Part shown: positions 1 to 64,000 of the stretch, in pieces
Position numbering within the stretch: the first letter of the stretch is position 1
How the letters are laid out: each line of letters begins with the position of its first letter
Source: Mesorhizobium sp. Root552
Lineage (GTDB): Bacteria > Pseudomonadota > Alphaproteobacteria > Rhizobiales > Rhizobiaceae
Assembly (NCBI RefSeq): GCF_001427285.1
Contig: NZ_LMFV01000011.1
Coordinates: forward strand, 1 to 64,000
DNA: 64,000 nucleotides
Reading direction: 5' to 3'
The notes under the pieces: generated by a model
What the model was told of the DNA's origin: nothing
The model's input: the letters and a program-made list of their open reading frames with translations, nothing else
The model's database searches: none
Made by a program: the position numbers and the translations under genes

Positions 1-140
1 GGGGGAGCAGCCAAACCTCCCCGGAACAAGACCACGTTAGCCTCGCCTCCGGGGCACCGGCCCCTTCCCACGCAATCACCGTCATGACCGGTGTTCCCCG
101 CGGAAGGGACAGGGGCAGATTATGGGTGGGGTCGCGAAGG

Positions 141-282
141 GTGTGGATAAGTAGAGTGAAAGATTTTTGTGAAAGCGAACGGGGTCAAGGGGTTGGACGG
201 AGATTGGTCAGCTTTTCATGCACATCTGGCATGCTTGGCGCTGCCCCTCACCTCCCCGCAAGGGCAGGGAGAGGGCGACGGC
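141..282 (+). repeat. Dispersed repeat, copy A
   Basis: This stretch matches, with scattered mismatches, the reverse complement of 55713-55857. Shared blocks include TTTTTGTGAAAGCGAA, CACATCTGGC and GCTGCCCCTCACC, in the same order and spacing. Both copies end in a GGGAGAGGG-type G/C hairpin. Even the chance translations are alike (ESERGQGVGRR against ESERVQGVGRR). It lies just downstream of the ligA stop codon, so it may serve as a transcript end. Nothing else is recognisable in bases 1-303; bases 1-140 are G/C-rich with no supported gene. Confidence 0.75.
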
Positions 283-303
283 AGGCGTGGGCGGAAAGCA
301 CCC

Positions 304-2547
<2,244 letters not shown>

Positions 2548-2639
2548 TCAAGCGATAGCGGGAGTAGTAGCGCAGGAAGCTGCAAGGAAACAGCCACATA
2601 CGCGCTTATCCTGACTCAATTTGGCAGCTCACTAACAGT

Positions 2640-4316
2640 TCAGGAAGCCGCCGCCGTGTTCTCCCGCAAGAGCCGCTCCGCCGCCGCGCGAGCCTCATCC
2701 GTAATGGTCGCGCCGGCAAGCATGCGGGCGATCTCTTCCTGCCGCGCATCCGTATCCATCTCGGCAATGCCGGTCGCCACGCGGTCGCTGCCACCTGACT
2801 TCGAGATCAGAAAATGCGTAGCCGCCCTCGCCGCCACCTGCGGCGCATGGGTAACCGACAGAACCTGCACACGCCTGGAAAGTCGCGCCAGCCGCTGCCC
2901 GATGGCATCCGCCACAGCGCCGCCCACGCCGGTATCGATTTCATCGAACACAAGGGTCGGCGCTGAACCCCGATCGGCCAGCGCCACCTTGAGCGCCAGC
3001 AGGAACCTGGAAAGCTCGCCACCGGAGGCAACCTTCATCATCGGGCCAGGGCGGGTGCCCGGATTGGTCCGCACCCAGAACTCGATCTGGTCAATGCCCT
3101 CTTCCATGCGGTTGCCGGCCTCGCTCGACATCTCCACGAGGAACTCCGCGCGTTCCAGCTTGAGCGCGGGAAGCTCCGCCATCACCGCCTTGAGCAGGCC
3201 GGTAGCCGCCGCATGGCGAAGGGCTGAAAGATGCGCCGCTGTCTCGTCATACAGGCTACGCGTTGCCACCGCCTGCTTCTCCAGCCCGTGCAAGCGATCC
3301 TCGCCCGCATCGAGATCGGCAAGGTCGGCTGACATTGTGTCGCGCAGGCGTGCAAGATCATCCACCGCTACATTGTGCTTGCGCGCGACGGCCCTCAGCG
3401 CAAACAATCGCTCCTCGGCCTTTTCAAGCTTTTGCGGATCGTATTCGGTCGCGCGAAGCGCTGCCTCGACGCCCGCCTGCGCGGCGTCGAGCGAAAGCAA
3501 AGCCTCGTCAAGCGATTTGACGACATCGTCAAGCAGGCCGGGCGCTTCGCCAGCCTTGCGCTGCAACCGCCTCAGCAGACTTGCTAATTGCGGCAAGGGT
3601 GAAGACGGACCTGACAGGACATCCTGCGCGTCATGGATTTCAGAGGCAACCTTCTCGGCTCGCATCATGGCGGCGCGAAGTTCCGCCAAGTCGCCTTCTT
3701 CGCCCGGTTGCGGATCGAGCTTGACCAGTTCCGCCACCGATGCCCGGAGAAAATCGGCTTCCCGCGCCGCAGCCTCCACCTTGGCGCGATGACGCGCAAG
3801 CTCCTGCTCCGCCGCGCGCCACGTGCGCCATGCTTCGGCGGTTTCGCGAACGGCACCGGCATGGCCGCCGAATGCGTCCAGCAGTTCCCGGTGCGCCCCA
3901 GCATCCACCAGAGCGCGGTCATCGTGCTGGCCGTGGATTTCCACCAAAGCGCGGCCGATATCGCGCATCAAGGTAACGCTGGCCGGCTGGTCGTTGACGA
4001 AGACGCGCGTGCGCCCATCCGCCGTCTGCAAGCGCCGAAGAATGATGTCGCCATCGTCCTCGATCGCATTTTCGGAAAGAACAAGTCTGGCTGGATGGTT
4101 GCGCGGCACGTCGAAGACGGCCGTCACCTGACCCTGCGTCGCGCCGTGGCGAACCAGCGAGGCGTCGCCTCGCGCGCCAAGGGCGAGCGACAAAGCATCG
4201 AGCAGGATGGACTTACCAGCACCCGTTTCGCCGGTCAGCACAGAGAGCCCCGGCGAAAAGTCTATGTCCAGCTTCTCGATCAGAACGATATCGCGGATCG
4301 ACAGTCTGGCGAGCAT
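2640..4316 (-). CDS. recN: DNA repair protein RecN
   Basis: RecN is an SMC-like ATPase acting early in double-strand break repair. The 558-residue product begins MLARLSIRDIVLIEKLDIDF, the standard RecN opening. A Walker A motif (GETGAGKS) lies near residue 33, a long coiled-coil central part follows, and near the C-terminus are the signature VASGGELSR and Walker B LVFDEIDTGVGG. An upstream in-frame start adding 15 residues is less likely because the family starts at MLARL and AAGG sits before it. Only 8 bases separate it from bamD, so the two are probably cotranscribed. No SOS box was recognised. Confidence 0.96.
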   Translation of the reverse strand: MLARLSIRDIVLIEKLDIDFSPGLSVLTGETGAGKSILLDALSLALGARGDASLVRHGATQGQVTAVFDVPRNHPARLVLSENAIEDDGDIILRRLQTADGRTRVFVNDQPASVTLMRDIGRALVEIHGQHDDRALVDAGAHRELLDAFGGHAGAVRETAEAWRTWRAAEQELARHRAKVEAAAREADFLRASVAELVKLDPQPGEEGDLAELRAAMMRAEKVASEIHDAQDVLSGPSSPLPQLASLLRRLQRKAGEAPGLLDDVVKSLDEALLSLDAAQAGVEAALRATEYDPQKLEKAEERLFALRAVARKHNVAVDDLARLRDTMSADLADLDAGEDRLHGLEKQAVATRSLYDETAAHLSALRHAAATGLLKAVMAELPALKLERAEFLVEMSSEAGNRMEEGIDQIEFWVRTNPGTRPGPMMKVASGGELSRFLLALKVALADRGSAPTLVFDEIDTGVGGAVADAIGQRLARLSRRVQVLSVTHAPQVAARAATHFLISKSGGSDRVATGIAEMDTDARQEEIARMLAGATITDEARAAAERLLRENTAAAS

Positions 4317-4324
4317 CAGGACCT

Positions 4325-5191
4325 TCAGCCGGTGATGAGCTTTCCGGCCTTGGAAATCCACGAGCCGGCATTCTCACGCGGCGCGAGACCGCCGCCCTGC
4401 AGCAGCTTGTAGGAATCCTTGTACCACTGGCTGTCCGGATAGTTCTGGCCGAGCACGGCAGCAGCGGTCTGCGCCTCGTCGGTCAGGCCCATCGCGTAGT
4501 AGGCTTCGACCAAGCGTGCCAGCGCTTCCTCAATGTGGCGGGTGTTGGAATAGGTTTCGACAACGCTGCGGAAGCGCTTGATCGCCGCCAGATATTCACG
4601 CCGCTCGAGATAGTAGCGGCCGATCTGCATTTCCTTGCCGGCAAGCTGATCGTTGGCGAAACGGATTTTCGCCTTCGCGTCCTCGACATATTCCGAGTCG
4701 GGCCAACGCGTGACCACTTCTTGCATGGTCTGTACGGTCTGGCGCGCTTCCTTCTGATCCTGGGTCACGTCCCTGATCTGGCGGAAATAGCAGAGGCCGA
4801 TGATGTACATCGCATAGTCGGCGTCTTCGGTCGAAGGATACAAGGTCAGGTAGCGCTTGGCCGACCCGATCGCTTCTTCGTAATTGCCCTGGCGATAGTT
4901 GGCGAAAGCGCCCATCACCATCGATTTGCGGGCAAATTCTGAATACGGATGTTGTCGGTCGACGGCCGCAAACTTCTTGCTTGCCTCGGCAAGGCGTCCG
5001 GCATTGAGGTTGGCGAGGCCCTGATTGTAGAGCACGTCGGCAGGCTCGGTCTGGTCGACATAGGTCGAGAGGTCGATGTCCTTTTCGGACGACATGCAGC
5101 CGGACAGCAGCAAGGGCGCCGTTGCAACCGACAGGGCCAGGAGAATACGTTTCGCGGGTGCCATCGATCGATCAGCCCGTTTGAACAACAT
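4325..5191 (-). CDS. bamD: Outer membrane assembly lipoprotein BamD
   Basis: BamD (ComL/YfiO family) is the essential lipoprotein partner of BamA that inserts beta-barrel proteins in the outer membrane. The product has a lipoprotein signal peptide ending in the lipobox LLSGC. Tetratricopeptide-like repeats follow ([38 protein letters not shown] and others). The length of about 288 residues fits the family. The start at MLFKRADRS is chosen because it leaves a normal n-region before the hydrophobic core; a start nine codons later (MAPAKR) is also possible and neither has a strong ribosome site. It lies between lpxC and recN. Confidence 0.93.
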
Positions 5192-5311
5192 GATTGGAGT
5201 CGGCCCTTTCGGCACCATTTCAGTCATCAGCGAGCAGCCATAGACCATAACAGCATCGCGCGGCAACGCTATCATCCGGCAATCGCACATTTTTGTGGCA
5301 GCGGCCTAAAG

Positions 5312-6250
5312 TCAGACTACCCAAGGTGCATAGACAGGCGAGCGAACCGCCCGCATTTCGGCACTGCGCCCGCGTTCCGGTCGCGTCGTTTCAACGATCT
5401 CGAAGGCGGTACGGTCGGACAAAAGCCTCCGAAGTGCAGCCGCATTCAAGCGATGGCCGCCACGATAGGAGCGGAAACAACCGATGAAGCGCGCGCCGGC
5501 AAGAGCCAGATCACCCATCGCATCGAGCGTCTTGTGGCGAACGAACTCGTTCGGGTAGCGAAGGCCGCCCATGTTGATGATGCGGTTGTCGTCTCCGATC
5601 ACCACCGAATTTTCAAGCGAAGAACCAAGCGCATAGCCCGCCGCCCAAAGCCGCTCGACATCCTTCATGAAGCCGAATGTGCGCGCGCGCGCAATATCAC
5701 GGCGGAAAACGTCGGCATTCAGATCGGAAGCGAATTGCTGACGGCCGATGGCTGGGCTTTCAAAGTCGATCTCGACTTCGAAGCGTGTGCCTGCATAGGG
5801 TCGGAACTCCGCCCAAGAGGCGCCACTTTCAATGCGAATCGGCTTGACGATGCGAATGAAACGCCGCTTTGCCGCCAGCGTTTCGATACCCACCTGGTCG
5901 ATTGCATCGACAAACATGGCGGCACTGCCGTCGAGGATCGGAATTTCGTTGCCGTCGATTTCTATGACGAGGTTATCGATGCCGACGCCGAGAAGTGCGG
6001 CCGTCAGATGTTCAACAGTCGCCACATGCTGGCCGGCCGGATCTCCCAACAGTGTGCAGAGATCGGTTGCGCCGACTTCTGAAACCAGCGCTCGCACTTC
6101 CTTGTCCGACGCCGCTCCACCGACAAAATGAAACACGATGCCTGTGTCGGCATCCGCCGGAGCGAAGCTTACGGAAACCGGCTTGCCGCTGTGCACACCC
6201 GTTCCGGCCAGCGTCACTCGCGCTTTAACTGTCGTTTGATAATCGTTCAA
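5312..6250 (-). CDS. lpxC: UDP-3-O-acyl-N-acetylglucosamine deacetylase LpxC
   Basis: LpxC performs the committed zinc-dependent deacetylation step of lipid A synthesis in the cytoplasm. The 312-residue product carries the expected residues. The VEHLTA motif gives the catalytic Glu near 80 and a zinc His near 81. RHKTLDAMGDLAL gives the second zinc His near 239 and Asp near 243. A further conserved His lies in YRGGHR. It is separated from ftsZ by a 277-base gap containing the ftsZ terminator, so it probably has its own promoter. bamD follows after about 120 bases. Confidence 0.97.
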   Translation of the reverse strand: MNDYQTTVKARVTLAGTGVHSGKPVSVSFAPADADTGIVFHFVGGAASDKEVRALVSEVGATDLCTLLGDPAGQHVATVEHLTAALLGVGIDNLVIEIDGNEIPILDGSAAMFVDAIDQVGIETLAAKRRFIRIVKPIRIESGASWAEFRPYAGTRFEVEIDFESPAIGRQQFASDLNADVFRRDIARARTFGFMKDVERLWAAGYALGSSLENSVVIGDDNRIINMGGLRYPNEFVRHKTLDAMGDLALAGARFIGCFRSYRGGHRLNAAALRRLLSDRTAFEIVETTRPERGRSAEMRAVRSPVYAPWVV

Positions 6251-6362
6251 AACGATCCCCGTGTGCCCAAGCCCACATTGCCAGCTTTATCAGTCCAGCC
6301 GGCTTTGTACATATCAATGACTGGAGGCCCCATCCCAACCCACAGTCAGTTATTGCCGCGCG

Positions 6363-6391
6363 AAGATAATAATGCGTCCGACAGACTCCAA
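6363..6391 (-). promoter_or_regulatory. Candidate lpxC promoter
   Basis: Reading the minus strand, TTGGAG and TATCTT are separated by exactly 17 bases. They lie downstream of the ftsZ terminator and about 112 bases before the lpxC start. The match to a housekeeping promoter is only moderate. Confidence 0.35.
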
Positions 6392-6472
6392 ATCACGCTT
6401 TCTTTCCTCGTGTAATGGCGCATCCTTCGTCGGGGTGGCGGCAACCTCTTGATTTAAAGGCGTTTATACAGA

Positions 6473-6502
6473 AACAGGCAGGCGTTTTCACGCCTGCCTG
6501 TT
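6473..6502 (-). terminator. Rho-independent terminator after ftsZ
   Basis: A perfect 12-bp stem (AACAGGCAGGCG and its complement) with a 6-base loop lies 25 bases past the ftsZ stop codon. On the minus strand it runs into TTTCTGTATAAA, a weak but T-rich tail. It closes the dcw transcript before lpxC. Confidence 0.85.
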
Positions 6503-6527
6503 GATAAGTATTACAACCGGTTAACGG

Positions 6528-8192
6528 TCAGTTTGCCTGGCGCCGGAGGAAGGCCGGAATTTCCAACTGATCCTCTTCGTGAACGCTGCGCGACGGCGAT
6601 GCGAGGCGGCCGTGGTCGTCAAGCTGGCCACGGCGCGGCGCGTAAAGCTGCGGGTCCTGGCTCGGCAGGCGACGAACTTCCGGAGCGGCCTGACGCAACT
6701 TCGGTTCGCGCGGCTGGGCGGGCTGCAAGCGTGCCGGCTCCTCCTCGCGGCGGGTCAAGCCATTGGTCAGGCGCTTCAGCAGGCCCATCGGGCCGCGATC
6801 CTCATGATCGACCGGATGCGACTTGGCTTCGACTTCCGCCTTCACGACCGGAGGAAAATCCTCCACGCGAGGCATGCGCTGCGGTGCGGCAGCCATCGGC
6901 TGCTGCATCTCGCGCGGCTGCGGAGCCGGCTGCATGGCCTGAGGGGCAACGTGCTGGACGGGTGCCTGTGCAGGCGGGGCCTGGAACAGCTTGCTCTGCG
7001 GACGGAACTCCTCGGCATGTCCGGTCGGGGCCGCACGGTGTGCCATCGCGGCCGCATTCTGCTCTGCCATCTGAATGGCTTCGGCGATCGGATCATGCGC
7101 GCGCTGCTCCTGCTGTATAGCAGGCTGCGTCGGAGCCGGACGAATTTCAGCCGCAGCGGCAGGCCGCACCGGCTGCTTCGGCGGAACCGAGCGGATGGCG
7201 ATCGGCGCAGCAGCAATATCAGCAGCCGACTTGTCGATGCCGGTGGCGACGACCGACACGCGGATGACGCCTTCCAATTCCTCGTCGAAGGTAGCGCCAA
7301 GAATGATGTTGGCGTCCTGGTCGACTTCTTCGCGAATGCGGGTTGCAGCTTCGTCGACCTCGAACAGGGTAAGGTCGCGACCGCCTGTAATGGAGATCAG
7401 CAGGCCCTTGGCGCCCTTCATCGACGTCTCGTCGAGCAACGGGTTGGCGATAGCGGCTTCGGCTGCGGCCATTGCGCGACCGTCGCCCGATGCCTCGCCG
7501 GTGCCCATCATCGCCTTGCCCATTTCGCGCATCACCGAACGGACGTCGGCGAAGTCGAGGTTGATAAGGCCTTCCTTGACCATCAGGTCGGTGATGCAGG
7601 CAACACCGGAATAAAGCACCTGGTCGGCCATGGCGAAGGCATCGGCAAAGGTGGTCTTGTCATTGGCCAGGCGGAACAGGTTCTGATTCGGGATAACGAT
7701 CAGCGTATCGACGCACTTCTGCAGCTCCTCGATACCCAGAACGGCCGTCTTCATGCGGCGCTGGCCTTCGAAATGGAACGGCTTGGTGACAACGCCGACG
7801 GTCAGGATGCCCTTTTCACGGGCAGCGCGGGCAACCACCGGAGCAGCACCCGTGCCCGTGCCGCCGCCCATGCCGGCGGTGACGAAGCACATATGCGTGT
7901 TCGAGAGATGGTCGTTGATCTCGTCGATGCACTCTTCCGCCGCCGCACGACCGACCTCGGGCTGCGAACCAGCGCCAAGACCTTCGGTCACATGGGCGCC
8001 GAGCTGAACGAGCCGCTCGGCCTTGGACATGGTCAGAGCTTGCGCATCCGTGTTCGCCACGACGAACTCGACGCCGCGCAGGCCCGCCGTGATCATGTTG
8101 TTGACCGCGTTTCCGCCACCGCCACCGACGCCGAATACGGTGATTCGTGGCTTGAGTTCGGTAATGTCCGGCTTTTGCAGATTGATTGCCAT
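6528..8192 (-). CDS. ftsZ: Cell division GTPase FtsZ (long-linker form)
   Basis: FtsZ polymerises into the Z-ring at midcell. The product is 554 residues, far longer than E. coli FtsZ (383). The GTPase core occupies about residues 1-315 and shows the tubulin signature GGGTGTG at 109-115. A Pro/Gln/Ala-rich disordered linker of roughly 220 residues follows. The C-terminal tail [10 protein letters not shown], which binds FtsA and other partners, is intact. Such long linkers are typical of Rhizobiales FtsZ1. The gene follows ftsA after 69 bases and is closed by a strong terminator. Confidence 0.98.
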
Positions 8193-8261
8193 TGTCCTCG
8201 TCCTTTGCCTTTTCCCGCCGCCTCGCCGTAGCGGCCGCCTATGGGGCTGTCCCCGTCAACT

Positions 8262-9569
8262 CTAGAAACTGTCCCTCAACCACTGACTCATGCGATGCAA
8301 TCGTCCATCGGTTCCGGTCATCTTCAGACCAGATACTCTACTTGCTGAAGCACTCTCGAAGCTTGCGACCTGCGGGTAGATCAAAAGTCCGACCACGGTC
8401 GAAAATGCAGGTCCCTTTGCCGCTTCGGGAAGGCCGGCAACGCCGAGCGGCCGCCCTATCCGCACATTTCTTCCAAGGATACGCCGCGCCGCCTCCGGCA
8501 AGCCGGCAAGCTGGCTCGCGCCGCCCGTCAACACGATGCGCTTTCCAACGGCACTGCCGTAGCCTGATTTGTTGATTCGGTCGCGCAGCAATTCCAGCGT
8601 CTCATCGACACGGGCGCGGATGATACGCGTCATCACCGAGCGAGGAATTTGCTGGGGGGCCTCATTGTCGTCGCCGATCGGATGGATGGTGACCAGATCG
8701 CGGTCATCGGCGCTTCCAGGCAACGCCGAACCGTGCATCACCTTCAGGCGCTCAGCGGCCTCGATCGTGGTCGACAGGCCCTTTGCCAGATCCAGCGTAA
8801 CGTGGTTGCCGCCAACAGGAATGGCATCACCATGCGCGAAAGACCCTTCCGAGAAAATCGAGATGGTCGTCGTTCCGCCGCCCATGTCGATGCAGGCAGC
8901 GCCCATTTCGAGTTCGTCATCGACCAACGCCGCCAGCCCGCTGGCATATGGCGTAGCGACAAGGCGCTCGACCGACAGGTGCGACCGGTTGATGCTAAGC
9001 TCGAGATTTTTCAGAGGCGCGGCATCTCCCGTCAAGACGTGCATGTCGACGCCAAGCGTATCGCCCACCATGCCCCGCGGATCGCGCACGCCATGTTCGG
9101 CATCCAGCGCGAAGCCGACCGGCAGCGAATGGATTACCTCACGCTCGGACTTCAGCGCCTGCCGCGCACCGGCCAGGAGAACCCGCTTGATGTCGCCTTC
9201 GTCGACCTCATGCCCGCCCAGATTGATGGTTGCGGAAAAGGTTTCACTCTTGAGACGACCCGCCGTCATGTTGACGATGAGCGAATCAACCGTAAGCCCC
9301 GCCATCCGTTCAGCGGAGTCGACAGCCAGGCGAATGGCATGCTCGGCGCGATCGAGATCGACGACGACGCCGGACTTCACCCCCTGCGATTTCTGGTGAC
9401 CTATGCCGATGACCTGAACACGATGCGAACGGCCACGCAGCAGCTTGCCGTCCTCGTTGGGCTTCAGCTTGGCAACAACGCAGCAAACCTTGCTTGAACC
9501 GACGTCGAGCACCGTAAGGATGCCGGATCGGCGCGATGAGGAATCGCCATGCCCGCCAAGCCAGCTCAT
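8262..9569 (-). CDS. ftsA: Cell division protein FtsA
   Basis: FtsA is the actin-like ATPase that tethers FtsZ to the membrane and recruits later divisome proteins. The 435-residue product has phosphate-1 (LDVGSSKVCCVVAKL), phosphate-2 (CIDMGGGTTTISIF) and adenosine (VLTGGASQLAGL) motifs of the actin superfamily. It ends in a membrane-binding amphipathic helix (RLHRMSQWLRDSF). Its start overlaps the ftsQ stop by four bases, indicating translational coupling, and ftsZ follows. Confidence 0.97.
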   Translation of the reverse strand: MSWLGGHGDSSSRRSGILTVLDVGSSKVCCVVAKLKPNEDGKLLRGRSHRVQVIGIGHQKSQGVKSGVVVDLDRAEHAIRLAVDSAERMAGLTVDSLIVNMTAGRLKSETFSATINLGGHEVDEGDIKRVLLAGARQALKSEREVIHSLPVGFALDAEHGVRDPRGMVGDTLGVDMHVLTGDAAPLKNLELSINRSHLSVERLVATPYASGLAALVDDELEMGAACIDMGGGTTTISIFSEGSFAHGDAIPVGGNHVTLDLAKGLSTTIEAAERLKVMHGSALPGSADDRDLVTIHPIGDDNEAPQQIPRSVMTRIIRARVDETLELLRDRINKSGYGSAVGKRIVLTGGASQLAGLPEAARRILGRNVRIGRPLGVAGLPEAAKGPAFSTVVGLLIYPQVASFESASASRVSGLKMTGTDGRLHRMSQWLRDSF

Positions 9570-10504
9570 ATTTTCTTCTCCGGCTTGCCAAGGCCCTTCG
9601 GCTTTTCTTTCAGCGCCGCCATGCGCGCCGCCGATGCGTCCGGCGACAGCTCCACGGCAACGCGATCGGGAATTCTCAAATCGACGGCGACGACATCACG
9701 TCCAAGCAGGCCATTTTCACGGTCCATCCGCACAATGTCCGCAAGAGCTTGACCGACATCGTGCTCCGGCAGCTTCACGGTGATGCCATTGCCCAGCTTG
9801 ATGTTCCAGCGTCGGTCGCCGACGCGGATGTAGCCCTTGACCTGCGCGGCAAGCGTCGGAAACTGCTGCACTTGCGCCATCAAGTCAGGAGCATGGTCGG
9901 GCGCACCATTGCCAACGATCAACGGCAACTTCGCCAGTTTCCCGCCGGTGAACGGCGCAATGATGCGGCCGGAACGCTCGATCACGTCAAGCGTCGTCCC
10001 TTGCTGCCAAAGCGCGAACGCCTGCCGTTCGTCGATGCGGATCTCAAGCGTGTGCGGATAGACCTTGCGAACGGTCGCGACTTCGACCCAGGGCAGCGAA
10101 GCCACCCTTTCGCGTGCGGCTTCGACATCAAGCCCGATCAGCGAAGTCCAACCATTCAGCTCGAGCTTGTCGAGAATATCGATTTCGGAGGTATGCTGGT
10201 TGCCCACCACCTTGATCTGGTCGACGGCAAAGCCGGTTCGCGCCGTGACACTTTGAACAAAGCTGTCGAGATGCCCGCCGACATAGGCCCCATAAGTCGC
10301 GCTGGTCGAAAGCAGCACAGCCGAAAGGATCGTCGCAGCGTAGGGCGGGGCAGTGTAAGCCCCCTTACCCAACCTCGACACCATGCGCAGCGGTCGACGC
10401 AGCCAACGGCGCGGAACGAAACGGCTCAACGGCGCAAAGACATCAGCCAGCGCAGCGCCCGAGGCGCCCCTTCCGCCACTCTGTCCCCACCTCAACGCAG
10501 ACAC
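9566..10504 (-). CDS. ftsQ: Cell division protein FtsQ
   Basis: FtsQ is a bitopic divisome protein linking early and late division proteins. A basic cytoplasmic N-terminus of about 60 residues is followed by one membrane segment ([21 protein letters not shown]). A periplasmic POTRA domain comes next ([21 protein letters not shown]) and then the FtsQ/DivIB beta domain. I chose a GTG start (VSALRWGQ) because GGAGG lies seven bases upstream. This makes the gene overlap the end of ddl by 13 bases. An in-frame TTG seven codons earlier lacks this support. Confidence 0.93.
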
Positions 10505-11418
10505 GAAGCGTCCTCCACCATCCAACTCAACAAATCGCCGAACGAATGTCCCGCATGAGCGGCGATTTCGGGCACCAAAGACGTCGGCGTCATGCCCGGC
10601 TGGGTATTGACCTCAAGCCAGACAACCTCGCCGTTTTCGGAGTGACGGTCGTCGTAACGGAAGTCCGACCGGGATACGCCCCGGCAACCGATCGCTTGGT
10701 GAGCCTTAAGCGACAGTGTCAGTATTTTTTGGTAAATATTCGGTGAAATTTTTGCGGGGCATTCGTGTTTTGATCCGCCGACCACGTATTTTGAATCGTA
10801 ATCATAGAAGGCATGCCCCGTCGGGATGATCTCGGTTACACCGAGCGCCACATCGCCCATCACGGCACATGTCAGCTCGCGCCCATGAACATAACGTTCG
10901 ACCATCACCACATCGCCATACTTCCAGTCCGGCGACGAAATCACCTGGGGCGGATGCGACTGCCCTTCCTTGACAATGACCACGCCGAAGCTCGAGCCCT
11001 CGTTGACCGGCTTGACCACATAGGGTGGCCGCATCGGATGCTTTTCGACAATCGAAAAGCGGCTGACGACCTTCGATTCCGCCACCGGCAAGCCGGCGGC
11101 CTTGGCAACCTTCTTGGCTTGCTCCTTGTTCATCGCAAGCGCCGAGGAAAGCACCCCGGAATGTGTATAGGGAATCGCTAGGTATTCCAGAATCCCCTGG
11201 ATCGTACCGTCTTCGCCAAAGGGGCCATGCAAGGCATTGAAGGCAACATCCGGCTTGAGTTCGGCAAGAGTGGCGCCCACGTCACGATCAACATCCAGCC
11301 GCGTAACACGATAGCCTTCAGCCTCGAGCGCATCCGCGCAAGCCCTGCCGGAAGACAAGGACACAGGCCGCTCTGACGAGAAACCACCCATCAAGACAGC
11401 CACGTGCTTGTTCTTCAT
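10492..11418 (-). CDS. ddl: D-alanine--D-alanine ligase
   Basis: Ddl joins two D-alanines for the MurF substrate. The 308-residue product starts with the conserved [14 protein letters not shown] and has an ATP-grasp fold. Visible elements are [12 protein letters not shown], the P-loop region [13 protein letters not shown], and the metal-binding end [26 protein letters not shown] 217-base gap separates it from murB. That gap has a G/C hairpin (GGCGGG/CCCGCC) but no convincing promoter, although an internal promoter for ddl-ftsQAZ is plausible. Confidence 0.96.
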
Positions 11419-11635
11419 TCCCCGTCATCCCCTTGGCGGGCCAGCAACCCTGCTTCCTGAAACAAAAACCAAGCGCCCGGCGGGCTGCCCCGCCAGAAAA
11501 ACAACGCGCTAAACGACTCAAATCAGGAAACGCTTCCAGAGCAGAGAATCAGAGAGTTGATTCCGTGACAAGTGCTTAAGATTCCGAGAGATTCACTTTC
11601 TGCGAAAACAGCGAAAAAACTGCGGAAGTGAGTCT

Positions 11636-12601
11636 TCAGAGCAACTGTCCGAGAAACTCCTGGACCGTATGCCCGGCCCGGAAATTTCCGATCCGCTTGA
11701 TCTCCCAATGAAGGCGGATGCCGGAATGTTCGAGCACCCGGGCGCGCACGGTTTCGCCCAGATATTCAAGGTCGTAGCCGGTAGCCGACCCTGTATTGAT
11801 CATGAAATTGCAGTGCATGGGCGACATCTGCGCGCCGCCGATCATCAGGCCGCGGCAGCCGGCATTGTCGATTTCCTTCCACGCCGAGGTGCCCTCCGGG
11901 TTCTTGAAGGTCGAACCGCCAGTCTTCTCGCGGATTGGCTGCACCGTCTCGCGATGATTCTGAACGGCATCCATGGCGGCCTTGATCACCGCCTTGTCTT
12001 CTGGATACCCCTCGAACAACGCCGACGTGAAGATGAAATCCGCTGGTGCCGACGAATGCCGGTAGGCATAGCCCATGTCGGAATTTGAAAGCGTGTGGCG
12101 GTTGCCCTTGCGATCCAGGGCTGTCACTTCCACCACGCGCTCGCGCGTCTCGACCCCGTTGGCCCCCGCGTTCATCCTGAGCGCGCCGCCGATCGCACCC
12201 GGTATGCCGTGATAGAAATGGAAGCCGCCGATACCGGCTTCCAGCGCCACCGCCGCAACGCGCTTGTCCGGCACGGCGGCGCCTGTCCTGATCTGGGTGC
12301 GCGAGACTGCCTCGGCCTCTCCAAACCCCTTGGCGGAAAGGCGAACCACAAATCCGCCAATGCCACCGTCCCGGACCAGAAGGTTGGAGCCGACGCCGAC
12401 AACGGTCAGCGGAACATCTTCAGGCACTGCTTTAAGAAAAGCCGCCAGGTCGTCCTCGTCAGCAGGCTGGAACAGCGCGTCGGCAAGGCCGCCTGCCCGG
12501 AACCAGGTGATCTTGTCCATCTCGGCATTCGGCGTGATACGCCCGCGCAAACCTGCGAGTTCGCCACCAAGCTTTTCTATCAGTGCTTCGCCACGGCTCA
12601 A
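11636..12601 (-). CDS. murB: UDP-N-acetylenolpyruvoylglucosamine reductase MurB
   Basis: MurB reduces UDP-GlcNAc-enolpyruvate to UDP-MurNAc with an FAD cofactor. The FAD/PP-loop motif [16 protein letters not shown], the core [19 protein letters not shown] and the catalytic-serine region [10 protein letters not shown] are present. I placed the start at a TTG ([13 protein letters not shown]). It overlaps the murC stop as TTGA and has GAGG seven bases upstream. The longer frame starts at a GTG 42 bases earlier, inside murC, without a ribosome site. The product is about 321 residues. A rare TTG start suggests low, coupled expression. Confidence 0.93.
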
Positions 12602-14004
12602 ATCTTCGCCTCGCCAAGTTCCTTGGGCAATGCATAGGCCCACTGCGTGATGTTACCAGCACCAAGGAAAACAACGAAATCACCGGGCTTTGCAAGGTCA
12701 CGCACAAGTGGCGCGATAGCGGACGGGCCTTCGATGTAGCGTGCATCGCGGTGCCCGCCGGCGCGCATGCGCGCAACCAGTGTGTCGCTGCTCACACCTT
12801 CTATCGGCTCTTCGCCTGCCGCATAGACAGGCGCGACCATGACCGTATCGGCATCGTTGAAGCAGACCGAGAAGTCGTCGAAGAGGTCGTGCAGGCGCGT
12901 GAAGCGATGCGGCTGCGCAATGGCGATGATGCGGCCCTTGGTCGAATCGCGCGCAGCCCGCAGCACGGCCTTGATCTCGACCGGGTGGTGGCCGTAGTCG
13001 TCGAATATCTCCACCCCACCCCATGAGCCGGTATGGGTGAAACGCCGCTTCACGCCGCCGAACGACGACAGGCCTTTCCTGATCGCCTCGGCGGACAGGC
13101 CAAGTTCATGCGCGACGGCTATGGCAGCGGTGGCGTTCGACACATTGTGGCGGCCAGGCATCGGCAGCCTCAGCCCCGGAATGGAGATGTCGGCGCCAGT
13201 CTTGCGGTTGCGGATGATGACATCGAATTCGGAGATGGCACCATGCATGCGGTGATTGGTGAAACGCACGTCGGCCTGTGCATTTTCACCATAGGTGATG
13301 ACGCGCCGGTCCTCGATGCGGCTGACCAGCGCCTGCACTTCCGGGTGGTCGATGCACATGACGCCGAAGCCGTAGAACGGCACGTTTTCGACAAACTGCC
13401 GGAACGCCTCCCGCACACGGTCAAAGCTGCCATAGTGATCGAGGTGCTCGGGGTCGATATTGGTAACGACGGCAATTTCAGCCGGCAGTTTCAGGAACGT
13501 GCCGTCGCTCTCGTCGGCCTCGACCACCATCCACTCGCCGTCGCCCATGCGGGCGTTGGTGCCGTAGGCGTTGATGATGCCGCCATTGATCACCGTAGGA
13601 TCAAGCCCGCCGGCTTCGAGCAGCGTCGCGACCATCGACGTCGTGGTCGTCTTGCCATGCGTGCCGCCGATGGCCACCGCCTGGCGAAAGCGCATCAGCT
13701 CGGCCAGCATTTCGGCGCGGCGCACCACCGGCAAAAGTTTTTCGCGCGCCGCTTTCAGTTCCGGGTTGGATTTCTTGATCGCCGTCGAAACCACGACCAC
13801 TTCCACATCGCCGAGGTTTTCAGCCCGGTGACCGACGAAACACTCGATACCCTTTTCGCGCAGACGCTGGACATTGGCGCTCTCGGCCTGGTCGGAGCCT
13901 TGCACCCTGTAGCCAAGGTTGTGCAGCACCTCGGCGATGCCGCTCATGCCGATGCCGCCGATGCCGATGAAATGCACGAGGCCGATGGATTGCGGCATCT
14001 TCAT
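12598..14004 (-). CDS. murC: UDP-N-acetylmuramate--L-alanine ligase MurC
   Basis: MurC adds L-alanine to UDP-MurNAc, the first residue of the stem peptide. The 468-residue Mur ligase opens with the UDP-binding Rossmann motif [21 protein letters not shown]. It has the ATP-binding P-loop [11 protein letters not shown] near residue 115 and the conserved EADESDGTF. The C-terminal domain contains [10 protein letters not shown] and QPHRFTR. The start overlaps the murG stop by four bases. Confidence 0.97.
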
Positions 14005-15128
14005 GCGTGCAGTTCCTTCCTGAATTGTTCGACTGATTTGCCGGACGCAATAGCCTCTGTCAGGTCGGCGAGCAACCTCGTGGCGTCCGGTTTGCCGACA
14101 GTCCTGCCGGCAGCGGCCATCGAAGCCAACCTGTCCGGACCGTTCATCAGGCTGCCGATCAGTCCGGCAATCTTATCCACCGACAGCGTCGATTGTGCGT
14201 GGACTTCCGCACCGCCGGCAGCGGCAAGTGCTGCCGCATTCGCAGCCTGGTCATGGTCGAGCGCGTGCGGGTATGGAACGAGCAAGGCAGGCCTGCCGAT
14301 CACCGCGATTTCCGAAACGGTCGAAGCGCCCGAGCGCGAAATCACCAGATGGCTGGCCGCCATGCGAGCCGCCATGTCGGTGAAGAATGGCGAGACTTCC
14401 GCCTGTACCCCAATCTTCTCGTAAGCCGCCTTCACCCGGGCCACGTCTTCCGCCCGCGCCTGCTGCACGACGGAGAGCCTCGCCAGTTGATCCTTATCCA
14501 ACCGCGCGACGGCGGCGGGAACCGCGTCGGAGAAGAACTGTGCGCCCTGGCTTCCGCCAAACACCAGAAGGCGAAATGCGTCGCCGGATCGCGAAACCGA
14601 ATATGGCGTTGCCGCCGCCGAGATCACTTGCGGCCGCACCGGGTTTCCGGTGGTAACGGTCTTTGCCCCGGCAGCGCTGGCATCCTCCGGCAGAAAGCCG
14701 CCGGCAATTGCCGTCACCCGCCTCGACAATGCCCGGTTGGCACGGCCCATCACTGCATTCTGCTCATGGATGAGCGTTGCCACGCCGCGCCGCGTCGCCG
14801 AATAGAGCGGCGGCAACGTCGGATAGCCGCCAAATCCAACGACCACCGCCGGCTTGATCCGCCTGATAACCGTCGAAGCCTGGCGCACACCGTCCCACAG
14901 CTTCCAGAACGTTGCCAGCAAGGCGAGCGGATTTTTCGAGCCTACAGTTGCCGAACGTATCTGGTGAATGGCCTCGGCAGGAAAATGCCCTGCGAACCTC
15001 TCGGCGCGATCATCGGTCGCGAGATGAACTGCCCAGCCTCGCTCCTTCAGTTCGTGAGCCAAGGCCTCGGCAGGGAAAAGGTGGCCGCCCGTGCCTCCGG
15101 CAGCAAGAAGAATGACGCCCTTTGCCAT
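14001..15128 (-). CDS. murG: UDP-GlcNAc:lipid I transferase MurG
   Basis: MurG is the membrane-associated GT28 glycosyltransferase that turns lipid I into lipid II. It shows the glycine-rich acceptor loop [16 protein letters not shown] at the N-terminus and the donor-domain motif VFGGSQGA. The UDP-GlcNAc-binding segment [24 protein letters not shown] is also present. Its length of 375 residues is normal. The start codon directly abuts the ftsW stop, and murC overlaps its end. Confidence 0.97.
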
Positions 15129-16280
15129 TTACTCTGCCGGCATCGCCCGCTGCAAAAAGCCGTATTCGGCCTGTTTGCGCTTTTCCGGCTTCCTGCGCGT
15201 CAGGGCAAGCACCATGCCCATGGAAAGGGCGATGGCAATTTGCGACGAGCCGCCATAGGAAATGAACGGGAGCGTCATGCCCTTGGCCGGCATCAATTGC
15301 AGGTTGACGCCCATGTTGATGACCGATTGCAGCCCGAAAACCGTGACCAGTCCACCAATGGCATAGCGGGTAAAGTCATCGTGCTCTTTCAGCGCAGTAC
15401 TCAGGCCGCGCAGCACGATGAAGGCAAAAATCAGCATGATGCCAAAGCACATGATGAGGCCGAATTCTTCGCCCGCAACCGCAAAGACAAAATCGGCGTG
15501 ACTGTCGGGAATGAGGCGCTTGATCGTACCCTCGCCAGGCCCAAGCCCAAGCCAGCCGCCATTCACCAGCGCCTCGTGGCCCATGTCGACCTGGAACGTG
15601 TCGCCCTCTCCGGTCAGGAAGCGGTCGATACGCCCGGCGACGTGAGGAAACACCTCATAGGCCGCAAACATGCCGCTGACCCCGATCACGCCGAGAGCGA
15701 TGATCCAGATCCACGGCAATCCGGCCATGAAGAACATAACGCCCCAGGTGCCGGTCACCAGCATGGTCTGGCCGAGGTCAGGCTGCGCCACCAGAAGCGC
15801 CAGCACCAGCCCGAGCAAGATCATCGCAAACAGGTTGCCCGGAATATCCGGCTGGCGCTTGTGTTCGGCAAAAAGCCACGCGCAGATGACCACGAAAGCA
15901 GGCTTCAGGAACTCGGAAGGCTGGATCGACAGACCTGCCAGCGACACCCAGCGCCGCGCACCCTTCACTTCGACGCCGATGTAAAGGACGGCAACCATCA
16001 GCACCAGCATCAGGCAAAGCATGATAACTGCCAGCCGCCTGATCTGTCGCGCATTGAGGAAGGACACGGCAAGCATCACGCCAAGCGCGGGAATCGTGAA
16101 GATGATCTGCCGGGTGGCGAAGTGGAATGAATCAAGCCCGATGCGTTCCGCAACAGCAGGGCTGGCCGCAAACGACAGGATGATGCCCAATCCCATCAGC
16201 GACAGGAAGGCGGCAAGGAACCAGCGGTCGATCGTCCACCACCAGTTGGAAACCGGGCTAGTGTCGAGACGGCTCTGCAT
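15129..16280 (-). CDS. ftsW: Lipid II polymerase FtsW
   Basis: FtsW is the SEDS-family peptidoglycan glycosyltransferase of the divisome. The 383-residue product is a polytopic membrane protein with about ten membrane segments. Signature regions are GEGTIKRLIPDSHADFVFAV and LPFISYGGSSQIA. The cytoplasmic C-terminal tail is short and basic (RRKPEKRKQAEYGF). Its ATG shares one base with the murD stop (TGATG). The partner transpeptidase FtsI is encoded upstream in the same cluster. Confidence 0.96.
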   Translation of the reverse strand: MQSRLDTSPVSNWWWTIDRWFLAAFLSLMGLGIILSFAASPAVAERIGLDSFHFATRQIIFTIPALGVMLAVSFLNARQIRRLAVIMLCLMLVLMVAVLYIGVEVKGARRWVSLAGLSIQPSEFLKPAFVVICAWLFAEHKRQPDIPGNLFAMILLGLVLALLVAQPDLGQTMLVTGTWGVMFFMAGLPWIWIIALGVIGVSGMFAAYEVFPHVAGRIDRFLTGEGDTFQVDMGHEALVNGGWLGLGPGEGTIKRLIPDSHADFVFAVAGEEFGLIMCFGIMLIFAFIVLRGLSTALKEHDDFTRYAIGGLVTVFGLQSVINMGVNLQLMPAKGMTLPFISYGGSSQIAIALSMGMVLALTRRKPEKRKQAEYGFLQRAMPAE

Positions 16281-17680
16281 CAGCGTGCCCCTCCAATAGG
16301 CATTACACCCTTTATGGCATGCGCAGCTTGCCTGAAGGCTTCGCCTCGCACCTCGAAATTCTTGAACTGGTCAAAGCTCGCGCAGGCTGGTGACAGCAGC
16401 ACCACGGCCTCGCCGCTACCATCCTGTTCGGCATCATGCGCGGCATGTTCGATCGCCGCCGCGAGTGTACCGGAAATCTCATAAGGCACGGTTTCGCCCA
16501 GCGTGGCCGAGAAGGCAGGCGCTGCCTCGCCGATGAGATAAGCCTTGGCGATGCGCGAAAACAGGCCGCGCAAAGGTTCGATGCCGCCCTCCTTCGGAAG
16601 CCCTCCGGCAATCCAGTAGATGCGCGGGAAGCTGGACAAGGCAGGTGCGGCTGCATCCGCGTTGGTCGCCTTGGAATCATTCACGAACAGCACGTGCCCC
16701 TTGCGGCCGACCTGCTCCATGCGATGCTCAAGACCCGGAAAGCTCTCGAGGCCGTTCTGTATTTCGCCGAGGTCGAGACCAACTTTCAGGCAGGCTGCAA
16801 CCGCAGCCAGTGCGTTCTGCGCATTGTGCTGGCCACGCAGCGAGCCGATCCCTTCGAGGAACCCGATCCGGCTGTAGCGCCCATCCACGGCTTCCATCAG
16901 GTTGGTGCCATCGGCAAAATAGCCGTCCGTCAGAGGCAGGCGCTTGGAAATGCGGACGACTGTCTTGCCGGCGCGCTCGAGCCGGTCCGCGATCTGTGCG
17001 CACCAGCTATCGTCAACGCCGATGATCGCCGTATCGCTGCCGGCGACGAGGCGCTCCTTGATCGAAGCGTAATGCTGCATCGTGCCATGACGATCGAGGT
17101 GATCGGGCGTCAGGTTGAGCAGCACGCCCGCAGTCGGGTTGATCGAGGGCGCGAGATCGATCTGGTAGGACGAGCACTCCACGACATAGCACCGGTCGGC
17201 GGCTAGCGCATCGAGTGTCATCACCGCACGGCCGATATTGCCGCCCATCTGCGCATCGCGGCCTGCGGCCTTCAGGATATGGGCGGTCAGCGCCGTCGTC
17301 GTCGATTTGCCGTTCGTGCCTGTAATCGCGATGAACGGCGCATCCGGCGCACGCGCAATGCGCTCGCGCGCAAACAGTTCGACGTCGCCGATCACCTCGA
17401 CGCCCGCGCCCCGCGCCAGCTCTACCGTCCAATGCGGCTTGGGATGCGTCAACGGCACGCCGGGCGACAGCACGAACGACGAGAACGTCGCCCAGTCCGC
17501 GTTGCGCAGGTCTCCCGTCGGAATGCCCTCCGCTTCGGCCTTTGCGACGCTTTGCGGATTGTCGTCCCAGGCAAGCACGTCTGCGCCGCCGGCCATCAAG
17601 GCGCGCGCCGTTGCGGTTCCCGAACCGCCAAGCCCGAAAAGTGAAACCCGCTTGCCTGAGAATACCGATGCTGGGATCAA
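16280..17680 (-). CDS. murD: UDP-MurNAc-L-Ala--D-Glu ligase MurD
   Basis: MurD adds D-glutamate to UDP-MurNAc-L-alanine. The N-terminal nucleotide-binding part reads [21 protein letters not shown], and the P-loop is [14 protein letters not shown]. The Mur-ligase motif [14 protein letters not shown] and the C-terminal substrate region [16 protein letters not shown] are present. It is 466 residues long. It starts seven bases after mraY and overlaps ftsW by one base. Confidence 0.97.
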
Positions 17681-17687
17681 GTTGTTG

Positions 17688-18770
17688 CTACCGGAGCTTG
17701 AGAGTGGAAAGGCCGATGAGCGCCAGGATCACGGCTATGATCCAGAAGCGGATCACGACCTGGCTCTCGGTCCATCCGAGCTTTTCGAAATGGTGGTGTA
17801 TGGGCGCCATCAGGAAGACGCGCTTGCCGGTCATCTTGAAATAGCCGACCTGGATGATGACCGACAGGATTTCGACCACGAACAGGCCGCCGACGATGGC
17901 CAGCACGATCTCGTGCTTGGTTGCAACGGCAATGGTGCCGATCAGCCCGCCCAATGCCAGCGAGCCCGTATCGCCCATGAAGATCGCCGCCGGAGGCGCA
18001 TTGAACCACAGGAAGCCGAGGCCAGCACCGATGACCGCACCAAGGATCACCGCCAGTTCACCGGTTCCCGGCACGAAATGGATCTGTAGATATTCCGCGA
18101 AAACCGCATTGCCCGAGAGATAGGCGATGACGCCGAAGGAAGCAGCCGCAATCATGATCGGCACGATGGCGAGGCCGTCGAGCCCATCGGTCAGGTTGAC
18201 GGCATTGCCAGCGCCAACGACAACGAAGGCGGCGAACGGAATGAAGAACCAGCCGAGATTGAGCAGGAATTCCTTGGCGAACGGAAAGGTCAGCGACGAC
18301 GAGAACGGCGCCTGGCCATTGTGCATGATCACCCATGCGGCGATACCCGCGATCAGGAATTCGAACGCAAGCCGCGCCTTGCCGGAAAAACCGAGATGCG
18401 ATTGCTTGGTGACCTTGAGATAGTCGTCGTAGAATCCGATTGCACCGAAGCCCAGCGTCACGAACAGCACCACCCAGACATAGACGCTGGTCAGGTTCGC
18501 CCACAACAGCGAGGACACGACGATGCCGGTCAGGATCATCAGGCCGCCCATCGTCGGCGTGCCGGCCTTCTTGAAATGCGTCTGCGGCCCGTCTGCGCGG
18601 ATCGGCTGGCCCTTGCCCTGCCTGATGCGCAGCGAATTGATGATGGTCGGCCCGAAGATGAACACGATCAGCGCCGCCGTGATCAACGAACCGCCGGTCC
18701 TGAACGTGATGTAACGGAAAACGTTGAAGGCCGTGAACCGGTCTGCAAATTCAACGAGCAGCGTCAGCAT
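17688..18770 (-). CDS. mraY: Phospho-MurNAc-pentapeptide translocase MraY
   Basis: MraY transfers phospho-MurNAc-pentapeptide to undecaprenyl phosphate, forming lipid I. It is a 360-residue protein with about ten membrane segments. Family motifs are the Asp pair in [25 protein letters not shown], and the cytoplasmic histidine motif [12 protein letters not shown]. It lies 23 bases after murF and 7 bases before murD. Confidence 0.97.
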
Positions 18771-18793
18771 GCTTTGTTCGTCCCCCAGACCTG

Positions 18794-20227
18794 TCAGGTC
18801 TGTCTTGAAAATTCAGTTTCGGCCGGAAATTTCTTGAGCAAGGCATCGACCAGCTTGGAAAAGCCGATCCCCTTCGACGACTTGATCATAACAACGTCGC
18901 CCGGCTTGATCGTATCGATCAGAACCGGTTTCAAATCCTCAGCCCCGGCGCGGTGTGCAACCTGGATATCGGCAGGCAGCGCATCGGCGAGATGCTGCAT
19001 CTGCGGCCCGCCAAGCAGCACGGTCGAGGTCTCCGAACCGACGATCAATTCACTCAAGGCCGCATGCAGCTTGGCCGAGTGGTCGCCAAGTTCGAGCATG
19101 TCGCCCAGCACGGCAACACGCCGGCCGTCGCCGGATACCGGCGTCGTGTTGAGCAGTTCCATCGCCGCCTTCATCGAAGCAGGATTGGCGTTGTAGCTTT
19201 CATCGATAAGCGTGAACGGGCCTTTCGGATGGTGCAGCAAATGCCGCTTGCCGCGGCCCTGCTCGGCCGAAAGGTCGCTGAGCGCCAATGCCGCCTTGGC
19301 AACATCCGCGCCCGCGAGATGGGCTGCGCCCAATACGGCGAGCGCGTTCTGCACCATATGGCGCCCGGGCGCGCCGATGCGCAGCACCATCTCCTTGCCG
19401 GCGATCTTGGCCGTCACCGTCGAATGGTCCGCGTGCAGCACGCAGTCGATCAACCGATAGGTGGAGCGCGCATTTTCGCCGAAGCCATAAACGCGCTGTA
19501 CGCCGGCCGCCCGCGCCAGCTTGTTCAGCATGTTGGCGCGCGGATCGTCGCGGTTGAGCAAGGCCGCGCCTTCGGGTTCAATGCCTTCAAATATTTCAGC
19601 CTTGGCCTTGGCGATCTCGTCCAGGTTCTTGAAGAAGCCAAGATGCGCCGCGGCAATCAGTGTGATGATGGCGACATGCGGCCTCACCATCTTGACCAGT
19701 GGCCGGATTTCGCCGGGATGGTTCATGCCGATCTCGAACACCGCATACTGCGTATGTTCGGGAAGACGCGCCAGCGTCAGCGGCACGCCCCAATGATTGT
19801 TGAACGACTTGTCCGAGGCATGGACCGAGCCGACGGAGCCAAGCACGCGCCGCAGCGCTTCCTTGGTCGTCGTCTTGCCCGCCGAGCCGGTGACGGCGAT
19901 GATCTTGCCCTTCGACCTCGCCCGCGCGGCCGCGCCGAGCTTTTCCAGGGCCACGAGCACGTCCTGCACGACGATCATCGGCGCGGTAAGCCGTCCCAGC
20001 GCCGGCAGCTTGCCTTCAGCGATGACAAGCACGGCCGCCCCCGCCTTTACCGCGGCGGTCGCGAAATCATGGCCGTCCATCGCCTCGCCCTTGATGGCGA
20101 AAAAGGCGTCGCCCGGCTGCAGGCTGCGGCTGTCGATGGAAATGCCGGAGATGCCTTCCGGCATCGAACCCAGGGGCCGTCCGCCCATTGCTTCGACAAG
20201 CGCGTCTGAGGTCCACAGGAAACTCAT
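18794..20227 (-). CDS. murF: UDP-MurNAc-tripeptide--D-Ala-D-Ala ligase MurF
   Basis: MurF finishes the soluble precursor by adding D-Ala-D-Ala. The product is 477 residues. The N-terminal domain contains [20 protein letters not shown], and the ATP-binding loop is [15 protein letters not shown]. The central domain shows [11 protein letters not shown] and the C-terminal domain [15 protein letters not shown]. Its start overlaps the murE stop by four bases. Confidence 0.96.
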
Positions 20228-21678
20228 GCCGCGCGATCCTTCAGCGCTGCACGCACTTCCTCGTGGTCGGAGAACGGAAAGGTTTCCGCCCCGATGGTCT
20301 GGCCTTCCTCATGCCCCTTGCCGGCCACGATCAAGGTGTCGCCGGCATGCAGCATCTGAACGGCTTCATGGATGGCCTTGCGCCTGTCACCGATCTCGAC
20401 CGCGCCGGGCGCCGCAGCCATGATCGCCGCACGGATCTCGGCCGGGACTTCCGAGCGCGGATTATCGTCCGTCACGATCGTGACATCAGCCAGCCTCGTC
20501 GCGATCTCGCCCATGATCGGGCGCTTGCCGCGATCGCGGTCGCCGCCGCAACCGAACACGACGACGACGCGGCCCGTCGTGAAGGGGCGCACCGAGGTCA
20601 ACACATTCTCCAGCGCATCGGGCTTGTGGGCGTAATCGACATAGACCGGCGCACCTTCCCTTGTCGTGCCGACAAGGTCGAGACGGCCGGGCGCACCTTG
20701 CAGCTTTTCCAACGCCATCATCGCCTTGGCAACCGGCGTTCCAGTCGAGATGGCAAGACCGGCGGAAACAAGAGCGTTTGAAATCTGGAAATCACCGGCC
20801 AACGGCAGATCGATCTCGTAGAGGGTGCCGTCGGCCTCGACCTCCGCCCGCTGGCGGTGCCGCTCGTGTTCCACCCGCTTCAGCTTCAGGAACGAACCGT
20901 GGCGTCCCACGGTTCGCACATCGAGCTTGGCCGCTTGCGCTGCCTTTATCGTAGGCTCGGACCACGGATCGTCGGCGAAGATGACCGCCGGCGCGCCCTT
21001 CGGCAGCAGCGTATCGAACAGGCGAAGCTTGGCGCGGTGATAGTCCTCGACCGTTGGATGATAATCCATGTGGTCGCGGCCAAGATTGGTGAATCCGCCG
21101 GCTGCCAGCCGCACGCCGTCGAGACGGCGCTGGTCGAGACCGTGGCTGGAGGCTTCCATCGAGGCGTGCGTCACGCCCACATCGGCCAGTTCCTTGAGCA
21201 ACAGGTGCAATGCGACCGGATCGGGCGTCGTCAGCGAGCCATATTCGTTGCGGCCCGGCGCAACAACGCCCGTGGTGCCGATGGACGCGGCGGCAAATCC
21301 GGCATGTTCCCAAATCTGGCGCGTGAAGGCGGCAACCGAGGTCTTGCCGCTGGTGCCCGTCACCGCGATCATCGTTTCTGGTTGCTTGCCGAAGAAGCTC
21401 GCCGCCGACAGCGCCAGCGCCAGCCGCGGATCGTCAACCTGCAACACAGGAACAGAGAGATCGGAGGGTGCGCTGCCTTTACCGGTTACAATCGCAACCG
21501 CGCCTCGCTTGGCTGCGTCCGAGGCATATGTCGCACCGTCGGCCTTAGTGCCGGACAGGGCAAAGAACAGCATGCCGGGCTGGATTTGTCGAGAGTCCGA
21601 CGAAATCCCGGTAATCTCCGTGTCGGAGGCAAGCGCCCCTTCGACAGGCAGTATGCCGGTTAGATCTTTCAGCTTCAT
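20224..21678 (-). CDS. murE: UDP-MurNAc-L-Ala-D-Glu--meso-DAP ligase MurE
   Basis: MurE adds the third stem-peptide residue. The 484-residue product has the P-loop [13 protein letters not shown] at about 107-119 and the substrate loop TTPDPVALH. The DDNPRSEVP motif marks enzymes that use meso-diaminopimelate rather than lysine, as expected in a Gram-negative. It begins 46 bases after ftsI, the widest gap in the upper half of the cluster, and overlaps murF by four bases. Confidence 0.97.
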
Positions 21679-21724
21679 CTAAATCCAGTCGCAATAGCAG
21701 ATGGGCATCAACGCGCCCGTAGAA

Positions 21725-23440
21725 TCACTCGTAGGAAACCAGCGTTGCCGCATTTTCATGGCTGAAATCCGGCTCAACGCCAAGCATCGAAGCCGAACGG
21801 CGAATGATGTTTGCAACGATTGGCGCGGCGTTCGAGCCGGCAGTCGCACCCATGCCCGGCTTTTCCGGCTGCGGTTCGTCAACGATGGACAGGACGATAT
21901 ATTGTGGATCGTCCATCGGGAACGACGCGACAAAGGCATTGAAACGCTTGTCGCCTGAATAGCGGCCGTTCACGACCTTTTCGGCCGTACCGGTCTTGCC
22001 GCCGACCCGATAGCCCGGAACCTCGGCCCGCTTGCCCGATCCCTTCTCGGCATTAAGCCGGTAGAGATAACGCATGTCGTTACTCGTCTTTTCGCTGACG
22101 ACCTTCTTGGCTTCAGCCATCGCCTGTTCCTGCGTGCGCGGCAAGAATGTCGGCTCCATCAGGTAGCCGCCGTTCATCAAGGCGGCGCAGCCAACTGCCG
22201 TCTGCAACGGCGTCGTCGAGACGCCGTGTCCGAAGGCGATGGTGATGGAATGGACCTTCTTCCAGACCTTCGGCTCTGTCGGGCGCGCGACTTCCGGCAA
22301 TTCGGTCTGCATCTTCTCGAGAATGCCCAGCCGATGCAGGAATTCGCGGTGGCCCTCGATGCCGACCACATCGGCTTCCTTCGCGGAACCGATGTTGGAT
22401 GAGTAGATGAAGACTTCCGGCACGGTCAGCACGCGATGCTTGCCGTGGAAGTCGCGGATGGTCTGGTGGCCGATGGTGATCGGGCGGGTCGCATCGAAGG
22501 TGCTGTCCAGCGACACCTTGCCGGAATCCAACGCCATCGCCGTCGTGAAGCTCTTGAAGGTCGAACCCATTTCATAAAGACCCGCGGACATGCGGTTCAA
22601 CCGGTCCTTGTCCTGGGCGTTGTAGGGGTTGTTCGGATCGAAGTCCGGAACCGACGCCATCGCCACGACCTCTCCGGTCTTGACGTTGAGAACGACGGCA
22701 CCGGCGGCGATTGCATGGTATTTTTCAAGGGCGGCGGCAATCTCATCATGCACGATGTGCTGCACGCGCAAATCGACCGACAAGCGGACAGGCTCAAGGT
22801 CCTTGGCAATGGCGAGCCCCGACTGCTGCAGGTCGGCCAGCCCTTGCCCGTCAATATACTTTTCCAGGCCGGATATGCCCTGGTTGTCGATGTTGGTCAG
22901 GCCAACGATGTAGGCCGCAGTTTCGCCTGCGGGATAGAAGCGGCGCTTCTCGGTCCGAAAGCCGATGCCGGGGATGCCCAACTGCATGATTTCGGCTTGC
23001 TGCTTCGGCGTCAGCTGCCGCTGCAGCCACACAAAGCCGGCACCGCTTTTCAGCTTGTTGTAGGTCTGCTCGTAGTCGATTTCCGGCAGGACTGTCGCAA
23101 GCTTTTCGATTGCCTCGTCTGCGTCCACGATATGGCGAGGTTCTGCATAGAGCGATGACGTCTTGATATCGGTCGCCAGCACTTCACCATTGCGGTCGAC
23201 GATATCCGGGCGAGAGGCCGTGACGCGGCTAGCTGGCGCGCCCGATGTGTCCGGATCCTGGAAACCGAGATAAACGAGACGGCCACCGATCGTGGCGTAA
23301 ATTCCGAAGAACACGGCCATGGTGAGAACGACGCGCGTTTTCGTCTTGCCGCCGGTTGCCTTGCGGGCCGCATCGACGACAATCGAACCGTCTTCGCTGA
23401 CGGCCCGGGTTCGCTTGAACGGATTCAACCTGAGCTTCAT
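21725..23440 (-). CDS. ftsI: Septal peptidoglycan transpeptidase FtsI (PBP3)
   Basis: FtsI is the class B penicillin-binding protein that cross-links septal peptidoglycan with FtsW. A cytoplasmic tail and one membrane segment (VVLTMAVFFGIYATIGGRLVYLGF) precede the dimerisation domain. The transpeptidase domain has all three motifs: STFK with the nucleophile near Ser293, SSN near 347, and KTGT near 482. The product is 571 residues. Its ATG overlaps the ftsL stop by four bases. Confidence 0.97.
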   Translation of the reverse strand: MKLRLNPFKRTRAVSEDGSIVVDAARKATGGKTKTRVVLTMAVFFGIYATIGGRLVYLGFQDPDTSGAPASRVTASRPDIVDRNGEVLATDIKTSSLYAEPRHIVDADEAIEKLATVLPEIDYEQTYNKLKSGAGFVWLQRQLTPKQQAEIMQLGIPGIGFRTEKRRFYPAGETAAYIVGLTNIDNQGISGLEKYIDGQGLADLQQSGLAIAKDLEPVRLSVDLRVQHIVHDEIAAALEKYHAIAAGAVVLNVKTGEVVAMASVPDFDPNNPYNAQDKDRLNRMSAGLYEMGSTFKSFTTAMALDSGKVSLDSTFDATRPITIGHQTIRDFHGKHRVLTVPEVFIYSSNIGSAKEADVVGIEGHREFLHRLGILEKMQTELPEVARPTEPKVWKKVHSITIAFGHGVSTTPLQTAVGCAALMNGGYLMEPTFLPRTQEQAMAEAKKVVSEKTSNDMRYLYRLNAEKGSGKRAEVPGYRVGGKTGTAEKVVNGRYSGDKRFNAFVASFPMDDPQYIVLSIVDEPQPEKPGMGATAGSNAAPIVANIIRRSASMLGVEPDFSHENAATLVSYE

Positions 23441-23808
23441 TCCACCGCTCCGGTCTTGGTCGGATCAAGCAGTTCATCACCGGTGCCTGCGGCGTCCGCC
23501 GACGTGATGTCTTCAATCGTCAACGGGCGCGGCGGTAAAACATCAAGGCCCGCAAACTGGTGCGGATTGACCGGTTCCAGTCCCAGTTGTTCCTGATACC
23601 GCTCCACCAGTTTCTGCAGCCGTGACGGTTGGGTCAAAAGGCTCCAGTCGGCCTTCAACAGGTCGATCGTGTCTTCTTCCGTGCGGATCTGCACCTGCAG
23701 CTTGCGAACATTATCGAGCTGCTCTTCGGCATCTCGCTTGATCGTATAGGTCATCGCCGCCGAAGCGACCATGACTGCTATAAGGACGATGTCACTGGGG
23801 CGGAACAC
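23437..23808 (-). CDS. ftsL: Cell division protein FtsL
   Basis: This is a short bitopic protein of about 123 residues. One membrane segment (SDIVLIAVMVASAAMTYTI) is followed by a periplasmic coiled coil (RDAEEQLDNVRKLQVQIRTEEDTIDLLKADW) and the LTQPSRL motif of FtsL. The tail is proline-rich. I placed the start at a GTG (VFRPSD) because AGAGG lies about nine bases upstream and because it sits just after the rsmH stop; the same frame runs further upstream inside rsmH. Identification rests on topology and position between rsmH and ftsI. Confidence 0.9.
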   Translation of the reverse strand: MFRPSDIVLIAVMVASAAMTYTIKRDAEEQLDNVRKLQVQIRTEEDTIDLLKADWSLLTQPSRLQKLVERYQEQLGLEPVNPHQFAGLDVLPPRPLTIEDITSADAAGTGDELLDPTKTGAVE

Positions 23809-23812
23809 GTGC

Positions 23813-24829
23813 TCACCTCTCTCCCGATTGGTGGATGCCGGGCAGCTTTGGAAGGCCGAAAATCGAAAAGTCTTCGCCGCGCGCCGGAGCTTCGGTGCGG
23901 ATGGCAGCGCGCAGACGCGCAGAACGCGCGCGCGGATTCTGCGACACTTCGGCATCGCCCGGCGTGATCCCGCCGCCCAATTTCTGGAAAGTTGCAGTCC
24001 GCGCTTGCGCCTCGGGCATATGGCGTGAGCCGGCGGCGGCATCGGCGCGGTCAGCGATGAAGCGTTTGACGATCCGGTCTTCCAGCGAATGAAAAGTCAC
24101 CACGGCCAGACGTCCGCCCGGCTTCAGCACTTTTTCGGCAGCGATCAGCGCCTTGGCCAGTTCACCAAGCTCGTCGTTGACGTAGATGCGCAGCGCCTGA
24201 AAAACGCGCGTCGCCGGATGGATCTTGTCCTTGGGCGCGCGACCGATATGGGTCTCGATGGCATCCGCCAGGTCAAGCGTGCGCTCGAACGGCTTCTTTT
24301 CACGACGCGCTTCGATCATGCGGGCAATGCGGCCGGCATGGCGTTCTTCGCCGAGAAAGCCAAAGATGCGGGCGAGATCGCCGGCCTTGAGCCTGTTGAC
24401 GATATCGGCGGCGCTCGGACCGGCCTGCGCCATGCGCATGTCGAGCGGACCGTCCGTGCGAAAGGAAAATCCACGTTCGGCCTGGTCGAGCTGCATCGAA
24501 GAAACGCCGATGTCCAGCACCACCCCGTCAGCCTCGTCTATCTGCTCGGCAAGCGATGAGAACGGCGCATGCACCAGCCGGAGACGTCCTTGCGACTGCG
24601 TCTCCAAAGCCTTGCCGGCAGCGATTGCATCGGGATCGCGGTCGATCGCCACCACGGACGCGCCGCTGTCCAGGATCGCGCTCGTATAGCCACCGGCACC
24701 GAAGGTCCCGTCAATGATGATGTCGCCCTCATTCGGCGCCAAGGCTTCAAGCACCTCGGCAAGAAGGACCGGAATGTGACGGATCAGTCCGCCAACGGCG
24801 GTGTTGTCATCGCCGCGACCCGTCATCAT
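23813..24829 (-). CDS. rsmH: 16S rRNA m4C1402 methyltransferase RsmH
   Basis: RsmH (MraW) methylates N4 of C1402 in 16S rRNA. The product is about 338 residues. It has [13 protein letters not shown] at the start, the SAM-binding motif [14 protein letters not shown], the conserved [20 protein letters not shown], and the C-terminal [14 protein letters not shown]. The ATG overlaps the mraZ stop as ATGA, which fixes this start; the frame is open well beyond it into mraZ. ftsL follows after four bases. Confidence 0.96.
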
Positions 24830-25284
24830 TCCGGTCGCTCCCCAAGCTTCGTCCCCTGTCGAAGCTTCAACAGCCTCGCCCGCACTTCCGCCCCATAGGC
24901 GGCAAGCCGGCCAGGCTCCCAGATCTGAAAGAATTGGCCGCGGCCGACGAAGGCCACTTCCATGCCAATTCCGGTATGTTCCCTGATGAAGTCCGGAACC
25001 GTGATGCGTCCGTCCCGATCGAGCTTTAAAAACGTCCCGTCGCCATGACAGAAAAAAGACATGTCGTCCGCGGTCTGGAGAAACGGGTCCTCCTGCGCGA
25101 TACGCTCTTCGTAGCGGTCGAGCAGGTCGAGACCACCGACATCCATCGCAGGAACATCGAGACAGCGCAGCGCGTAAAGCTCGGTATAGCCGCGCTTCTG
25201 CACGACGGAACGGAAATGCGCCGGTACCGAGACGCGCCCCTTGGCGTCTATCCTGTTCACTGAGTTCGACAGAAATCGGTCCAT
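24826..25284 (-). CDS. mraZ: Transcriptional regulator MraZ
   Basis: MraZ is an AbrB-fold DNA-binding protein that represses the dcw operon it heads. The product (about 152 residues) has two SpoVT/AbrB-like repeats. The first is [17 protein letters not shown] and the second [17 protein letters not shown] chose the ATG giving MDRFLSNS because the family starts this way. An ATG ten codons earlier is also open, but its G-rich ribosome site is too close. Its probable target boxes are at 25461-25495. Confidence 0.94.
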
Positions 25285-25460
25285 TACGCGCCACAGCCGC
25301 TTGCGCCGCTGCATCCCTCCCCGTCTTCACGCCGCCGCGGCGCGTTTGCTGGCGATTCTCACCGTTCGAGCGGGCAAATTGCGTCGCACGGAAAGCCGTT
25401 GCGGCTGCCCGTCTGGCGTACGCTTCACCCTGACACGAAACGAAGGCTTGAATCTCGATA

Positions 25461-25495
25461 TGGGATACCATGGGCAACTATGGGCGTCAACGGGA
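25461..25495. promoter_or_regulatory. MraZ boxes upstream of the dcw operon
   Basis: Read on the plus strand, TGGGA, TGGGC, TGGGC and CGGGA occur at 25461, 25471, 25481 and 25491, exactly ten bases apart with five-base spacers. This matches the TGGGN direct repeats with 5-nt spacing described for MraZ operators. The boxes cover the candidate mraZ promoter. Confidence 0.8.
25462..25490 (-). promoter_or_regulatory. Candidate dcw operon promoter (Pmra)
   Basis: On the minus strand TTGACG (-35) and TATCCC (-10) are separated by 17 bases. The implied leader to the mraZ ATG is about 170 bases. Both elements are interleaved with the four TGGGN boxes, so MraZ binding would block RNA polymerase. The rest of the gene-free 25285-25680 interval shows no other gene; it must also hold the promoter of the plus-strand gene at 25681. 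Confidence 0.6.
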
Positions 25496-25680
25496 ACAGG
25501 CTCGGTTGTCCGCTCGCTTCGACCTCACGAAGCACTTGTGCGGCATGCTCGCCTTTATGTTCCATTAAGACTAACGAACCGTTTAGAAATGGGTTGGCGT
25601 AACGCCTGTCTCTTGCAGCGCGCGCCGTGCAGGCATAGCGTCAACCTGCGTTTCTGCAGAATGAAGAAAGTTGCCTATAA

Positions 25681-26814
25681 ATGTCCGATACCCCATCGAG
25701 GTCCGGTAACGCCAAGTCCCGCGCCGCAGCCTTGTCCCACCTCCGCCGCGCTTCGCTCAAAAAAGGAGATTCCATCCCGCTGCCGCTGACCATGGCCGCG
25801 GTTTTCCACGCTCCGGGCGATGCAACCGGCTTCCACCAGTACGGCCGCTTCAGCAACCCGACCTGGGATGCAGTGGAACACATGATCGCCCATATGGAAG
25901 ACGCGCCCTGCGTTGGCTTTCCTTCCGGCATGGGTGCGATTTCAGCCGTGTTCTTCGCGCTTTTGCAGGCCGGCGACCGCGTTCTCATCGCCAGTGACGG
26001 CTACCCGACCACGCGCGGCATCGGCGACCGCTTCCTGAAGAAGTTCGGCGTCGAATACGACACCCGCCCAACCGCCACCTTCCTCGACGGCGGCTTTGCC
26101 GGCTACAAGCTGGCTTTCATGGAAACGCCGTCCAATCCCGGCCTCGACATTTGCGACATCGCTGCCGTGGCCAAGGCTGCCCATGCCGCCGGCGCGCTGC
26201 TGGTGGTGGACAACACGACCATGACACCGCTCGGCCAACGGCCCCTCGATTTCGGCGCGGATATCGTCGTTGCCGCCGACACCAAGGCGCCCAACGGCCA
26301 CTCCGACGTGCTGTTCGGCCATGTCGCCAGCCGCAATCCCGATATCATCGAAGCCGTGAGGGACTGGCGCAAGACCTGCGGCGCGATCCCCGGCCCGTTC
26401 GAAGCCTGGCTGGTGCATCGCGGCCTGGAAACGCTGGACGTGCGCTTCGAGCGCATGTGCGACACCGCAGAATACATCGCGCCGCGCCTCAAGGCCCATC
26501 CCAAGGTGCGCATGGTCCGTTTCCCCGGCCTCGAAGGCGACCCGTCGCACAACCTCGCCCGCGCCCAGATGGAGCGCTTCGGCTTCCTGATCAGCTTCGT
26601 CGTCGCCTCCGAGGATGCCGCCGAGGATTTCATCAACGGTTGCGAACTGATGGAATCCGCCACCTCCTTTGGCGGCGTGCACACATCGGCCGAACGCCGC
26701 ACGCGCCGCGGCGACATCGTGCCTCCCGGCTTTATCCGCATGTCGATCGGCTGCGAGCCGGCCGAAGAACTATGGGAAGCGATCAAGGGATCGCTTGACC
26801 GCCTGTCCGAATAG
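25681..26814 (+). CDS. Cys/Met metabolism PLP enzyme, cystathionine lyase-like
   Basis: This 377-residue protein belongs to the Cys/Met-metabolism PLP-dependent family (cystathionine gamma-synthase/gamma-lyase/beta-lyase). The Schiff-base lysine lies in ADTKAPNGHSD, a variant of the usual TKYxxGHSD. Other family marks are FSNPTWDAVE, GFPSGMGAISA, ETPSNPGLDICDI and VVDNTTMTPLGQRP. Exact reaction cannot be fixed; gamma-lyase is a likely annotation. It is transcribed divergently from mraZ. A second, distinct family member lies at 53513-54796. A hairpin follows the stop codon. Confidence 0.85.
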   Translation: MSDTPSRSGNAKSRAAALSHLRRASLKKGDSIPLPLTMAAVFHAPGDATGFHQYGRFSNPTWDAVEHMIAHMEDAPCVGFPSGMGAISAVFFALLQAGDRVLIASDGYPTTRGIGDRFLKKFGVEYDTRPTATFLDGGFAGYKLAFMETPSNPGLDICDIAAVAKAAHAAGALLVVDNTTMTPLGQRPLDFGADIVVAADTKAPNGHSDVLFGHVASRNPDIIEAVRDWRKTCGAIPGPFEAWLVHRGLETLDVRFERMCDTAEYIAPRLKAHPKVRMVRFPGLEGDPSHNLARAQMERFGFLISFVVASEDAAEDFINGCELMESATSFGGVHTSAERRTRRGDIVPPGFIRMSIGCEPAEELWEAIKGSLDRLSE

Positions 26815-26834
26815 GCGGCGCGCCAAAACAGTGC

Positions 26835-26861
26835 GGCGGTTCAAGACGCACTTGAATCGCC
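26835..26861 (+). terminator. Hairpin after the PLP enzyme gene
   Basis: GGCGGTTCAAG and CTTGAATCGCC form an 11-bp stem with one G-T pair and a 5-base loop, 20 bases past the stop codon. There is no T tract, so it may only be a transcript-end or REP-like hairpin. Confidence 0.4.
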
Positions 26862-26899
26862 GTCACCGCCTTCCAGCGCATCCATCTGGAATAAAAGGA

Positions 26900-27300
26900 A
26901 AAATGCCAGCCGGCCTGTAAGCCGGGTTCTGTATGGCCTCCGCCCCTTGCGGCGCGGAAACGTGGCGGCCATTCATCTTGGACGCCTGTTGCCAGGCATC
27001 TCACGCAACCTACCCGGGCGGTGGGCGGGAAACAGCCCCCGAGGGTTTCCCCTCGCACCGCCCCTATTCGGTTTTGCTCCCGGTGGGGTTTACCATGCCG
27101 CTCCCGTTGCCGGTCGCGCGGTGGGCTCTTACCCCACCCTTTCACCCTTGCCACGAAGTTCGTGGCGGTCTGCTCTCTGTGGCACTTTCCCTGGGGTCGC
27201 CCCCGCCGGCCGTTAGCCGGCACCGTGTTTCCATGGAGCCCGGACTTTCCTCACCCGCAGCCTTTCGGCTCTCGCAGGTGCGGCCGCCCGGCCAGCTGGC
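26900..27300 (-). ncRNA. rnpB: RNase P RNA, bacterial type A
   Basis: This is the catalytic RNA that trims tRNA 5' leaders. On the minus strand it contains conserved core blocks: GAGGAAAGTCCGGGCTCCAT near the 5' side, then a GGGTGAAAGGGTGGGGTAAG segment, and the 3' ACAGAACCCGGCTTA. The P1 helix can be drawn between its ends: GCCAGCTGGCC (27290-27300) and GGCCGGCTGGC (26903-26913) pair with a single G-T wobble. A T-rich run follows the 3' end. Ends are approximate to a few bases. It lies between the PLP enzyme gene and the transglycosylase. Confidence 0.95.
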
Positions 27301-27306
27301 AGCGCG

Positions 27307-27335
27307 TATAAAGGGGCTAGCCAGCCAAAACGCAA
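27307..27335 (-). promoter_or_regulatory. rnpB promoter
   Basis: On the minus strand TTGCGT and TTTATA are separated by 17 bases. The -10 box ends six bases before the predicted RNA 5' end, which is the right distance for a start site there. Confidence 0.7.
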
Positions 27336-27355
27336 CAAAAAAGCAGTCGCAGCCG

Positions 27356-28003
27356 TTAAATCGACGAGCCGAGCGCCGCCATCTGCACCTTCACCTTGCT
27401 GCAATAGGCTGACGAGACGGGATTCATGCGGCGCGCGGCGTGGCCTGCATTGTACTTCAGGATCGTCCCGCACGTCGTGCCGCCGCCGAGGTCATGCGCC
27501 ATCGCCAGGTACTTCATGCCGTACTTGATGTTCGTCTCGGGATTGAACAGCCCCTTGGCGGAGCCGCTGTAGCCCATCATCCTTGCCGTTGCCGGCTTGA
27601 TCTGCATCAGGCCGATCTCGCCCGCGCTTCCCACGGCGTTCGTGCGGTAGTTGCTCTCAACCTGGATGACCGCATGCGCCAGCGAAACTGGCACGCCATA
27701 GCTGGCGGCATAGCGCTGGACGATCGTGTTGAAGCGCGGCCCGCTCGCCGAGTTCGAAGCAACCTGCTTTGTCTCGTTCTTGGACTTCTTCGACGCAGTC
27801 TTGGTGGCCTTCTTGGCAGGTGCAACGCTAGCCTTGGCGCTCTTTTCCGAAGCCTGCTTTTTCTCGGCCTTCTTGGGCGCAACTTGCGATTGGGCGGCCC
27901 CGATCATGCCGGGCAGTTCCATGCGCCCTGCCTGCGCCGTGTTTGCGGCAATAGTTAACACACCAGCGGCAATGGCCGCTGTCAGAACGGACAACTTCTT
28001 CAT
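27356..28003 (-). CDS. Lytic transglycosylase, SLT domain, secreted
   Basis: This 215-residue protein has a signal peptide (LSVLTAAIAAGVLTIAANTAQA). A Lys/Ala/Ser-rich low-complexity linker of about 60 residues follows, then a C-terminal SLT goose-lysozyme-like domain. The catalytic Glu is in VIQVESNYRTNA, followed by GEIGLMQIKPATA and YNAGHAA. It probably cleaves peptidoglycan in the periplasm, and the charged linker may contact the wall or other polyanions. The upstream ribosome site AGGATCTT fits the ATG. Upstream bases 28004-28183 hold no gene, only small dyads (GGGTGA/TCACCC). Confidence 0.9.
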   Translation of the reverse strand: MKKLSVLTAAIAAGVLTIAANTAQAGRMELPGMIGAAQSQVAPKKAEKKQASEKSAKASVAPAKKATKTASKKSKNETKQVASNSASGPRFNTIVQRYAASYGVPVSLAHAVIQVESNYRTNAVGSAGEIGLMQIKPATARMMGYSGSAKGLFNPETNIKYGMKYLAMAHDLGGGTTCGTILKYNAGHAARRMNPVSSAYCSKVKVQMAALGSSI

Positions 28004-28183
28004 AAGATCCTATACTAATTTGGCCGTGGGAATGTATTCACACGGAAGGGCTTCATCGAGGCTTGAACATCTTGCAAAAGACATCCGGAACCTGCTCGGC
28101 CTGCGCTTTGAATGCTGAAATTGTGCCAAAGAAGGCGGATCAAGTCACTTTGGGTGACACGTTGTAATCTAGATCACCCTGTT

Positions 28184-28954
28184 TCAGACTTGACCTAGAC
28201 TTGGTTCAACCGACGCGAGCAGCGATGCCAGCGTACGCCTTGTCGAGCCATCGGCTATCCCATCCACGCGGCGCGGCCGGAAATGGCGCTGGAATGCTTC
28301 GACGACGATTTCGGTCTGCTGGTCGAATTTGCCGGTGATTTCCGCGCCATAGCCGTAGAGAGCCAGCATGGATTGCAACTCTTCGACGGCGCGTCCCTCG
28401 TCGCCCCGGTGCAACACGCGCCCGCGCCTGATCGGCGCCGGCTTCACAAGATGCCCCACCCCAGCCTCGAACAACCTCGGCCACGGGAATTTTTCACCCG
28501 GATCGACTTTGCGCCCCGGCGCGACATCGGAATGCGCCAGCACAAACTCCGGCGCGATGCCGTATCGGTCAATGATGCCCCGGCAAAGATCGACCACCGC
28601 ATCGATCTGGATTACGGGGAATTTCGGATAGCCCAGCGTATGGCCGGGATTAACGATCTCGATACCAACCGAACGCGAGTTGGTATCGGTTACGCCGCGC
28701 CATGAACTCTTTCCCGCATGCCAGGCGCGGTCGCTCTCGCGAACCATCTGCACGATGCGGCCATCCTCATGCACAAGGTAGTGCGACGACACTTCGCTTG
28801 CCGGGTCGCAAAGCCAGGATTCCGCGCCTTGCCCGGTTTCCATCCCGGTATAGTGCAGCACGATCATGTCCGGTTTGCGCGTGCCTTCTCGCGGTCCGAA
28901 ATTCGGCGAAACCCTGACATCTGCTCCGGCGTGGTCGGGCAGGAAACCGCTCAT
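28184..28954 (-). CDS. N-acetylmuramoyl-L-alanine amidase, AmpD-like with peptidoglycan-binding domain
   Basis: This zinc amidase (Amidase_2 family) removes stem peptides from muramic acid or anhydro-muropeptides. The 256-residue product has the zinc-site blocks VLHYTGMETGQGA and SHYLVHEDGRIVQMV, then AWHAGKSSW and AHSDVAPGRKVDPGEKFPW. A C-terminal PG_binding_1 domain follows (GDEGRAVEELQSMLALYGYG). No signal peptide is evident, so a cytoplasmic recycling role like AmpD is likely, though the wall-binding domain is less usual for that. Its start overlaps the preceding DnaJ-domain gene by four bases. Confidence 0.9.
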   Translation of the reverse strand: MSGFLPDHAGADVRVSPNFGPREGTRKPDMIVLHYTGMETGQGAESWLCDPASEVSSHYLVHEDGRIVQMVRESDRAWHAGKSSWRGVTDTNSRSVGIEIVNPGHTLGYPKFPVIQIDAVVDLCRGIIDRYGIAPEFVLAHSDVAPGRKVDPGEKFPWPRLFEAGVGHLVKPAPIRRGRVLHRGDEGRAVEELQSMLALYGYGAEITGKFDQQTEIVVEAFQRHFRPRRVDGIADGSTRRTLASLLASVEPSLGQV

Positions 28955-29670
28955 GCCGCTTGCAGGCTCCGCTCGATGATTTCGTAGGCGGCATTGATTG
29001 CCGCCAGCCGGGTCGTTGCGATCTTGATGAATTCCTGCGGCAGGCCGCGCGCAATTAGCCTGTCGGGATGATTGTCGGCCACCAGCTTGCGGTAGTGCTT
29101 CTTGACCTCGACCAGCGATTTGCCGCGCTCGATGCCAAGCACGACATAAGGGTCCGCGTCGCCCAGGTCGACATGCCGCGACAGGATCGTCTCGTAGTGC
29201 GCGTCTTCGATTTCGAAGATTTCGGCGATACGGCGCAGGAACTGGCCTTCCCGTTCATGCAGCACGCCATCGGCGGTCGCGATATAGAAAAGACCGTCCA
29301 GTATGTCTTCAAGCATCATGCAGTTGTGGGCGCCATTGCCACACAGCCCGGCCATTTGCTCGGCATAGGCCTCGAAACCGGCAATATCGCGCTTGGCAAG
29401 GTCGTAGAGACGGGCCACGTTGCGCGCTTCTTCCTTCGGCACCTCGAAAATAGCCTGAAAGGCGCGCACCTCGTCTTGCGTGACGACACCGTCCGCCTTC
29501 GCCATCTTGGCCGAAAGCGCAATCATCGCGACCGAGAACGCAACCCTGCGCCGCAATTCTGGATCGCCAGCGAACACGGTACGCACGGCTTCGACAACCT
29601 CCGCCACCCCTTGGGTCGCGGAAGCCGACATGCGCTGGATGAATTCACCTATGCGAAGCCAGATCGACAT
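28951..29670 (-). CDS. TerB/DnaJ-domain protein, DjlA-like
   Basis: The 239-residue product has an N-terminal TerB-like helical domain (RRVAFSVAMIALSAKMAKADGVVTQDEV and a second half with IATADGVLHEREGQFL). A C-terminal J domain of about 65 residues carries an intact HPD motif (VADNHPDRLIARG). It should stimulate a DnaK-type chaperone, as DjlA does. Unlike classical DjlA, no clear membrane anchor is visible. The start MSIWLRIGEF is chosen; the frame extends 30 codons further without support. It is coupled to the amidase gene. Confidence 0.87.
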   Translation of the reverse strand: MSIWLRIGEFIQRMSASATQGVAEVVEAVRTVFAGDPELRRRVAFSVAMIALSAKMAKADGVVTQDEVRAFQAIFEVPKEEARNVARLYDLAKRDIAGFEAYAEQMAGLCGNGAHNCMMLEDILDGLFYIATADGVLHEREGQFLRRIAEIFEIEDAHYETILSRHVDLGDADPYVVLGIERGKSLVEVKKHYRKLVADNHPDRLIARGLPQEFIKIATTRLAAINAAYEIIERSLQAA

Positions 29671-29741
29671 GGGCGCTTCATAGAGCGAACGCCCCGCCGC
29701 TATCAAGCTATGATCGGCCCTGGCGCGCGGATTGGCCGCGC

Positions 29742-29775
29742 AAAAAGGAAAGGCCGGCAAATGCCGGCCTTTCCT
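29742..29775 (-). terminator. Rho-independent terminator of the small lipoprotein gene
   Basis: On the minus strand a perfect 14-bp stem (AGGAAAGGCCGGCA and its complement) with a two-base tip is followed by TTTTTG. It begins 15 bases past the stop codon of the lipoprotein gene. Confidence 0.85.
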
Positions 29776-29790
29776 GACATGTGAAGCGGA

Positions 29791-30057
29791 TTACTGCGCA
29801 GGCGCAGGTGCCGGCTGCACGGGCGTCATGGCACCATCATCGGCCGCACCATCCGAAGGCGCAGGCGTAATGCTCTGCGTCGTGGAATTATCGGTCGCAG
29901 GCGGTGTCGTCGCATCGGGTGTTGCCGGCGTCATCGGCTGTTCGGCAGCCGGAGGATTGGTGCTTTGGGTCGTAGTAGTATCGGTCCCGCTGTCACTGCA
30001 GGCAGCAACGCCGAAAAGGGCAAGGGCAGAAACCGACGCTAGAATGAGCTTCTTCAT
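29791..30057 (-). CDS. Small low-complexity lipoprotein
   Basis: This 88-residue protein has a lipoprotein signal peptide (MKKLILASVSALALFGVAAC) with the lipobox GVAAC. The mature part is almost wholly Thr, Pro, Ala, Asp, Gln and Ser, with TTTTQST, TPATPDATTPPATDN and PAPAPAQ stretches. It is likely disordered and anchored in the outer or inner membrane facing the periplasm. No function is recognised. It is monocistronic, with a strong terminator after it. Confidence 0.8.
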   Translation of the reverse strand: MKKLILASVSALALFGVAACSDSGTDTTTTQSTNPPAAEQPMTPATPDATTPPATDNSTTQSITPAPSDGAADDGAMTPVQPAPAPAQ

Positions 30058-30191
30058 CTTATCTCTCCTTCATAATAACGCCCCCGTTTCGGCGGGCGGT
30101 CGAGGAGAAAATGTCCGTCGCGCCAATCCGTTTCATAACGTTGCGTTTCGATCTGTAACAACGCCTCTTTTGGGCCAACGGGTCAAAACCG

Positions 30192-30220
30192 TTGTCGATC
30201 AATCCATTGCGGTCTAACAG
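30192..30220 (+). promoter_or_regulatory. Candidate promoter of the 5-oxoprolinase gene
   Basis: TTGTCG and TAACAG are separated by 17 bases and lie 30 bases before the chosen ATG. The match is moderate. Confidence 0.4.
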
Positions 30221-30249
30221 GCGTGGAAAATATCAGCGGAGAGCGGGCG

Positions 30250-33200
30250 ATGCCGAACGCCAAGTGGGATTTCTGGATCGATCGCGGCGGCACCTTCACC
30301 GATATCATTGGCCGTGATCCAGAAGGCCTCTTTCATTCCCGCAAGCTCCTGTCGGAGAGCCCCGAAGCCTACTCGGACCCCGCCATTCAGGGCATCCGCG
30401 ACCTGCTCGGCCTGAAATCGCATGAGCCGGTTCCCTCGCACCTTATCGGCGATCTCAAGATGGGTACGACGGTCGCTACCAATGCGCTTCTCGAACGCAA
30501 GGGCGACCGCGTCCTGCTCCTCATCACCAAGGGTTTTCGAGACGCGCTGCGGATCGCCTACCAGGCGCGGCCCGACATCTTTGCCAAAGAGATCATCCTG
30601 CCCGAGCAACTCTATGAACGTGTGGTCGAGGTGGATGAACGTGTCCTCGCCGACGGTTGCGTCGAGCGCCTGCTCGACATCGCGGACGTCAAGCCCGCCA
30701 TCGAACAGGCCAAGTCTGACGGCATCGATGCCGTTGCCATCGTCTTCATGCATGCATGGAAATATCCCGATCACGAAAACGCCGTCGCCAAGGTCTGCCG
30801 CAAGCTTGGCTTCGGCCAGATTTCGGTGAGCCATGAAGTCTCGCCGTTGATCAAGCTGGTCGGGCGTGGCGACACGACGGTGGTGGATGCTTACCTCTCG
30901 CCCATCCTGTCGCGTTACGTCCGCAACGTCGCGCAGGAACTCGGCGTCGACAACACGCAGACCGAAAGCCCAGCCATTCCGGCCGAAGTCCGAGCGCGCG
31001 ACGGCGCGCCGAGTGATGGTTCACCCGCCCCGGCGGAGGCCAGCGAGCGGAGCGAGCGCTCGGCCGCGAGCCCAAGATTAATGTTCATGATGTCCTCGGG
31101 CGGCCTGACCGCGGCAGACATGTTCCAGGGCAAGGATGCGCTTCTATCCGGGCCGGCTGGCGGCGTCGTCGGCATGGTGGAAACCGCGAAGCTTGCCGGC
31201 TTCGGCAAGGTCATCGGCTTCGACATGGGCGGCACGTCGACCGACGTCGCGCATTATGACGGCAACTACGAACGTGCTTTCGATACCGAAGTGGCGGGCG
31301 TCAGGGTACGTGCGCCGATGATGCGCATTCACACCGTCGCTGCGGGCGGCGGTTCGATCCTCCACTACGAGGCTGGCCGCTTCCGGGCAGGCCCCGACTC
31401 CGCCGGAGCCAATCCCGGCCCCGCCTGCTACCGGCGGGGCGGACCGCTCACCGTCACCGATGCCAACGTGATGCTGGGCAAGCTCCAGCCCGACCTGTTC
31501 CCTGCAATCTTCGGCGCCAATCAGAACGAGAGATTGGATGCATCCATCGTACGCGAGAAATTCGAGGCATTGGCAGCCGAGATCGGTGGCGGCCGCACGC
31601 CGGAAGCGGTGGCGGAAGGGTTCATCACCGTCGCGGTCGAAAACATGGCCAATGCCATCAAGAAGATTTCTGTCCAGCGCGGCTATGATGTCACCGAGTA
31701 CCTGCTGAACTGCTTTGGCGGCGCAGGTGGCCAGCACGCCTGCCTGGTGGCGGATGCGCTCGGCATGGAAGCCGTGCTCATCCATCCCTTTTCGGGCTTG
31801 CTCTCCGCCTACGGCATCGGCCTGTCCTCCATCTTCGCCTCGCGCCAGCAGGCGCTGCTCCAGCCGCTGGAAGATTCTTCCTTGCTGGCAATCGATCAGT
31901 TGATCGGCTCACTTGAGCAGGCGGTCGTGGAGGAACTTGCGAAACAAGGCGTTGCCAACTCGGCAATTGCCGTGAAGCCGATCCTGCACATCCGTTATGA
32001 CGGGACGGATACCTCGCTTCCGGTAGGTTTCGGGCACGGATCGATCGAGCTGGCGAGAACGAGCTTCGAGACCGATCACAAGGCCCGCTTCGGCTTCATC
32101 TATGACGGAAAACCCATGGTCGTCGAAGCGGTCGGCGTCGAAGGCTCCGACACCAGCACCAAGGGGTTGGGCGAGCTTGTTTCAGATATCGAGGACATCG
32201 CCGCAACGTCCTCACAAACCGGCAGGATCTTTATCGAAGGCGACTGGCGCGATGCCGGCATTTTCCTCCGTGATCGACTGAAGCCGGGCCACAAGATCCT
32301 CGGCCCGGCGCTGGTGATCGAGCCGAACCAGACGATCGTGATCGAGCCCGGTTGGGAGGCGACGATTACCGCCAGGAACCACGTCCTGATGCGCCGCATC
32401 GAAAAGAAGCGCCGTCAGGAAGCCCTCGGCACCAAGGCCGATCCGGTCATGCTGGAAGTGTTCAACAACCTGTTCATGTCGATCGCCGAGCAGATGGGCG
32501 TCACGCTCCAGAACACCGCCTATTCCGTGAACATCAAGGAACGGCTGGATTTTTCCTGCGCGGTGTTCGACGGCACCGGCGCGCTGGTAGCCAACGCTCC
32601 GCATATGCCGGTTCATCTTGGGTCCATGGATCGGTCGGTCGAAACCATCATCCGGCTCAACGCCGGCAATGTGCGCCCCGGCGACGTCTTTGCGCTCAAC
32701 GCGCCTTACAATGGCGGCACGCACCTGCCCGACATCACCGTGGTGACGCCGGTGTTTGACGATAAGGAAGAGGAAATCCTCTTCTGGACCGCCTCGCGCG
32801 GCCATCATGCCGATGTCGGCGGAACGGCCCCCGGCTCGATGACGCCGCTGGCCACCACGGTTGATGAAGAAGGCATCCTTTTCGACAATTTCCAGATCGT
32901 CGAACGCGGCCGCTTCCGCGAGGCCGAACTGCATGCCCTTTTGACCGACCACCCCTACCCCGCGCGCAATCCGCGCCAGAACGTCGCCGACCTGAAGGCC
33001 CAGATCGCCGCTAATGAAAAAGGCACTGCGGAATTGAAGAAAATGGTCGCCCATTTCGGCCTCGATGTCGTCGAGGCCTATATGGGTCATGTTCAGGACA
33101 ACGCCGCCGAAAGCGTGCGCCGCGTGCTCGAGCGCCTGCCTGACAGCTCGGAATATGAATACCCGACCGATACCGGCCAGGTGATCAAGGTCAAGATCAC

Positions 33201-33999
33201 CGTTGATCGCGCCAATCGGCAGGCCACCGTCGATTTTACCGGCACCTCGCCGGTGATGAGGAACAATTTCAACGCGCCCGAACCGGTCACGCGCGCCGCG
33301 GTCCTCTACGCCTTTCGCGTCATGGTGGAAGACAACATCCCCATGAACGCCGGGTGTCTCAGGCCAATCAACATCATCGTCCCCGACGGCTGCATGCTGA
33401 AGCCGTCCTATCCGGCAGCGGTGGTGGCCGGCAATGTCGAGACCTCGCAACATGTCACCAATGCGCTTTTCGGCGCCATGGGCGCGCTTGCCAATGCGCA
33501 GGGCACCATGAACAACCTCACCTTCGGCAACGACGCTTACCAATATTACGAAACCATCTGCTCCGGCTCGCCCGCCGGCATTAAGAACGACGGCGCGGGC
33601 TTCGCAGGCACCTCCGGCGTGCACACGCACATGACCAACTCGCGCCTCACCGACCCCGAAGTTCTTGAACTGCGTTTCCCGGTCGTGCTGGAGGATTTCC
33701 ACATCCGCGAGGGCTCCGGCGGCACGGGAAAATGGAGCGCCGGCGACGGAACGCAGCGGACCATTCGCTTCCTCGAAAAGATGGAATGCGCCATCCTGTC
33801 CTCGCACCGCAACCGCCCGCCAGAAGGTCTGGCAGGCGGCGGCGACGGCGAGCAAGGCTCGACCAAAGTGCGGCGCAACGACGGTGCGGTCCAGGTCCTG
33901 AAGGCTTGCGACCAGACTGAGCTCGATCGCGGCGAAGCCGTCATCGTCACCACGCCGACGGCGGGAGGATACGGAAGGCCTAGAGCGTGTCATGGTTAG
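30250..33999 (+). CDS. oplAH: 5-oxoprolinase (fused HyuA/HyuB hydantoinase type)
   Basis: The enzyme opens 5-oxoproline to glutamate with ATP. The product is about 1249 residues and fuses a HyuA-like half (opening [19 protein letters not shown], with [16 protein letters not shown] and [19 protein letters not shown]) to a HyuB-like half (from about [18 protein letters not shown] to the end). I chose MPNAKWD, with GGAG about eight bases upstream. Two oddities stand out. Roughly 37 residues ([11 protein letters not shown]... to ...SERSAA) interrupt the conserved run before [14 protein letters not shown]. The last residues (RPRACHG) are encoded inside a long inverted-repeat arm. The oxoproline substrate is inferred from the family and from the fused form. 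Confidence 0.9.
30958..31074 (+). repeat. In-frame insertion inside 5-oxoprolinase
   Basis: These about 117 bases add a hydrophilic, low-complexity peptide (ending [11 protein letters not shown]) between the conserved ELGVDNT and [12 protein letters not shown]. The segment contains the palindrome CGAGCGCTCG and the 12-mer GAGCGGAGCGAG. That 12-mer also occurs in the REP-like element at 55416-55477. Because the length keeps the frame, the element behaves like an in-frame palindromic insertion. Exact ends are uncertain. Confidence 0.6.
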
Positions 34000-34148
34000 A
34001 TAGAATCATTCTGTTTGTCGTGCGGCGAGGTGATCCACGCGAAGGGTTGCGAAGGTCGATGTGGTTCATCGGCCGAGCAAGCCGACAAAGTGGGCGACCG
34101 CCGCAGGCAAACAGAATGATTCTATCTAACCATGACACGCTCTAGGCC
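33977..34148. repeat. Long inverted repeat (41-bp perfect arms)
   Basis: The arms 33977-34017 and 34108-34148 are perfect reverse complements, beginning GGCCTAGAGCGTGTCATGG on the left. They are separated by 90 bases of unrelated sequence. The left arm supplies the last codons and the TAG stop of the 5-oxoprolinase gene. The right arm ends eight bases before the Pho-box-like site of btaA. There is no transposase. It resembles a non-autonomous MITE or an intergenic mosaic element, and the RNA could fold into a strong hairpin that ends transcription. Confidence 0.9.
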
Positions 34149-34155
34149 AGCCGCC

Positions 34156-34177
34156 CCGTCATCCGACTGTCACGCCG
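34156..34177 (+). promoter_or_regulatory. Pho-box-like PhoB site upstream of btaA
   Basis: CCGTCATCCGA and CTGTCACGCCG form two 11-bp direct repeat units. Each unit matches the PhoB half-site CTGTCAT at six of seven positions, with the required four-base spacing. The site is 43 bases before the btaA ATG. Betaine lipid synthesis through BtaA/BtaB is known to be induced by phosphate starvation through PhoB in Sinorhizobium, so the location makes sense. Confidence 0.65.
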
Positions 34178-34220
34178 CTGCGTTACCCGCTTGCGCACTG
34201 CAACCGGAGAATCGCCTTCC

Positions 34221-35468
34221 ATGTCCGACGTTTCCAACGAACTCGTTTATCGGCGCGGCAAACAGGTTGGAAAAGCGGTCTACCAGAACAGGGCACTCTC
34301 GAAGGCAGGCTTGTCGGAGCGGCTGTTTGCGCTGGCCTTCTCCGGCCTCGTCTATCCGCAGATCTGGGAAGATCCCGAAATCGACATCGAGGCCATGCAG
34401 CTAGGCGAAGGCCATCGCGTCGTCACCATCGCATCGGGCGGCTGCAATCTCCTCGCCTACCTCACCCGCCTGCCCGCCCGCATCGATGCCGTCGATCTCA
34501 ACGCCGCGCATATTGCGCTCAACCGCATGAAGCTGGCCGCCCTTCGCCACTTGCCTTCGCATGCCGATTTCTTCCGCTTCTTCGGCACAACCGACAATCC
34601 ATACAATTCCCTTGCCTATGACCGGTTCGTTGCCCCGCACCTCGATCCGGTGAGCCGGCACTATTGGGAGCGGCGCAGTTGGCGCGGCAAGCGTCGCATC
34701 GAAGTGTTCAATGCCAACTTTTATCGTACCGGTTTGCTTGGCCTGTTCATCGCCGCCGGACACAAGGCTGCGAAGCTGCATGGCATCGACCCGTCCGAGA
34801 TCATGAATGCGAAGTCGCTGCCTGAACAGCGCCGCTTCTTCGACCAGAAGCTGGCCCCGGTTTTCGACCGACCCTGGGTGAAATGGGCGACCTCGCGCAA
34901 ATCCTCCCTGTTCGGTCTCGGTATCCCGCCTGCGCAGTATGACGCGCTCCTCACCTCCGGCGACGGTTCAATGGCCGGCGTGCTCAGGGCGAGGCTGGAA
35001 AAGCTCGCCTGCGACTTTCCGCTGCGGGACAACTACTTCGCGTGGCAGGCTTTCGCGCGCCGCTATCCGGCCGAAAGCGAAGCGGCGCTGCCGCTCTATC
35101 TCGAGCAGCGGAACTACCGCCTGCTGCGCGAAAAAGCCGGCAACATCGCCATCCACCACGCCAACATGATCGACTTCCTCGCCGAAAAGGACGCCGGCTC
35201 CGTGGATCGCTTCGTGCTGCTCGATGCGCAGGACTGGATGACCGACGACCTGCTCAACCGCCTGTGGACGGAAATCACCCGCACCGCATCCGCAGGGGCC
35301 CGCGTCATCTTCCGCACCGCCGCCGAGCCGAGCCTGTTGCCGGGCCGCCTTTCGCCCACTTTGCTAGACCAGTGGGCCTACGAGGAAAAAGCCTCGCTCG
35401 ACTTCTCCAGTCGCGACCGCTCAGCGATTTATGGCGGCTTCCATCTCTACGTGAAGAAACCGGCATGA
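34221..35468 (+). CDS. btaA: Diacylglycerol 3-amino-3-carboxypropyl transferase BtaA
   Basis: BtaA moves the aminocarboxypropyl group of S-adenosylmethionine to diacylglycerol, giving diacylglycerylhomoserine, the first step of betaine lipid (DGTS) synthesis. The 415-residue product shows a SAM-binding region (VVTIASGGCNLLAYL, IDAVDLNAAHIALNRMKLAAL). Other family segments are YPQIWEDPEIDIEAM, FRFFGTTDNPYN and VLLDAQDWMTDDLLNRLW. The start MSDVSNEL has GGAGA eleven bases upstream. Its stop overlaps the btaB start (ATGA). A Pho-box-like site lies upstream. Confidence 0.92.
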   Translation: MSDVSNELVYRRGKQVGKAVYQNRALSKAGLSERLFALAFSGLVYPQIWEDPEIDIEAMQLGEGHRVVTIASGGCNLLAYLTRLPARIDAVDLNAAHIALNRMKLAALRHLPSHADFFRFFGTTDNPYNSLAYDRFVAPHLDPVSRHYWERRSWRGKRRIEVFNANFYRTGLLGLFIAAGHKAAKLHGIDPSEIMNAKSLPEQRRFFDQKLAPVFDRPWVKWATSRKSSLFGLGIPPAQYDALLTSGDGSMAGVLRARLEKLACDFPLRDNYFAWQAFARRYPAESEAALPLYLEQRNYRLLREKAGNIAIHHANMIDFLAEKDAGSVDRFVLLDAQDWMTDDLLNRLWTEITRTASAGARVIFRTAAEPSLLPGRLSPTLLDQWAYEEKASLDFSSRDRSAIYGGFHLYVKKPA

Positions 35469-36145
35469 GTTCCACCTCGACGCGGGCGCAGAACCATGCC
35501 GCCCTCATGGACGGCACCTACCGCTGGCAGCGCCATATCTACGACCTGACCCGCAAATACTACCTGCTCGGCCGCGACCGCCTCATCAATGGGCTGGACG
35601 CACCTGCCGGTGCGGCCATCCTCGAGCTCGGCTGCGGCACGGGCCGCAATCTCGTCATGGCGGCGCAGCGCTATCCGGACGCCCGCCTGTACGGACTGGA
35701 TATCTCGGCCGAAATGCTGGCAACGGCGCAAAAAGCCGTCGATGGCCGGGCACTTTCCAGCCGCATCCGGCTTGCCCAGGGCGATGCGACCCGGTTCGAC
35801 CCTGAAGCCTTGTTCGGCATCGCCCGCTTCGACCGGGTCTTCATCTCCTACTCCCTGTCGATGATCCCCGGCTGGGAAAAGACCGTTTCCGCAGCACTCG
35901 CCGCCCTCAAGCCGGGCGGATCGCTGCACATCGTCGACTTCGGCCAGCAGGAGGGCCTGCCGCGATGGTTCCGCGGCCTGCTTCGCGCATGGCTTGCCAA
36001 GTTCCATGTCACGCCGCGCTACCGGCTGCGCGAGGTGCTGGAATCAGGATCTGCACGCGTAGGCGCAAGCCTTTGTTTCGAAACGCTCTATCGCGGCTAC
36101 GCCGTCCTCGCAGTCGTTACCGCGGCTGGCGCAACGGCAAGATAA
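35465..36145 (+). CDS. btaB: Diacylglycerylhomoserine N-methyltransferase BtaB
   Basis: BtaB adds three methyl groups to diacylglycerylhomoserine to finish the betaine lipid DGTS. The 226-residue class I methyltransferase has motif I LELGCGTGRNLVMAA, acidic loop YGLDISAEML, and motif LKPGGSLHIVDFG. The start is fixed by the ATGA overlap with btaA, although the frame is open much further upstream. Its 3' end overlaps the convergent serine hydrolase gene by 29 bases. Confidence 0.92.
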   Translation: MSSTSTRAQNHAALMDGTYRWQRHIYDLTRKYYLLGRDRLINGLDAPAGAAILELGCGTGRNLVMAAQRYPDARLYGLDISAEMLATAQKAVDGRALSSRIRLAQGDATRFDPEALFGIARFDRVFISYSLSMIPGWEKTVSAALAALKPGGSLHIVDFGQQEGLPRWFRGLLRAWLAKFHVTPRYRLREVLESGSARVGASLCFETLYRGYAVLAVVTAAGATAR

Positions 36146-37508
36146 GCGCCGACACCAGCCTCTGCGGCCGGTAGTTGAGCTTCGACGGCGTCAGCCCCAT
36201 GCGAACCACAACCAGGCGCTCCGAAGGCACGATCGCGACCGACTGGCCGTCATGGCCTTCCAGCCAGTACGTATCGGCCGGCAATCCCCAGCCCTCGCCG
36301 CCGCCTGACACCTCCTCGTCGCCGGGGCCGGAAATCCATAGCTGGCCCTTGGCATAGGTCCCGTTGGACGCCGGCGCCACTTCGCGCATCCAGGTCACGA
36401 ACCCGGCGGGCAGGATTTCCTGTCCGTTCCAGCTCCCGTCCTCCAGCAGGAACTGGCCGAACCGCGCCCAGTCTTGGGCCGTGGCGTAAAGATAGGAGGA
36501 GCCGACAAAGGTGCCGCGCTCGTCCGTCTCCAGCACGGCGCTGCGCATGCCAAGCGGATCGAACAATGCCTTGCGCGGCCAGCCGATCGCCGCCTGTGGG
36601 TCTCTCAGCGCTTCCTGCCACAGCCGCGACAGGATCATCGCCGTGCCGCTCGAATAGGAAAACGCCGCGCCCACCTCGCCGGCCAGGGGCTTGGCTTCGG
36701 CAAACCCTGCCATGTCGGGCTCGAGATAGAGCATGCGCGTGACATCGGTGACGTCGCCATAGTCCTCGTTGAACTCGAGGCCACTCGACATCGCCATCAG
36801 GTCGGACACGCTGATCGCCGCGCGGTCGTCCGCATCCCACGGCTTGGCGAGTTTCCTGCCGTCCACGCCGATCTTGCCGTCCTTGACCAGCGTCCCGAGG
36901 ATCGCGGCGTTGACCGTCTTGGTCATCGACCAGCCGAGAAGCGGTGTCTTCTGGTCGAAACCTTCGCCATAGCGTTCTGCAACGATCCTGCCATCCTTGA
37001 CGACGACAACCGCGCGCATTCCCTCCCCGGTCAGCGCCTTGTCGTCGAGGACCGCAGCCACGTCTGCCGACTGCGACGGCTCTATCCGATCCCCTTCCGG
37101 CCACAGCGCATCGGCAGGCTCGGTAGATGGCAGCGCCGGTCCAGCGAGTTCCCTCGCCTTCATTACGTCACCGTCCGGCACATTGGTGCAACCGAGCCCG
37201 TCACGTACCACGGCAACACTCTTGCCCAGGATGCCGAACAGTCCCGCCGAAACGGTACCGGCCTCCTTGTCGACGGAAACCGACATCAGCTTGAGCAGCG
37301 GATGGCCCGGCGCCTGGACATCGACCGCCAGCACCTCGTCAGCATCGCGGCCAGCGAGGAACACATTGGAGCAGACAATCTTGGCGGAATAGCCTGATCC
37401 CACCCGGATCAGGTCCGGCGGAGCGAAATAGAGCCATGCGAATACGCCGATGATCGCAAGGACGAGCAGCACCACCAGCCATTCGACGATCTTGAACAGA
37501 AACCGCAT
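36117..37508 (-). CDS. Serine hydrolase, class C beta-lactamase fold, membrane anchored
   Basis: The 463-residue protein has an N-terminal membrane anchor (IVEWLVVLLVLAIIGVFAWLYF) and a C-terminal beta-lactamase/transpeptidase-like domain. The SxxK nucleophile motif is SMTK (in LLGWSMTKTVNAA). The YxN position reads YSSG, and the HxG-like motif is EGHDGQSVAIVPS. Such proteins may be esterases, D-peptidases or have unknown substrates; resistance to beta-lactams should not be assumed. The start at MRFLFKIVE is chosen to begin just before the anchor. Confidence 0.85.
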   Translation of the reverse strand: MRFLFKIVEWLVVLLVLAIIGVFAWLYFAPPDLIRVGSGYSAKIVCSNVFLAGRDADEVLAVDVQAPGHPLLKLMSVSVDKEAGTVSAGLFGILGKSVAVVRDGLGCTNVPDGDVMKARELAGPALPSTEPADALWPEGDRIEPSQSADVAAVLDDKALTGEGMRAVVVVKDGRIVAERYGEGFDQKTPLLGWSMTKTVNAAILGTLVKDGKIGVDGRKLAKPWDADDRAAISVSDLMAMSSGLEFNEDYGDVTDVTRMLYLEPDMAGFAEAKPLAGEVGAAFSYSSGTAMILSRLWQEALRDPQAAIGWPRKALFDPLGMRSAVLETDERGTFVGSSYLYATAQDWARFGQFLLEDGSWNGQEILPAGFVTWMREVAPASNGTYAKGQLWISGPGDEEVSGGGEGWGLPADTYWLEGHDGQSVAIVPSERLVVVRMGLTPSKLNYRPQRLVSALILPLRQPR

Positions 37509-37691
37509 TCCAAACCTTTTCAAAACCACCGGCGCTTGCGCAAATCGCCCCAGCACTCTCGAATGCCATCAATCGAATATCAACCATGTTGATAGATGAC
37601 GATGGGGCAACGCGACGATAGAAGCAGGGGGTGGCGGCTGGCAATGCACGCCCTCATCTCGACTTTGGCCTGACGGATTTTGGGGGAACTG

Positions 37692-38483
37692 ATGCGCAAA
37701 CTTGCGCTGCTGGTTGCATTGACGCTGCTGAGTGCCTGCACCACCATCGATGACCTCGCTCCCGTCAGTGGCCCGTCCGCCACCGGCACATCGCATTCGC
37801 CACGGTTTCAGGACAGGGACCCCCACGAGTGGACCGGCCGCGCGCCGTGGCACTATGCAGTCCACGGCACCGACGTTTCCAAATACCAGACTTCCATCGA
37901 TTGGCAGCGGGTGAAAGCGAGCGGCATCTCCTTCGCCTTCATCAAGGCGACGGAAGGCGGCGACCGCGTCGACGACTATTTCCATGAACATTGGCGCGGG
38001 GCCAGAGGCGCGGGAATCCCGCGCGCTGCCTACCATTTCTACTATTTCTGCCGCCCTGCCGCGGAACAGGCGCGCTGGTTCATCGAGAACGTTCCAAATG
38101 ACCGCTCGGCCCTGCCTCCAGTGCTGGATATGGAATGGAACCCGCTATCGCCCACTTGCAAACTGCGGCCGCCGCCCGAAACCGTGCGCAGCGAAATGAG
38201 CACCTTCCTGTCGATCATCGAGAGCCACTACGGCAAGAAGCCGATCATCTACACCTCGATCGATTTCTTCGACGACAACAACCTCTCGACCTTCAGGGGC
38301 TATCCCTACTGGTTGCGCTCGGTCGCCGGACATCCCGGCGAGAAGTATGGCAGCCACCCTTTCACCTTCTGGCAATACACCGGAACAGGCATTGTGCCGG
38401 GCATAAGAGGCGACGCCGATATCAACGTGTTCAACGGTTCGGCGGCCACCTGGGATAAATGGCTGCGGCAGAACACCCGTTGA
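37692..38483 (+). CDS. GH25 muramidase lipoprotein
   Basis: This 263-residue protein has a lipoprotein signal ending in the lipobox LLSAC. A glycoside hydrolase 25 (Chalaropsis-type lysozyme) domain follows, with HGTDVSKYQTSIDW, FIKATEGG, AAYHFYYFC, the catalytic DxE in PPVLDMEW, and FWQYTGTG. It should cut the MurNAc-GlcNAc bond in the periplasm. GGGGGA lies four bases before the chosen ATG. A transglycosylase gene follows on the same strand. Confidence 0.93.
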   Translation: MRKLALLVALTLLSACTTIDDLAPVSGPSATGTSHSPRFQDRDPHEWTGRAPWHYAVHGTDVSKYQTSIDWQRVKASGISFAFIKATEGGDRVDDYFHEHWRGARGAGIPRAAYHFYYFCRPAAEQARWFIENVPNDRSALPPVLDMEWNPLSPTCKLRPPPETVRSEMSTFLSIIESHYGKKPIIYTSIDFFDDNNLSTFRGYPYWLRSVAGHPGEKYGSHPFTFWQYTGTGIVPGIRGDADINVFNGSAATWDKWLRQNTR

Positions 38484-38574
38484 CAGCGCGGAACTAGCCT
38501 GCTTTTCGACAACATTGACGCACAAGTGGCGTCAGGCAAACGCGGCGAAACACGCCTCAGGCCGGAAGGTTGTC

Positions 38575-39750
38575 ATGCGACTGCACTCGATTGTTCTCGC
38601 GGCGCTGCTGTCAGCCGCGGCCGGTTCGGCAATGGCCGAGCAATGCGGCGGCGATTTCGAGACCTGGAAACAGGGCATCGCCTCGGAAGCGAGGGCCGCG
38701 GGCGTCGGCGAAGCCGGCCTGTCGGCATTCGAGGCGGCAGCCATAGATCCCAAGGTCTTGGCCCGCGATCGGGCCCAAGGCGTCTTTTCGCAAACCTTCG
38801 TCCAGTTTTCCGGCCGCATGATTTCCGACTACCGCCTCAAGCAGGGCGCGGCCAACCTAAAGAAATACGCCGATGTCTTTGCCCGCGCTGACCAGCAGTT
38901 CGGCGTCCAGCCGGCAATCATCACCGCCTTCTGGGCGCTCGAAACGGATTTCGGCGCTGTGCAAGGCGACTTCCATACGTTGAGCGCGCTGGTCACGCTG
39001 GCCCATGATTGCCGCAGGCCGCAACTCTTCCGGCCCCAGCTTGTGCCGCTTCTCACCCTCATCGATAGCGGTGTCCTGCCGGCCGATGTAAGCGGGGCAT
39101 GGGCAGGAGAGATCGGCCAGACGCAGATCCTGCCATCCGACTATCTGGCGCGCGGTATCGACGGCGACGGCGACGGCATCGTGGACCTGCGTCGCAGCGC
39201 GCCTGATGTCATCATGACCACCGCCAACAAGGTGCTTTCCCGCGGCTGGAAGAGCGACCAGCCTTGGATCGAGGAAGTCCGGGTTCCCGACGACCTGCCG
39301 TGGGACCAGACCGGCCGCACCAATAAGCTGCCGCTCTCCAAATGGGCCGAGTGGGGCGTCACCCGGCCAGATGGCACGCCTCTTGTGGACAATGGCCTCA
39401 ACGCCGGCCTTGCCCTGCCAATGGGCCGTAAGGGGCCGGCCTTCCTCGCCTACGACAATTTCGACGTCTACCTGCAATGGAACCAGTCCTTCACCTATGC
39501 GCTCACCGCAGCCGTGCTGGCCACGCGCTTCGCCGGCGCTTCGCCTTACGATCCGCGTAATGCGGAGCCCGGCCTTACCGGCGACAGGATGAAGGAGTTG
39601 CAGTCGAAGCTGGAAGCCAAGGGCTACGACGTCGGCACCGTAGATGGCATTTTGGGCACCAACACCCGTGAAGCGGTTCGGCAGGAACAGATGAAGCTCG
39701 GTCTCGCCGTTGACGGCTGGCCAACCGAGGAACTGCTGGCGAAACTGTAG
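38575..39750 (+). CDS. MltB-type lytic murein transglycosylase with peptidoglycan-binding domain
   Basis: The 391-residue product has a signal peptide (IVLAALLSAAAGSAMAEQC), then an SLT_2/MltB domain with the catalytic Glu in ITAFWALETDFGAVQGDFHTL. The family segment GAWAGEIGQTQILPSDYL is present, as is a C-terminal PG_binding_1 domain (MKELQSKLEAKGYDVGTVDGILGTNTREAV). It cleaves glycan strands to 1,6-anhydro products in the periplasm. GGAAGG lies five bases before the ATG. Its 3' end meets an 8-bp tandem repeat. Confidence 0.94.
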   Translation: MRLHSIVLAALLSAAAGSAMAEQCGGDFETWKQGIASEARAAGVGEAGLSAFEAAAIDPKVLARDRAQGVFSQTFVQFSGRMISDYRLKQGAANLKKYADVFARADQQFGVQPAIITAFWALETDFGAVQGDFHTLSALVTLAHDCRRPQLFRPQLVPLLTLIDSGVLPADVSGAWAGEIGQTQILPSDYLARGIDGDGDGIVDLRRSAPDVIMTTANKVLSRGWKSDQPWIEEVRVPDDLPWDQTGRTNKLPLSKWAEWGVTRPDGTPLVDNGLNAGLALPMGRKGPAFLAYDNFDVYLQWNQSFTYALTAAVLATRFAGASPYDPRNAEPGLTGDRMKELQSKLEAKGYDVGTVDGILGTNTREAVRQEQMKLGLAVDGWPTEELLAKL

Positions 39751-39766
39751 GCTTGCGAGGCAGCCA

Positions 39767-39828
39767 CCCTACTGCCCTACTGCCCTACTGCCCTACTGCC
39801 CTACTGCCCTACTGCCATGCTGCCCTAG
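39767..39828. repeat. Tandem repeat, 8-bp unit CCCTACTG
   Basis: Six perfect copies of CCCTACTG run from 39767 to 39814. A degenerate copy (CCATGCTG) and a partial copy follow. The array fills the gap between the convergent transglycosylase and decarboxylase genes and reaches the TAG stop codon of the latter. Such short-unit arrays change copy number easily. Confidence 0.95.
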
Positions 39829-41045
39829 TCCGCCATCGTCTCGAGGCTCGCGAAGCCCTGCGGCGCGTCGCCTTCGTCGAACGGCGTGGTGACTTCGACG
39901 AAAGTGTCCGGATAAAAGCCGTTGAAGCGCGTGCGTAACGACAGCGAATAGGCTCCGATATGGCCTATCTCGATCCAGTCACCGGTATCGACCGTCTCTG
40001 GCAGCCGGAATGGCCGCGACAGGATATCGACGGAATCGCAGGTCGCCCCGCACACCTTGAACGGCACGATGTTCTTCTCCGAGCCATTGCGCGAACGGAT
40101 GGCCGGATCGGGAATGAAGCGGGCCGGCAGCGTGATCTTTCCCGTCCACGAATCCGACAGCGAAGCCCATATGCCGTCATTGATGTAGAGCCGCCTGCCC
40201 TTGCGCAGCAAAACGCGCACAATCAGCGACAGGCAACGCGCCACGATCACCCGTCCCGGCTCGGCCACCAGCGGCATCTGGTCGAACTGGTATTCCTTGA
40301 TGTCCCCCGACAGGCGCGACATGATCTGCCCGAGCGACGGCATCTCGACCTGCTTGCGGTTCGGATCATGGCCGTACTCGGCCGGAAAACCGCCGCCGAC
40401 ATCGAGCCCCGCGAGATCGAAGCTCAGCCGGTTGCGCACCCAGTCCGCCGAGGCCAGCGCACGCTCATAGGTATCCGGGTCTTCGATCTGGCTGCCGACA
40501 TGGAAGCACAGGCCCACCTTATAGCCCGTCTTGGCGAGGCGTTCGGCCAGTTCAACAGCATAGGCGGGGCCCGCGCCGAATTTCTTCGACAATTCATAGG
40601 CGGCATGGCCCTTGGTCTGCACCCGCACAAAAACCGTGATCGCGCCGGGGTCGATATCGAGCGCTCGCACCACGCGCGTCAGCTTGGTGATTTCATCCTC
40701 ATGATCGACCGAGATGACACGGATGCCGTACTTTTCCAGCGCCAGCTTGATGTCGGCCTGTGCCTTTACGGGATGCATGTAGAGCATCTCCGCATCGTCA
40801 GACACCGCCCGCACCGCTGCAAACTCACCCGGCGACGCAACGTCGAAGGCAGTCACGCCGGCTTCCACCAGCGCCTTCAGGACGATGGGTTCGCCGTTGG
40901 TCTTCACCGCATAGGCTGTCTTGCCCGGAAACATTCCCATGAACTGCACGGCATCGTCCTTCAGCACCTGGGGCCGGAAGCAATAAACCGGTTCGTCCGG
41001 GCGCAAAGCCAGCGCTGCGGCGCGCGCATTGTCGAATCGCTGCAT
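39825..41045 (-). CDS. Ornithine/lysine-type PLP decarboxylase
   Basis: This is a fold-III (alanine-racemase fold) PLP decarboxylase of about 406 residues, which makes putrescine or a related diamine. The Schiff-base lysine is near residue 48 in TAYAVKTNGEP. The phosphate-binding glycine-rich motif is LDVGGGFPAEY, and the catalytic-cysteine motif is CGATCDSVD. Ornithine is the likely substrate, but lysine or arginine-derived substrates cannot be excluded from sequence. The ATG giving MQRFDNAR is chosen. Its stop codon lies in the last part of the tandem repeat. Confidence 0.88.
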   Translation of the reverse strand: MQRFDNARAAALALRPDEPVYCFRPQVLKDDAVQFMGMFPGKTAYAVKTNGEPIVLKALVEAGVTAFDVASPGEFAAVRAVSDDAEMLYMHPVKAQADIKLALEKYGIRVISVDHEDEITKLTRVVRALDIDPGAITVFVRVQTKGHAAYELSKKFGAGPAYAVELAERLAKTGYKVGLCFHVGSQIEDPDTYERALASADWVRNRLSFDLAGLDVGGGFPAEYGHDPNRKQVEMPSLGQIMSRLSGDIKEYQFDQMPLVAEPGRVIVARCLSLIVRVLLRKGRRLYINDGIWASLSDSWTGKITLPARFIPDPAIRSRNGSEKNIVPFKVCGATCDSVDILSRPFRLPETVDTGDWIEIGHIGAYSLSLRTRFNGFYPDTFVEVTTPFDEGDAPQGFASLETMAD

Positions 41046-41246
41046 CAAGCGAATCCCTGTTTCGGCGCGCAAAACTAATCCCGCCCGGGGAAGAATGAAA
41101 ACCCCTCCATGCCTCGCTCATGCATCCGGGCGGAGTTAAATCTCGCAGGGCAAGTTGAAGGTTGCCTGTTTCGGGTGGCTACGCGCCATAAAGTGCCTCA
41201 GGAAGCTGGAACCGACATCTTCGGCGCATTTTTCAGGAATACCCCA

Positions 41247-42164
41247 ATGACAACGATGACCGAGACGGCACAGCGCGAGCCAATGGCGCTGAAGGATTGG
41301 GCGCAATTGCTTGTTCTCGGCGCGATATGGGGCGGCTCCTTCTTCTTTGCCCGCATTGCCGTCGCGGAAATTCACCCGTTCGTTCTGGTGTTTTTCCGCG
41401 TCTCCATCGCCGCGCTCGTCCTCCACCTCTATCTCGCCCTTCGCGGTCCGTCGTTCCGCATCGCCTTCACACATACCGGCCTGTTCTTCGCGCTGGCCTT
41501 GACCAACAACGTCATCCCCTTCTCCCTGATCTTTGCCGGCCAGACCGAACTCGGCGCCGGGCTGGCGGCGATATTGAACGCCACGACGCCATTCTGGACG
41601 CTCATCATCGCCAACTTTTTGACCGATGACGAAAAGCTGTCGCCCGGCAAGATCGCCGGCATCGCTCTCGGCATCGGAGGAACGGTGGTCATGATCGGCC
41701 CCGGCCTCTCATCCGGCCTCAGCGGCCCGGTCTGGGCCAAGTTCGCCCTGATCGGGGCAACGATCTCCTACGCGGTGGCGCTGATGATTGCCCGGCGGTT
41801 CAAGGGTGTGCCTTCTCCGGTTGTCGCAACCGGTCAGTTCACCGCATCCACGATCATGATGATTCCGGTCGTCCTCGTGGTTCACGGACCATCGGGCCTG
41901 TTCTCGGCAAGTCCACCCGTCTGGGCCGCAGTGTTGGCGTTGGCGATCCTGTCAACGGCCTTCGCCTACATCCTCTACTTCAACCTCGTCGCGTCGGCTG
42001 GCGCGACCAATGCCTCGCTGGTCACGCTGGTCGTGCCGGTCAGCGCAATTCTCCTCGGCGTTGCCTTCCTCGGCGAGCATCTGGAGGCATTCGAAATCGT
42101 CGGCATGACCATCATCGCCCTCGGCCTTGTGACCATCGACGGTCGCCTCTTTCACAAAAAATGA
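41247..42164 (+). CDS. EamA/DMT-family transporter
   Basis: The 305-residue inner-membrane protein has about ten membrane segments arranged as two EamA repeats (GAIWGGSFFFARIAVAEIHPFVLVFFR; VPVSAILLGVAFLGEHLEAFEIVG). The drug/metabolite transporter family commonly exports amino acids and metabolites; the substrate here is unknown. The start MTTMTETAQ is preceded by AGGAA at a good distance, while the frame is open 46 codons further upstream. Confidence 0.9.
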   Translation: MTTMTETAQREPMALKDWAQLLVLGAIWGGSFFFARIAVAEIHPFVLVFFRVSIAALVLHLYLALRGPSFRIAFTHTGLFFALALTNNVIPFSLIFAGQTELGAGLAAILNATTPFWTLIIANFLTDDEKLSPGKIAGIALGIGGTVVMIGPGLSSGLSGPVWAKFALIGATISYAVALMIARRFKGVPSPVVATGQFTASTIMMIPVVLVVHGPSGLFSASPPVWAAVLALAILSTAFAYILYFNLVASAGATNASLVTLVVPVSAILLGVAFLGEHLEAFEIVGMTIIALGLVTIDGRLFHKK

Positions 42165-42285
42165 CACGATCGCGCCACAATTTATTCACAGTCGGGCCGA
42201 TGCCGTTTGCCAAGGAATTTCAACGCCTAACGCCAAAAGTAGGTCGAAAATTCCACATTTGCGTCGCAATGCAGCACATTTTCCG

Positions 42286-42314
42286 CTTGCCTGTGGCCGA
42301 AATGCTTCTAGATT
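42286..42314 (+). promoter_or_regulatory. Candidate promoter and dyad for the small peptide gene
   Basis: CTTGCC and TAGATT are 17 bases apart, near the rhizobial housekeeping consensus CTTGAC-N17-CTATAT. A dyad, TGGCCGAA (42294-42301) against TTCCGGCCA (42313-42321), spans the -10 region with one bulged base and could be an operator. The AT-rich stretch 42165-42285 holds no other feature. Confidence 0.5.
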
Positions 42315-42345
42315 CCGGCCATAGCTTTTCAAGAGGAGGCTATCC

Positions 42346-42432
42346 ATGGGACTGACGAGGCCAATCAACGCATTGATGATCTGCGCTGCATTCGCTTTTA
42401 TCGGCGCTCTTATCGTGGGCGTTCTTCCATAA
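42346..42432 (+). CDS. 28-residue hydrophobic peptide
   Basis: The frame reads MGLTRPINALMICAAFAF and continues to IGALIVGVLP, then TAA. A short N-terminus with one Arg precedes a single membrane-spanning segment. The ribosome site is excellent (AAGAGGAGG ending six bases before the ATG). A promoter-like site lies upstream and a strong terminator lies 45 bases downstream, so this looks like an autonomous small gene. It has no recognised family. A similar role to small regulatory inner-membrane peptides is only a guess. Confidence 0.7.
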   Translation: MGLTRPINALMICAAFAFIGALIVGVLP

Positions 42433-42477
42433 CCGCTTAAGCGGAGAAGGCTAGCACCTGACAAAGCAGAGAAGACG

Positions 42478-42506
42478 AAAAGGCCGGGATTTTCCCCGGC
42501 CTTTTT
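42478..42506. terminator. Bidirectional rho-independent terminator
   Basis: AAAAGGCCGGG pairs with CCCGGCCTTTT around a six-base loop and is followed by TTTTTG on the plus strand. On the minus strand the tail is TTTTCG. It can end both the small peptide transcript and the metF transcript. Confidence 0.88.
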
Positions 42507-42520
42507 GTTTCTGCTGCTCT

Positions 42521-43441
42521 CTAGGCCGCCGCTGAATTCGGGCTCGCCTCGGGCTTGTGCGAGCGGATGCCGATCATGTGGCAAACGGCAAAGGCAAGAT
42601 CGGCCCGGTTCATCGTGTAGAAGTGGAAATCCCCCACCCCGCGCTCGACCAGATCCAGCACTTGTTCGGCCGCGACGGCTGACGCCACCAGCGCATGCGT
42701 CTGCGGGTCCGATTCCAGCCCGTCGAACCGCTCCCTCAGCCAAACCGGCACATGGGCTCCGGCGCGCCCTGAAAAACTCGCCACCTGCGCGATGTTGTGG
42801 ACCGGCAGGATGCCCGGCACGATCGGGATATAGATGCCCGCGCGGCGCACGCGCTCGACGTAACGCTCATAGATATCGTTGTCGAAGAAGAACTGGGTGA
42901 TCGCCCGCGTCGCCCCATTGTCCACCTTGCGCTTCAGCATGTCGATGTCGGTGGCGAAGTCCGGGCTTTCAGGATGCTTCTCGGGATAGGCGGAAACAGA
43001 AATGTCGAAATCGCCGTGACGCTTGAGCGCGCCAACCATCTCCGCGCCGTTGGCGTAACCGTCCGGGTGCGGCTGGTAGCGCGTGCCGGCACCCGCTGCC
43101 GGATCGCCACGCAACGCCACGAAGCGCGTGATGCCGAGCGCAGCGAACTGCCGGATCACGTTGTCGGCCTCTTCCCTGCTTGCATCGATGCAGGTCAGGT
43201 GCGCCGCCGGGCTGAGCGACGTCTCGCCAAGGATGCGCGCCACTGTGCGCGCCGTCCGTTCGCGCGTGGAACCGCCGGCGCCATAGGTCACCGAAACGAA
43301 GTTCGGCCTCAGCGGCTCCAGCCGCTTCACCGTCTCCCAAAGCCGCGCTTCCATCTCGTCGGTCTTCGGCGGGAAAAACTCGAAGGAGACCCTTATCTTG
43401 TCGCCAATGTCGGGCCGGCGTGAAAAACGGAACTGGCTCAT
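42521..43441 (-). CDS. metF: Methylenetetrahydrofolate reductase MetF
   Basis: MetF uses FAD to reduce 5,10-methylene-THF to 5-methyl-THF for methionine synthesis. The 306-residue TIM-barrel protein shows SFEFFPPKTDEME, FVSVTYGAGGSTRERT, HLTCIDASREE, VALRGDPAAG, and AITQFFFDND, all typical of the family. It overlaps by one base the ArsR/methyltransferase regulator gene upstream, so both are in one operon. A terminator follows. Confidence 0.96.
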   Translation of the reverse strand: MSQFRFSRRPDIGDKIRVSFEFFPPKTDEMEARLWETVKRLEPLRPNFVSVTYGAGGSTRERTARTVARILGETSLSPAAHLTCIDASREEADNVIRQFAALGITRFVALRGDPAAGAGTRYQPHPDGYANGAEMVGALKRHGDFDISVSAYPEKHPESPDFATDIDMLKRKVDNGATRAITQFFFDNDIYERYVERVRRAGIYIPIVPGILPVHNIAQVASFSGRAGAHVPVWLRERFDGLESDPQTHALVASAVAAEQVLDLVERGVGDFHFYTMNRADLAFAVCHMIGIRSHKPEASPNSAAA

Positions 43442-44454
43442 CAGGCGACTTCCCCGATCTTGATGGATTGGTTGCCGTTGGATGGATCGGCAATGAGCAG
43501 ACGCCTGTCACGGCCAAGCCAGAGCTTGACGGTCAGCTTGGCCTCGCTGTTGCCGCGCGGTTCGAAATCCTGGCTGGTTTCCAGATCGAGGCCGGCCTCG
43601 TTCAGCCACTCCCCGATCTGCCTGTCGGAAAAGCCGAGGCGCTGGTGGGCGTGGTCATCGCGCAGGAATTCCAGCGTGTGTGCGGCAAAATCGACAATGA
43701 CCAGCCGGCCGGATGGCCTCAGCAGCCGCGCCGCCTCCCTGATCGCACGGGCCGGGTCGTCCAGATAGTGCAGCACCTGATGGATCGTCACCAGGTCGAA
43801 GGCGTCGCGCTCCACCGGCGGCGCGAAGATGTCGCCCTGCCGCACCTGCGCGTTGGTGACGCCGGCCTTGTCGAGATTGGCGCGCGCCACCGTCAGCATC
43901 TCGCGCGACATGTCGATGCCGACGCCGCGCCGGTAAAGCGGCGCAAAAATCTCCAACAGCCGCCCCGTACCGGTGCCGAGGTCGAGCATCGACTGGAACG
44001 GGCGCTTGCCGACCAGCGCGAGCAGCGCGCTCTCCACCGCGCGGTCCGGCACATGCAGCGAGCGGATTTCGTCCCAGCTCGCCGCGTTCTCGGAGAAATA
44101 CTCCGCCGCCCGCTCCTGCCGCTTGCGTTTCACCGCCGACAGGCGCTCGAGATCGCGTTCGACCTGCGGGTCAATACTGCGGATACCGGCAATCAGGCCG
44201 ACTACGAACTCGCGCGCCGCATCCGAATCCGACAAGCGGAAAAAGGCCCACGAGCCCTCCTGGTAGCGGCCGATCAGGCCGGCCTCCAGCAGAAGCTTCA
44301 AATGCCGCGACACGCGCGGCTGCGACTGGTTGAGGATTTCGGTCAGGTCCGAAACGGTCAGGTCGCCGCGCGACAGCAGCGCCAGGATACGCAGCCGGCT
44401 GGATTCGGCCGCCGCCTTCAATGTATCCACCATGGTGTCGAGTGAAACGTCCAT
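43441..44454 (-). CDS. ArsR-family regulator fused to SAM-methyltransferase domain, SahR-like
   Basis: The 337-residue protein has an N-terminal ArsR winged helix (SSRLRILALLSRGDLTVSDLTEILNQSQPRVSRHLKLL) and a C-terminal class I methyltransferase fold (MLDLGTGTGRLLEIFAPLY, VGIDMSREMLTVARANL, LRPSGRLVIVDF). The two-domain form and the coupling to metF recall SahR, which senses S-adenosylhomocysteine in other Proteobacteria. I infer that the methyltransferase domain is the ligand sensor. No metal-binding cysteine pair of ArsR/SmtB type is seen in the winged helix. A palindrome in front of the gene is a likely operator. Confidence 0.82.
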   Translation of the reverse strand: MDVSLDTMVDTLKAAAESSRLRILALLSRGDLTVSDLTEILNQSQPRVSRHLKLLLEAGLIGRYQEGSWAFFRLSDSDAAREFVVGLIAGIRSIDPQVERDLERLSAVKRKRQERAAEYFSENAASWDEIRSLHVPDRAVESALLALVGKRPFQSMLDLGTGTGRLLEIFAPLYRRGVGIDMSREMLTVARANLDKAGVTNAQVRQGDIFAPPVERDAFDLVTIHQVLHYLDDPARAIREAARLLRPSGRLVIVDFAAHTLEFLRDDHAHQRLGFSDRQIGEWLNEAGLDLETSQDFEPRGNSEAKLTVKLWLGRDRRLLIADPSNGNQSIKIGEVA

Positions 44455-44473
44455 TCGCCAATCTTTCGAAAAG

Positions 44474-44493
44474 ATATAAAGATATGTTTATGT
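44474..44493. promoter_or_regulatory. Candidate operator of the SahR-like regulator
   Basis: ATATAAA-GATATG-TTTATGT is an AT-rich 20-bp near-palindrome with one arm mismatch. It lies 19 bases before the regulator start codon in G/C-rich surroundings. It would suit autoregulation of the regulator-metF operon. It resembles, from memory, AT-rich sites reported for methionine-cycle ArsR regulators in Rhizobiales. Confidence 0.55.
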
Positions 44494-44610
44494 CATTTTC
44501 ATCGGCAAGACAACAGCCAATATCACGACAAGAACCGCTGCCGCCGTGCGCTTCCACCTGCTACGCTGTCGGCGCACGACCATACTCCTTCCGAATCGGG
44601 ACCGGCTTCG

Positions 44611-45114
44611 ATGTTTGAATTGCGAGACAATGAAAAGGTGATGGCGCTCGACCCCGCCTCCCTGCCCGGCGACGCCCACATCGTTTTCATCGGCCGCATC
44701 CGCTCGCCATGGCGTGAGCGCGCCGAATGCCCCAAGAACATGCGCGCAGCCCTTGAAACGGGCCAGCGCGCGTCGCTGGTGCTGGACCCGCCCTACCGCG
44801 AAGGCCTGCTTGGCCTTAAGGGCTACACCCACGCCCACATCTTCACCTGGCTGCACAAAGTGCCGCGGAATCTGATTGTCCAGAAACCGCGCCATGCCGC
44901 TGAAGAAAAAGGCGTTTTCGCCTTGCGTTCTCCCATTCGCCCCAACCCCGTCGGCCTGCACACGGCAAGATTGCTTGGTGTCGATCAAGAAACCGGCGTG
45001 ATCGAACTGGAAGCCATCGACGCGCTCGACGGCACCCCGGTCATCGACATCAAGCCATATTTTCCGTCGGTCGATACGCTCGCCGATGCCGCGACGCCGG
45101 ACAGGCCCCGGTGA
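44611..45114 (+). CDS. TrmO/TsaA-domain tRNA methyltransferase-like protein
   Basis: The 167-residue protein is a UPF0066/TsaA-domain member. It has VFIGRIRSPW, DLPPYREGL-like DPPYREGLLGLKGYTHAHIFTWL, and LRSPIRPNPVGLHTARLLGV, and ends in DIKPYFPSVD. Family members methylate threonylcarbamoyl-adenosine 37 of tRNA-Thr with SAM. It is divergent from the SahR-like gene, which fits a methyl-cycle link. The start is the first ATG; a start ten codons later is possible. Confidence 0.82.
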   Translation: MFELRDNEKVMALDPASLPGDAHIVFIGRIRSPWRERAECPKNMRAALETGQRASLVLDPPYREGLLGLKGYTHAHIFTWLHKVPRNLIVQKPRHAAEEKGVFALRSPIRPNPVGLHTARLLGVDQETGVIELEAIDALDGTPVIDIKPYFPSVDTLADAATPDRPR

Positions 45115-45428
45115 TGAACGCACCGACCGGGCGACGCCGCGCCATAGCCAAGGCGCTGACGGCGCTTTTGCCTGTTGCTCCCTATTCCGACATGGAGCGG
45201 ATACGCGAAGACGCCGCGTCCAGGCACCTGAAAACCCTGCCCCCGACGATTGCGGTGTGGCTTGCCACCGTGGCTCACGTCCGCCATGTGCATACGGACT
45301 ACGAGAAGCTTCTCGCCGAAGGCTACGACCGCGATGCGGCCCGCTTTTTCGTCGTCAACGACATCAATGCGTGGCTGACCAAATGGCGGGCTACCCGCCT
45401 GCTCGACCCGGATGATGACGACGCCTAG
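45114..45428 (+). CDS. DUF2293-type protein of unknown function
   Basis: The 104-residue protein resembles the DUF2293 group, with TIAVWLATVAHVRHVHTDYEKLLAEGYDRDAARFFVVNDINAWLTKW. No catalytic motif can be assigned. The pattern H-(x)n-Y-(x)n-EGYDRDAAR is the conserved core. Its ATG overlaps the TrmO-like gene's stop (TGATG), so the two are cotranscribed and perhaps functionally linked to tRNA or methylation. Confidence 0.75.
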   Translation: MNAPTGRRRAIAKALTALLPVAPYSDMERIREDAASRHLKTLPPTIAVWLATVAHVRHVHTDYEKLLAEGYDRDAARFFVVNDINAWLTKWRATRLLDPDDDDA

Positions 45429-45452
45429 AATTGCGCCGCCAAATGACTGGGC

Positions 45453-46223
45453 TTACGCCCCTCGCTTCGCCACGATGAACAGACGCGGGAAGCGCAGCAG
45501 GACCTTGCCATTGTCGGCCGGCGGGTAAGCCTGCCTGATCTTGTCCAGGTAGCGGGCAAGGAACGCCTGTTTCTCGCCCTCGTCCAGCGGATCGATGAAG
45601 GTCTTCAAGCCGGTCGACTTCAACCACTCCACGATAGCTTCGGCATTGGCCAGCGGGTGGTTGTAGTGGGTGTGCCAGATATCGACCCGGTCGGCCAACG
45701 GCGTCAGCAGATCGTAGTAGAAGGCGACCGGCGGCAGCGGATCGCGCGCCGCACCCGCCATCTTGGCAGCGAAAGGCATTTCGGCGGCGGCTTCCCGCAT
45801 CAGCCTGTGCGAAGGTTCGCCGAGATTGTCGGGCATCTGCACCGCCAGCGCCCCGCCGGGCGCAAGCAATCCCATCAGCCGCTGGAAAACCGCCGGATGT
45901 TCCGGCAGCCACTGGAACACCGCATTGGCGAAAATTACATCGACCGGCTTTTCAGGCTTCCACCCGGCGGCGTCCGCCAGTTCGAAGCGCACATTCGGCA
46001 AACGCTTGCGCGCCTTCTCGATCATGTCGGGCGAGGTATCGAAGCCGCTGATCTCGGCTTGCGGCCACCGCTCCACCAGCAACTCGGTCGAATTGCCCGG
46101 CCCGCAGCCGATATCGACAACCCGCCTGGCGTTCGGCACCGGCACTTGCGCTACGAGGTCGCGCGCCGGCCGGGTCCGCTCGTCTTCGAATTTCAGGTAT
46201 TGGGCGGCGGACCAGTCGGCCAT
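45453..46223 (-). CDS. tam: Trans-aconitate 2-methyltransferase-like
   Basis: The 256-residue class I methyltransferase starts [22 protein letters not shown], the standard Tam opening. The SAM motif is [15 protein letters not shown], followed by GFDTSPDMI and [12 protein letters not shown]. Tam methylates trans-aconitate, an inhibitor of aconitase. It follows ettA on the same strand after the ettA terminator, so it is probably transcribed mostly on its own. Confidence 0.88.
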
Positions 46224-46245
46224 GAAAGTTTCCTTAAAATCAAAA

Positions 46246-46269
46246 ACGCCCCGCTTGTCAGCGGGGCGT
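46246..46269 (-). terminator. Rho-independent terminator after ettA
   Basis: On the minus strand ACGCCCCGCT and AGCGGGGCGT form a perfect 10-bp stem with a four-base loop, followed by TTTTTG. It lies about 10 bases past the ettA stop. Confidence 0.9.
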
Positions 46270-46278
46270 AGTGGTAAT

Positions 46279-47928
46279 TTAGCGGGTAAGTCTCTTGTGC
46301 GTCATGCGGTGCGGCGTGGTTGCCTCGACGCCCAGCCGGCGCACCTTGTCCTTCTCGTATTCCTCGAAGTTGCCCTCGAACCACTCGACATGCGCATCGC
46401 CCTCGAAGGCCAGCATGTGCGTGGTCATGCGGTCGAGGAACATGCGGTCGTGGCTGATGATGACGGCGCAGCCGGCATAAGCTTCAAGCGCATCTTCGAG
46501 CGCGCCCAGCGTCTCGGTGTCGAGGTCGTTGGTCGGTTCGTCGAGCAGCAGCACGTTGCCGCCGTTCTTCAGCATCTTGGCCAGGTGCACGCGGTTGCGC
46601 TGGCCGCCGGAGAGGTTGCCGACTTTCTGTTGCTGGTCGCCGCCGCGGAAGTTGAACGACGAGCAATAGGCGCGACTGTTGACCTCATGCTTGCCAAGCT
46701 TGATCACCTCGGCGCCGCCCGAGATTTCCTCCCAGACGGTCTTGTTCGGGTCGAGCGCGTCGCGGCTCTGGTCGACATAGCCGAGCTTGACGGTCTCGCC
46801 GATGCGGATCGAACCGGAATCCGGCTTTTCATGGCCCGTGATCGTCTTGAAAAGCGTCGTCTTGCCGGCGCCGTTCGGGCCGATAATGCCGACGATACCG
46901 CCGGGCGGCAGCTTGAAAGACAGGTTTTCAATCAGCAACTCGTCGCCGAATCCCTTGTTCAGGCTGTCGACCTCGATCACCACATTGCCGAGACGCTCAC
47001 CGGCGGGGATAACGATCTGCGTATCCGTCGGCTTGCGGTTCTGTGCCTGCTCGACCAGGTTTTCATAGGCCTGGATACGCGCCTTCGACTTGGTCTGGCG
47101 CGCCTTGGGCGAAGACGCGATCCACTCGCGCTCGCGCCAGATCGCCTTCTGGCGGGCGTCGTCCTCGCGCCCTTCCTGGATCAGGCGCTTGGCCTTGGCG
47201 TCGAGATACTTTGTGTAGTTGCCCTCGTAGGGAATGCCGCGGCCACGGTCGAGTTCGAGAATCCAGCCGGTCACGTTGTCGAGGAAGTAGCGGTCGTGGG
47301 TGATGATCAGCACCGAGCCCGGATAGTCGCGCAGGTGCTTTTCCAGCCAGGCTGTCGTTTCGGCGTCCAGATGGTTGGTCGGTTCGTCGAGCAAAAGCAG
47401 GTCGGGCTGCTCCAGAAGCAGGCGGCACAGCGCCACGCGGCGGCGCTCGCCACCCGAAAGGTTGGTTACTTCAGCATCGCCCGGCGGGCATTGCAGCGCT
47501 TCCATCGCCATTTCGACCTGCTGTTCGAGATCCCACAGGTTCAACCTGTCCATCTCGTCCTGCAGCTTGGCCGATTCCTCCGCCGTTTCGTCGGAGTAGT
47601 TCATCATCAGCTCGTTGTAGCGCTCGATGATCGCGGTCTTCCTGGCAACGCCATCCATGACGTTCTCGAACACCGTCTTGGCCGGATCGAGTTTCGGCTC
47701 CTGTGCGAGATAGCCAACCGTCGCGCCTTCCGCGAGCCATGCTTCGCCGGTGTATTCCTTGTCGAGGCCGGCCATGATCTTCAGGATCGTCGACTTGCCG
47801 GCGCCGTTCGGCCCGAGGATGCCGATCTTGGCATCCGGGTAGAAGGACAGGTTGACGTTTTCCAGCACCTTCTTGGTGCCGTAGGCCTTTGAAAGGCCGG
47901 CCATATGATAGATGAACTGGCGTGCCAC
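46279..47928 (-). CDS. ettA: Energy-dependent translational throttle EttA (ABC-F)
   Basis: EttA is a ribosome-associated ABC-F ATPase gating early elongation by cell energy state. The 549-residue protein has two nucleotide-binding domains. The first Walker A is GPNGAGKST at about 39-47 and its signature is [12 protein letters not shown], with DEPTNHLD. The second has [21 protein letters not shown] and DEPTNDLD. The interdomain linker is charged ([20 protein letters not shown]), and an EttA-like arm is present in the first domain. No membrane domain exists. Confidence 0.95.
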
Positions 47929-48168
47929 GCGCGCTTTCCCTGAAAAAGGTGACCTTCTCGGTCACGCTGGACGGAGGTTGGCCGCTATGTAGGCGATAGG
48001 GGGCGAAACGGCAATCGCTTTCGGCGCCAGTTGCCGGGTCGCTCCTCGATAAGGCCCCTTGACGGCCCAATACCATGGCTCGCCCCACGAACTCCGCATA
48101 GACCTATACAAATCCACGCAAAAGAAAGGCGCAATTAACCCTTCCCCGGCAAAAGGGGGTGGAAGGAA

Positions 48169-49497
48169 ATGCCGGCGCTTCGCGATTTCCGCAGTTGGGA
48201 GCCGATCGTATTGCACAACAGCCTTCTGCTCTTTCTTGAAGCAGCCGCCTACTTCGGCGTGATGGTGACGCTGTTCCGGCTTCGCAAACGCATCGGCATC
48301 GGCGTTTTCTTCTGCGCGCTTGGCGTCATGCATTTCCTCGAAACCTATCTTGCCAGCGCATTCTACGTCGCCTTGCCGTTCGGCATCGTTTCACCCGGCT
48401 CGTCGGTGCTGTTTTCCGGCAAGCTGGTCATGCTGCTGCTGGTCTACATGAAGGAAGACGCCACCACCGTGCGGCAGCCCATCTACGGCCTGCTGTTCGG
48501 CAACGCCTTGATGATCGGCCTTGTCCTGCTGTTGCGCCAGCACGACATCGCCCCGCTGCCCAATGGACAACGCCCGGACATCGCCTTCATCGACCAGATG
48601 GGTTGGCTGATGGTCTGGGGCACGGCCTTGCTCTTCGTCGATGCCATACTCATCATCCTGCTCTATGAGCGGCTCGGCAGATTTCTGCGCAAGGCGCTGT
48701 TTACCCGCATTCTTGTTTCAACCGCCTGCGTGCTGACTTTCGACCAGATCGGCTTCTTCACCGCGCTTCACTTCGTCACCGGCGCACCGACGGAAGTCTT
48801 CTTCGGCGGCTGGTATGCCAAGATGGCGGCGGCCTTCACCTACAGCATGATGCTCGTGGCCTATATCCGCTGGGCGGAGTCGCACCCCATCCCCGCACCA
48901 CGCGGCCTCGGCGATATCTTCGAGATGTTGACATATCGCGAGCGCTACGAGGCGCTGATCCAGCACGTCGGGCGTGACGGGCTCACCGGCCTCTGGCATC
49001 GCGGCCGCTTCGAGACCGATGGCGAGCAGGACGTTGCCGCAAGTCTCGCTTCCGGAAAACCGCTCAGCCTGATCGTGCTCGATGTCGATCACTTCAAGTC
49101 GATCAACGACCGCTTCGGGCACGCCGAAGGCGATCGTGTGCTGCGGTCGATAGCCATATTGCTGCGCGATGTCGCCGGTCCCGGCGATCGCGTCTACCGC
49201 ACCGGCGGCGAGGAGTTCGCGGTCCTCTGCCCTCACCCGCATGCGGTTGCCCGCCTGCTTGGCGAAAACATCCGCCATGCCGTCAAGGCAGCCAACGTCA
49301 CCAAACTTTCCGAGCTGACGATAAGCGCCGGCATCGCCACCCTGTCGATTTCGACCCCGGGCCTGTCCGAACTCTTCGCCGTGGCGGACCAGCGCCTCTA
49401 TCACGCCAAGGCCAGTGGGCGCGACCGGATCGTCGGCGAACCTTCAGCTGCCGAACCCGCAGCACAACCACCCCTTTCGGCCGGCAACGGTCACTGA
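48169..49497 (+). CDS. Membrane diguanylate cyclase (GGDEF)
   Basis: The 442-residue protein makes cyclic di-GMP. The N-terminal half has about seven membrane segments (LLLFLEAAAYFGVMVTLF, VGIFFCALG-like and others), a VUT/7TM-type sensor of unknown ligand. The C-terminal GGDEF domain (about 280-425) has VGRDGLTGLWHRGRFE, the metal Asp in LIVLDVDHFKSINDRFGH, and an intact active site GGEEF. No RxxD inhibitory site is visible before it. AAGGAA precedes the ATG. The 240 bases upstream hold nothing notable. Confidence 0.93.
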   Translation: MPALRDFRSWEPIVLHNSLLLFLEAAAYFGVMVTLFRLRKRIGIGVFFCALGVMHFLETYLASAFYVALPFGIVSPGSSVLFSGKLVMLLLVYMKEDATTVRQPIYGLLFGNALMIGLVLLLRQHDIAPLPNGQRPDIAFIDQMGWLMVWGTALLFVDAILIILLYERLGRFLRKALFTRILVSTACVLTFDQIGFFTALHFVTGAPTEVFFGGWYAKMAAAFTYSMMLVAYIRWAESHPIPAPRGLGDIFEMLTYRERYEALIQHVGRDGLTGLWHRGRFETDGEQDVAASLASGKPLSLIVLDVDHFKSINDRFGHAEGDRVLRSIAILLRDVAGPGDRVYRTGGEEFAVLCPHPHAVARLLGENIRHAVKAANVTKLSELTISAGIATLSISTPGLSELFAVADQRLYHAKASGRDRIVGEPSAAEPAAQPPLSAGNGH

Positions 49498-49593
49498 CTT
49501 CGTCCGCCTTTCCGCTACCGTTGATTTCCGGTCGGATGCCGTCTTGACGCCACTCCCGCCCGATCTACTCTCCACGCCGAGGGGACAGGCAAA

Positions 49594-50523
49594 ATGCCGT
49601 TCGACGAACAAACCACTTTGGCTTCGCCAACCGGTGCGGCGCTTAATCTTTACGTGAAGCGTGCCAAGGGAAAGCCTCGCGCCGTCGTCCAGATCAACCA
49701 CGGCCTTGCCGAACATGCCGCCCGCTATGCCCGCTTCGCCGATTTTCTCAGCATGCGCGGCTGCCATGTCTTCGCCCATGACCATCGCGGCCACGGCTTC
49801 ACCCGTGCCCCCGACGCCCCGCAAGGCCGCTTCGGCAGCGAGAACGGCGGCGACAAGGTTCTGGCCGACGTCACCGCCGTCCATGACCTCATCGCGGCAG
49901 ACCACCCGAACCTGCCCGTCATCGCCTTCGGTCATTCGATGGGCGGCCTCATCGCGCTGAACTTCGTGCTCCGGCACTCCAGCCGCATCCATGCCGCCGC
50001 CGTCTGGAATGCCAATTTCACCGCCGGCCTGCCCGACCGCCTTGCGCTCGCCATCCTCGCCTGGGAGCGTTTCCGGCTCGGCTCGGATGTCCCCTCGCAG
50101 CTTTTGCCTCGCCTGACATTCGGCGCGTGGGGCCGCAAGATCGCCGGCCACCGCACGCCATTCGACTGGCTGTCGCGCGATCCAGCCGAAGTCGACAAAT
50201 ACGTCGCCGACCCGCTCTGCGGCTGGCCAGCGTCCGTGTCGCTGTGGCGCGACCTGTTCGGCTTCATCTTTAATGGAGCAGACGACGCCAACTTTGCCGC
50301 CGTGCGCAATACCCTGCCGTTCAATCTCGTCGGTGGCGAGAAGGATCCGGCGACCGACGGCGGCACGGCGGTCGAGCATCTCGCCAGCCGGATGCGGCGG
50401 ATGGGCTTTTCGAATCTCGTTTCAACGATTTATCCGCAAACCCGCCACGAAAGCTTGAACGAGATCAACCGCGACCAGGTCATGGCCGACTTCGCCGCAT
50501 GGCTGGACGGCATCCTGAAATAG
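49594..50523 (+). CDS. Alpha/beta hydrolase, monoacylglycerol-lipase-like
   Basis: The 309-residue enzyme belongs to the serine aminopeptidase S33/Hydrolase_4 group. The oxyanion region reads VQINHGLAEHAARYARFADFL, followed by AHDHRGHGFT. The nucleophile elbow is GHSMGG. The acid and histidine lie in VGGEKDPAT and YPQTRHESLNE. Lysophospholipase or monoacylglycerol lipase activity is likely. It has no signal peptide. Confidence 0.88.
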   Translation: MPFDEQTTLASPTGAALNLYVKRAKGKPRAVVQINHGLAEHAARYARFADFLSMRGCHVFAHDHRGHGFTRAPDAPQGRFGSENGGDKVLADVTAVHDLIAADHPNLPVIAFGHSMGGLIALNFVLRHSSRIHAAAVWNANFTAGLPDRLALAILAWERFRLGSDVPSQLLPRLTFGAWGRKIAGHRTPFDWLSRDPAEVDKYVADPLCGWPASVSLWRDLFGFIFNGADDANFAAVRNTLPFNLVGGEKDPATDGGTAVEHLASRMRRMGFSNLVSTIYPQTRHESLNEINRDQVMADFAAWLDGILK

Positions 50524-50616
50524 CGCCTCCGCTTCTGGCCCAGCGTAAGGTCCGTGACATCGCAGCAACGGGTTGGTAGAGCACGTCTATCCTCTCGATC
50601 AACGGCGCAGATATCC

Positions 50617-51789
50617 ATGACCGAAGCTCCGCTCAAAGGCGTCCGCGTAATCGAACTTGCACGCATCCTCGCCGGTCCGTGGGCCGGGCAGTTGCTGGCC
50701 GACCTCGGCGCCGACGTCATCAAGGTGGAAAGCCCCGACGGCGACGACACCCGCAAATGGGGCCCGCCCTTCGTAACCGGCAAGGATGGGGAAAACCTGT
50801 CAGCCGCCTACTATCACTCCTGCAACCGCGGCAAGCGCTCCATCGTCGTCGATTTCTCGACCCCCGAAGGCGCCGAAACCATTCGCAACCTCGCCGCCGG
50901 CGCCGATGTCCTCATCGAAAACTTCAAGCTCGGCGGCCTCAAGAAATACGGCCTCGACTATGAGAGCCTGAAGGCCGTGAATCCGAGCCTTGTCTATTGC
51001 TCCATCACCGGCTTCGGCCAGGATGGCCCTTATGCCCCCCGCGCCGGCTATGACTTCATCGTGCAGGGCATGTCCGGCCTGATGTCGATCACCGGCGCAG
51101 CCGATGGCGAGCCGCAGAAGGTCGGCGTCGCCGTCACCGACATCTTCACCGGCCTCTATTCCGTCATCGCCATCCAGGCCGCACTTCGCCATGCCGAGGC
51201 GACCGGCCAGGGCCAGCACGTCGACATGGCCCTGTTCGATGCCCAGATCTCGGTGCTGGCCAACCAGAACCTGAACTATCTCGTCTCCGGCACCCCGCCG
51301 ACCCGCATGGGCAATGCGCATCCCAACATCGCGCCATACGAGGTCCTGCCGGTCAAGGACGGCCACTTCATCCTCGCCACCGGCAACGACAACCAGTTCC
51401 GCAAATTCTGCGCCATCATCGGCCGCGACGAACTGGCCGACGACCCGGCCTTCGCCACCAATTCGGCCCGCGTCGCCAACCGCGTCGCCCTGCACGATCA
51501 CATGGTCCAAGCCCTTGCCGACCGCAACCGCGAGGACGTCCTCGCCGCGCTCGAGAAAGCGCATGTCCCGGCCAGCCCCATCAACGATATCGGCCAGACC
51601 TTCGCCGATCCGCAGGTCATCGCGCGCGGCATGCGCCTCGACCTCGATGACGGCCACGGCAACGCCCTGCCCTCAGTGCGCGCGCCCATCGTGCTGTCGC
51701 AGACGCCGCTCACCTACAATCGCCCCTCGCCCCGGCTCGGCGAGCACACCGGCGAAATCCTTGCCGAACTGGAGCAGACGAAATCATGA
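50617..51789 (+). CDS. CaiB/BaiF class III CoA-transferase
   Basis: The 390-residue protein opens LKGVRVIELARILAGPWAGQLLADLGADVIKVE. It has NRGKRSIVVDFSTPEGAE, SITGFGQDGPYAPRAGYDFIVQGMSGLM (containing the catalytic Asp region), and GQHVDMALFDAQ, all typical of class III CoA-transferases. The CoA donor and acceptor are unknown. The stop overlaps the following ThDP enzyme gene by four bases, an arrangement like formyl-CoA transferase with oxalyl-CoA decarboxylase. The start MTEAPLKG replaces a longer open frame. Confidence 0.9.
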   Translation: MTEAPLKGVRVIELARILAGPWAGQLLADLGADVIKVESPDGDDTRKWGPPFVTGKDGENLSAAYYHSCNRGKRSIVVDFSTPEGAETIRNLAAGADVLIENFKLGGLKKYGLDYESLKAVNPSLVYCSITGFGQDGPYAPRAGYDFIVQGMSGLMSITGAADGEPQKVGVAVTDIFTGLYSVIAIQAALRHAEATGQGQHVDMALFDAQISVLANQNLNYLVSGTPPTRMGNAHPNIAPYEVLPVKDGHFILATGNDNQFRKFCAIIGRDELADDPAFATNSARVANRVALHDHMVQALADRNREDVLAALEKAHVPASPINDIGQTFADPQVIARGMRLDLDDGHGNALPSVRAPIVLSQTPLTYNRPSPRLGEHTGEILAELEQTKS

Positions 51790-53435
51790 AGACCGGCGGA
51801 CAACTCATCGTCGACGCGCTGGAAGCCAATGGCGTCAACCGCGTGTTCTGCGTGCCGGGCGAATCCTACCTCGCCGTCCTCGATGCGCTCCACGATTCGA
51901 AAATCGAAACCGTCGTCTGCCGCCAGGAAGGCGGCGCCGCGATGATGGCCGACTGCCACGGCCGCCTCACCGGTCAACCGGGTATCTGCTTCGTCACCCG
52001 TGGGCCCGGCGCCACCAACGCCTCGCCCGGCATCCACATCGCCCGCCAGGATTCCATCCCGATGATCCTGTTCATCGGCCAGATCGCCCAGAAGGCCCGC
52101 GAGCGCGAAGCCTTCCAGGAAGTCGACTACCGCGCCTTCTTCGGCCCCATCGCCAAATGGGCAACCGAAATCGAGGACGCCGCCCGCATCCCCGAAATCC
52201 TCACCCGCGCCTTTTCAGTGGCAACGTCCGGCCGTCCCGGCCCGGTCGTCATCGCGCTTCCGGAAGACATGCTGACCAGTTTGGTCGAAGCGCCGGCCGC
52301 CCTGCCTTCGGCTCCGGTCGAGACCCGGCCCGGCGAAGCCGAACTTGCCCAGCTTGAGACCCTGCTTGCCAAGGCAAAGCGCCCTGTCGCCATTCTCGGC
52401 GGCACCCGCTGGGGCGAGCAGGCGACAGCAGACATGAAAGAGATCGCCCGCAACTGGTCGCTGCCGGTCGGCGTCGAGTTCCGTCGCCAGATGCTGTTCG
52501 ACCACCTTGACCAGAACTATGCCGGCGATGTCGGCATCGGCATCAACCCGAAGCTCGGCGACTACATCAAGGGCTCCGATCTCGTCCTGCTCGTCGGCGG
52601 GCGTTTCGGCGAGATGCCGTCATCCGACTACACGCTGCTCAAGAGCCCGTATCCGGACCAGCAGCTTGTCCACATTCATCCCGACACCAGCGAACTTGGC
52701 CGCGTCTATCGGTCCACGCTCGCCATCAACGCCTCGCCCGCTGCATTTGCCCAGGCTTTCGCAAGCCGCAAGCCGAAGGCCGCACCAGCGTGGGCCGAGC
52801 AGACGAAACAGCTTCACGCCAACTACCTGAGCTGGTCGACACCGCCGCAAACCGGCCCCGGCGCGGTCCAGATGGGGCCGATCGTCGCCTATCTCAACGA
52901 GACCTTGCCGGAAGACGCCATCCTGACCAACGGCGCCGGCAACTATGCCACCTGGGTCCACCGCTTCTACAAGTTCCGCCGCTACGGCACGCAAGGCGCG
53001 CCCACCTCCGGCTCGATGGGCTACGGCACGCCCGCCGCCGTTGCCGCCAAGGCGCTCTATCCCAACCGCACGGTCGTAGCCTTCGCCGGCGACGGCTGCT
53101 TCATGATGAACGGCCAGGAGTTTGCCACCGCCGTCCAGTACAATCTCCCGATCATCGTCATCGTGGTCAACAACGGCATCTACGGCACCATCCGCATGCA
53201 TCAGGAGCGGGAATATCCCGGCCGCGTCTCGGGCACCTCGCTCCACAATCCGGATTTCGCCGCCCTTGCGCGCGCCTATGGCGGACACGGCGAGACCGTC
53301 GAAAAGACGGCCGACTTCATTCCGGCCTTCGAGCGCGCCCGCGCTGCCGGCAAGCCGGCCCTGATCGAGATCAAGCTCGACCCGGAGGCGATCACGCCGT
53401 CGCGGACGCTCTCGGACATCCGCGACAAGCGTTGA
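51786..53435 (+). CDS. Thiamine-diphosphate enzyme, acetolactate-synthase family
   Basis: The 549-residue protein is a member of the acetolactate synthase/oxalyl-CoA decarboxylase/glyoxylate carboligase group. The N-terminal pyrimidine-binding domain has CRQEGGAAMMADCHGRLTG with the catalytic Glu. The C-terminal domain has the ThDP/Mg motif GDGCFMMNGQEFATAVQYNLPIIVIVVNN. The FAD-binding residues of true AHAS are not evident, so branched-chain synthesis is unlikely. Coupling to a CoA-transferase suggests an acyl-CoA lyase, decarboxylase or ligase; the substrate is unknown. Confidence 0.88.
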   Translation: MKTGGQLIVDALEANGVNRVFCVPGESYLAVLDALHDSKIETVVCRQEGGAAMMADCHGRLTGQPGICFVTRGPGATNASPGIHIARQDSIPMILFIGQIAQKAREREAFQEVDYRAFFGPIAKWATEIEDAARIPEILTRAFSVATSGRPGPVVIALPEDMLTSLVEAPAALPSAPVETRPGEAELAQLETLLAKAKRPVAILGGTRWGEQATADMKEIARNWSLPVGVEFRRQMLFDHLDQNYAGDVGIGINPKLGDYIKGSDLVLLVGGRFGEMPSSDYTLLKSPYPDQQLVHIHPDTSELGRVYRSTLAINASPAAFAQAFASRKPKAAPAWAEQTKQLHANYLSWSTPPQTGPGAVQMGPIVAYLNETLPEDAILTNGAGNYATWVHRFYKFRRYGTQGAPTSGSMGYGTPAAVAAKALYPNRTVVAFAGDGCFMMNGQEFATAVQYNLPIIVIVVNNGIYGTIRMHQEREYPGRVSGTSLHNPDFAALARAYGGHGETVEKTADFIPAFERARAAGKPALIEIKLDPEAITPSRTLSDIRDKR

Positions 53436-53440
53436 ACTGG

Positions 53441-53488
53441 AGCATCGGACCGGAAAGCGGAATCCGGTTTTCGGACTGTTCCGATGCT
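53441..53488. repeat. Rhizobial-type palindromic element
   Basis: AGCATCGGA and TCCGATGCT bracket an inner imperfect palindrome (CCGGAAAGCGG to CCGGTTTTCGG). It resembles the widespread rhizobial palindrome with AGCATGATnnn and CCGGTTTTCGG. It sits between the convergent ThDP-enzyme and transsulfuration genes, where it can act as a shared transcript end. Confidence 0.75.
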
Positions 53489-53512
53489 CGATCGAACTGC
53501 CGGAGACCCTGC

Positions 53513-54796
53513 TCAGGCGGCGGACAGCGCCTGGGCGAGGTCCGCGACCAGATCGTCGGGATGCTCGACGCCAATTGACAGGCGGATCGTCGTATCCAGC
53601 ACGCCGATGCGCTGGCGCACCTCGATCGGCACGCCCGAATGCGTCATCGCAGCCGGATGGCTGGCGAGCGATTCCGTGCCGCCGAGACTGACCGCAAGCT
53701 TGAACACCTGAAGCGAGTTGAGGAAGGTGAACGCCGCCTTCTCACCGCCGCGTATGTCGAACGAGAAGGTCGAGCCAGCGCCGCTGCACTGCGTCGCGAA
53801 AACCTTGCCCTCGGGCGAATTCTTGTCGAGGAACGGCAGGTAGTGCACCTTCGCCACCTTGGCGTGATCGCGCAGGAATTCGGCGACAACACGCCCGTTC
53901 GCGTTGGCCTTCTCCATGCGGATCGAAAGCGTCTCCAGCGAGCGTCCCAGCATCCAGCAGGAATGCGGATCGAGTTGCGTCCCGATTGCGCCGCGCAGTG
54001 CCTTGATCGGCTTGGTCACCGCTTTCGAGCCCATCACCGCACCTGCAATCAGGTCGGAATGGCCGCCGACATACTTGGTCAACGAATAGAGCGAGATGTC
54101 GGCCCCGAGTTCGATCGGCCGCTGGAACACCGGGCCAAGCAGCGTGTTGTCGCACATCACCACCGGCCGATGCCCTTGCTTCACGCCAAGTTCGTCGGCA
54201 ACCGCCTTCATTAAGGCGAGGTCGATGACGCTGTTGATCGGGTTGGACGGCGTCTCCACCAGTATGATCGAAACCTTGCCCTTGGCGGCTACCTCGTCCG
54301 CGGCCTTGCGAACCGCGCCAGCATCGACCCCGTCGGAGAAGCCCACCGCGCCGATGCCAAACCCGGCCAGGGTGCGGGCCAGCAGCGTCTCCGTGCCGCC
54401 ATAAAGCGGTTGCGAATGCAGGACCACGTCGCCGGGCCGGGCATAGGCAAGGATTGCCGTCGCAATCGCCGACATGCCGGAGGAAAACAGGATGCAGGAT
54501 TCGGTGTTTTCGTAGACCGCCAGGCGGTCCTCGACGATCTCGCTGTTGGGATGATTGAAGCGCGAATAGACGAGCCCCGCCGCAGTCCCCTTCGGTGGCT
54601 CCTTGCGGCCGGAAGTGTAGTCGAAGAAATCGCGCCCTTCTTCGGCCGATTTGAAAATGAAAGTGGAAGTCAGGAACACGGGCGGCTTGACCGCACCTTC
54701 CGAAAGCAGCGGATCGAAGCCATAGCCCAGCATCAGCGTTTCGGGGTGGAGCTTGTGGTTGCCGATATGGGTCCTGGAAGGTTTTGGCGCGGTCAT
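53513..54796 (-). CDS. Cystathionine gamma-synthase-family PLP enzyme
   Basis: The 427-residue protein is a Cys/Met-metabolism PLP enzyme. The Schiff-base lysine is in [18 protein letters not shown]. Other marks are [44 protein letters not shown], and the C-terminal [18 protein letters not shown]. The reaction (gamma-synthase, methionine gamma-lyase or other) is uncertain. It is divergent from an Lrp-family regulator, which suggests amino-acid-controlled catabolism of methionine or a related amino acid. The 117-base intergenic gap presumably holds the operator. Confidence 0.88.
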
Positions 54797-54913
54797 GATG
54801 TTCCTCGATATGAGATTGCCAGCACAATTTAGCTGATCGCGATGGATGGGTCCTTGCTATTTCATGGCCATTATGGACGTCTGCACGCAATCCAGCCTCA
54901 TACGGTGCAGAGC

Positions 54914-55372
54914 ATGCAGCAGAAAATTGCCGACGAGTTCGACCAGAAAATTCTCCGCGAACTTCAGGCGGATGCGCGCCTGCCAAACAACGAATTGGCC
55001 GAGCGCATAGGCCTGTCGCCGTCACCTTGCCTGCGCCGCGTGCGGCGGCTTGAGGAAACCGGCGTTATCCGCGGCTATACGGCGCTGGTCGACCCGGCAG
55101 CGTTCGGCTGGACCATGATGGCGATTGCCACCATTCGCTTGAGCCAGCAGAACGAGGACGAAATCGTCATGTTCGAACAGGCCGTGCAAGGGTGGGACGA
55201 GGTGCTGGAATGCCATCTGGTCACCGGCTCGCGCGACTACATGCTGAAGGTCGCCGCCTCGGACCTTGGCGACTACGAGCGTTTCATCAAGCAGAAGATC
55301 GCCCGCCTGAAATGCGTCGCTTCGATCGAAACCAGCCTTGTCATGAGCACCATCAAGGAACGTCGCGGGTAA
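54914..55372 (+). CDS. Lrp/AsnC-family transcriptional regulator
   Basis: The 152-residue protein has an N-terminal winged HTH (FDQKILRELQADARLPNNELAERIGLSPSPCLRRVRRLEETGVI) and a C-terminal RAM ligand-binding domain (VLECHLVTGSRDYMLKVAASDLGDYERFI). It probably senses an amino acid and controls the divergent PLP enzyme gene. I use the ATG giving MQQKIADEF; the frame extends 24 codons upstream without support. A repeat island follows. Confidence 0.9.
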   Translation: MQQKIADEFDQKILRELQADARLPNNELAERIGLSPSPCLRRVRRLEETGVIRGYTALVDPAAFGWTMMAIATIRLSQQNEDEIVMFEQAVQGWDEVLECHLVTGSRDYMLKVAASDLGDYERFIKQKIARLKCVASIETSLVMSTIKERRG

Positions 55373-55415
55373 GCAGCCGCTTCGCCGCGTGAGCAGGAGC
55401 GCGCGCCCTCCGCTT

Positions 55416-55477
55416 CGTCATCCCGAAATTCGCTTCGAGCGGAGCGAGAATGAAATCTCCGGGATCCATGCCGTGAC
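55416..55477 (+). repeat. REP-like element, copy 1
   Basis: The element runs from CGTCATCCCG to GGATCCATGCCGTGAC. It shares both ends with the copies at 56268-56329 and 56399-56457 (inverted). The centre has GAGCGGAGCGAG. Confidence 0.75.
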
Positions 55478-55516
55478 ATCGAGGACGCGCATCAACGGTA
55501 CAGAACCGGCTGCGCT

Positions 55517-55697
55517 CACCCCTCATCCGACCTCGCTACGCTCAGCCACCTTCTCCCACAAGGGGCGAAGGGGACGCTCGCGCATTCCTCAATTCCAATC
55601 GCAAACATTTGAGATTGGCAGAAGCGGCTGCGAAAGTCTTACCTTCGCCCCTTGTGGGAGAAGGTGGCTGAGCGTAGCGAGGTCGGATGAGGGGTGC
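55517..55697. repeat. Perfect 55-bp inverted repeat
   Basis: The arms 55517-55571 and 55643-55697 are exact reverse complements; the left arm begins CACCCCTCATCCGACCTCGC. The loop is 71 bases. No transposase or coding potential is associated. It joins directly onto the dispersed repeat at 55713. Confidence 0.95.
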
Positions 55698-55712
55698 TTG
55701 GCGCAAACGCTG

Positions 55713-55857
55713 ACGCCCCCTCTCCCTGTTTACGGGGAGAGGGTAAGGGTGAGGGGCAGCGACAAGCACGCCAGATGTGGACGAAACGTGGACCACTCTC
55801 CGCCCAACTCCTTGAACCCTTTCGCTTTCACAAAAATTTTTCACCTCCCTTGTCCAC
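55713..55857 (-). repeat. Dispersed repeat, copy B
   Basis: This is the inverted counterpart of 141-282, with conserved blocks in the same order and a terminal CCCTCTCCC/GGGAGAGGG hairpin. The two copies lie 55 kb apart in opposite orientation. Confidence 0.75.
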
Positions 55858-56112
55858 CCCCATCCCCGCCTCTCCCATAATCCGCCCCATCGCTCTTGCG
55901 GGAACCGGCTGCGCACCGGGCAACGGTTGGGGCGGCGGTGACCTCCCCCCATTGGTTCGGCCCAATGGACCCGAGGGCATCCGACAGGCCGGCGTCCTGC
56001 GGCGGGCTTTCCATGACAAAGGAAAGAGGCAGGAGACGCATTTCGTCTGATCGTCGCGACAGGGTGAGCCCATCGGACGATCTTGGGACCGGTCGACTGG
56101 ATGACAGACACC

Positions 56113-56173
56113 GGACGGGCGGCCGCAAGGCCGCATACTTTACCTAAACGAGCGACCGAACGGCCGCCCGTCC
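56113..56173. repeat. 13-bp inverted repeat
   Basis: GGACGGGCGGCCG (56113-56125) and its exact complement (56161-56173) flank a 35-base loop. Confidence 0.7.
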
Positions 56174-56267
56174 TCCCGACCTGTGCTTCAAAGGCAAAGG
56201 TCAGTTCTTTGACAATGGCCAGACGGCATTTGCCGGGCGTGGTGATGAACAAGCACAACCATCTCTT

Positions 56268-56329
56268 CGTCATCCTAGGGCGGAGCAGGCCGAAGGCCGT
56301 CGCGAAGACCCTGGGATCCATGCCGTTAC
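56268..56329 (+). repeat. REP-like element, copy 2
   Basis: It runs from CGTCATCCTAGGGC to GGATCCATGCCGTTAC, with the same ends and length (62 bases) as copy 1 but a different centre. Confidence 0.75.
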
Positions 56330-56398
56330 AGCGCGGCAGCGTGGAAAGGGTGCAAATTAAGGCTCCTCATCCTGAGCCGCTCCTTACAACGTGACCCT

Positions 56399-56457
56399 CA
56401 CGGCATGGATCATCGGGTCGCGCCTTTCGCTACGCTCAGGCTTGCCCGAGGATGACG
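56399..56457 (-). repeat. REP-like element, copy 3 (inverted)
   Basis: On the minus strand it runs from CGTCATCCTCGGGC to GATCCATGCCGTG. It lies 70 bases from copy 2 in opposite orientation, so the pair can fold together. Confidence 0.75.
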
Positions 56458-56502
56458 AAAGAAGAAGAACCTCCCACGAGAAGAAGCGAGCCATCCCCAC
56501 CG

Positions 56503-56555
56503 CGTCATCCCGGAAGCGAGCCAAGCAAAGCGATGGCGATGCTATTCGGGATGAA
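56503..56555 (+). repeat. REP-like element, degenerate copy 4
   Basis: It begins CGTCATCCCGGAAGCGAG and ends CGGGATGA, forming a hairpin, but lacks the ATCCATGCCGT end of the other copies. Confidence 0.5.
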
Positions 56556-56621
56556 GAACAGAAAAGCGGTGGCCGGCCCAACGGGGAGCAATCCGTCCCA
56601 CAACTCCTGCGCATCCATGTA

Positions 56622-56647
56622 GAAAGGGGCGGTTTCCCGCCCCTTTC
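56622..56647 (-). terminator. Hairpin terminator of the ABC transporter operon
   Basis: GAAAGGGGCGG and CCGCCCCTTTC form an 11-bp stem with a four-base loop, 25 bases past the binding-protein stop. The T tract on the minus strand is short (TTTCT). Confidence 0.7.
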
Positions 56648-56672
56648 CAAATCAAGTCAGCCAGCCGGTCGC

Positions 56673-57644
56673 TTACTGCACGGCCTTGTCGGTGATGGCC
56701 GTAGTATAAGCGCCCTCAGGAGCCTTGGAGATGATTTTCTGGTCGAGCAGCGCCTTGGCCGTACGCTCATAAGCTTCCGGAATGAGCTTGCCGTCGGCGT
56801 TGTCGATAAGCTTGGCCACCTCGCCCATCATGAACTTCTGGTGGTTCTCGTCCTGCCCGCCATTTTCGACGACGATGCCTGCTGCTTCGTCGACGTTTTC
56901 GGTGGCGTATTTCCAGCCCTTCATCGAGGCGCGGACGAAACGCACCATCTTGTCCTCGAAAGCGGGGTCCTTGAGCTTGTCTTCCAGCGCGTAGAGACCG
57001 TCTTCGAGCAGGTCGTTGCCCATGGCCGTATAGTTGAAGACGATGAGGTCTTCCGGCTTGTAGCCCGCGTCGAGCACCTGGCCATACTCATTGTAGGTCA
57101 TGACCGAGATGCAGTCCGCCTGCTTCTGGATCAGCGGCTGCACGTCGAAGCTCTGCTTCAGGACGGTCACACCGTCCGGGCCGCCTTCCGTCGAATAGCC
57201 GAGCTTGTTCATCCAGGCATAGAACGGATATTCGTTGCCGAAGAACCAGACGCCGAGCGTATGGCCCTTGAAATCGGCTTCCGTCTTGATCGGGCCGTCC
57301 TTCGGGCACACCAGCTCCATGCCGGCCTTCTTGAAAGGCTGCGCGATGTTGACCAGCCCGACGCCCTTTTCGCGAGCAGCCAGCGCGCCGCCCATCCAGT
57401 CGACGATGACGTCGGCGCCACCGCCGGCGATCACCTGTTCGGGCGCAATGTCCGGGCCGCCCGGCTTGATGTCGACGTCGAGGCCTTCAGCTTCGTAGAA
57501 GCCCTTGTCCTTCGCCACGTAGTAGCCCGCGAACTGGGCCTGCGTTACCCACTTCAGCTGCAGCGTCACCTTGTCGGCAGCCATGGCTTGGAACGCAGCC
57601 AACGAGAAAGCGCCGGCCAACACAGGAAGTATAAGTCTTTTCAT
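56673..57644 (-). CDS. ABC transporter substrate-binding protein, NMT1/THI5 type
   Basis: The 323-residue periplasmic protein has a signal peptide (LILPVLAGAFSLAAFQAMA). A SsuA/THI5-like fold follows, with VTLQLKWVTQAQFAGYYVAKDKGFYEAEGLDVDIKPGG. This subfamily binds pyrimidines, sulfonates or related small rings. Being next to dihydropyrimidinase and a carbamoylase, it probably captures a pyrimidine or hydantoin. The start MKRLILP has AGAGGG upstream; the frame is open 13 codons further. It is the last gene of the operon. Confidence 0.9.
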   Translation of the reverse strand: MKRLILPVLAGAFSLAAFQAMAADKVTLQLKWVTQAQFAGYYVAKDKGFYEAEGLDVDIKPGGPDIAPEQVIAGGGADVIVDWMGGALAAREKGVGLVNIAQPFKKAGMELVCPKDGPIKTEADFKGHTLGVWFFGNEYPFYAWMNKLGYSTEGGPDGVTVLKQSFDVQPLIQKQADCISVMTYNEYGQVLDAGYKPEDLIVFNYTAMGNDLLEDGLYALEDKLKDPAFEDKMVRFVRASMKGWKYATENVDEAAGIVVENGGQDENHQKFMMGEVAKLIDNADGKLIPEAYERTAKALLDQKIISKAPEGAYTTAITDKAVQ

Positions 57645-57695
57645 GTTTTTACCCTCTGGAGTTAAGTTTTCGAAGCTTATCACCCACTACCGCGT

Positions 57696-58826
57696 CTATC
57701 CACCTCGGACAGACGGATGCCAGAACGTGGCGGCTCTCTCGATGAGAGCGACCACTCCATAGAAAATCGAACCTGCAAGTGCTGCAACTGCGATCTCGGC
57801 CCACACCATGTCGATGTTCATCCTGCCGACTTCGGTGGAGATGCGGAAGCCCATGCCGACCACGGGAGTGCCGAAGAACTCAGCCACGATAGCCCCGATC
57901 AGCGCCAGCGTGGAATTGATCTTCAGCGCATTGAAGATGAACGGCGCCGCCGCCGGCAGCCTCAGCTTGAACAGCGTTTGCCAATAGTCGGACGCATAGG
58001 TGCGCATGAGGTCACGCTCCATATGGCCGGAAGCCGCAAGCCCCGTCACGGTGTTCACCAGCATCGGGAAGAAGGTCATGATGATGACCACCGCCGCCTT
58101 GGACTGCCAGTCGAACCCGAACCACATCACCATGATCGGCGCGATGCCGATGATCGGCAGCGCCGATACCATGTTTCCGATCGGCAACAGGCCGCGCCGC
58201 ATGAACGGCACGCGGTCCGCAAGGATGGCGACGAGGAAGCCCGTGCCGCAGCCTATCAGGTAGCCGAAAAGCACGGCCTTGAAGATCGTCTGGTTGACGT
58301 CCGCGGCAAGGATTGGCAGCGAGTTGACGATGCGCACGCCGATTGAACTCGGCGGCGGCAACAGGATGAAGGGAATGCCGGCTCCGCGCGTCACGGCTTC
58401 CCATATGATCAGTATCCAGGCGCCGAAAATGGTCGGCACGATCAGCCGCAGTGCCGTGGAAACCTGTTTCGACCCGGTACGAATGGACGACAGGACGGCG
58501 ACGCAGCGCCATGCGAGCAGCCACGCAGCGGCGATAAGCAGGTAGAATGGAGCCCTTGCAGTCCCCTCCACGCCGGCAATTCCCCGGATCAGCAGCCATG
58601 CGGCCACGTGGGCTCCGATGAAAAGAACCAGTACCTCCAGCATCGCCGGGATGCGGAACATGGAAACCAGGGCCGCACCGGCGATCAATGCGAGGATCAG
58701 GCCTTTGGTCGCTTCGTAGGGATAAACGCCCGCCGGGTCCGCCGCCGCGATCGATCCCGACGCGATTGCGGCGAGACAGAACAAGATTGCAAGCACGGCT
58801 TGCCATGACGGCTTCAAGCGGCTCAT
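57696..58826 (-). CDS. ABC transporter permease 1
   Basis: The 376-residue inner-membrane protein has about six core segments in a C-terminal BPD_transp_1 domain, with the coupling motif EAA-like RTYASDYWQTLFKLRLPAAAPFIFNALK. Four extra N-terminal hydrophobic segments are not usual for the family. The start MSRLKPSWQ is fixed by the ATGA overlap with the second permease; the frame is open far upstream inside it. It works with the neighbouring permease and ATPase. Confidence 0.9.
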   Translation of the reverse strand: MSRLKPSWQAVLAILFCLAAIASGSIAAADPAGVYPYEATKGLILALIAGAALVSMFRIPAMLEVLVLFIGAHVAAWLLIRGIAGVEGTARAPFYLLIAAAWLLAWRCVAVLSSIRTGSKQVSTALRLIVPTIFGAWILIIWEAVTRGAGIPFILLPPPSSIGVRIVNSLPILAADVNQTIFKAVLFGYLIGCGTGFLVAILADRVPFMRRGLLPIGNMVSALPIIGIAPIMVMWFGFDWQSKAAVVIIMTFFPMLVNTVTGLAASGHMERDLMRTYASDYWQTLFKLRLPAAAPFIFNALKINSTLALIGAIVAEFFGTPVVGMGFRISTEVGRMNIDMVWAEIAVAALAGSIFYGVVALIERAATFWHPSVRGG

Positions 58827-59701
58827 GCCGGCCTCCCGCCCATGGACCGCTCGACGAAGCGCCCGACGATGCCGACCGCCACCACCAGAAGTGCGGCGAC
58901 GACGGAGCCCGCCACCAGAGCAGACCACATGTCGATCGATTGGCTGTAGTAGGCTGCGGCAAGCAGCTTGGCGCCAATACCGGCGACAGCGCCGGTCGGC
59001 AGTTCGCCGACAATAGCACCGACAAGGCTCGCAGCCACGGCAACCTTCATCGACGTGAACAGGAACGGTACCGAGGCTGGCATCCGCAATTTCCAGAACG
59101 TCTGCGAGCGACTGGCATTGTAGGTATGCATCAGGTCGAGATGCATGAGTTCGGGCGAACGCAGCCCTTTCACCATTCCCACCGCAACCGGAAAGAACGA
59201 CAGGTAGGTCGATATCAAGGCCTTGGGAATGAGCCCCGTTATGCCGACAGCAGCAAGCACGACAATGATCATTGGCGCGACCGCAAGGATGGGGATGGTT
59301 TGCGAGGCGATGATCCACGGCATCAGGCTGCGATCGAGCGTCGTCACATGGACGATGCCTACCGCGATGACGATTCCCAACACCGTGCCGAACGCAAAAC
59401 CGAGCAAGGTCGAGGAGAGCGTCACCCAGGAGTGATAGATGAGGCTACGATTGCTGGTGATCTTGCGCAGGAAAGTGTTTTCGAAAAAGTTCGTCGCCAC
59501 CTGGTCCGGCGACGGCAAGGTTGGTTTGGTCTGCGTCAGGGTCTTGCCGATGAACTCGACCGTACCGGGCGTCTCGCCGGCGCGCCTGTCGAGGTCACGC
59601 TGGAACGGGCTGTTGAGCAACACCGCAAATGCGTACCAGGCCACCACCAGAATGACCAACAACGTGGTGACCGGGACGATCTTGTCGCGAAGACGATCCA
59701 T
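58823..59701 (-). CDS. ABC transporter permease 2
   Basis: The 292-residue protein has one N-terminal segment (IVPVTTLLVILVVAWYAFAVLL) and a BPD_transp_1 domain. Its coupling loop is DLMHTYNASRSQTFWKLRMPASVPFLFTSMK. It forms a heterodimeric channel with permease 1. I chose MDRLRDKI, which begins five bases after the ATPase stop; the frame is open further upstream. The pair of unlike permeases is common in pyrimidine-type NMT1/THI5 transporters. Confidence 0.9.
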   Translation of the reverse strand: MDRLRDKIVPVTTLLVILVVAWYAFAVLLNSPFQRDLDRRAGETPGTVEFIGKTLTQTKPTLPSPDQVATNFFENTFLRKITSNRSLIYHSWVTLSSTLLGFAFGTVLGIVIAVGIVHVTTLDRSLMPWIIASQTIPILAVAPMIIVVLAAVGITGLIPKALISTYLSFFPVAVGMVKGLRSPELMHLDLMHTYNASRSQTFWKLRMPASVPFLFTSMKVAVAASLVGAIVGELPTGAVAGIGAKLLAAAYYSQSIDMWSALVAGSVVAALLVVAVGIVGRFVERSMGGRPA

Positions 59702-59706
59702 CCTGC

Positions 59707-60537
59707 TCAATCCTCGTAGGAATGGCCGGCGCGCAGGCCGTCGCGCACCCTGGCGGCAATCGCCAGAAACTCCGGTGTCTCGCGAATATCGAGCGGCCGT
59801 TCCTTCGGCAGGGTCGATTCGATGACATCCGTCACCCGCCCCGGGCGTGGTGACATCACGACAATCCGCGTCGACAGATAGACGGCTTCCGGAATCGAGT
59901 GGGTCACGAAGCAGATGGTCTTTTCGGTACGCGCCCACAGTTCGAGCAACTGCTCATTGAGGTGGTCGCGCACGATCTCGTCGAGTGCCCCGAAGGGTTC
60001 ATCCATCAGCAACAGATCGGCGTCGAAGGCAAGCGCGCGCGCAATCGAGGCACGCTGCTGCATGCCGCCCGAAAGCTGCCAAGGATACTTCTTCTCAAAT
60101 CCCGATAGGTTGACCAGATCGAGCGTACGCTTGATGCGCTCGGCCTGCTCGGCCTTGGAAACCCCCATGATCTCCAGCGGCAAGGCGACGTTGCCGGAGA
60201 TTGTGCGCCATGGAAACAACGCCGCCGCCTGGAAGACATAGCCATAGGCCCTGGCCTCACGTGCCTTTTCGGCGGTCATGCCATTGACCAGCATGCTGCC
60301 CGACGTCGGTTTTTCCAGGTCCGCGATGACCCGCAGCAACGTTGTCTTGCCGCAACCCGACGGGCCGATGAAAGAGACGAACTCGCCCTTGCCGATGGTC
60401 AGATCGACATTGGCCAGCGCTTGTACCGGCCCGTCATTGGTCTGGAAGGTCAGCCCAAGCTTCCTTGCCTCGATAACGGGATTTTTTACCTCAGACATGC
60501 CGGCTACCTGTTTGGGTTCCGGGATCATTATCGACAT
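59707..60537 (-). CDS. ABC transporter ATP-binding protein
   Basis: The 276-residue ATPase has Walker A GPSGCGKTT at about 58-66, the Q loop, signature LSGGMQQRASIARAL, Walker B LLLMDEPFGALD and the H-loop VTHSIPEA. It belongs to the nitrate/sulfonate/taurine (SsuB/TauB) subclass that pairs with NMT1/THI5 binding proteins. GGGAGGAG sits before the ATG. It heads the transporter unit, 135 bases after dihydropyrimidinase. Confidence 0.93.
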   Translation of the reverse strand: MSIMIPEPKQVAGMSEVKNPVIEARKLGLTFQTNDGPVQALANVDLTIGKGEFVSFIGPSGCGKTTLLRVIADLEKPTSGSMLVNGMTAEKAREARAYGYVFQAAALFPWRTISGNVALPLEIMGVSKAEQAERIKRTLDLVNLSGFEKKYPWQLSGGMQQRASIARALAFDADLLLMDEPFGALDEIVRDHLNEQLLELWARTEKTICFVTHSIPEAVYLSTRIVVMSPRPGRVTDVIESTLPKERPLDIRETPEFLAIAARVRDGLRAGHSYED

Positions 60538-60672
60538 GTAATTGCTCCTCCCAGAACGTCACGGTCTTCTCGGCTCCTCATAATCTTTCGGGCATTTGTC
60601 GCAAATAATGCGGGCGTCGGCGCGGACGCCAAGACAATGACGACCGCTGCCAAAAGATACAATAGGTGCAAA

Positions 60673-62124
60673 TCAAACCCCTGTCGCCGGGATGCCGGTG
60701 CGCTCCACCTTGCGCGGCGCAGAGATTTCCTTCCAGGTCGATAGCGCCCGGTTGACCGCCGCATAGGGTTCGCGTGCAACGAATTCACCATGCCCCGGAT
60801 GGGCCTTGACCTCCGCTTCCTGGATGGTCAGTTCGCCGCGTGAGAAGACGAAGCGCGGCAGGCCTGTCACCTCCATGCCTTCGAACACGTTGTAGTCGAT
60901 CACCGACTGCTGGCTGCCAGCCGAAATCGTCTTCTTGCGCTTGGGATCCCACACCACGATGTCCGCATCGGCACCGTCCACGATGGCACCCTTCTTTGGG
61001 TACATATTGAGGATCTTGGCGATGTTGGTGGATGTCACGGCAACGAACTCGTTCATTGTCAGCCGCCCAGTGTTCACGCCCTTTGTCCAGAGAACCGGCA
61101 TGCGATCCTCAAGGCCGCCCGTGCCGTTCGGGATCTTGGTGAAATCACCAACACCGAAGCGCTTTTGCTTGGTGGTGAACGAGCAATGGTCGGTGGCCAC
61201 AACCTGCAGCGAGCCTGCCTGGAGTCCTGCCCAGAGCGAGTCCTGATGCAGCTTGTTACGGAACGGCGGGCTCATCACCCGACGCGCCGCGTGATCCCAA
61301 TCCTTGTCGAAGTACTCGGTCTCATCGAGCGTAAGATGTTGGATCAAAGGCTCGCCGAAAACGCGCATACCTTTCTGGCGCGCGCGGCGGATCGCCTCGT
61401 GGCTCTGCTCGCAAGATACATGCACGACATAGAGCGGCACACCGGCCATGTCGGCGATCATGATGGCGCGGTTGGTTGCCTCGCCCTCGACCTCGGGCGG
61501 ACGCGAATAAGCGTGACCCTCCGGTCCGTTATTGCCTTCGGCAAGCAGCTTTTGTGAAAGGGCCGCCACCACGTCGCCGTTTTCGGCATGAACGAGCGGC
61601 AATGCGCCGAGACCGGCGCACCGCTGGAACGACGCATACATCTCGTCGTCGTCCACCATCAGCGCGCCCTTGTAGGCCATGAAGTGCTTGAACGAGGTGA
61701 TACCGCGATCGACCACTGTCGCCATTTCCTCGAACACCTGCTTGCTCCACCAAGTGATCGCCATGTGAAACGAGTAGTCGCAAGCAGCCTTGGAAGTCTT
61801 GTTGTCCCACATCTGCAAGGCTTCAAGCAGCGACTGCTGTGGCGCAGGCAGGCAGAAATCCACCACCATGGTTGTTCCGCCGGCAAGAGCCGCACGCGTG
61901 CCGCTCTCGAAATCGTCGGCCGAATAGGTGCCCATGAAAGGCATTTCGAGGTGGGTGTGCGGATCGATGCCGCCCGGCATGACATAGCAGCCGGTGGCGT
62001 CGAACTCATGATCGGCATGCAGGTCCGGCCCGATGCCGATGATCTTGTCGTGCTGTATCAACACGTCGGCTTTGTAAGTCCGGTCGGCGGTGACGATGGT
62101 GCCGTTCTTGATGACTTTTGACAT
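60673..62124 (-). CDS. hydA: Dihydropyrimidinase (D-hydantoinase)
   Basis: This cyclic amidase opens dihydrouracil, dihydrothymine or hydantoins, the second step of reductive pyrimidine breakdown. The 483-residue TIM-barrel enzyme has the zinc pair His56 and His58 in GGIDPHTHLEMPF. The carboxylated-lysine segment is HFMAYKG near residue 152. Other metal ligands lie in HAENGD, VVHVSCEQSHE and VVATDHCSF. It sits between the ABC transporter and the carbamoylase that acts on its product. Confidence 0.94.
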   Translation of the reverse strand: MSKVIKNGTIVTADRTYKADVLIQHDKIIGIGPDLHADHEFDATGCYVMPGGIDPHTHLEMPFMGTYSADDFESGTRAALAGGTTMVVDFCLPAPQQSLLEALQMWDNKTSKAACDYSFHMAITWWSKQVFEEMATVVDRGITSFKHFMAYKGALMVDDDEMYASFQRCAGLGALPLVHAENGDVVAALSQKLLAEGNNGPEGHAYSRPPEVEGEATNRAIMIADMAGVPLYVVHVSCEQSHEAIRRARQKGMRVFGEPLIQHLTLDETEYFDKDWDHAARRVMSPPFRNKLHQDSLWAGLQAGSLQVVATDHCSFTTKQKRFGVGDFTKIPNGTGGLEDRMPVLWTKGVNTGRLTMNEFVAVTSTNIAKILNMYPKKGAIVDGADADIVVWDPKRKKTISAGSQQSVIDYNVFEGMEVTGLPRFVFSRGELTIQEAEVKAHPGHGEFVAREPYAAVNRALSTWKEISAPRKVERTGIPATGV

Positions 62125-62203
62125 TGTTCTTATTCCCCGTATTTCCGTATTGTTCTTTGTCGGTTTCGTACCGTACGGTTTTTGGCGTCGCTGCGCTGTC
62201 AGC

Positions 62204-63088
62204 TCAGTTCGCGATCCTCCGCTGGCGCCGGCTGCGCCACTGGCGCATGTCCTCTATCAATACGTCGAGCGTTCCGTAGACTGGAACAACCACGGCGAAA
62301 TGCGCTGAACGAAGATTGCGCGAGGGCGTACACGCCTTTGCGATTTGCTCCTGATAGTCCTCCGTAAGCCAGATTCTCGCAAAGCCCAGAAACTGTACGA
62401 TAATATCCTCGCGCAGATTGGCGATGCGGAAATGATTGGCCCGGAAAATCGCGAAAGTTGTGTAAAGCGCAGTCAGCAGAGCAAGGCCGAGGATCAGCAG
62501 CAGGAAATTTGTATCGCCGGAATACTCCCCCGAAATCATCGCATAGGCCCAAGCCGCCGCCGAGAAGAGAATAAAAGCCTTGGATATGGAGAAGGCTGCG
62601 TTCACACCTTCCAGTTCGGCCCGATATTTCTCCTCGATACCCTCTTCTATCTCTTTCAGCTTCTTCTTGAATTCGTAGAGCCGCTGGTTCTCCTCCTCGG
62701 TGTGCTCTTCTCCACGAGCGTCCCTGAGGATGTCGAACGCGCTTAGCGTAACGTCGTCCGTTGCCGTCCAACCGGGGAGTGGAAGTATTGCCGGCGGCAA
62801 ATATTCCCCGATGCGTCTGAACACGACATAGATGATGTGGATCGTGGTCAGGAACATGAACAGGATCAAAAGAAGCGCAAAGTCCGAAACGCCCAACACG
62901 TCGAAAATTGTCTGGTAGTTCTGCACCACCTGGTTGACCAGTTCGACATCTGGCAGGAATCCTGCCGATGTGCTGCCTATCGGGGTGAAGCCCGCAGCCA
63001 CGTAGAACACCACGCCGGAGACAATCAGTCTCGACGTCATGAAATTGGAAAACCGGATTACGCTTTGCAGTAGCGCATCGACATCCAT
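62204..63088 (-). CDS. Membrane protein of unknown function inserted in the pyrimidine operon
   Basis: The 294-residue protein has three to four hydrophobic segments (RLIVSGVVFYVAAGF, FALLLILFMFLTTIHIIYVVF, FILFSAAAWAYAMI, FLLLILGLALLTALYTTFAIF). A charged coiled-coil stretch lies in the middle (EEENQRLYEFKKKLKEIEEGIEEKYRAELE). I recognise no family. Base composition looks more AT-rich than its neighbours. It lies between dihydropyrimidinase and carbamoylase genes that are usually adjacent, which suggests later insertion. Fourteen bases separate it from the carbamoylase. Confidence 0.75.
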   Translation of the reverse strand: MDVDALLQSVIRFSNFMTSRLIVSGVVFYVAAGFTPIGSTSAGFLPDVELVNQVVQNYQTIFDVLGVSDFALLLILFMFLTTIHIIYVVFRRIGEYLPPAILPLPGWTATDDVTLSAFDILRDARGEEHTEEENQRLYEFKKKLKEIEEGIEEKYRAELEGVNAAFSISKAFILFSAAAWAYAMISGEYSGDTNFLLLILGLALLTALYTTFAIFRANHFRIANLREDIIVQFLGFARIWLTEDYQEQIAKACTPSRNLRSAHFAVVVPVYGTLDVLIEDMRQWRSRRQRRIAN

Positions 63089-63102
63089 TGAGCGCTCTCA
63101 AC

Positions 63103-64000
63103 TCACTCCGTTCCATCCGATACGATTTCGGCCGTTTCCACGACCGCATGAAAGAGCACGTCACAACCGGCAGCGGCCCATTCCTTTGAAATGTCTTCAG
63201 CCTCGTTATGTGACAAACCGTCAACGCAAGGGCACATAACCATGGTCGCAGGCGCGACCTTCGCCGCCCAACAAGCATCATGTCCTGCACCGGAGATCAG
63301 GTTCATATGCGAATAGCCAAGATTCTCGGCAGCCTTGCGCACCCTCCCGACCAGGGTCGGATCAAAGGTTATGGGGTCGAAGTGGCCCACCGCCTCGACC
63401 GAGCATTTGACACCCAGCGCAGCACAGATTTCGGCAGCTTCTTTCTCGATACGAGCGCGCATGCCATCTAGTTTGGCCTGATCGGGTGAGCGAATATCGA
63501 CCGTAAATATTACCGTGCCTGGCAGCACATTGCGCGAGTTGGGAGAGAACTTGACCTGACCAACGCCACCAACTGCACCCGGCTGCGCATCCATCGCCAC
63601 CTTCTGCACCATTTCAAAGATGCGGGCCATCGCCAGGCCGGCGTTGACGCGCATGGTCATGGGCGTCGAACCCGTATGGGCTTCCTTGCCTGTCAGCGAG
63701 AACTCCAGCCACCAAAGCCCCTGGCAATGTGTGACCACCCCAATCTGCTTGGTCTCAGCTTCAAGGATCGGCCCCTGCTCGATGTGATATTCGAAATAGG
63801 CGTGCATTTTGCGCGCGCCCACTTCCTCCTCGCCGACCCACCCGATGCGGTTCAATTCGTCGCCGAAGCTCTTTCCTTCGAGATCCTTGCGTCCATAAGC
63901 GTAATCAAGTGAATGCACGCCGGCAAAAACACCTGAAGCCAACATGGCCGGGGCAAAACGTGCACCTTCCTCATTGGTCCAGTTGGTGACAACAATCGGA
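63103..64000 (-). CDS. N-carbamoyl-beta-alanine/N-carbamoyl-amino acid hydrolase, partial
   Basis: This M20/amidohydrolase-type (HyuC, AmaB) enzyme removes the carbamoyl group from the product of dihydropyrimidinase, giving beta-alanine. The visible part runs from VVTNWTNEEGARF (at the window edge) through AYFEYHIEQGPILEAE, WWLEFSLTGKEAHTGSTPM, and VRFSPNS-like VKFSPNSRNVLPG, to SGAGHDACWAAKVAPATMVMCPC and LSHNEAED. The metal-binding Glu and His residues are present. The N-terminal part lies beyond 64000. Confidence 0.92.
   Translation of the reverse strand, partial: PIVVTNWTNEEGARFAPAMLASGVFAGVHSLDYAYGRKDLEGKSFGDELNRIGWVGEEEVGARKMHAYFEYHIEQGPILEAETKQIGVVTHCQGLWWLEFSLTGKEAHTGSTPMTMRVNAGLAMARIFEMVQKVAMDAQPGAVGGVGQVKFSPNSRNVLPGTVIFTVDIRSPDQAKLDGMRARIEKEAAEICAALGVKCSVEAVGHFDPITFDPTLVGRVRKAAENLGYSHMNLISGAGHDACWAAKVAPATMVMCPCVDGLSHNEAEDISKEWAAAGCDVLFHAVVETAEIVSDGTE

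Follow-up and report, generated by a model that had tools for sequence, protein, structure and literature searches.

CydX and the other small oxidase subunits are each a single short helix, and CydX is encoded with cydAB. In Sinorhizobium meliloti, the peptide SEP6 is shorter than 30 amino acids, has a predicted transmembrane helix, is translated as judged by Ribo-seq and by Western blotting of a tagged form, is found in the pellet fraction, and is conserved in Hyphomicrobiales; the shortest open reading frame in the S. meliloti annotation of that study is 30 amino acids long (PMC10117765). The available passages of PMC10117765 give neither an operator nor a function for SEP6. In the same species, the motif of PhaR (AniA) is WNWD2NYGCRNYGCRNH2WNW, and the bound sites are collected in Table 3 of PMC12542648, with those of phaP1 and phaP2 near or flanking the -35 box. 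The table contains annotated genes and the small RNA mmgR, and the FIMO scan of that study covered upstream regions of annotated genes (PMC12542648).

We analyzed a 64,000-nucleotide stretch of Mesorhizobium sp. Root552 DNA (the window), in which a sequence-only reading had proposed an autonomous gene for a 28-residue membrane peptide (Table 1). Like the small oxidase subunits, the peptide has a single short helix, and an accessory-subunit role is suggested by that analogy; unlike them, it lacks a Pfam or NCBIfam match, and its neighbors, metF and a transporter-like gene, differ from the setting of CydX. The peptide resembles SEP6 in size, single helix, and conservation in Hyphomicrobiales. 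Four Sinorhizobium/Ensifer loci encode a 25-amino-acid member of the peptide family, and SEP6 may be an ortholog. If so, translation is already known in S. meliloti, and the order-wide family, metF adjacency, and PhaR-type operator are new relative to the available passages on SEP6. The PhaR regulon of S. meliloti shares with this locus the operator type and its place near the -35 box, and in the part of PMC12542648 available, no entry or site of Table 3 is assignable to a 25- to 28-amino-acid membrane peptide or its gene. Literature listings and the openings of abstracts, searched with N-terminal strings as well, contained no description of the gene besides the SEP6 candidate.

Table 1. Coordinates of the peptide locus and its convergent neighbor in the window
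Feature	Position	Strand	Evidence or remark
PhaR (AniA)-type operator-like site, core CGCAATGCA at 42265-42273	42259..42279	+	Matrix score 9.8
-35 region CTTGCCT	42286..42292	+	CTTG consensus 17-20 bases past operator-like site centre (60 genera)
-10 box TAGATT	42309..42314	+	TA.A.T consensus +40 to +45 from operator-like site centre (60 genera)
Shine-Dalgarno AAGAGGAGG	42331..42339	+	Sequence; GGAG/GAGG/AGGA core in 165/168 homologous loci
Single-pass membrane peptide gene, 28 codons (ATG at 42346, stop included), product MGLTRPINALMICAAFAFIGALIVGVLP	42346..42432	+	Homologs, pN/pS 0.077, charge and length pattern
Intrinsic terminator, stem with T run	42478..42507	+	Also usable by metF from the opposite strand
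metF, methylenetetrahydrofolate reductase, convergent neighbor	42521..43441	-	TIGR00676, 339.4 bits versus cut-off 293.7

Homologs were sought with a profile built from 61 peptides (match limits of 0.01 in the family, 0.01 in the order, and 0.001 in the class). The profile matched 127 of 151 family genomes, 121 of 297 in the order, and 2 of 289 in a sample of the class, one of the two being the window's own; its weakest rows (G050, G096, and G180) may be spurious. These profile counts are the ones quoted here, and single-query counts at E up to 10 take in unrelated weak matches (134/151 in the family). A search with the single peptide matched over residues 1 to 28 in all 25 same-genus genomes, its own included. 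The eight family genomes of 1.1 to 2.0 Mb had no match to the profile. Among the matches listed in a pattern scan of named genomes were Mesorhizobium, Aminobacter, Rhizobium, Sinorhizobium/Ensifer, Shinella, Ciceribacter, Phyllobacterium, Brucella/Ochrobactrum, Nitratireductor, Hoeflea, and others. Searched at E up to 10, Pfam, NCBIfam, and PDB gave no hit to the peptide, its only PHROGs matches stood at E 0.16 and 0.22, and blastn found no match on plasmids. By these searches, the gene is conserved in much of Hyphomicrobiales and lies outside Pfam and NCBIfam. Routine annotation of rhizobial and related genomes is likely to miss so short a protein, with its own promoter and without a match in either collection.

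Comparison of homologous loci at the codon and residue levels points to selection on the encoded protein. Across 46 loci (44 distinct sequences), pN was 0.045 and pS 0.575, giving a pN/pS of 0.077 (0.049 among close pairs), and differences were distributed over codon positions 1, 2, and 3 as 18%, 2%, and 80%. Of the other five frames, one reverse frame gave a ratio of 0.26 and the rest 1.4 to 11.8, and ungapped divergence was 0.18 in frame versus 0.66 in the 40 bases past the stop. Substitution without synonymous bias had been set beforehand as a test that could refute the frame; the bias found was strong, and the frame survives. Its expected conservation in relatives was also borne out: the start is ATG in 127 of 128 loci and in 34 of 40 more distant ones, and a Shine-Dalgarno core (GGAG, GAGG, or AGGA) is present in 165 of 168 loci versus 8.2% of random 15-mers. 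These 168 loci, with near-identical ones counted, comprise 125 from the family and 43 from elsewhere in the order. They encode peptides of 24 (1 locus), 25 (28), 27 (44), and 28 (95) residues, all without a charged residue past position 9; 155 have K, R, or H within residues 1 to 9. The single hydrophobic segment proposed for the window's peptide has a hydropathy of 2.76 over 18 residues from residue 10, and one membrane-length segment with few flanking charges is the pattern of a single-pass membrane protein. Among 129 of 135 distinct peptides (6 were dropped by the alignment rule), the most conserved residues included N8 (116), A14 (121), A15 (124), F16 (126), F18 (123), A21 (111), and G25 (108). 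The interval 42346-42432 is almost certainly a real protein gene: comparison across loci shows selection at the protein level, a kept start and predicted ribosome site and promoter, and, within the family, a kept place beside metF.

The unit around this frame is largely as the sequence-only reading described it. Both the frame and its ribosome site were recovered at their positions in the sequence, with six bases separating AAGAGGAGG from the ATG at 42346. The promoter-like site found support in comparison, since both boxes are kept across 60 genera aligned on the upstream site. In the window, TTGCCT and TAGATT are 16 bases apart. A generic sigma-70 scan left this promoter unflagged because it agrees with the consensus at 8 of 12 bases by manual count and the threshold was 9; the sole hit of the scan lay elsewhere, on the minus strand. 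The dyad reported over the -10 box exists in the window (TGGCCG/CGGCCA, 16 apart) but is without counterpart in the other 19 same-genus loci, where the best arms are 3 to 5 bases. We therefore rejected it as a functional element; it is probably a chance feature. Downstream, the predicted terminator was located as a stem with a T run from 42478. The terminator scan assigns this hairpin to the minus strand, and metF can therefore use it too. Of the 128 loci, 63 have a terminator-like hairpin within 200 bases past the stop, as do 17 of 40 in another set, versus 27 of 640 random segments. In a separate Rfam search, the window's sole match was a bacterial class A RNase P RNA (26902-27299, minus strand), and no RNA was named at the peptide locus.

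A MetF-like gene is convergent with the peptide gene in 121 of 128 loci; the remaining seven comprise two that end within 260 bases, two that represent a single genus, and three belonging to other families. On the minus strand, the gene after metF matches an ArsR-family model above its cut-off. The peptide gene is preceded by a transporter-like gene, and before that lies a PLP-decarboxylase-like gene, both matches being below cut-offs. Neighbors differ in the more distant families of the order, and no functional or operon partner was apparent near 40 order-level and 10 other loci when BLAST groupings were read by eye. With its own promoter and terminator, a convergent MetF, and no convincingly recurring same-strand partner, the gene therefore looks autonomous, as the sequence-only reading had proposed, and its neighbors say little about its function.

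Upstream of the -35 box, where the unit of the sequence-only reading begins, lies a PhaR-type site at 42259-42279, which that reading missed. The upstream regions listed for homologous loci have a palindrome in common. We scored sites with a matrix from the 17 "Efficient" S. meliloti PhaR sites in the available Table 3 of PMC12542648. The window site scored 9.8, a moderate value below all 17 training sites (15.7 to 27.9); in two runs of 100 shuffles each, 0 and 1 shuffled sequences attained that score. Among 128 scanned loci (125 from the family and 3 others), 97 (95/125 in the family) had a score of at least 8 centred 66 to 92 bases before the ATG, versus a background of 0.14%, with these 97 centres falling 71 to 82 bases upstream; the palindrome core occupied the same place in 104 of 128, versus 2.7%. 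Counted by genus, the site was present in 66 of 83 (64/80 within the family); 14 of the 17 genera without it at the usual place were counted as PhaR-bearing. Spacing to the promoter was fixed, with CTTG at 17 to 20 and TA.A.T at 40 to 45 bases past the site centre in an alignment of one locus for each of 60 genera, picked for having the site. The order's other families contributed 40 further loci; 26 have a score of at least 8 within 250 bases, and in 19 of these the centre is at 70 to 105 (background, 1.35%). In smaller sets, 18 of 32 named loci and 6 of 12 further ones had their best site at the usual place with a score of at least 8; the five Brucella/Ochrobactrum loci and the four Phyllobacterium loci examined were all among those without it. 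Five loci (L072, L096, L103, L133, and L134) have high-scoring PhaR-type sites 167 to 188 bases before the ATG versus about 77, and the operator may have moved in some lineages.

The window's genome encodes PhaR (G000 versus PF07879, 9.7e-30) and a PHB synthase. As a positive control, two of its three phasin-like genes have two PhaR-type sites each upstream of the match (15.2 to 22.4), and the third has no site of at least 10. The upstream palindrome is likely a PhaR operator by its sequence and placement, and we consider control by repression reasonably probable as compared with activation. The peptide gene is probably a PhaR target expressed on PHB accumulation.

Four family genomes with the peptide matched neither PhaR nor PHB synthase and lack the site as well. 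Since the peptide is kept where both are undetectable, its job is not PHB itself, and PHB would do no more than cue its expression. Joint loss of PhaR and the site was considered as evidence (Fisher p 0.026 by genus and 0.003 by locus, with same-genus loci taken as PhaR-bearing and PhaR searched in 4 of those 20 genomes) and rejected, the association being lost on the tree. Two counter-examples, G071 and G391, have the site and PHB synthase without a PhaR match, possibly through an assembly gap. On a MetF tree of 101 rows, in which the G071 locus (L030) was scored as PhaR-bearing, the other four PhaR-less rows form one clade whose PhaR-bearing neighbors (g80 and g67) are also siteless; the site was therefore lost before PhaR. 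PhaR loss is a single event on this tree, and the sole independent pair shows no site difference. The site changes state 9 times, and every row keeps the peptide. Co-occurrence of peptide and PhaR was likewise set aside: PhaR was found in 119 of 121 genomes with the peptide versus 129 of 176 without it in the order, and in 120 of 127 versus 14 of 24 in the family (read by eye from hit lists and Fisher tested), counts confounded by genome reduction and descent.

Taking these comparisons together, we favor, with moderate confidence, a reading in which this is an autonomous, PhaR-controlled gene for a single-pass inner-membrane peptide of 25 to 28 residues that would tune a larger membrane protein. 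PhaR (AniA) would bind the palindrome just upstream of the -35 box and repress the promoter; PHB granules would titrate PhaR away, and the peptide would be made during carbon storage, as with phasins. The short N terminus, usually with one Arg or Lys, would stay cytoplasmic while the helix spans the inner membrane, and the near-invariant A14-A15-F16-x-F18 core would dock on the larger protein and tune its activity or stability. The one computed test of such a docking face was negative, since 3407 of 5000 permutations gave a helical periodicity of conservation as high as the real one, and we give about an even chance that the peptide serves a larger membrane protein as accessory or modulator. 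A more specific proposal, which we hold tentatively and think somewhat unlikely, is an undescribed micro-regulator: as PHB titrates PhaR, the peptide would adjust an enzyme or a transporter in the membrane and thereby link the storage of carbon with uptake or membrane energetics, with some lineages having dropped the switch, one clade PHB, and the peptide kept. The operator-like site connects an uncharacterized membrane peptide with the control of carbon storage in symbionts and offers a cue to when the peptide would be made.

The very even peptide length and conserved core would also suit a structural subunit made constitutively for a membrane complex, similar to CydX, with the upstream box belonging to another factor or to the promoter. 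Retention of the peptide in the four genomes without detected PhaR or PHB synthase, and in every row of the tree despite the changes of site state, agrees with such a subunit. We nevertheless consider it unlikely, given that the box fits experimentally bound PhaR sites, recurs at phasin genes of the same genome, and keeps a fixed spacing to the -35 box. It is very improbable that the transcript is instead a regulatory RNA, with the frame incidental or secondary: selection acts on the amino acids, the region past the stop is divergent, and RNase P is the only Rfam match in the window. What recommends an RNA is the short, terminated transcription unit beneath a PhaR-type site, the arrangement of a PhaR-repressed small RNA such as MmgR, itself listed as a PhaR target in the available part of PMC12542648. 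In size and single helix, the peptide also resembles the hydrophobic toxins of type I toxin-antitoxin pairs. TisB and Ibs are examples of such small single-helix toxins, which are usually patchy in distribution and repeated. The peptide, by contrast, is matched just once in 120 of the 127 family genomes with a match, its place is conserved, its ribosome site is well kept, and Rfam names no RNA at the locus; a toxin is likewise very improbable. Both the RNA and the toxin fit the selection and distribution poorly.

In a 1.5-Mb genome outside the order, a Rhizobium-type peptide ending in GAAFAFIAAMLFI is encoded (L291, G658:C2:727648-727716) with a ribosome site and without a PhaR-type site; transfer, misplacement, or contamination could account for it. 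On a contig filed as a Ferrovibrio MAG (L172, 1799-1857), the peptide is identical to the one in Rhizobium cremeum and Ciceribacter records; this is probably a misbinned Rhizobium-type contig.
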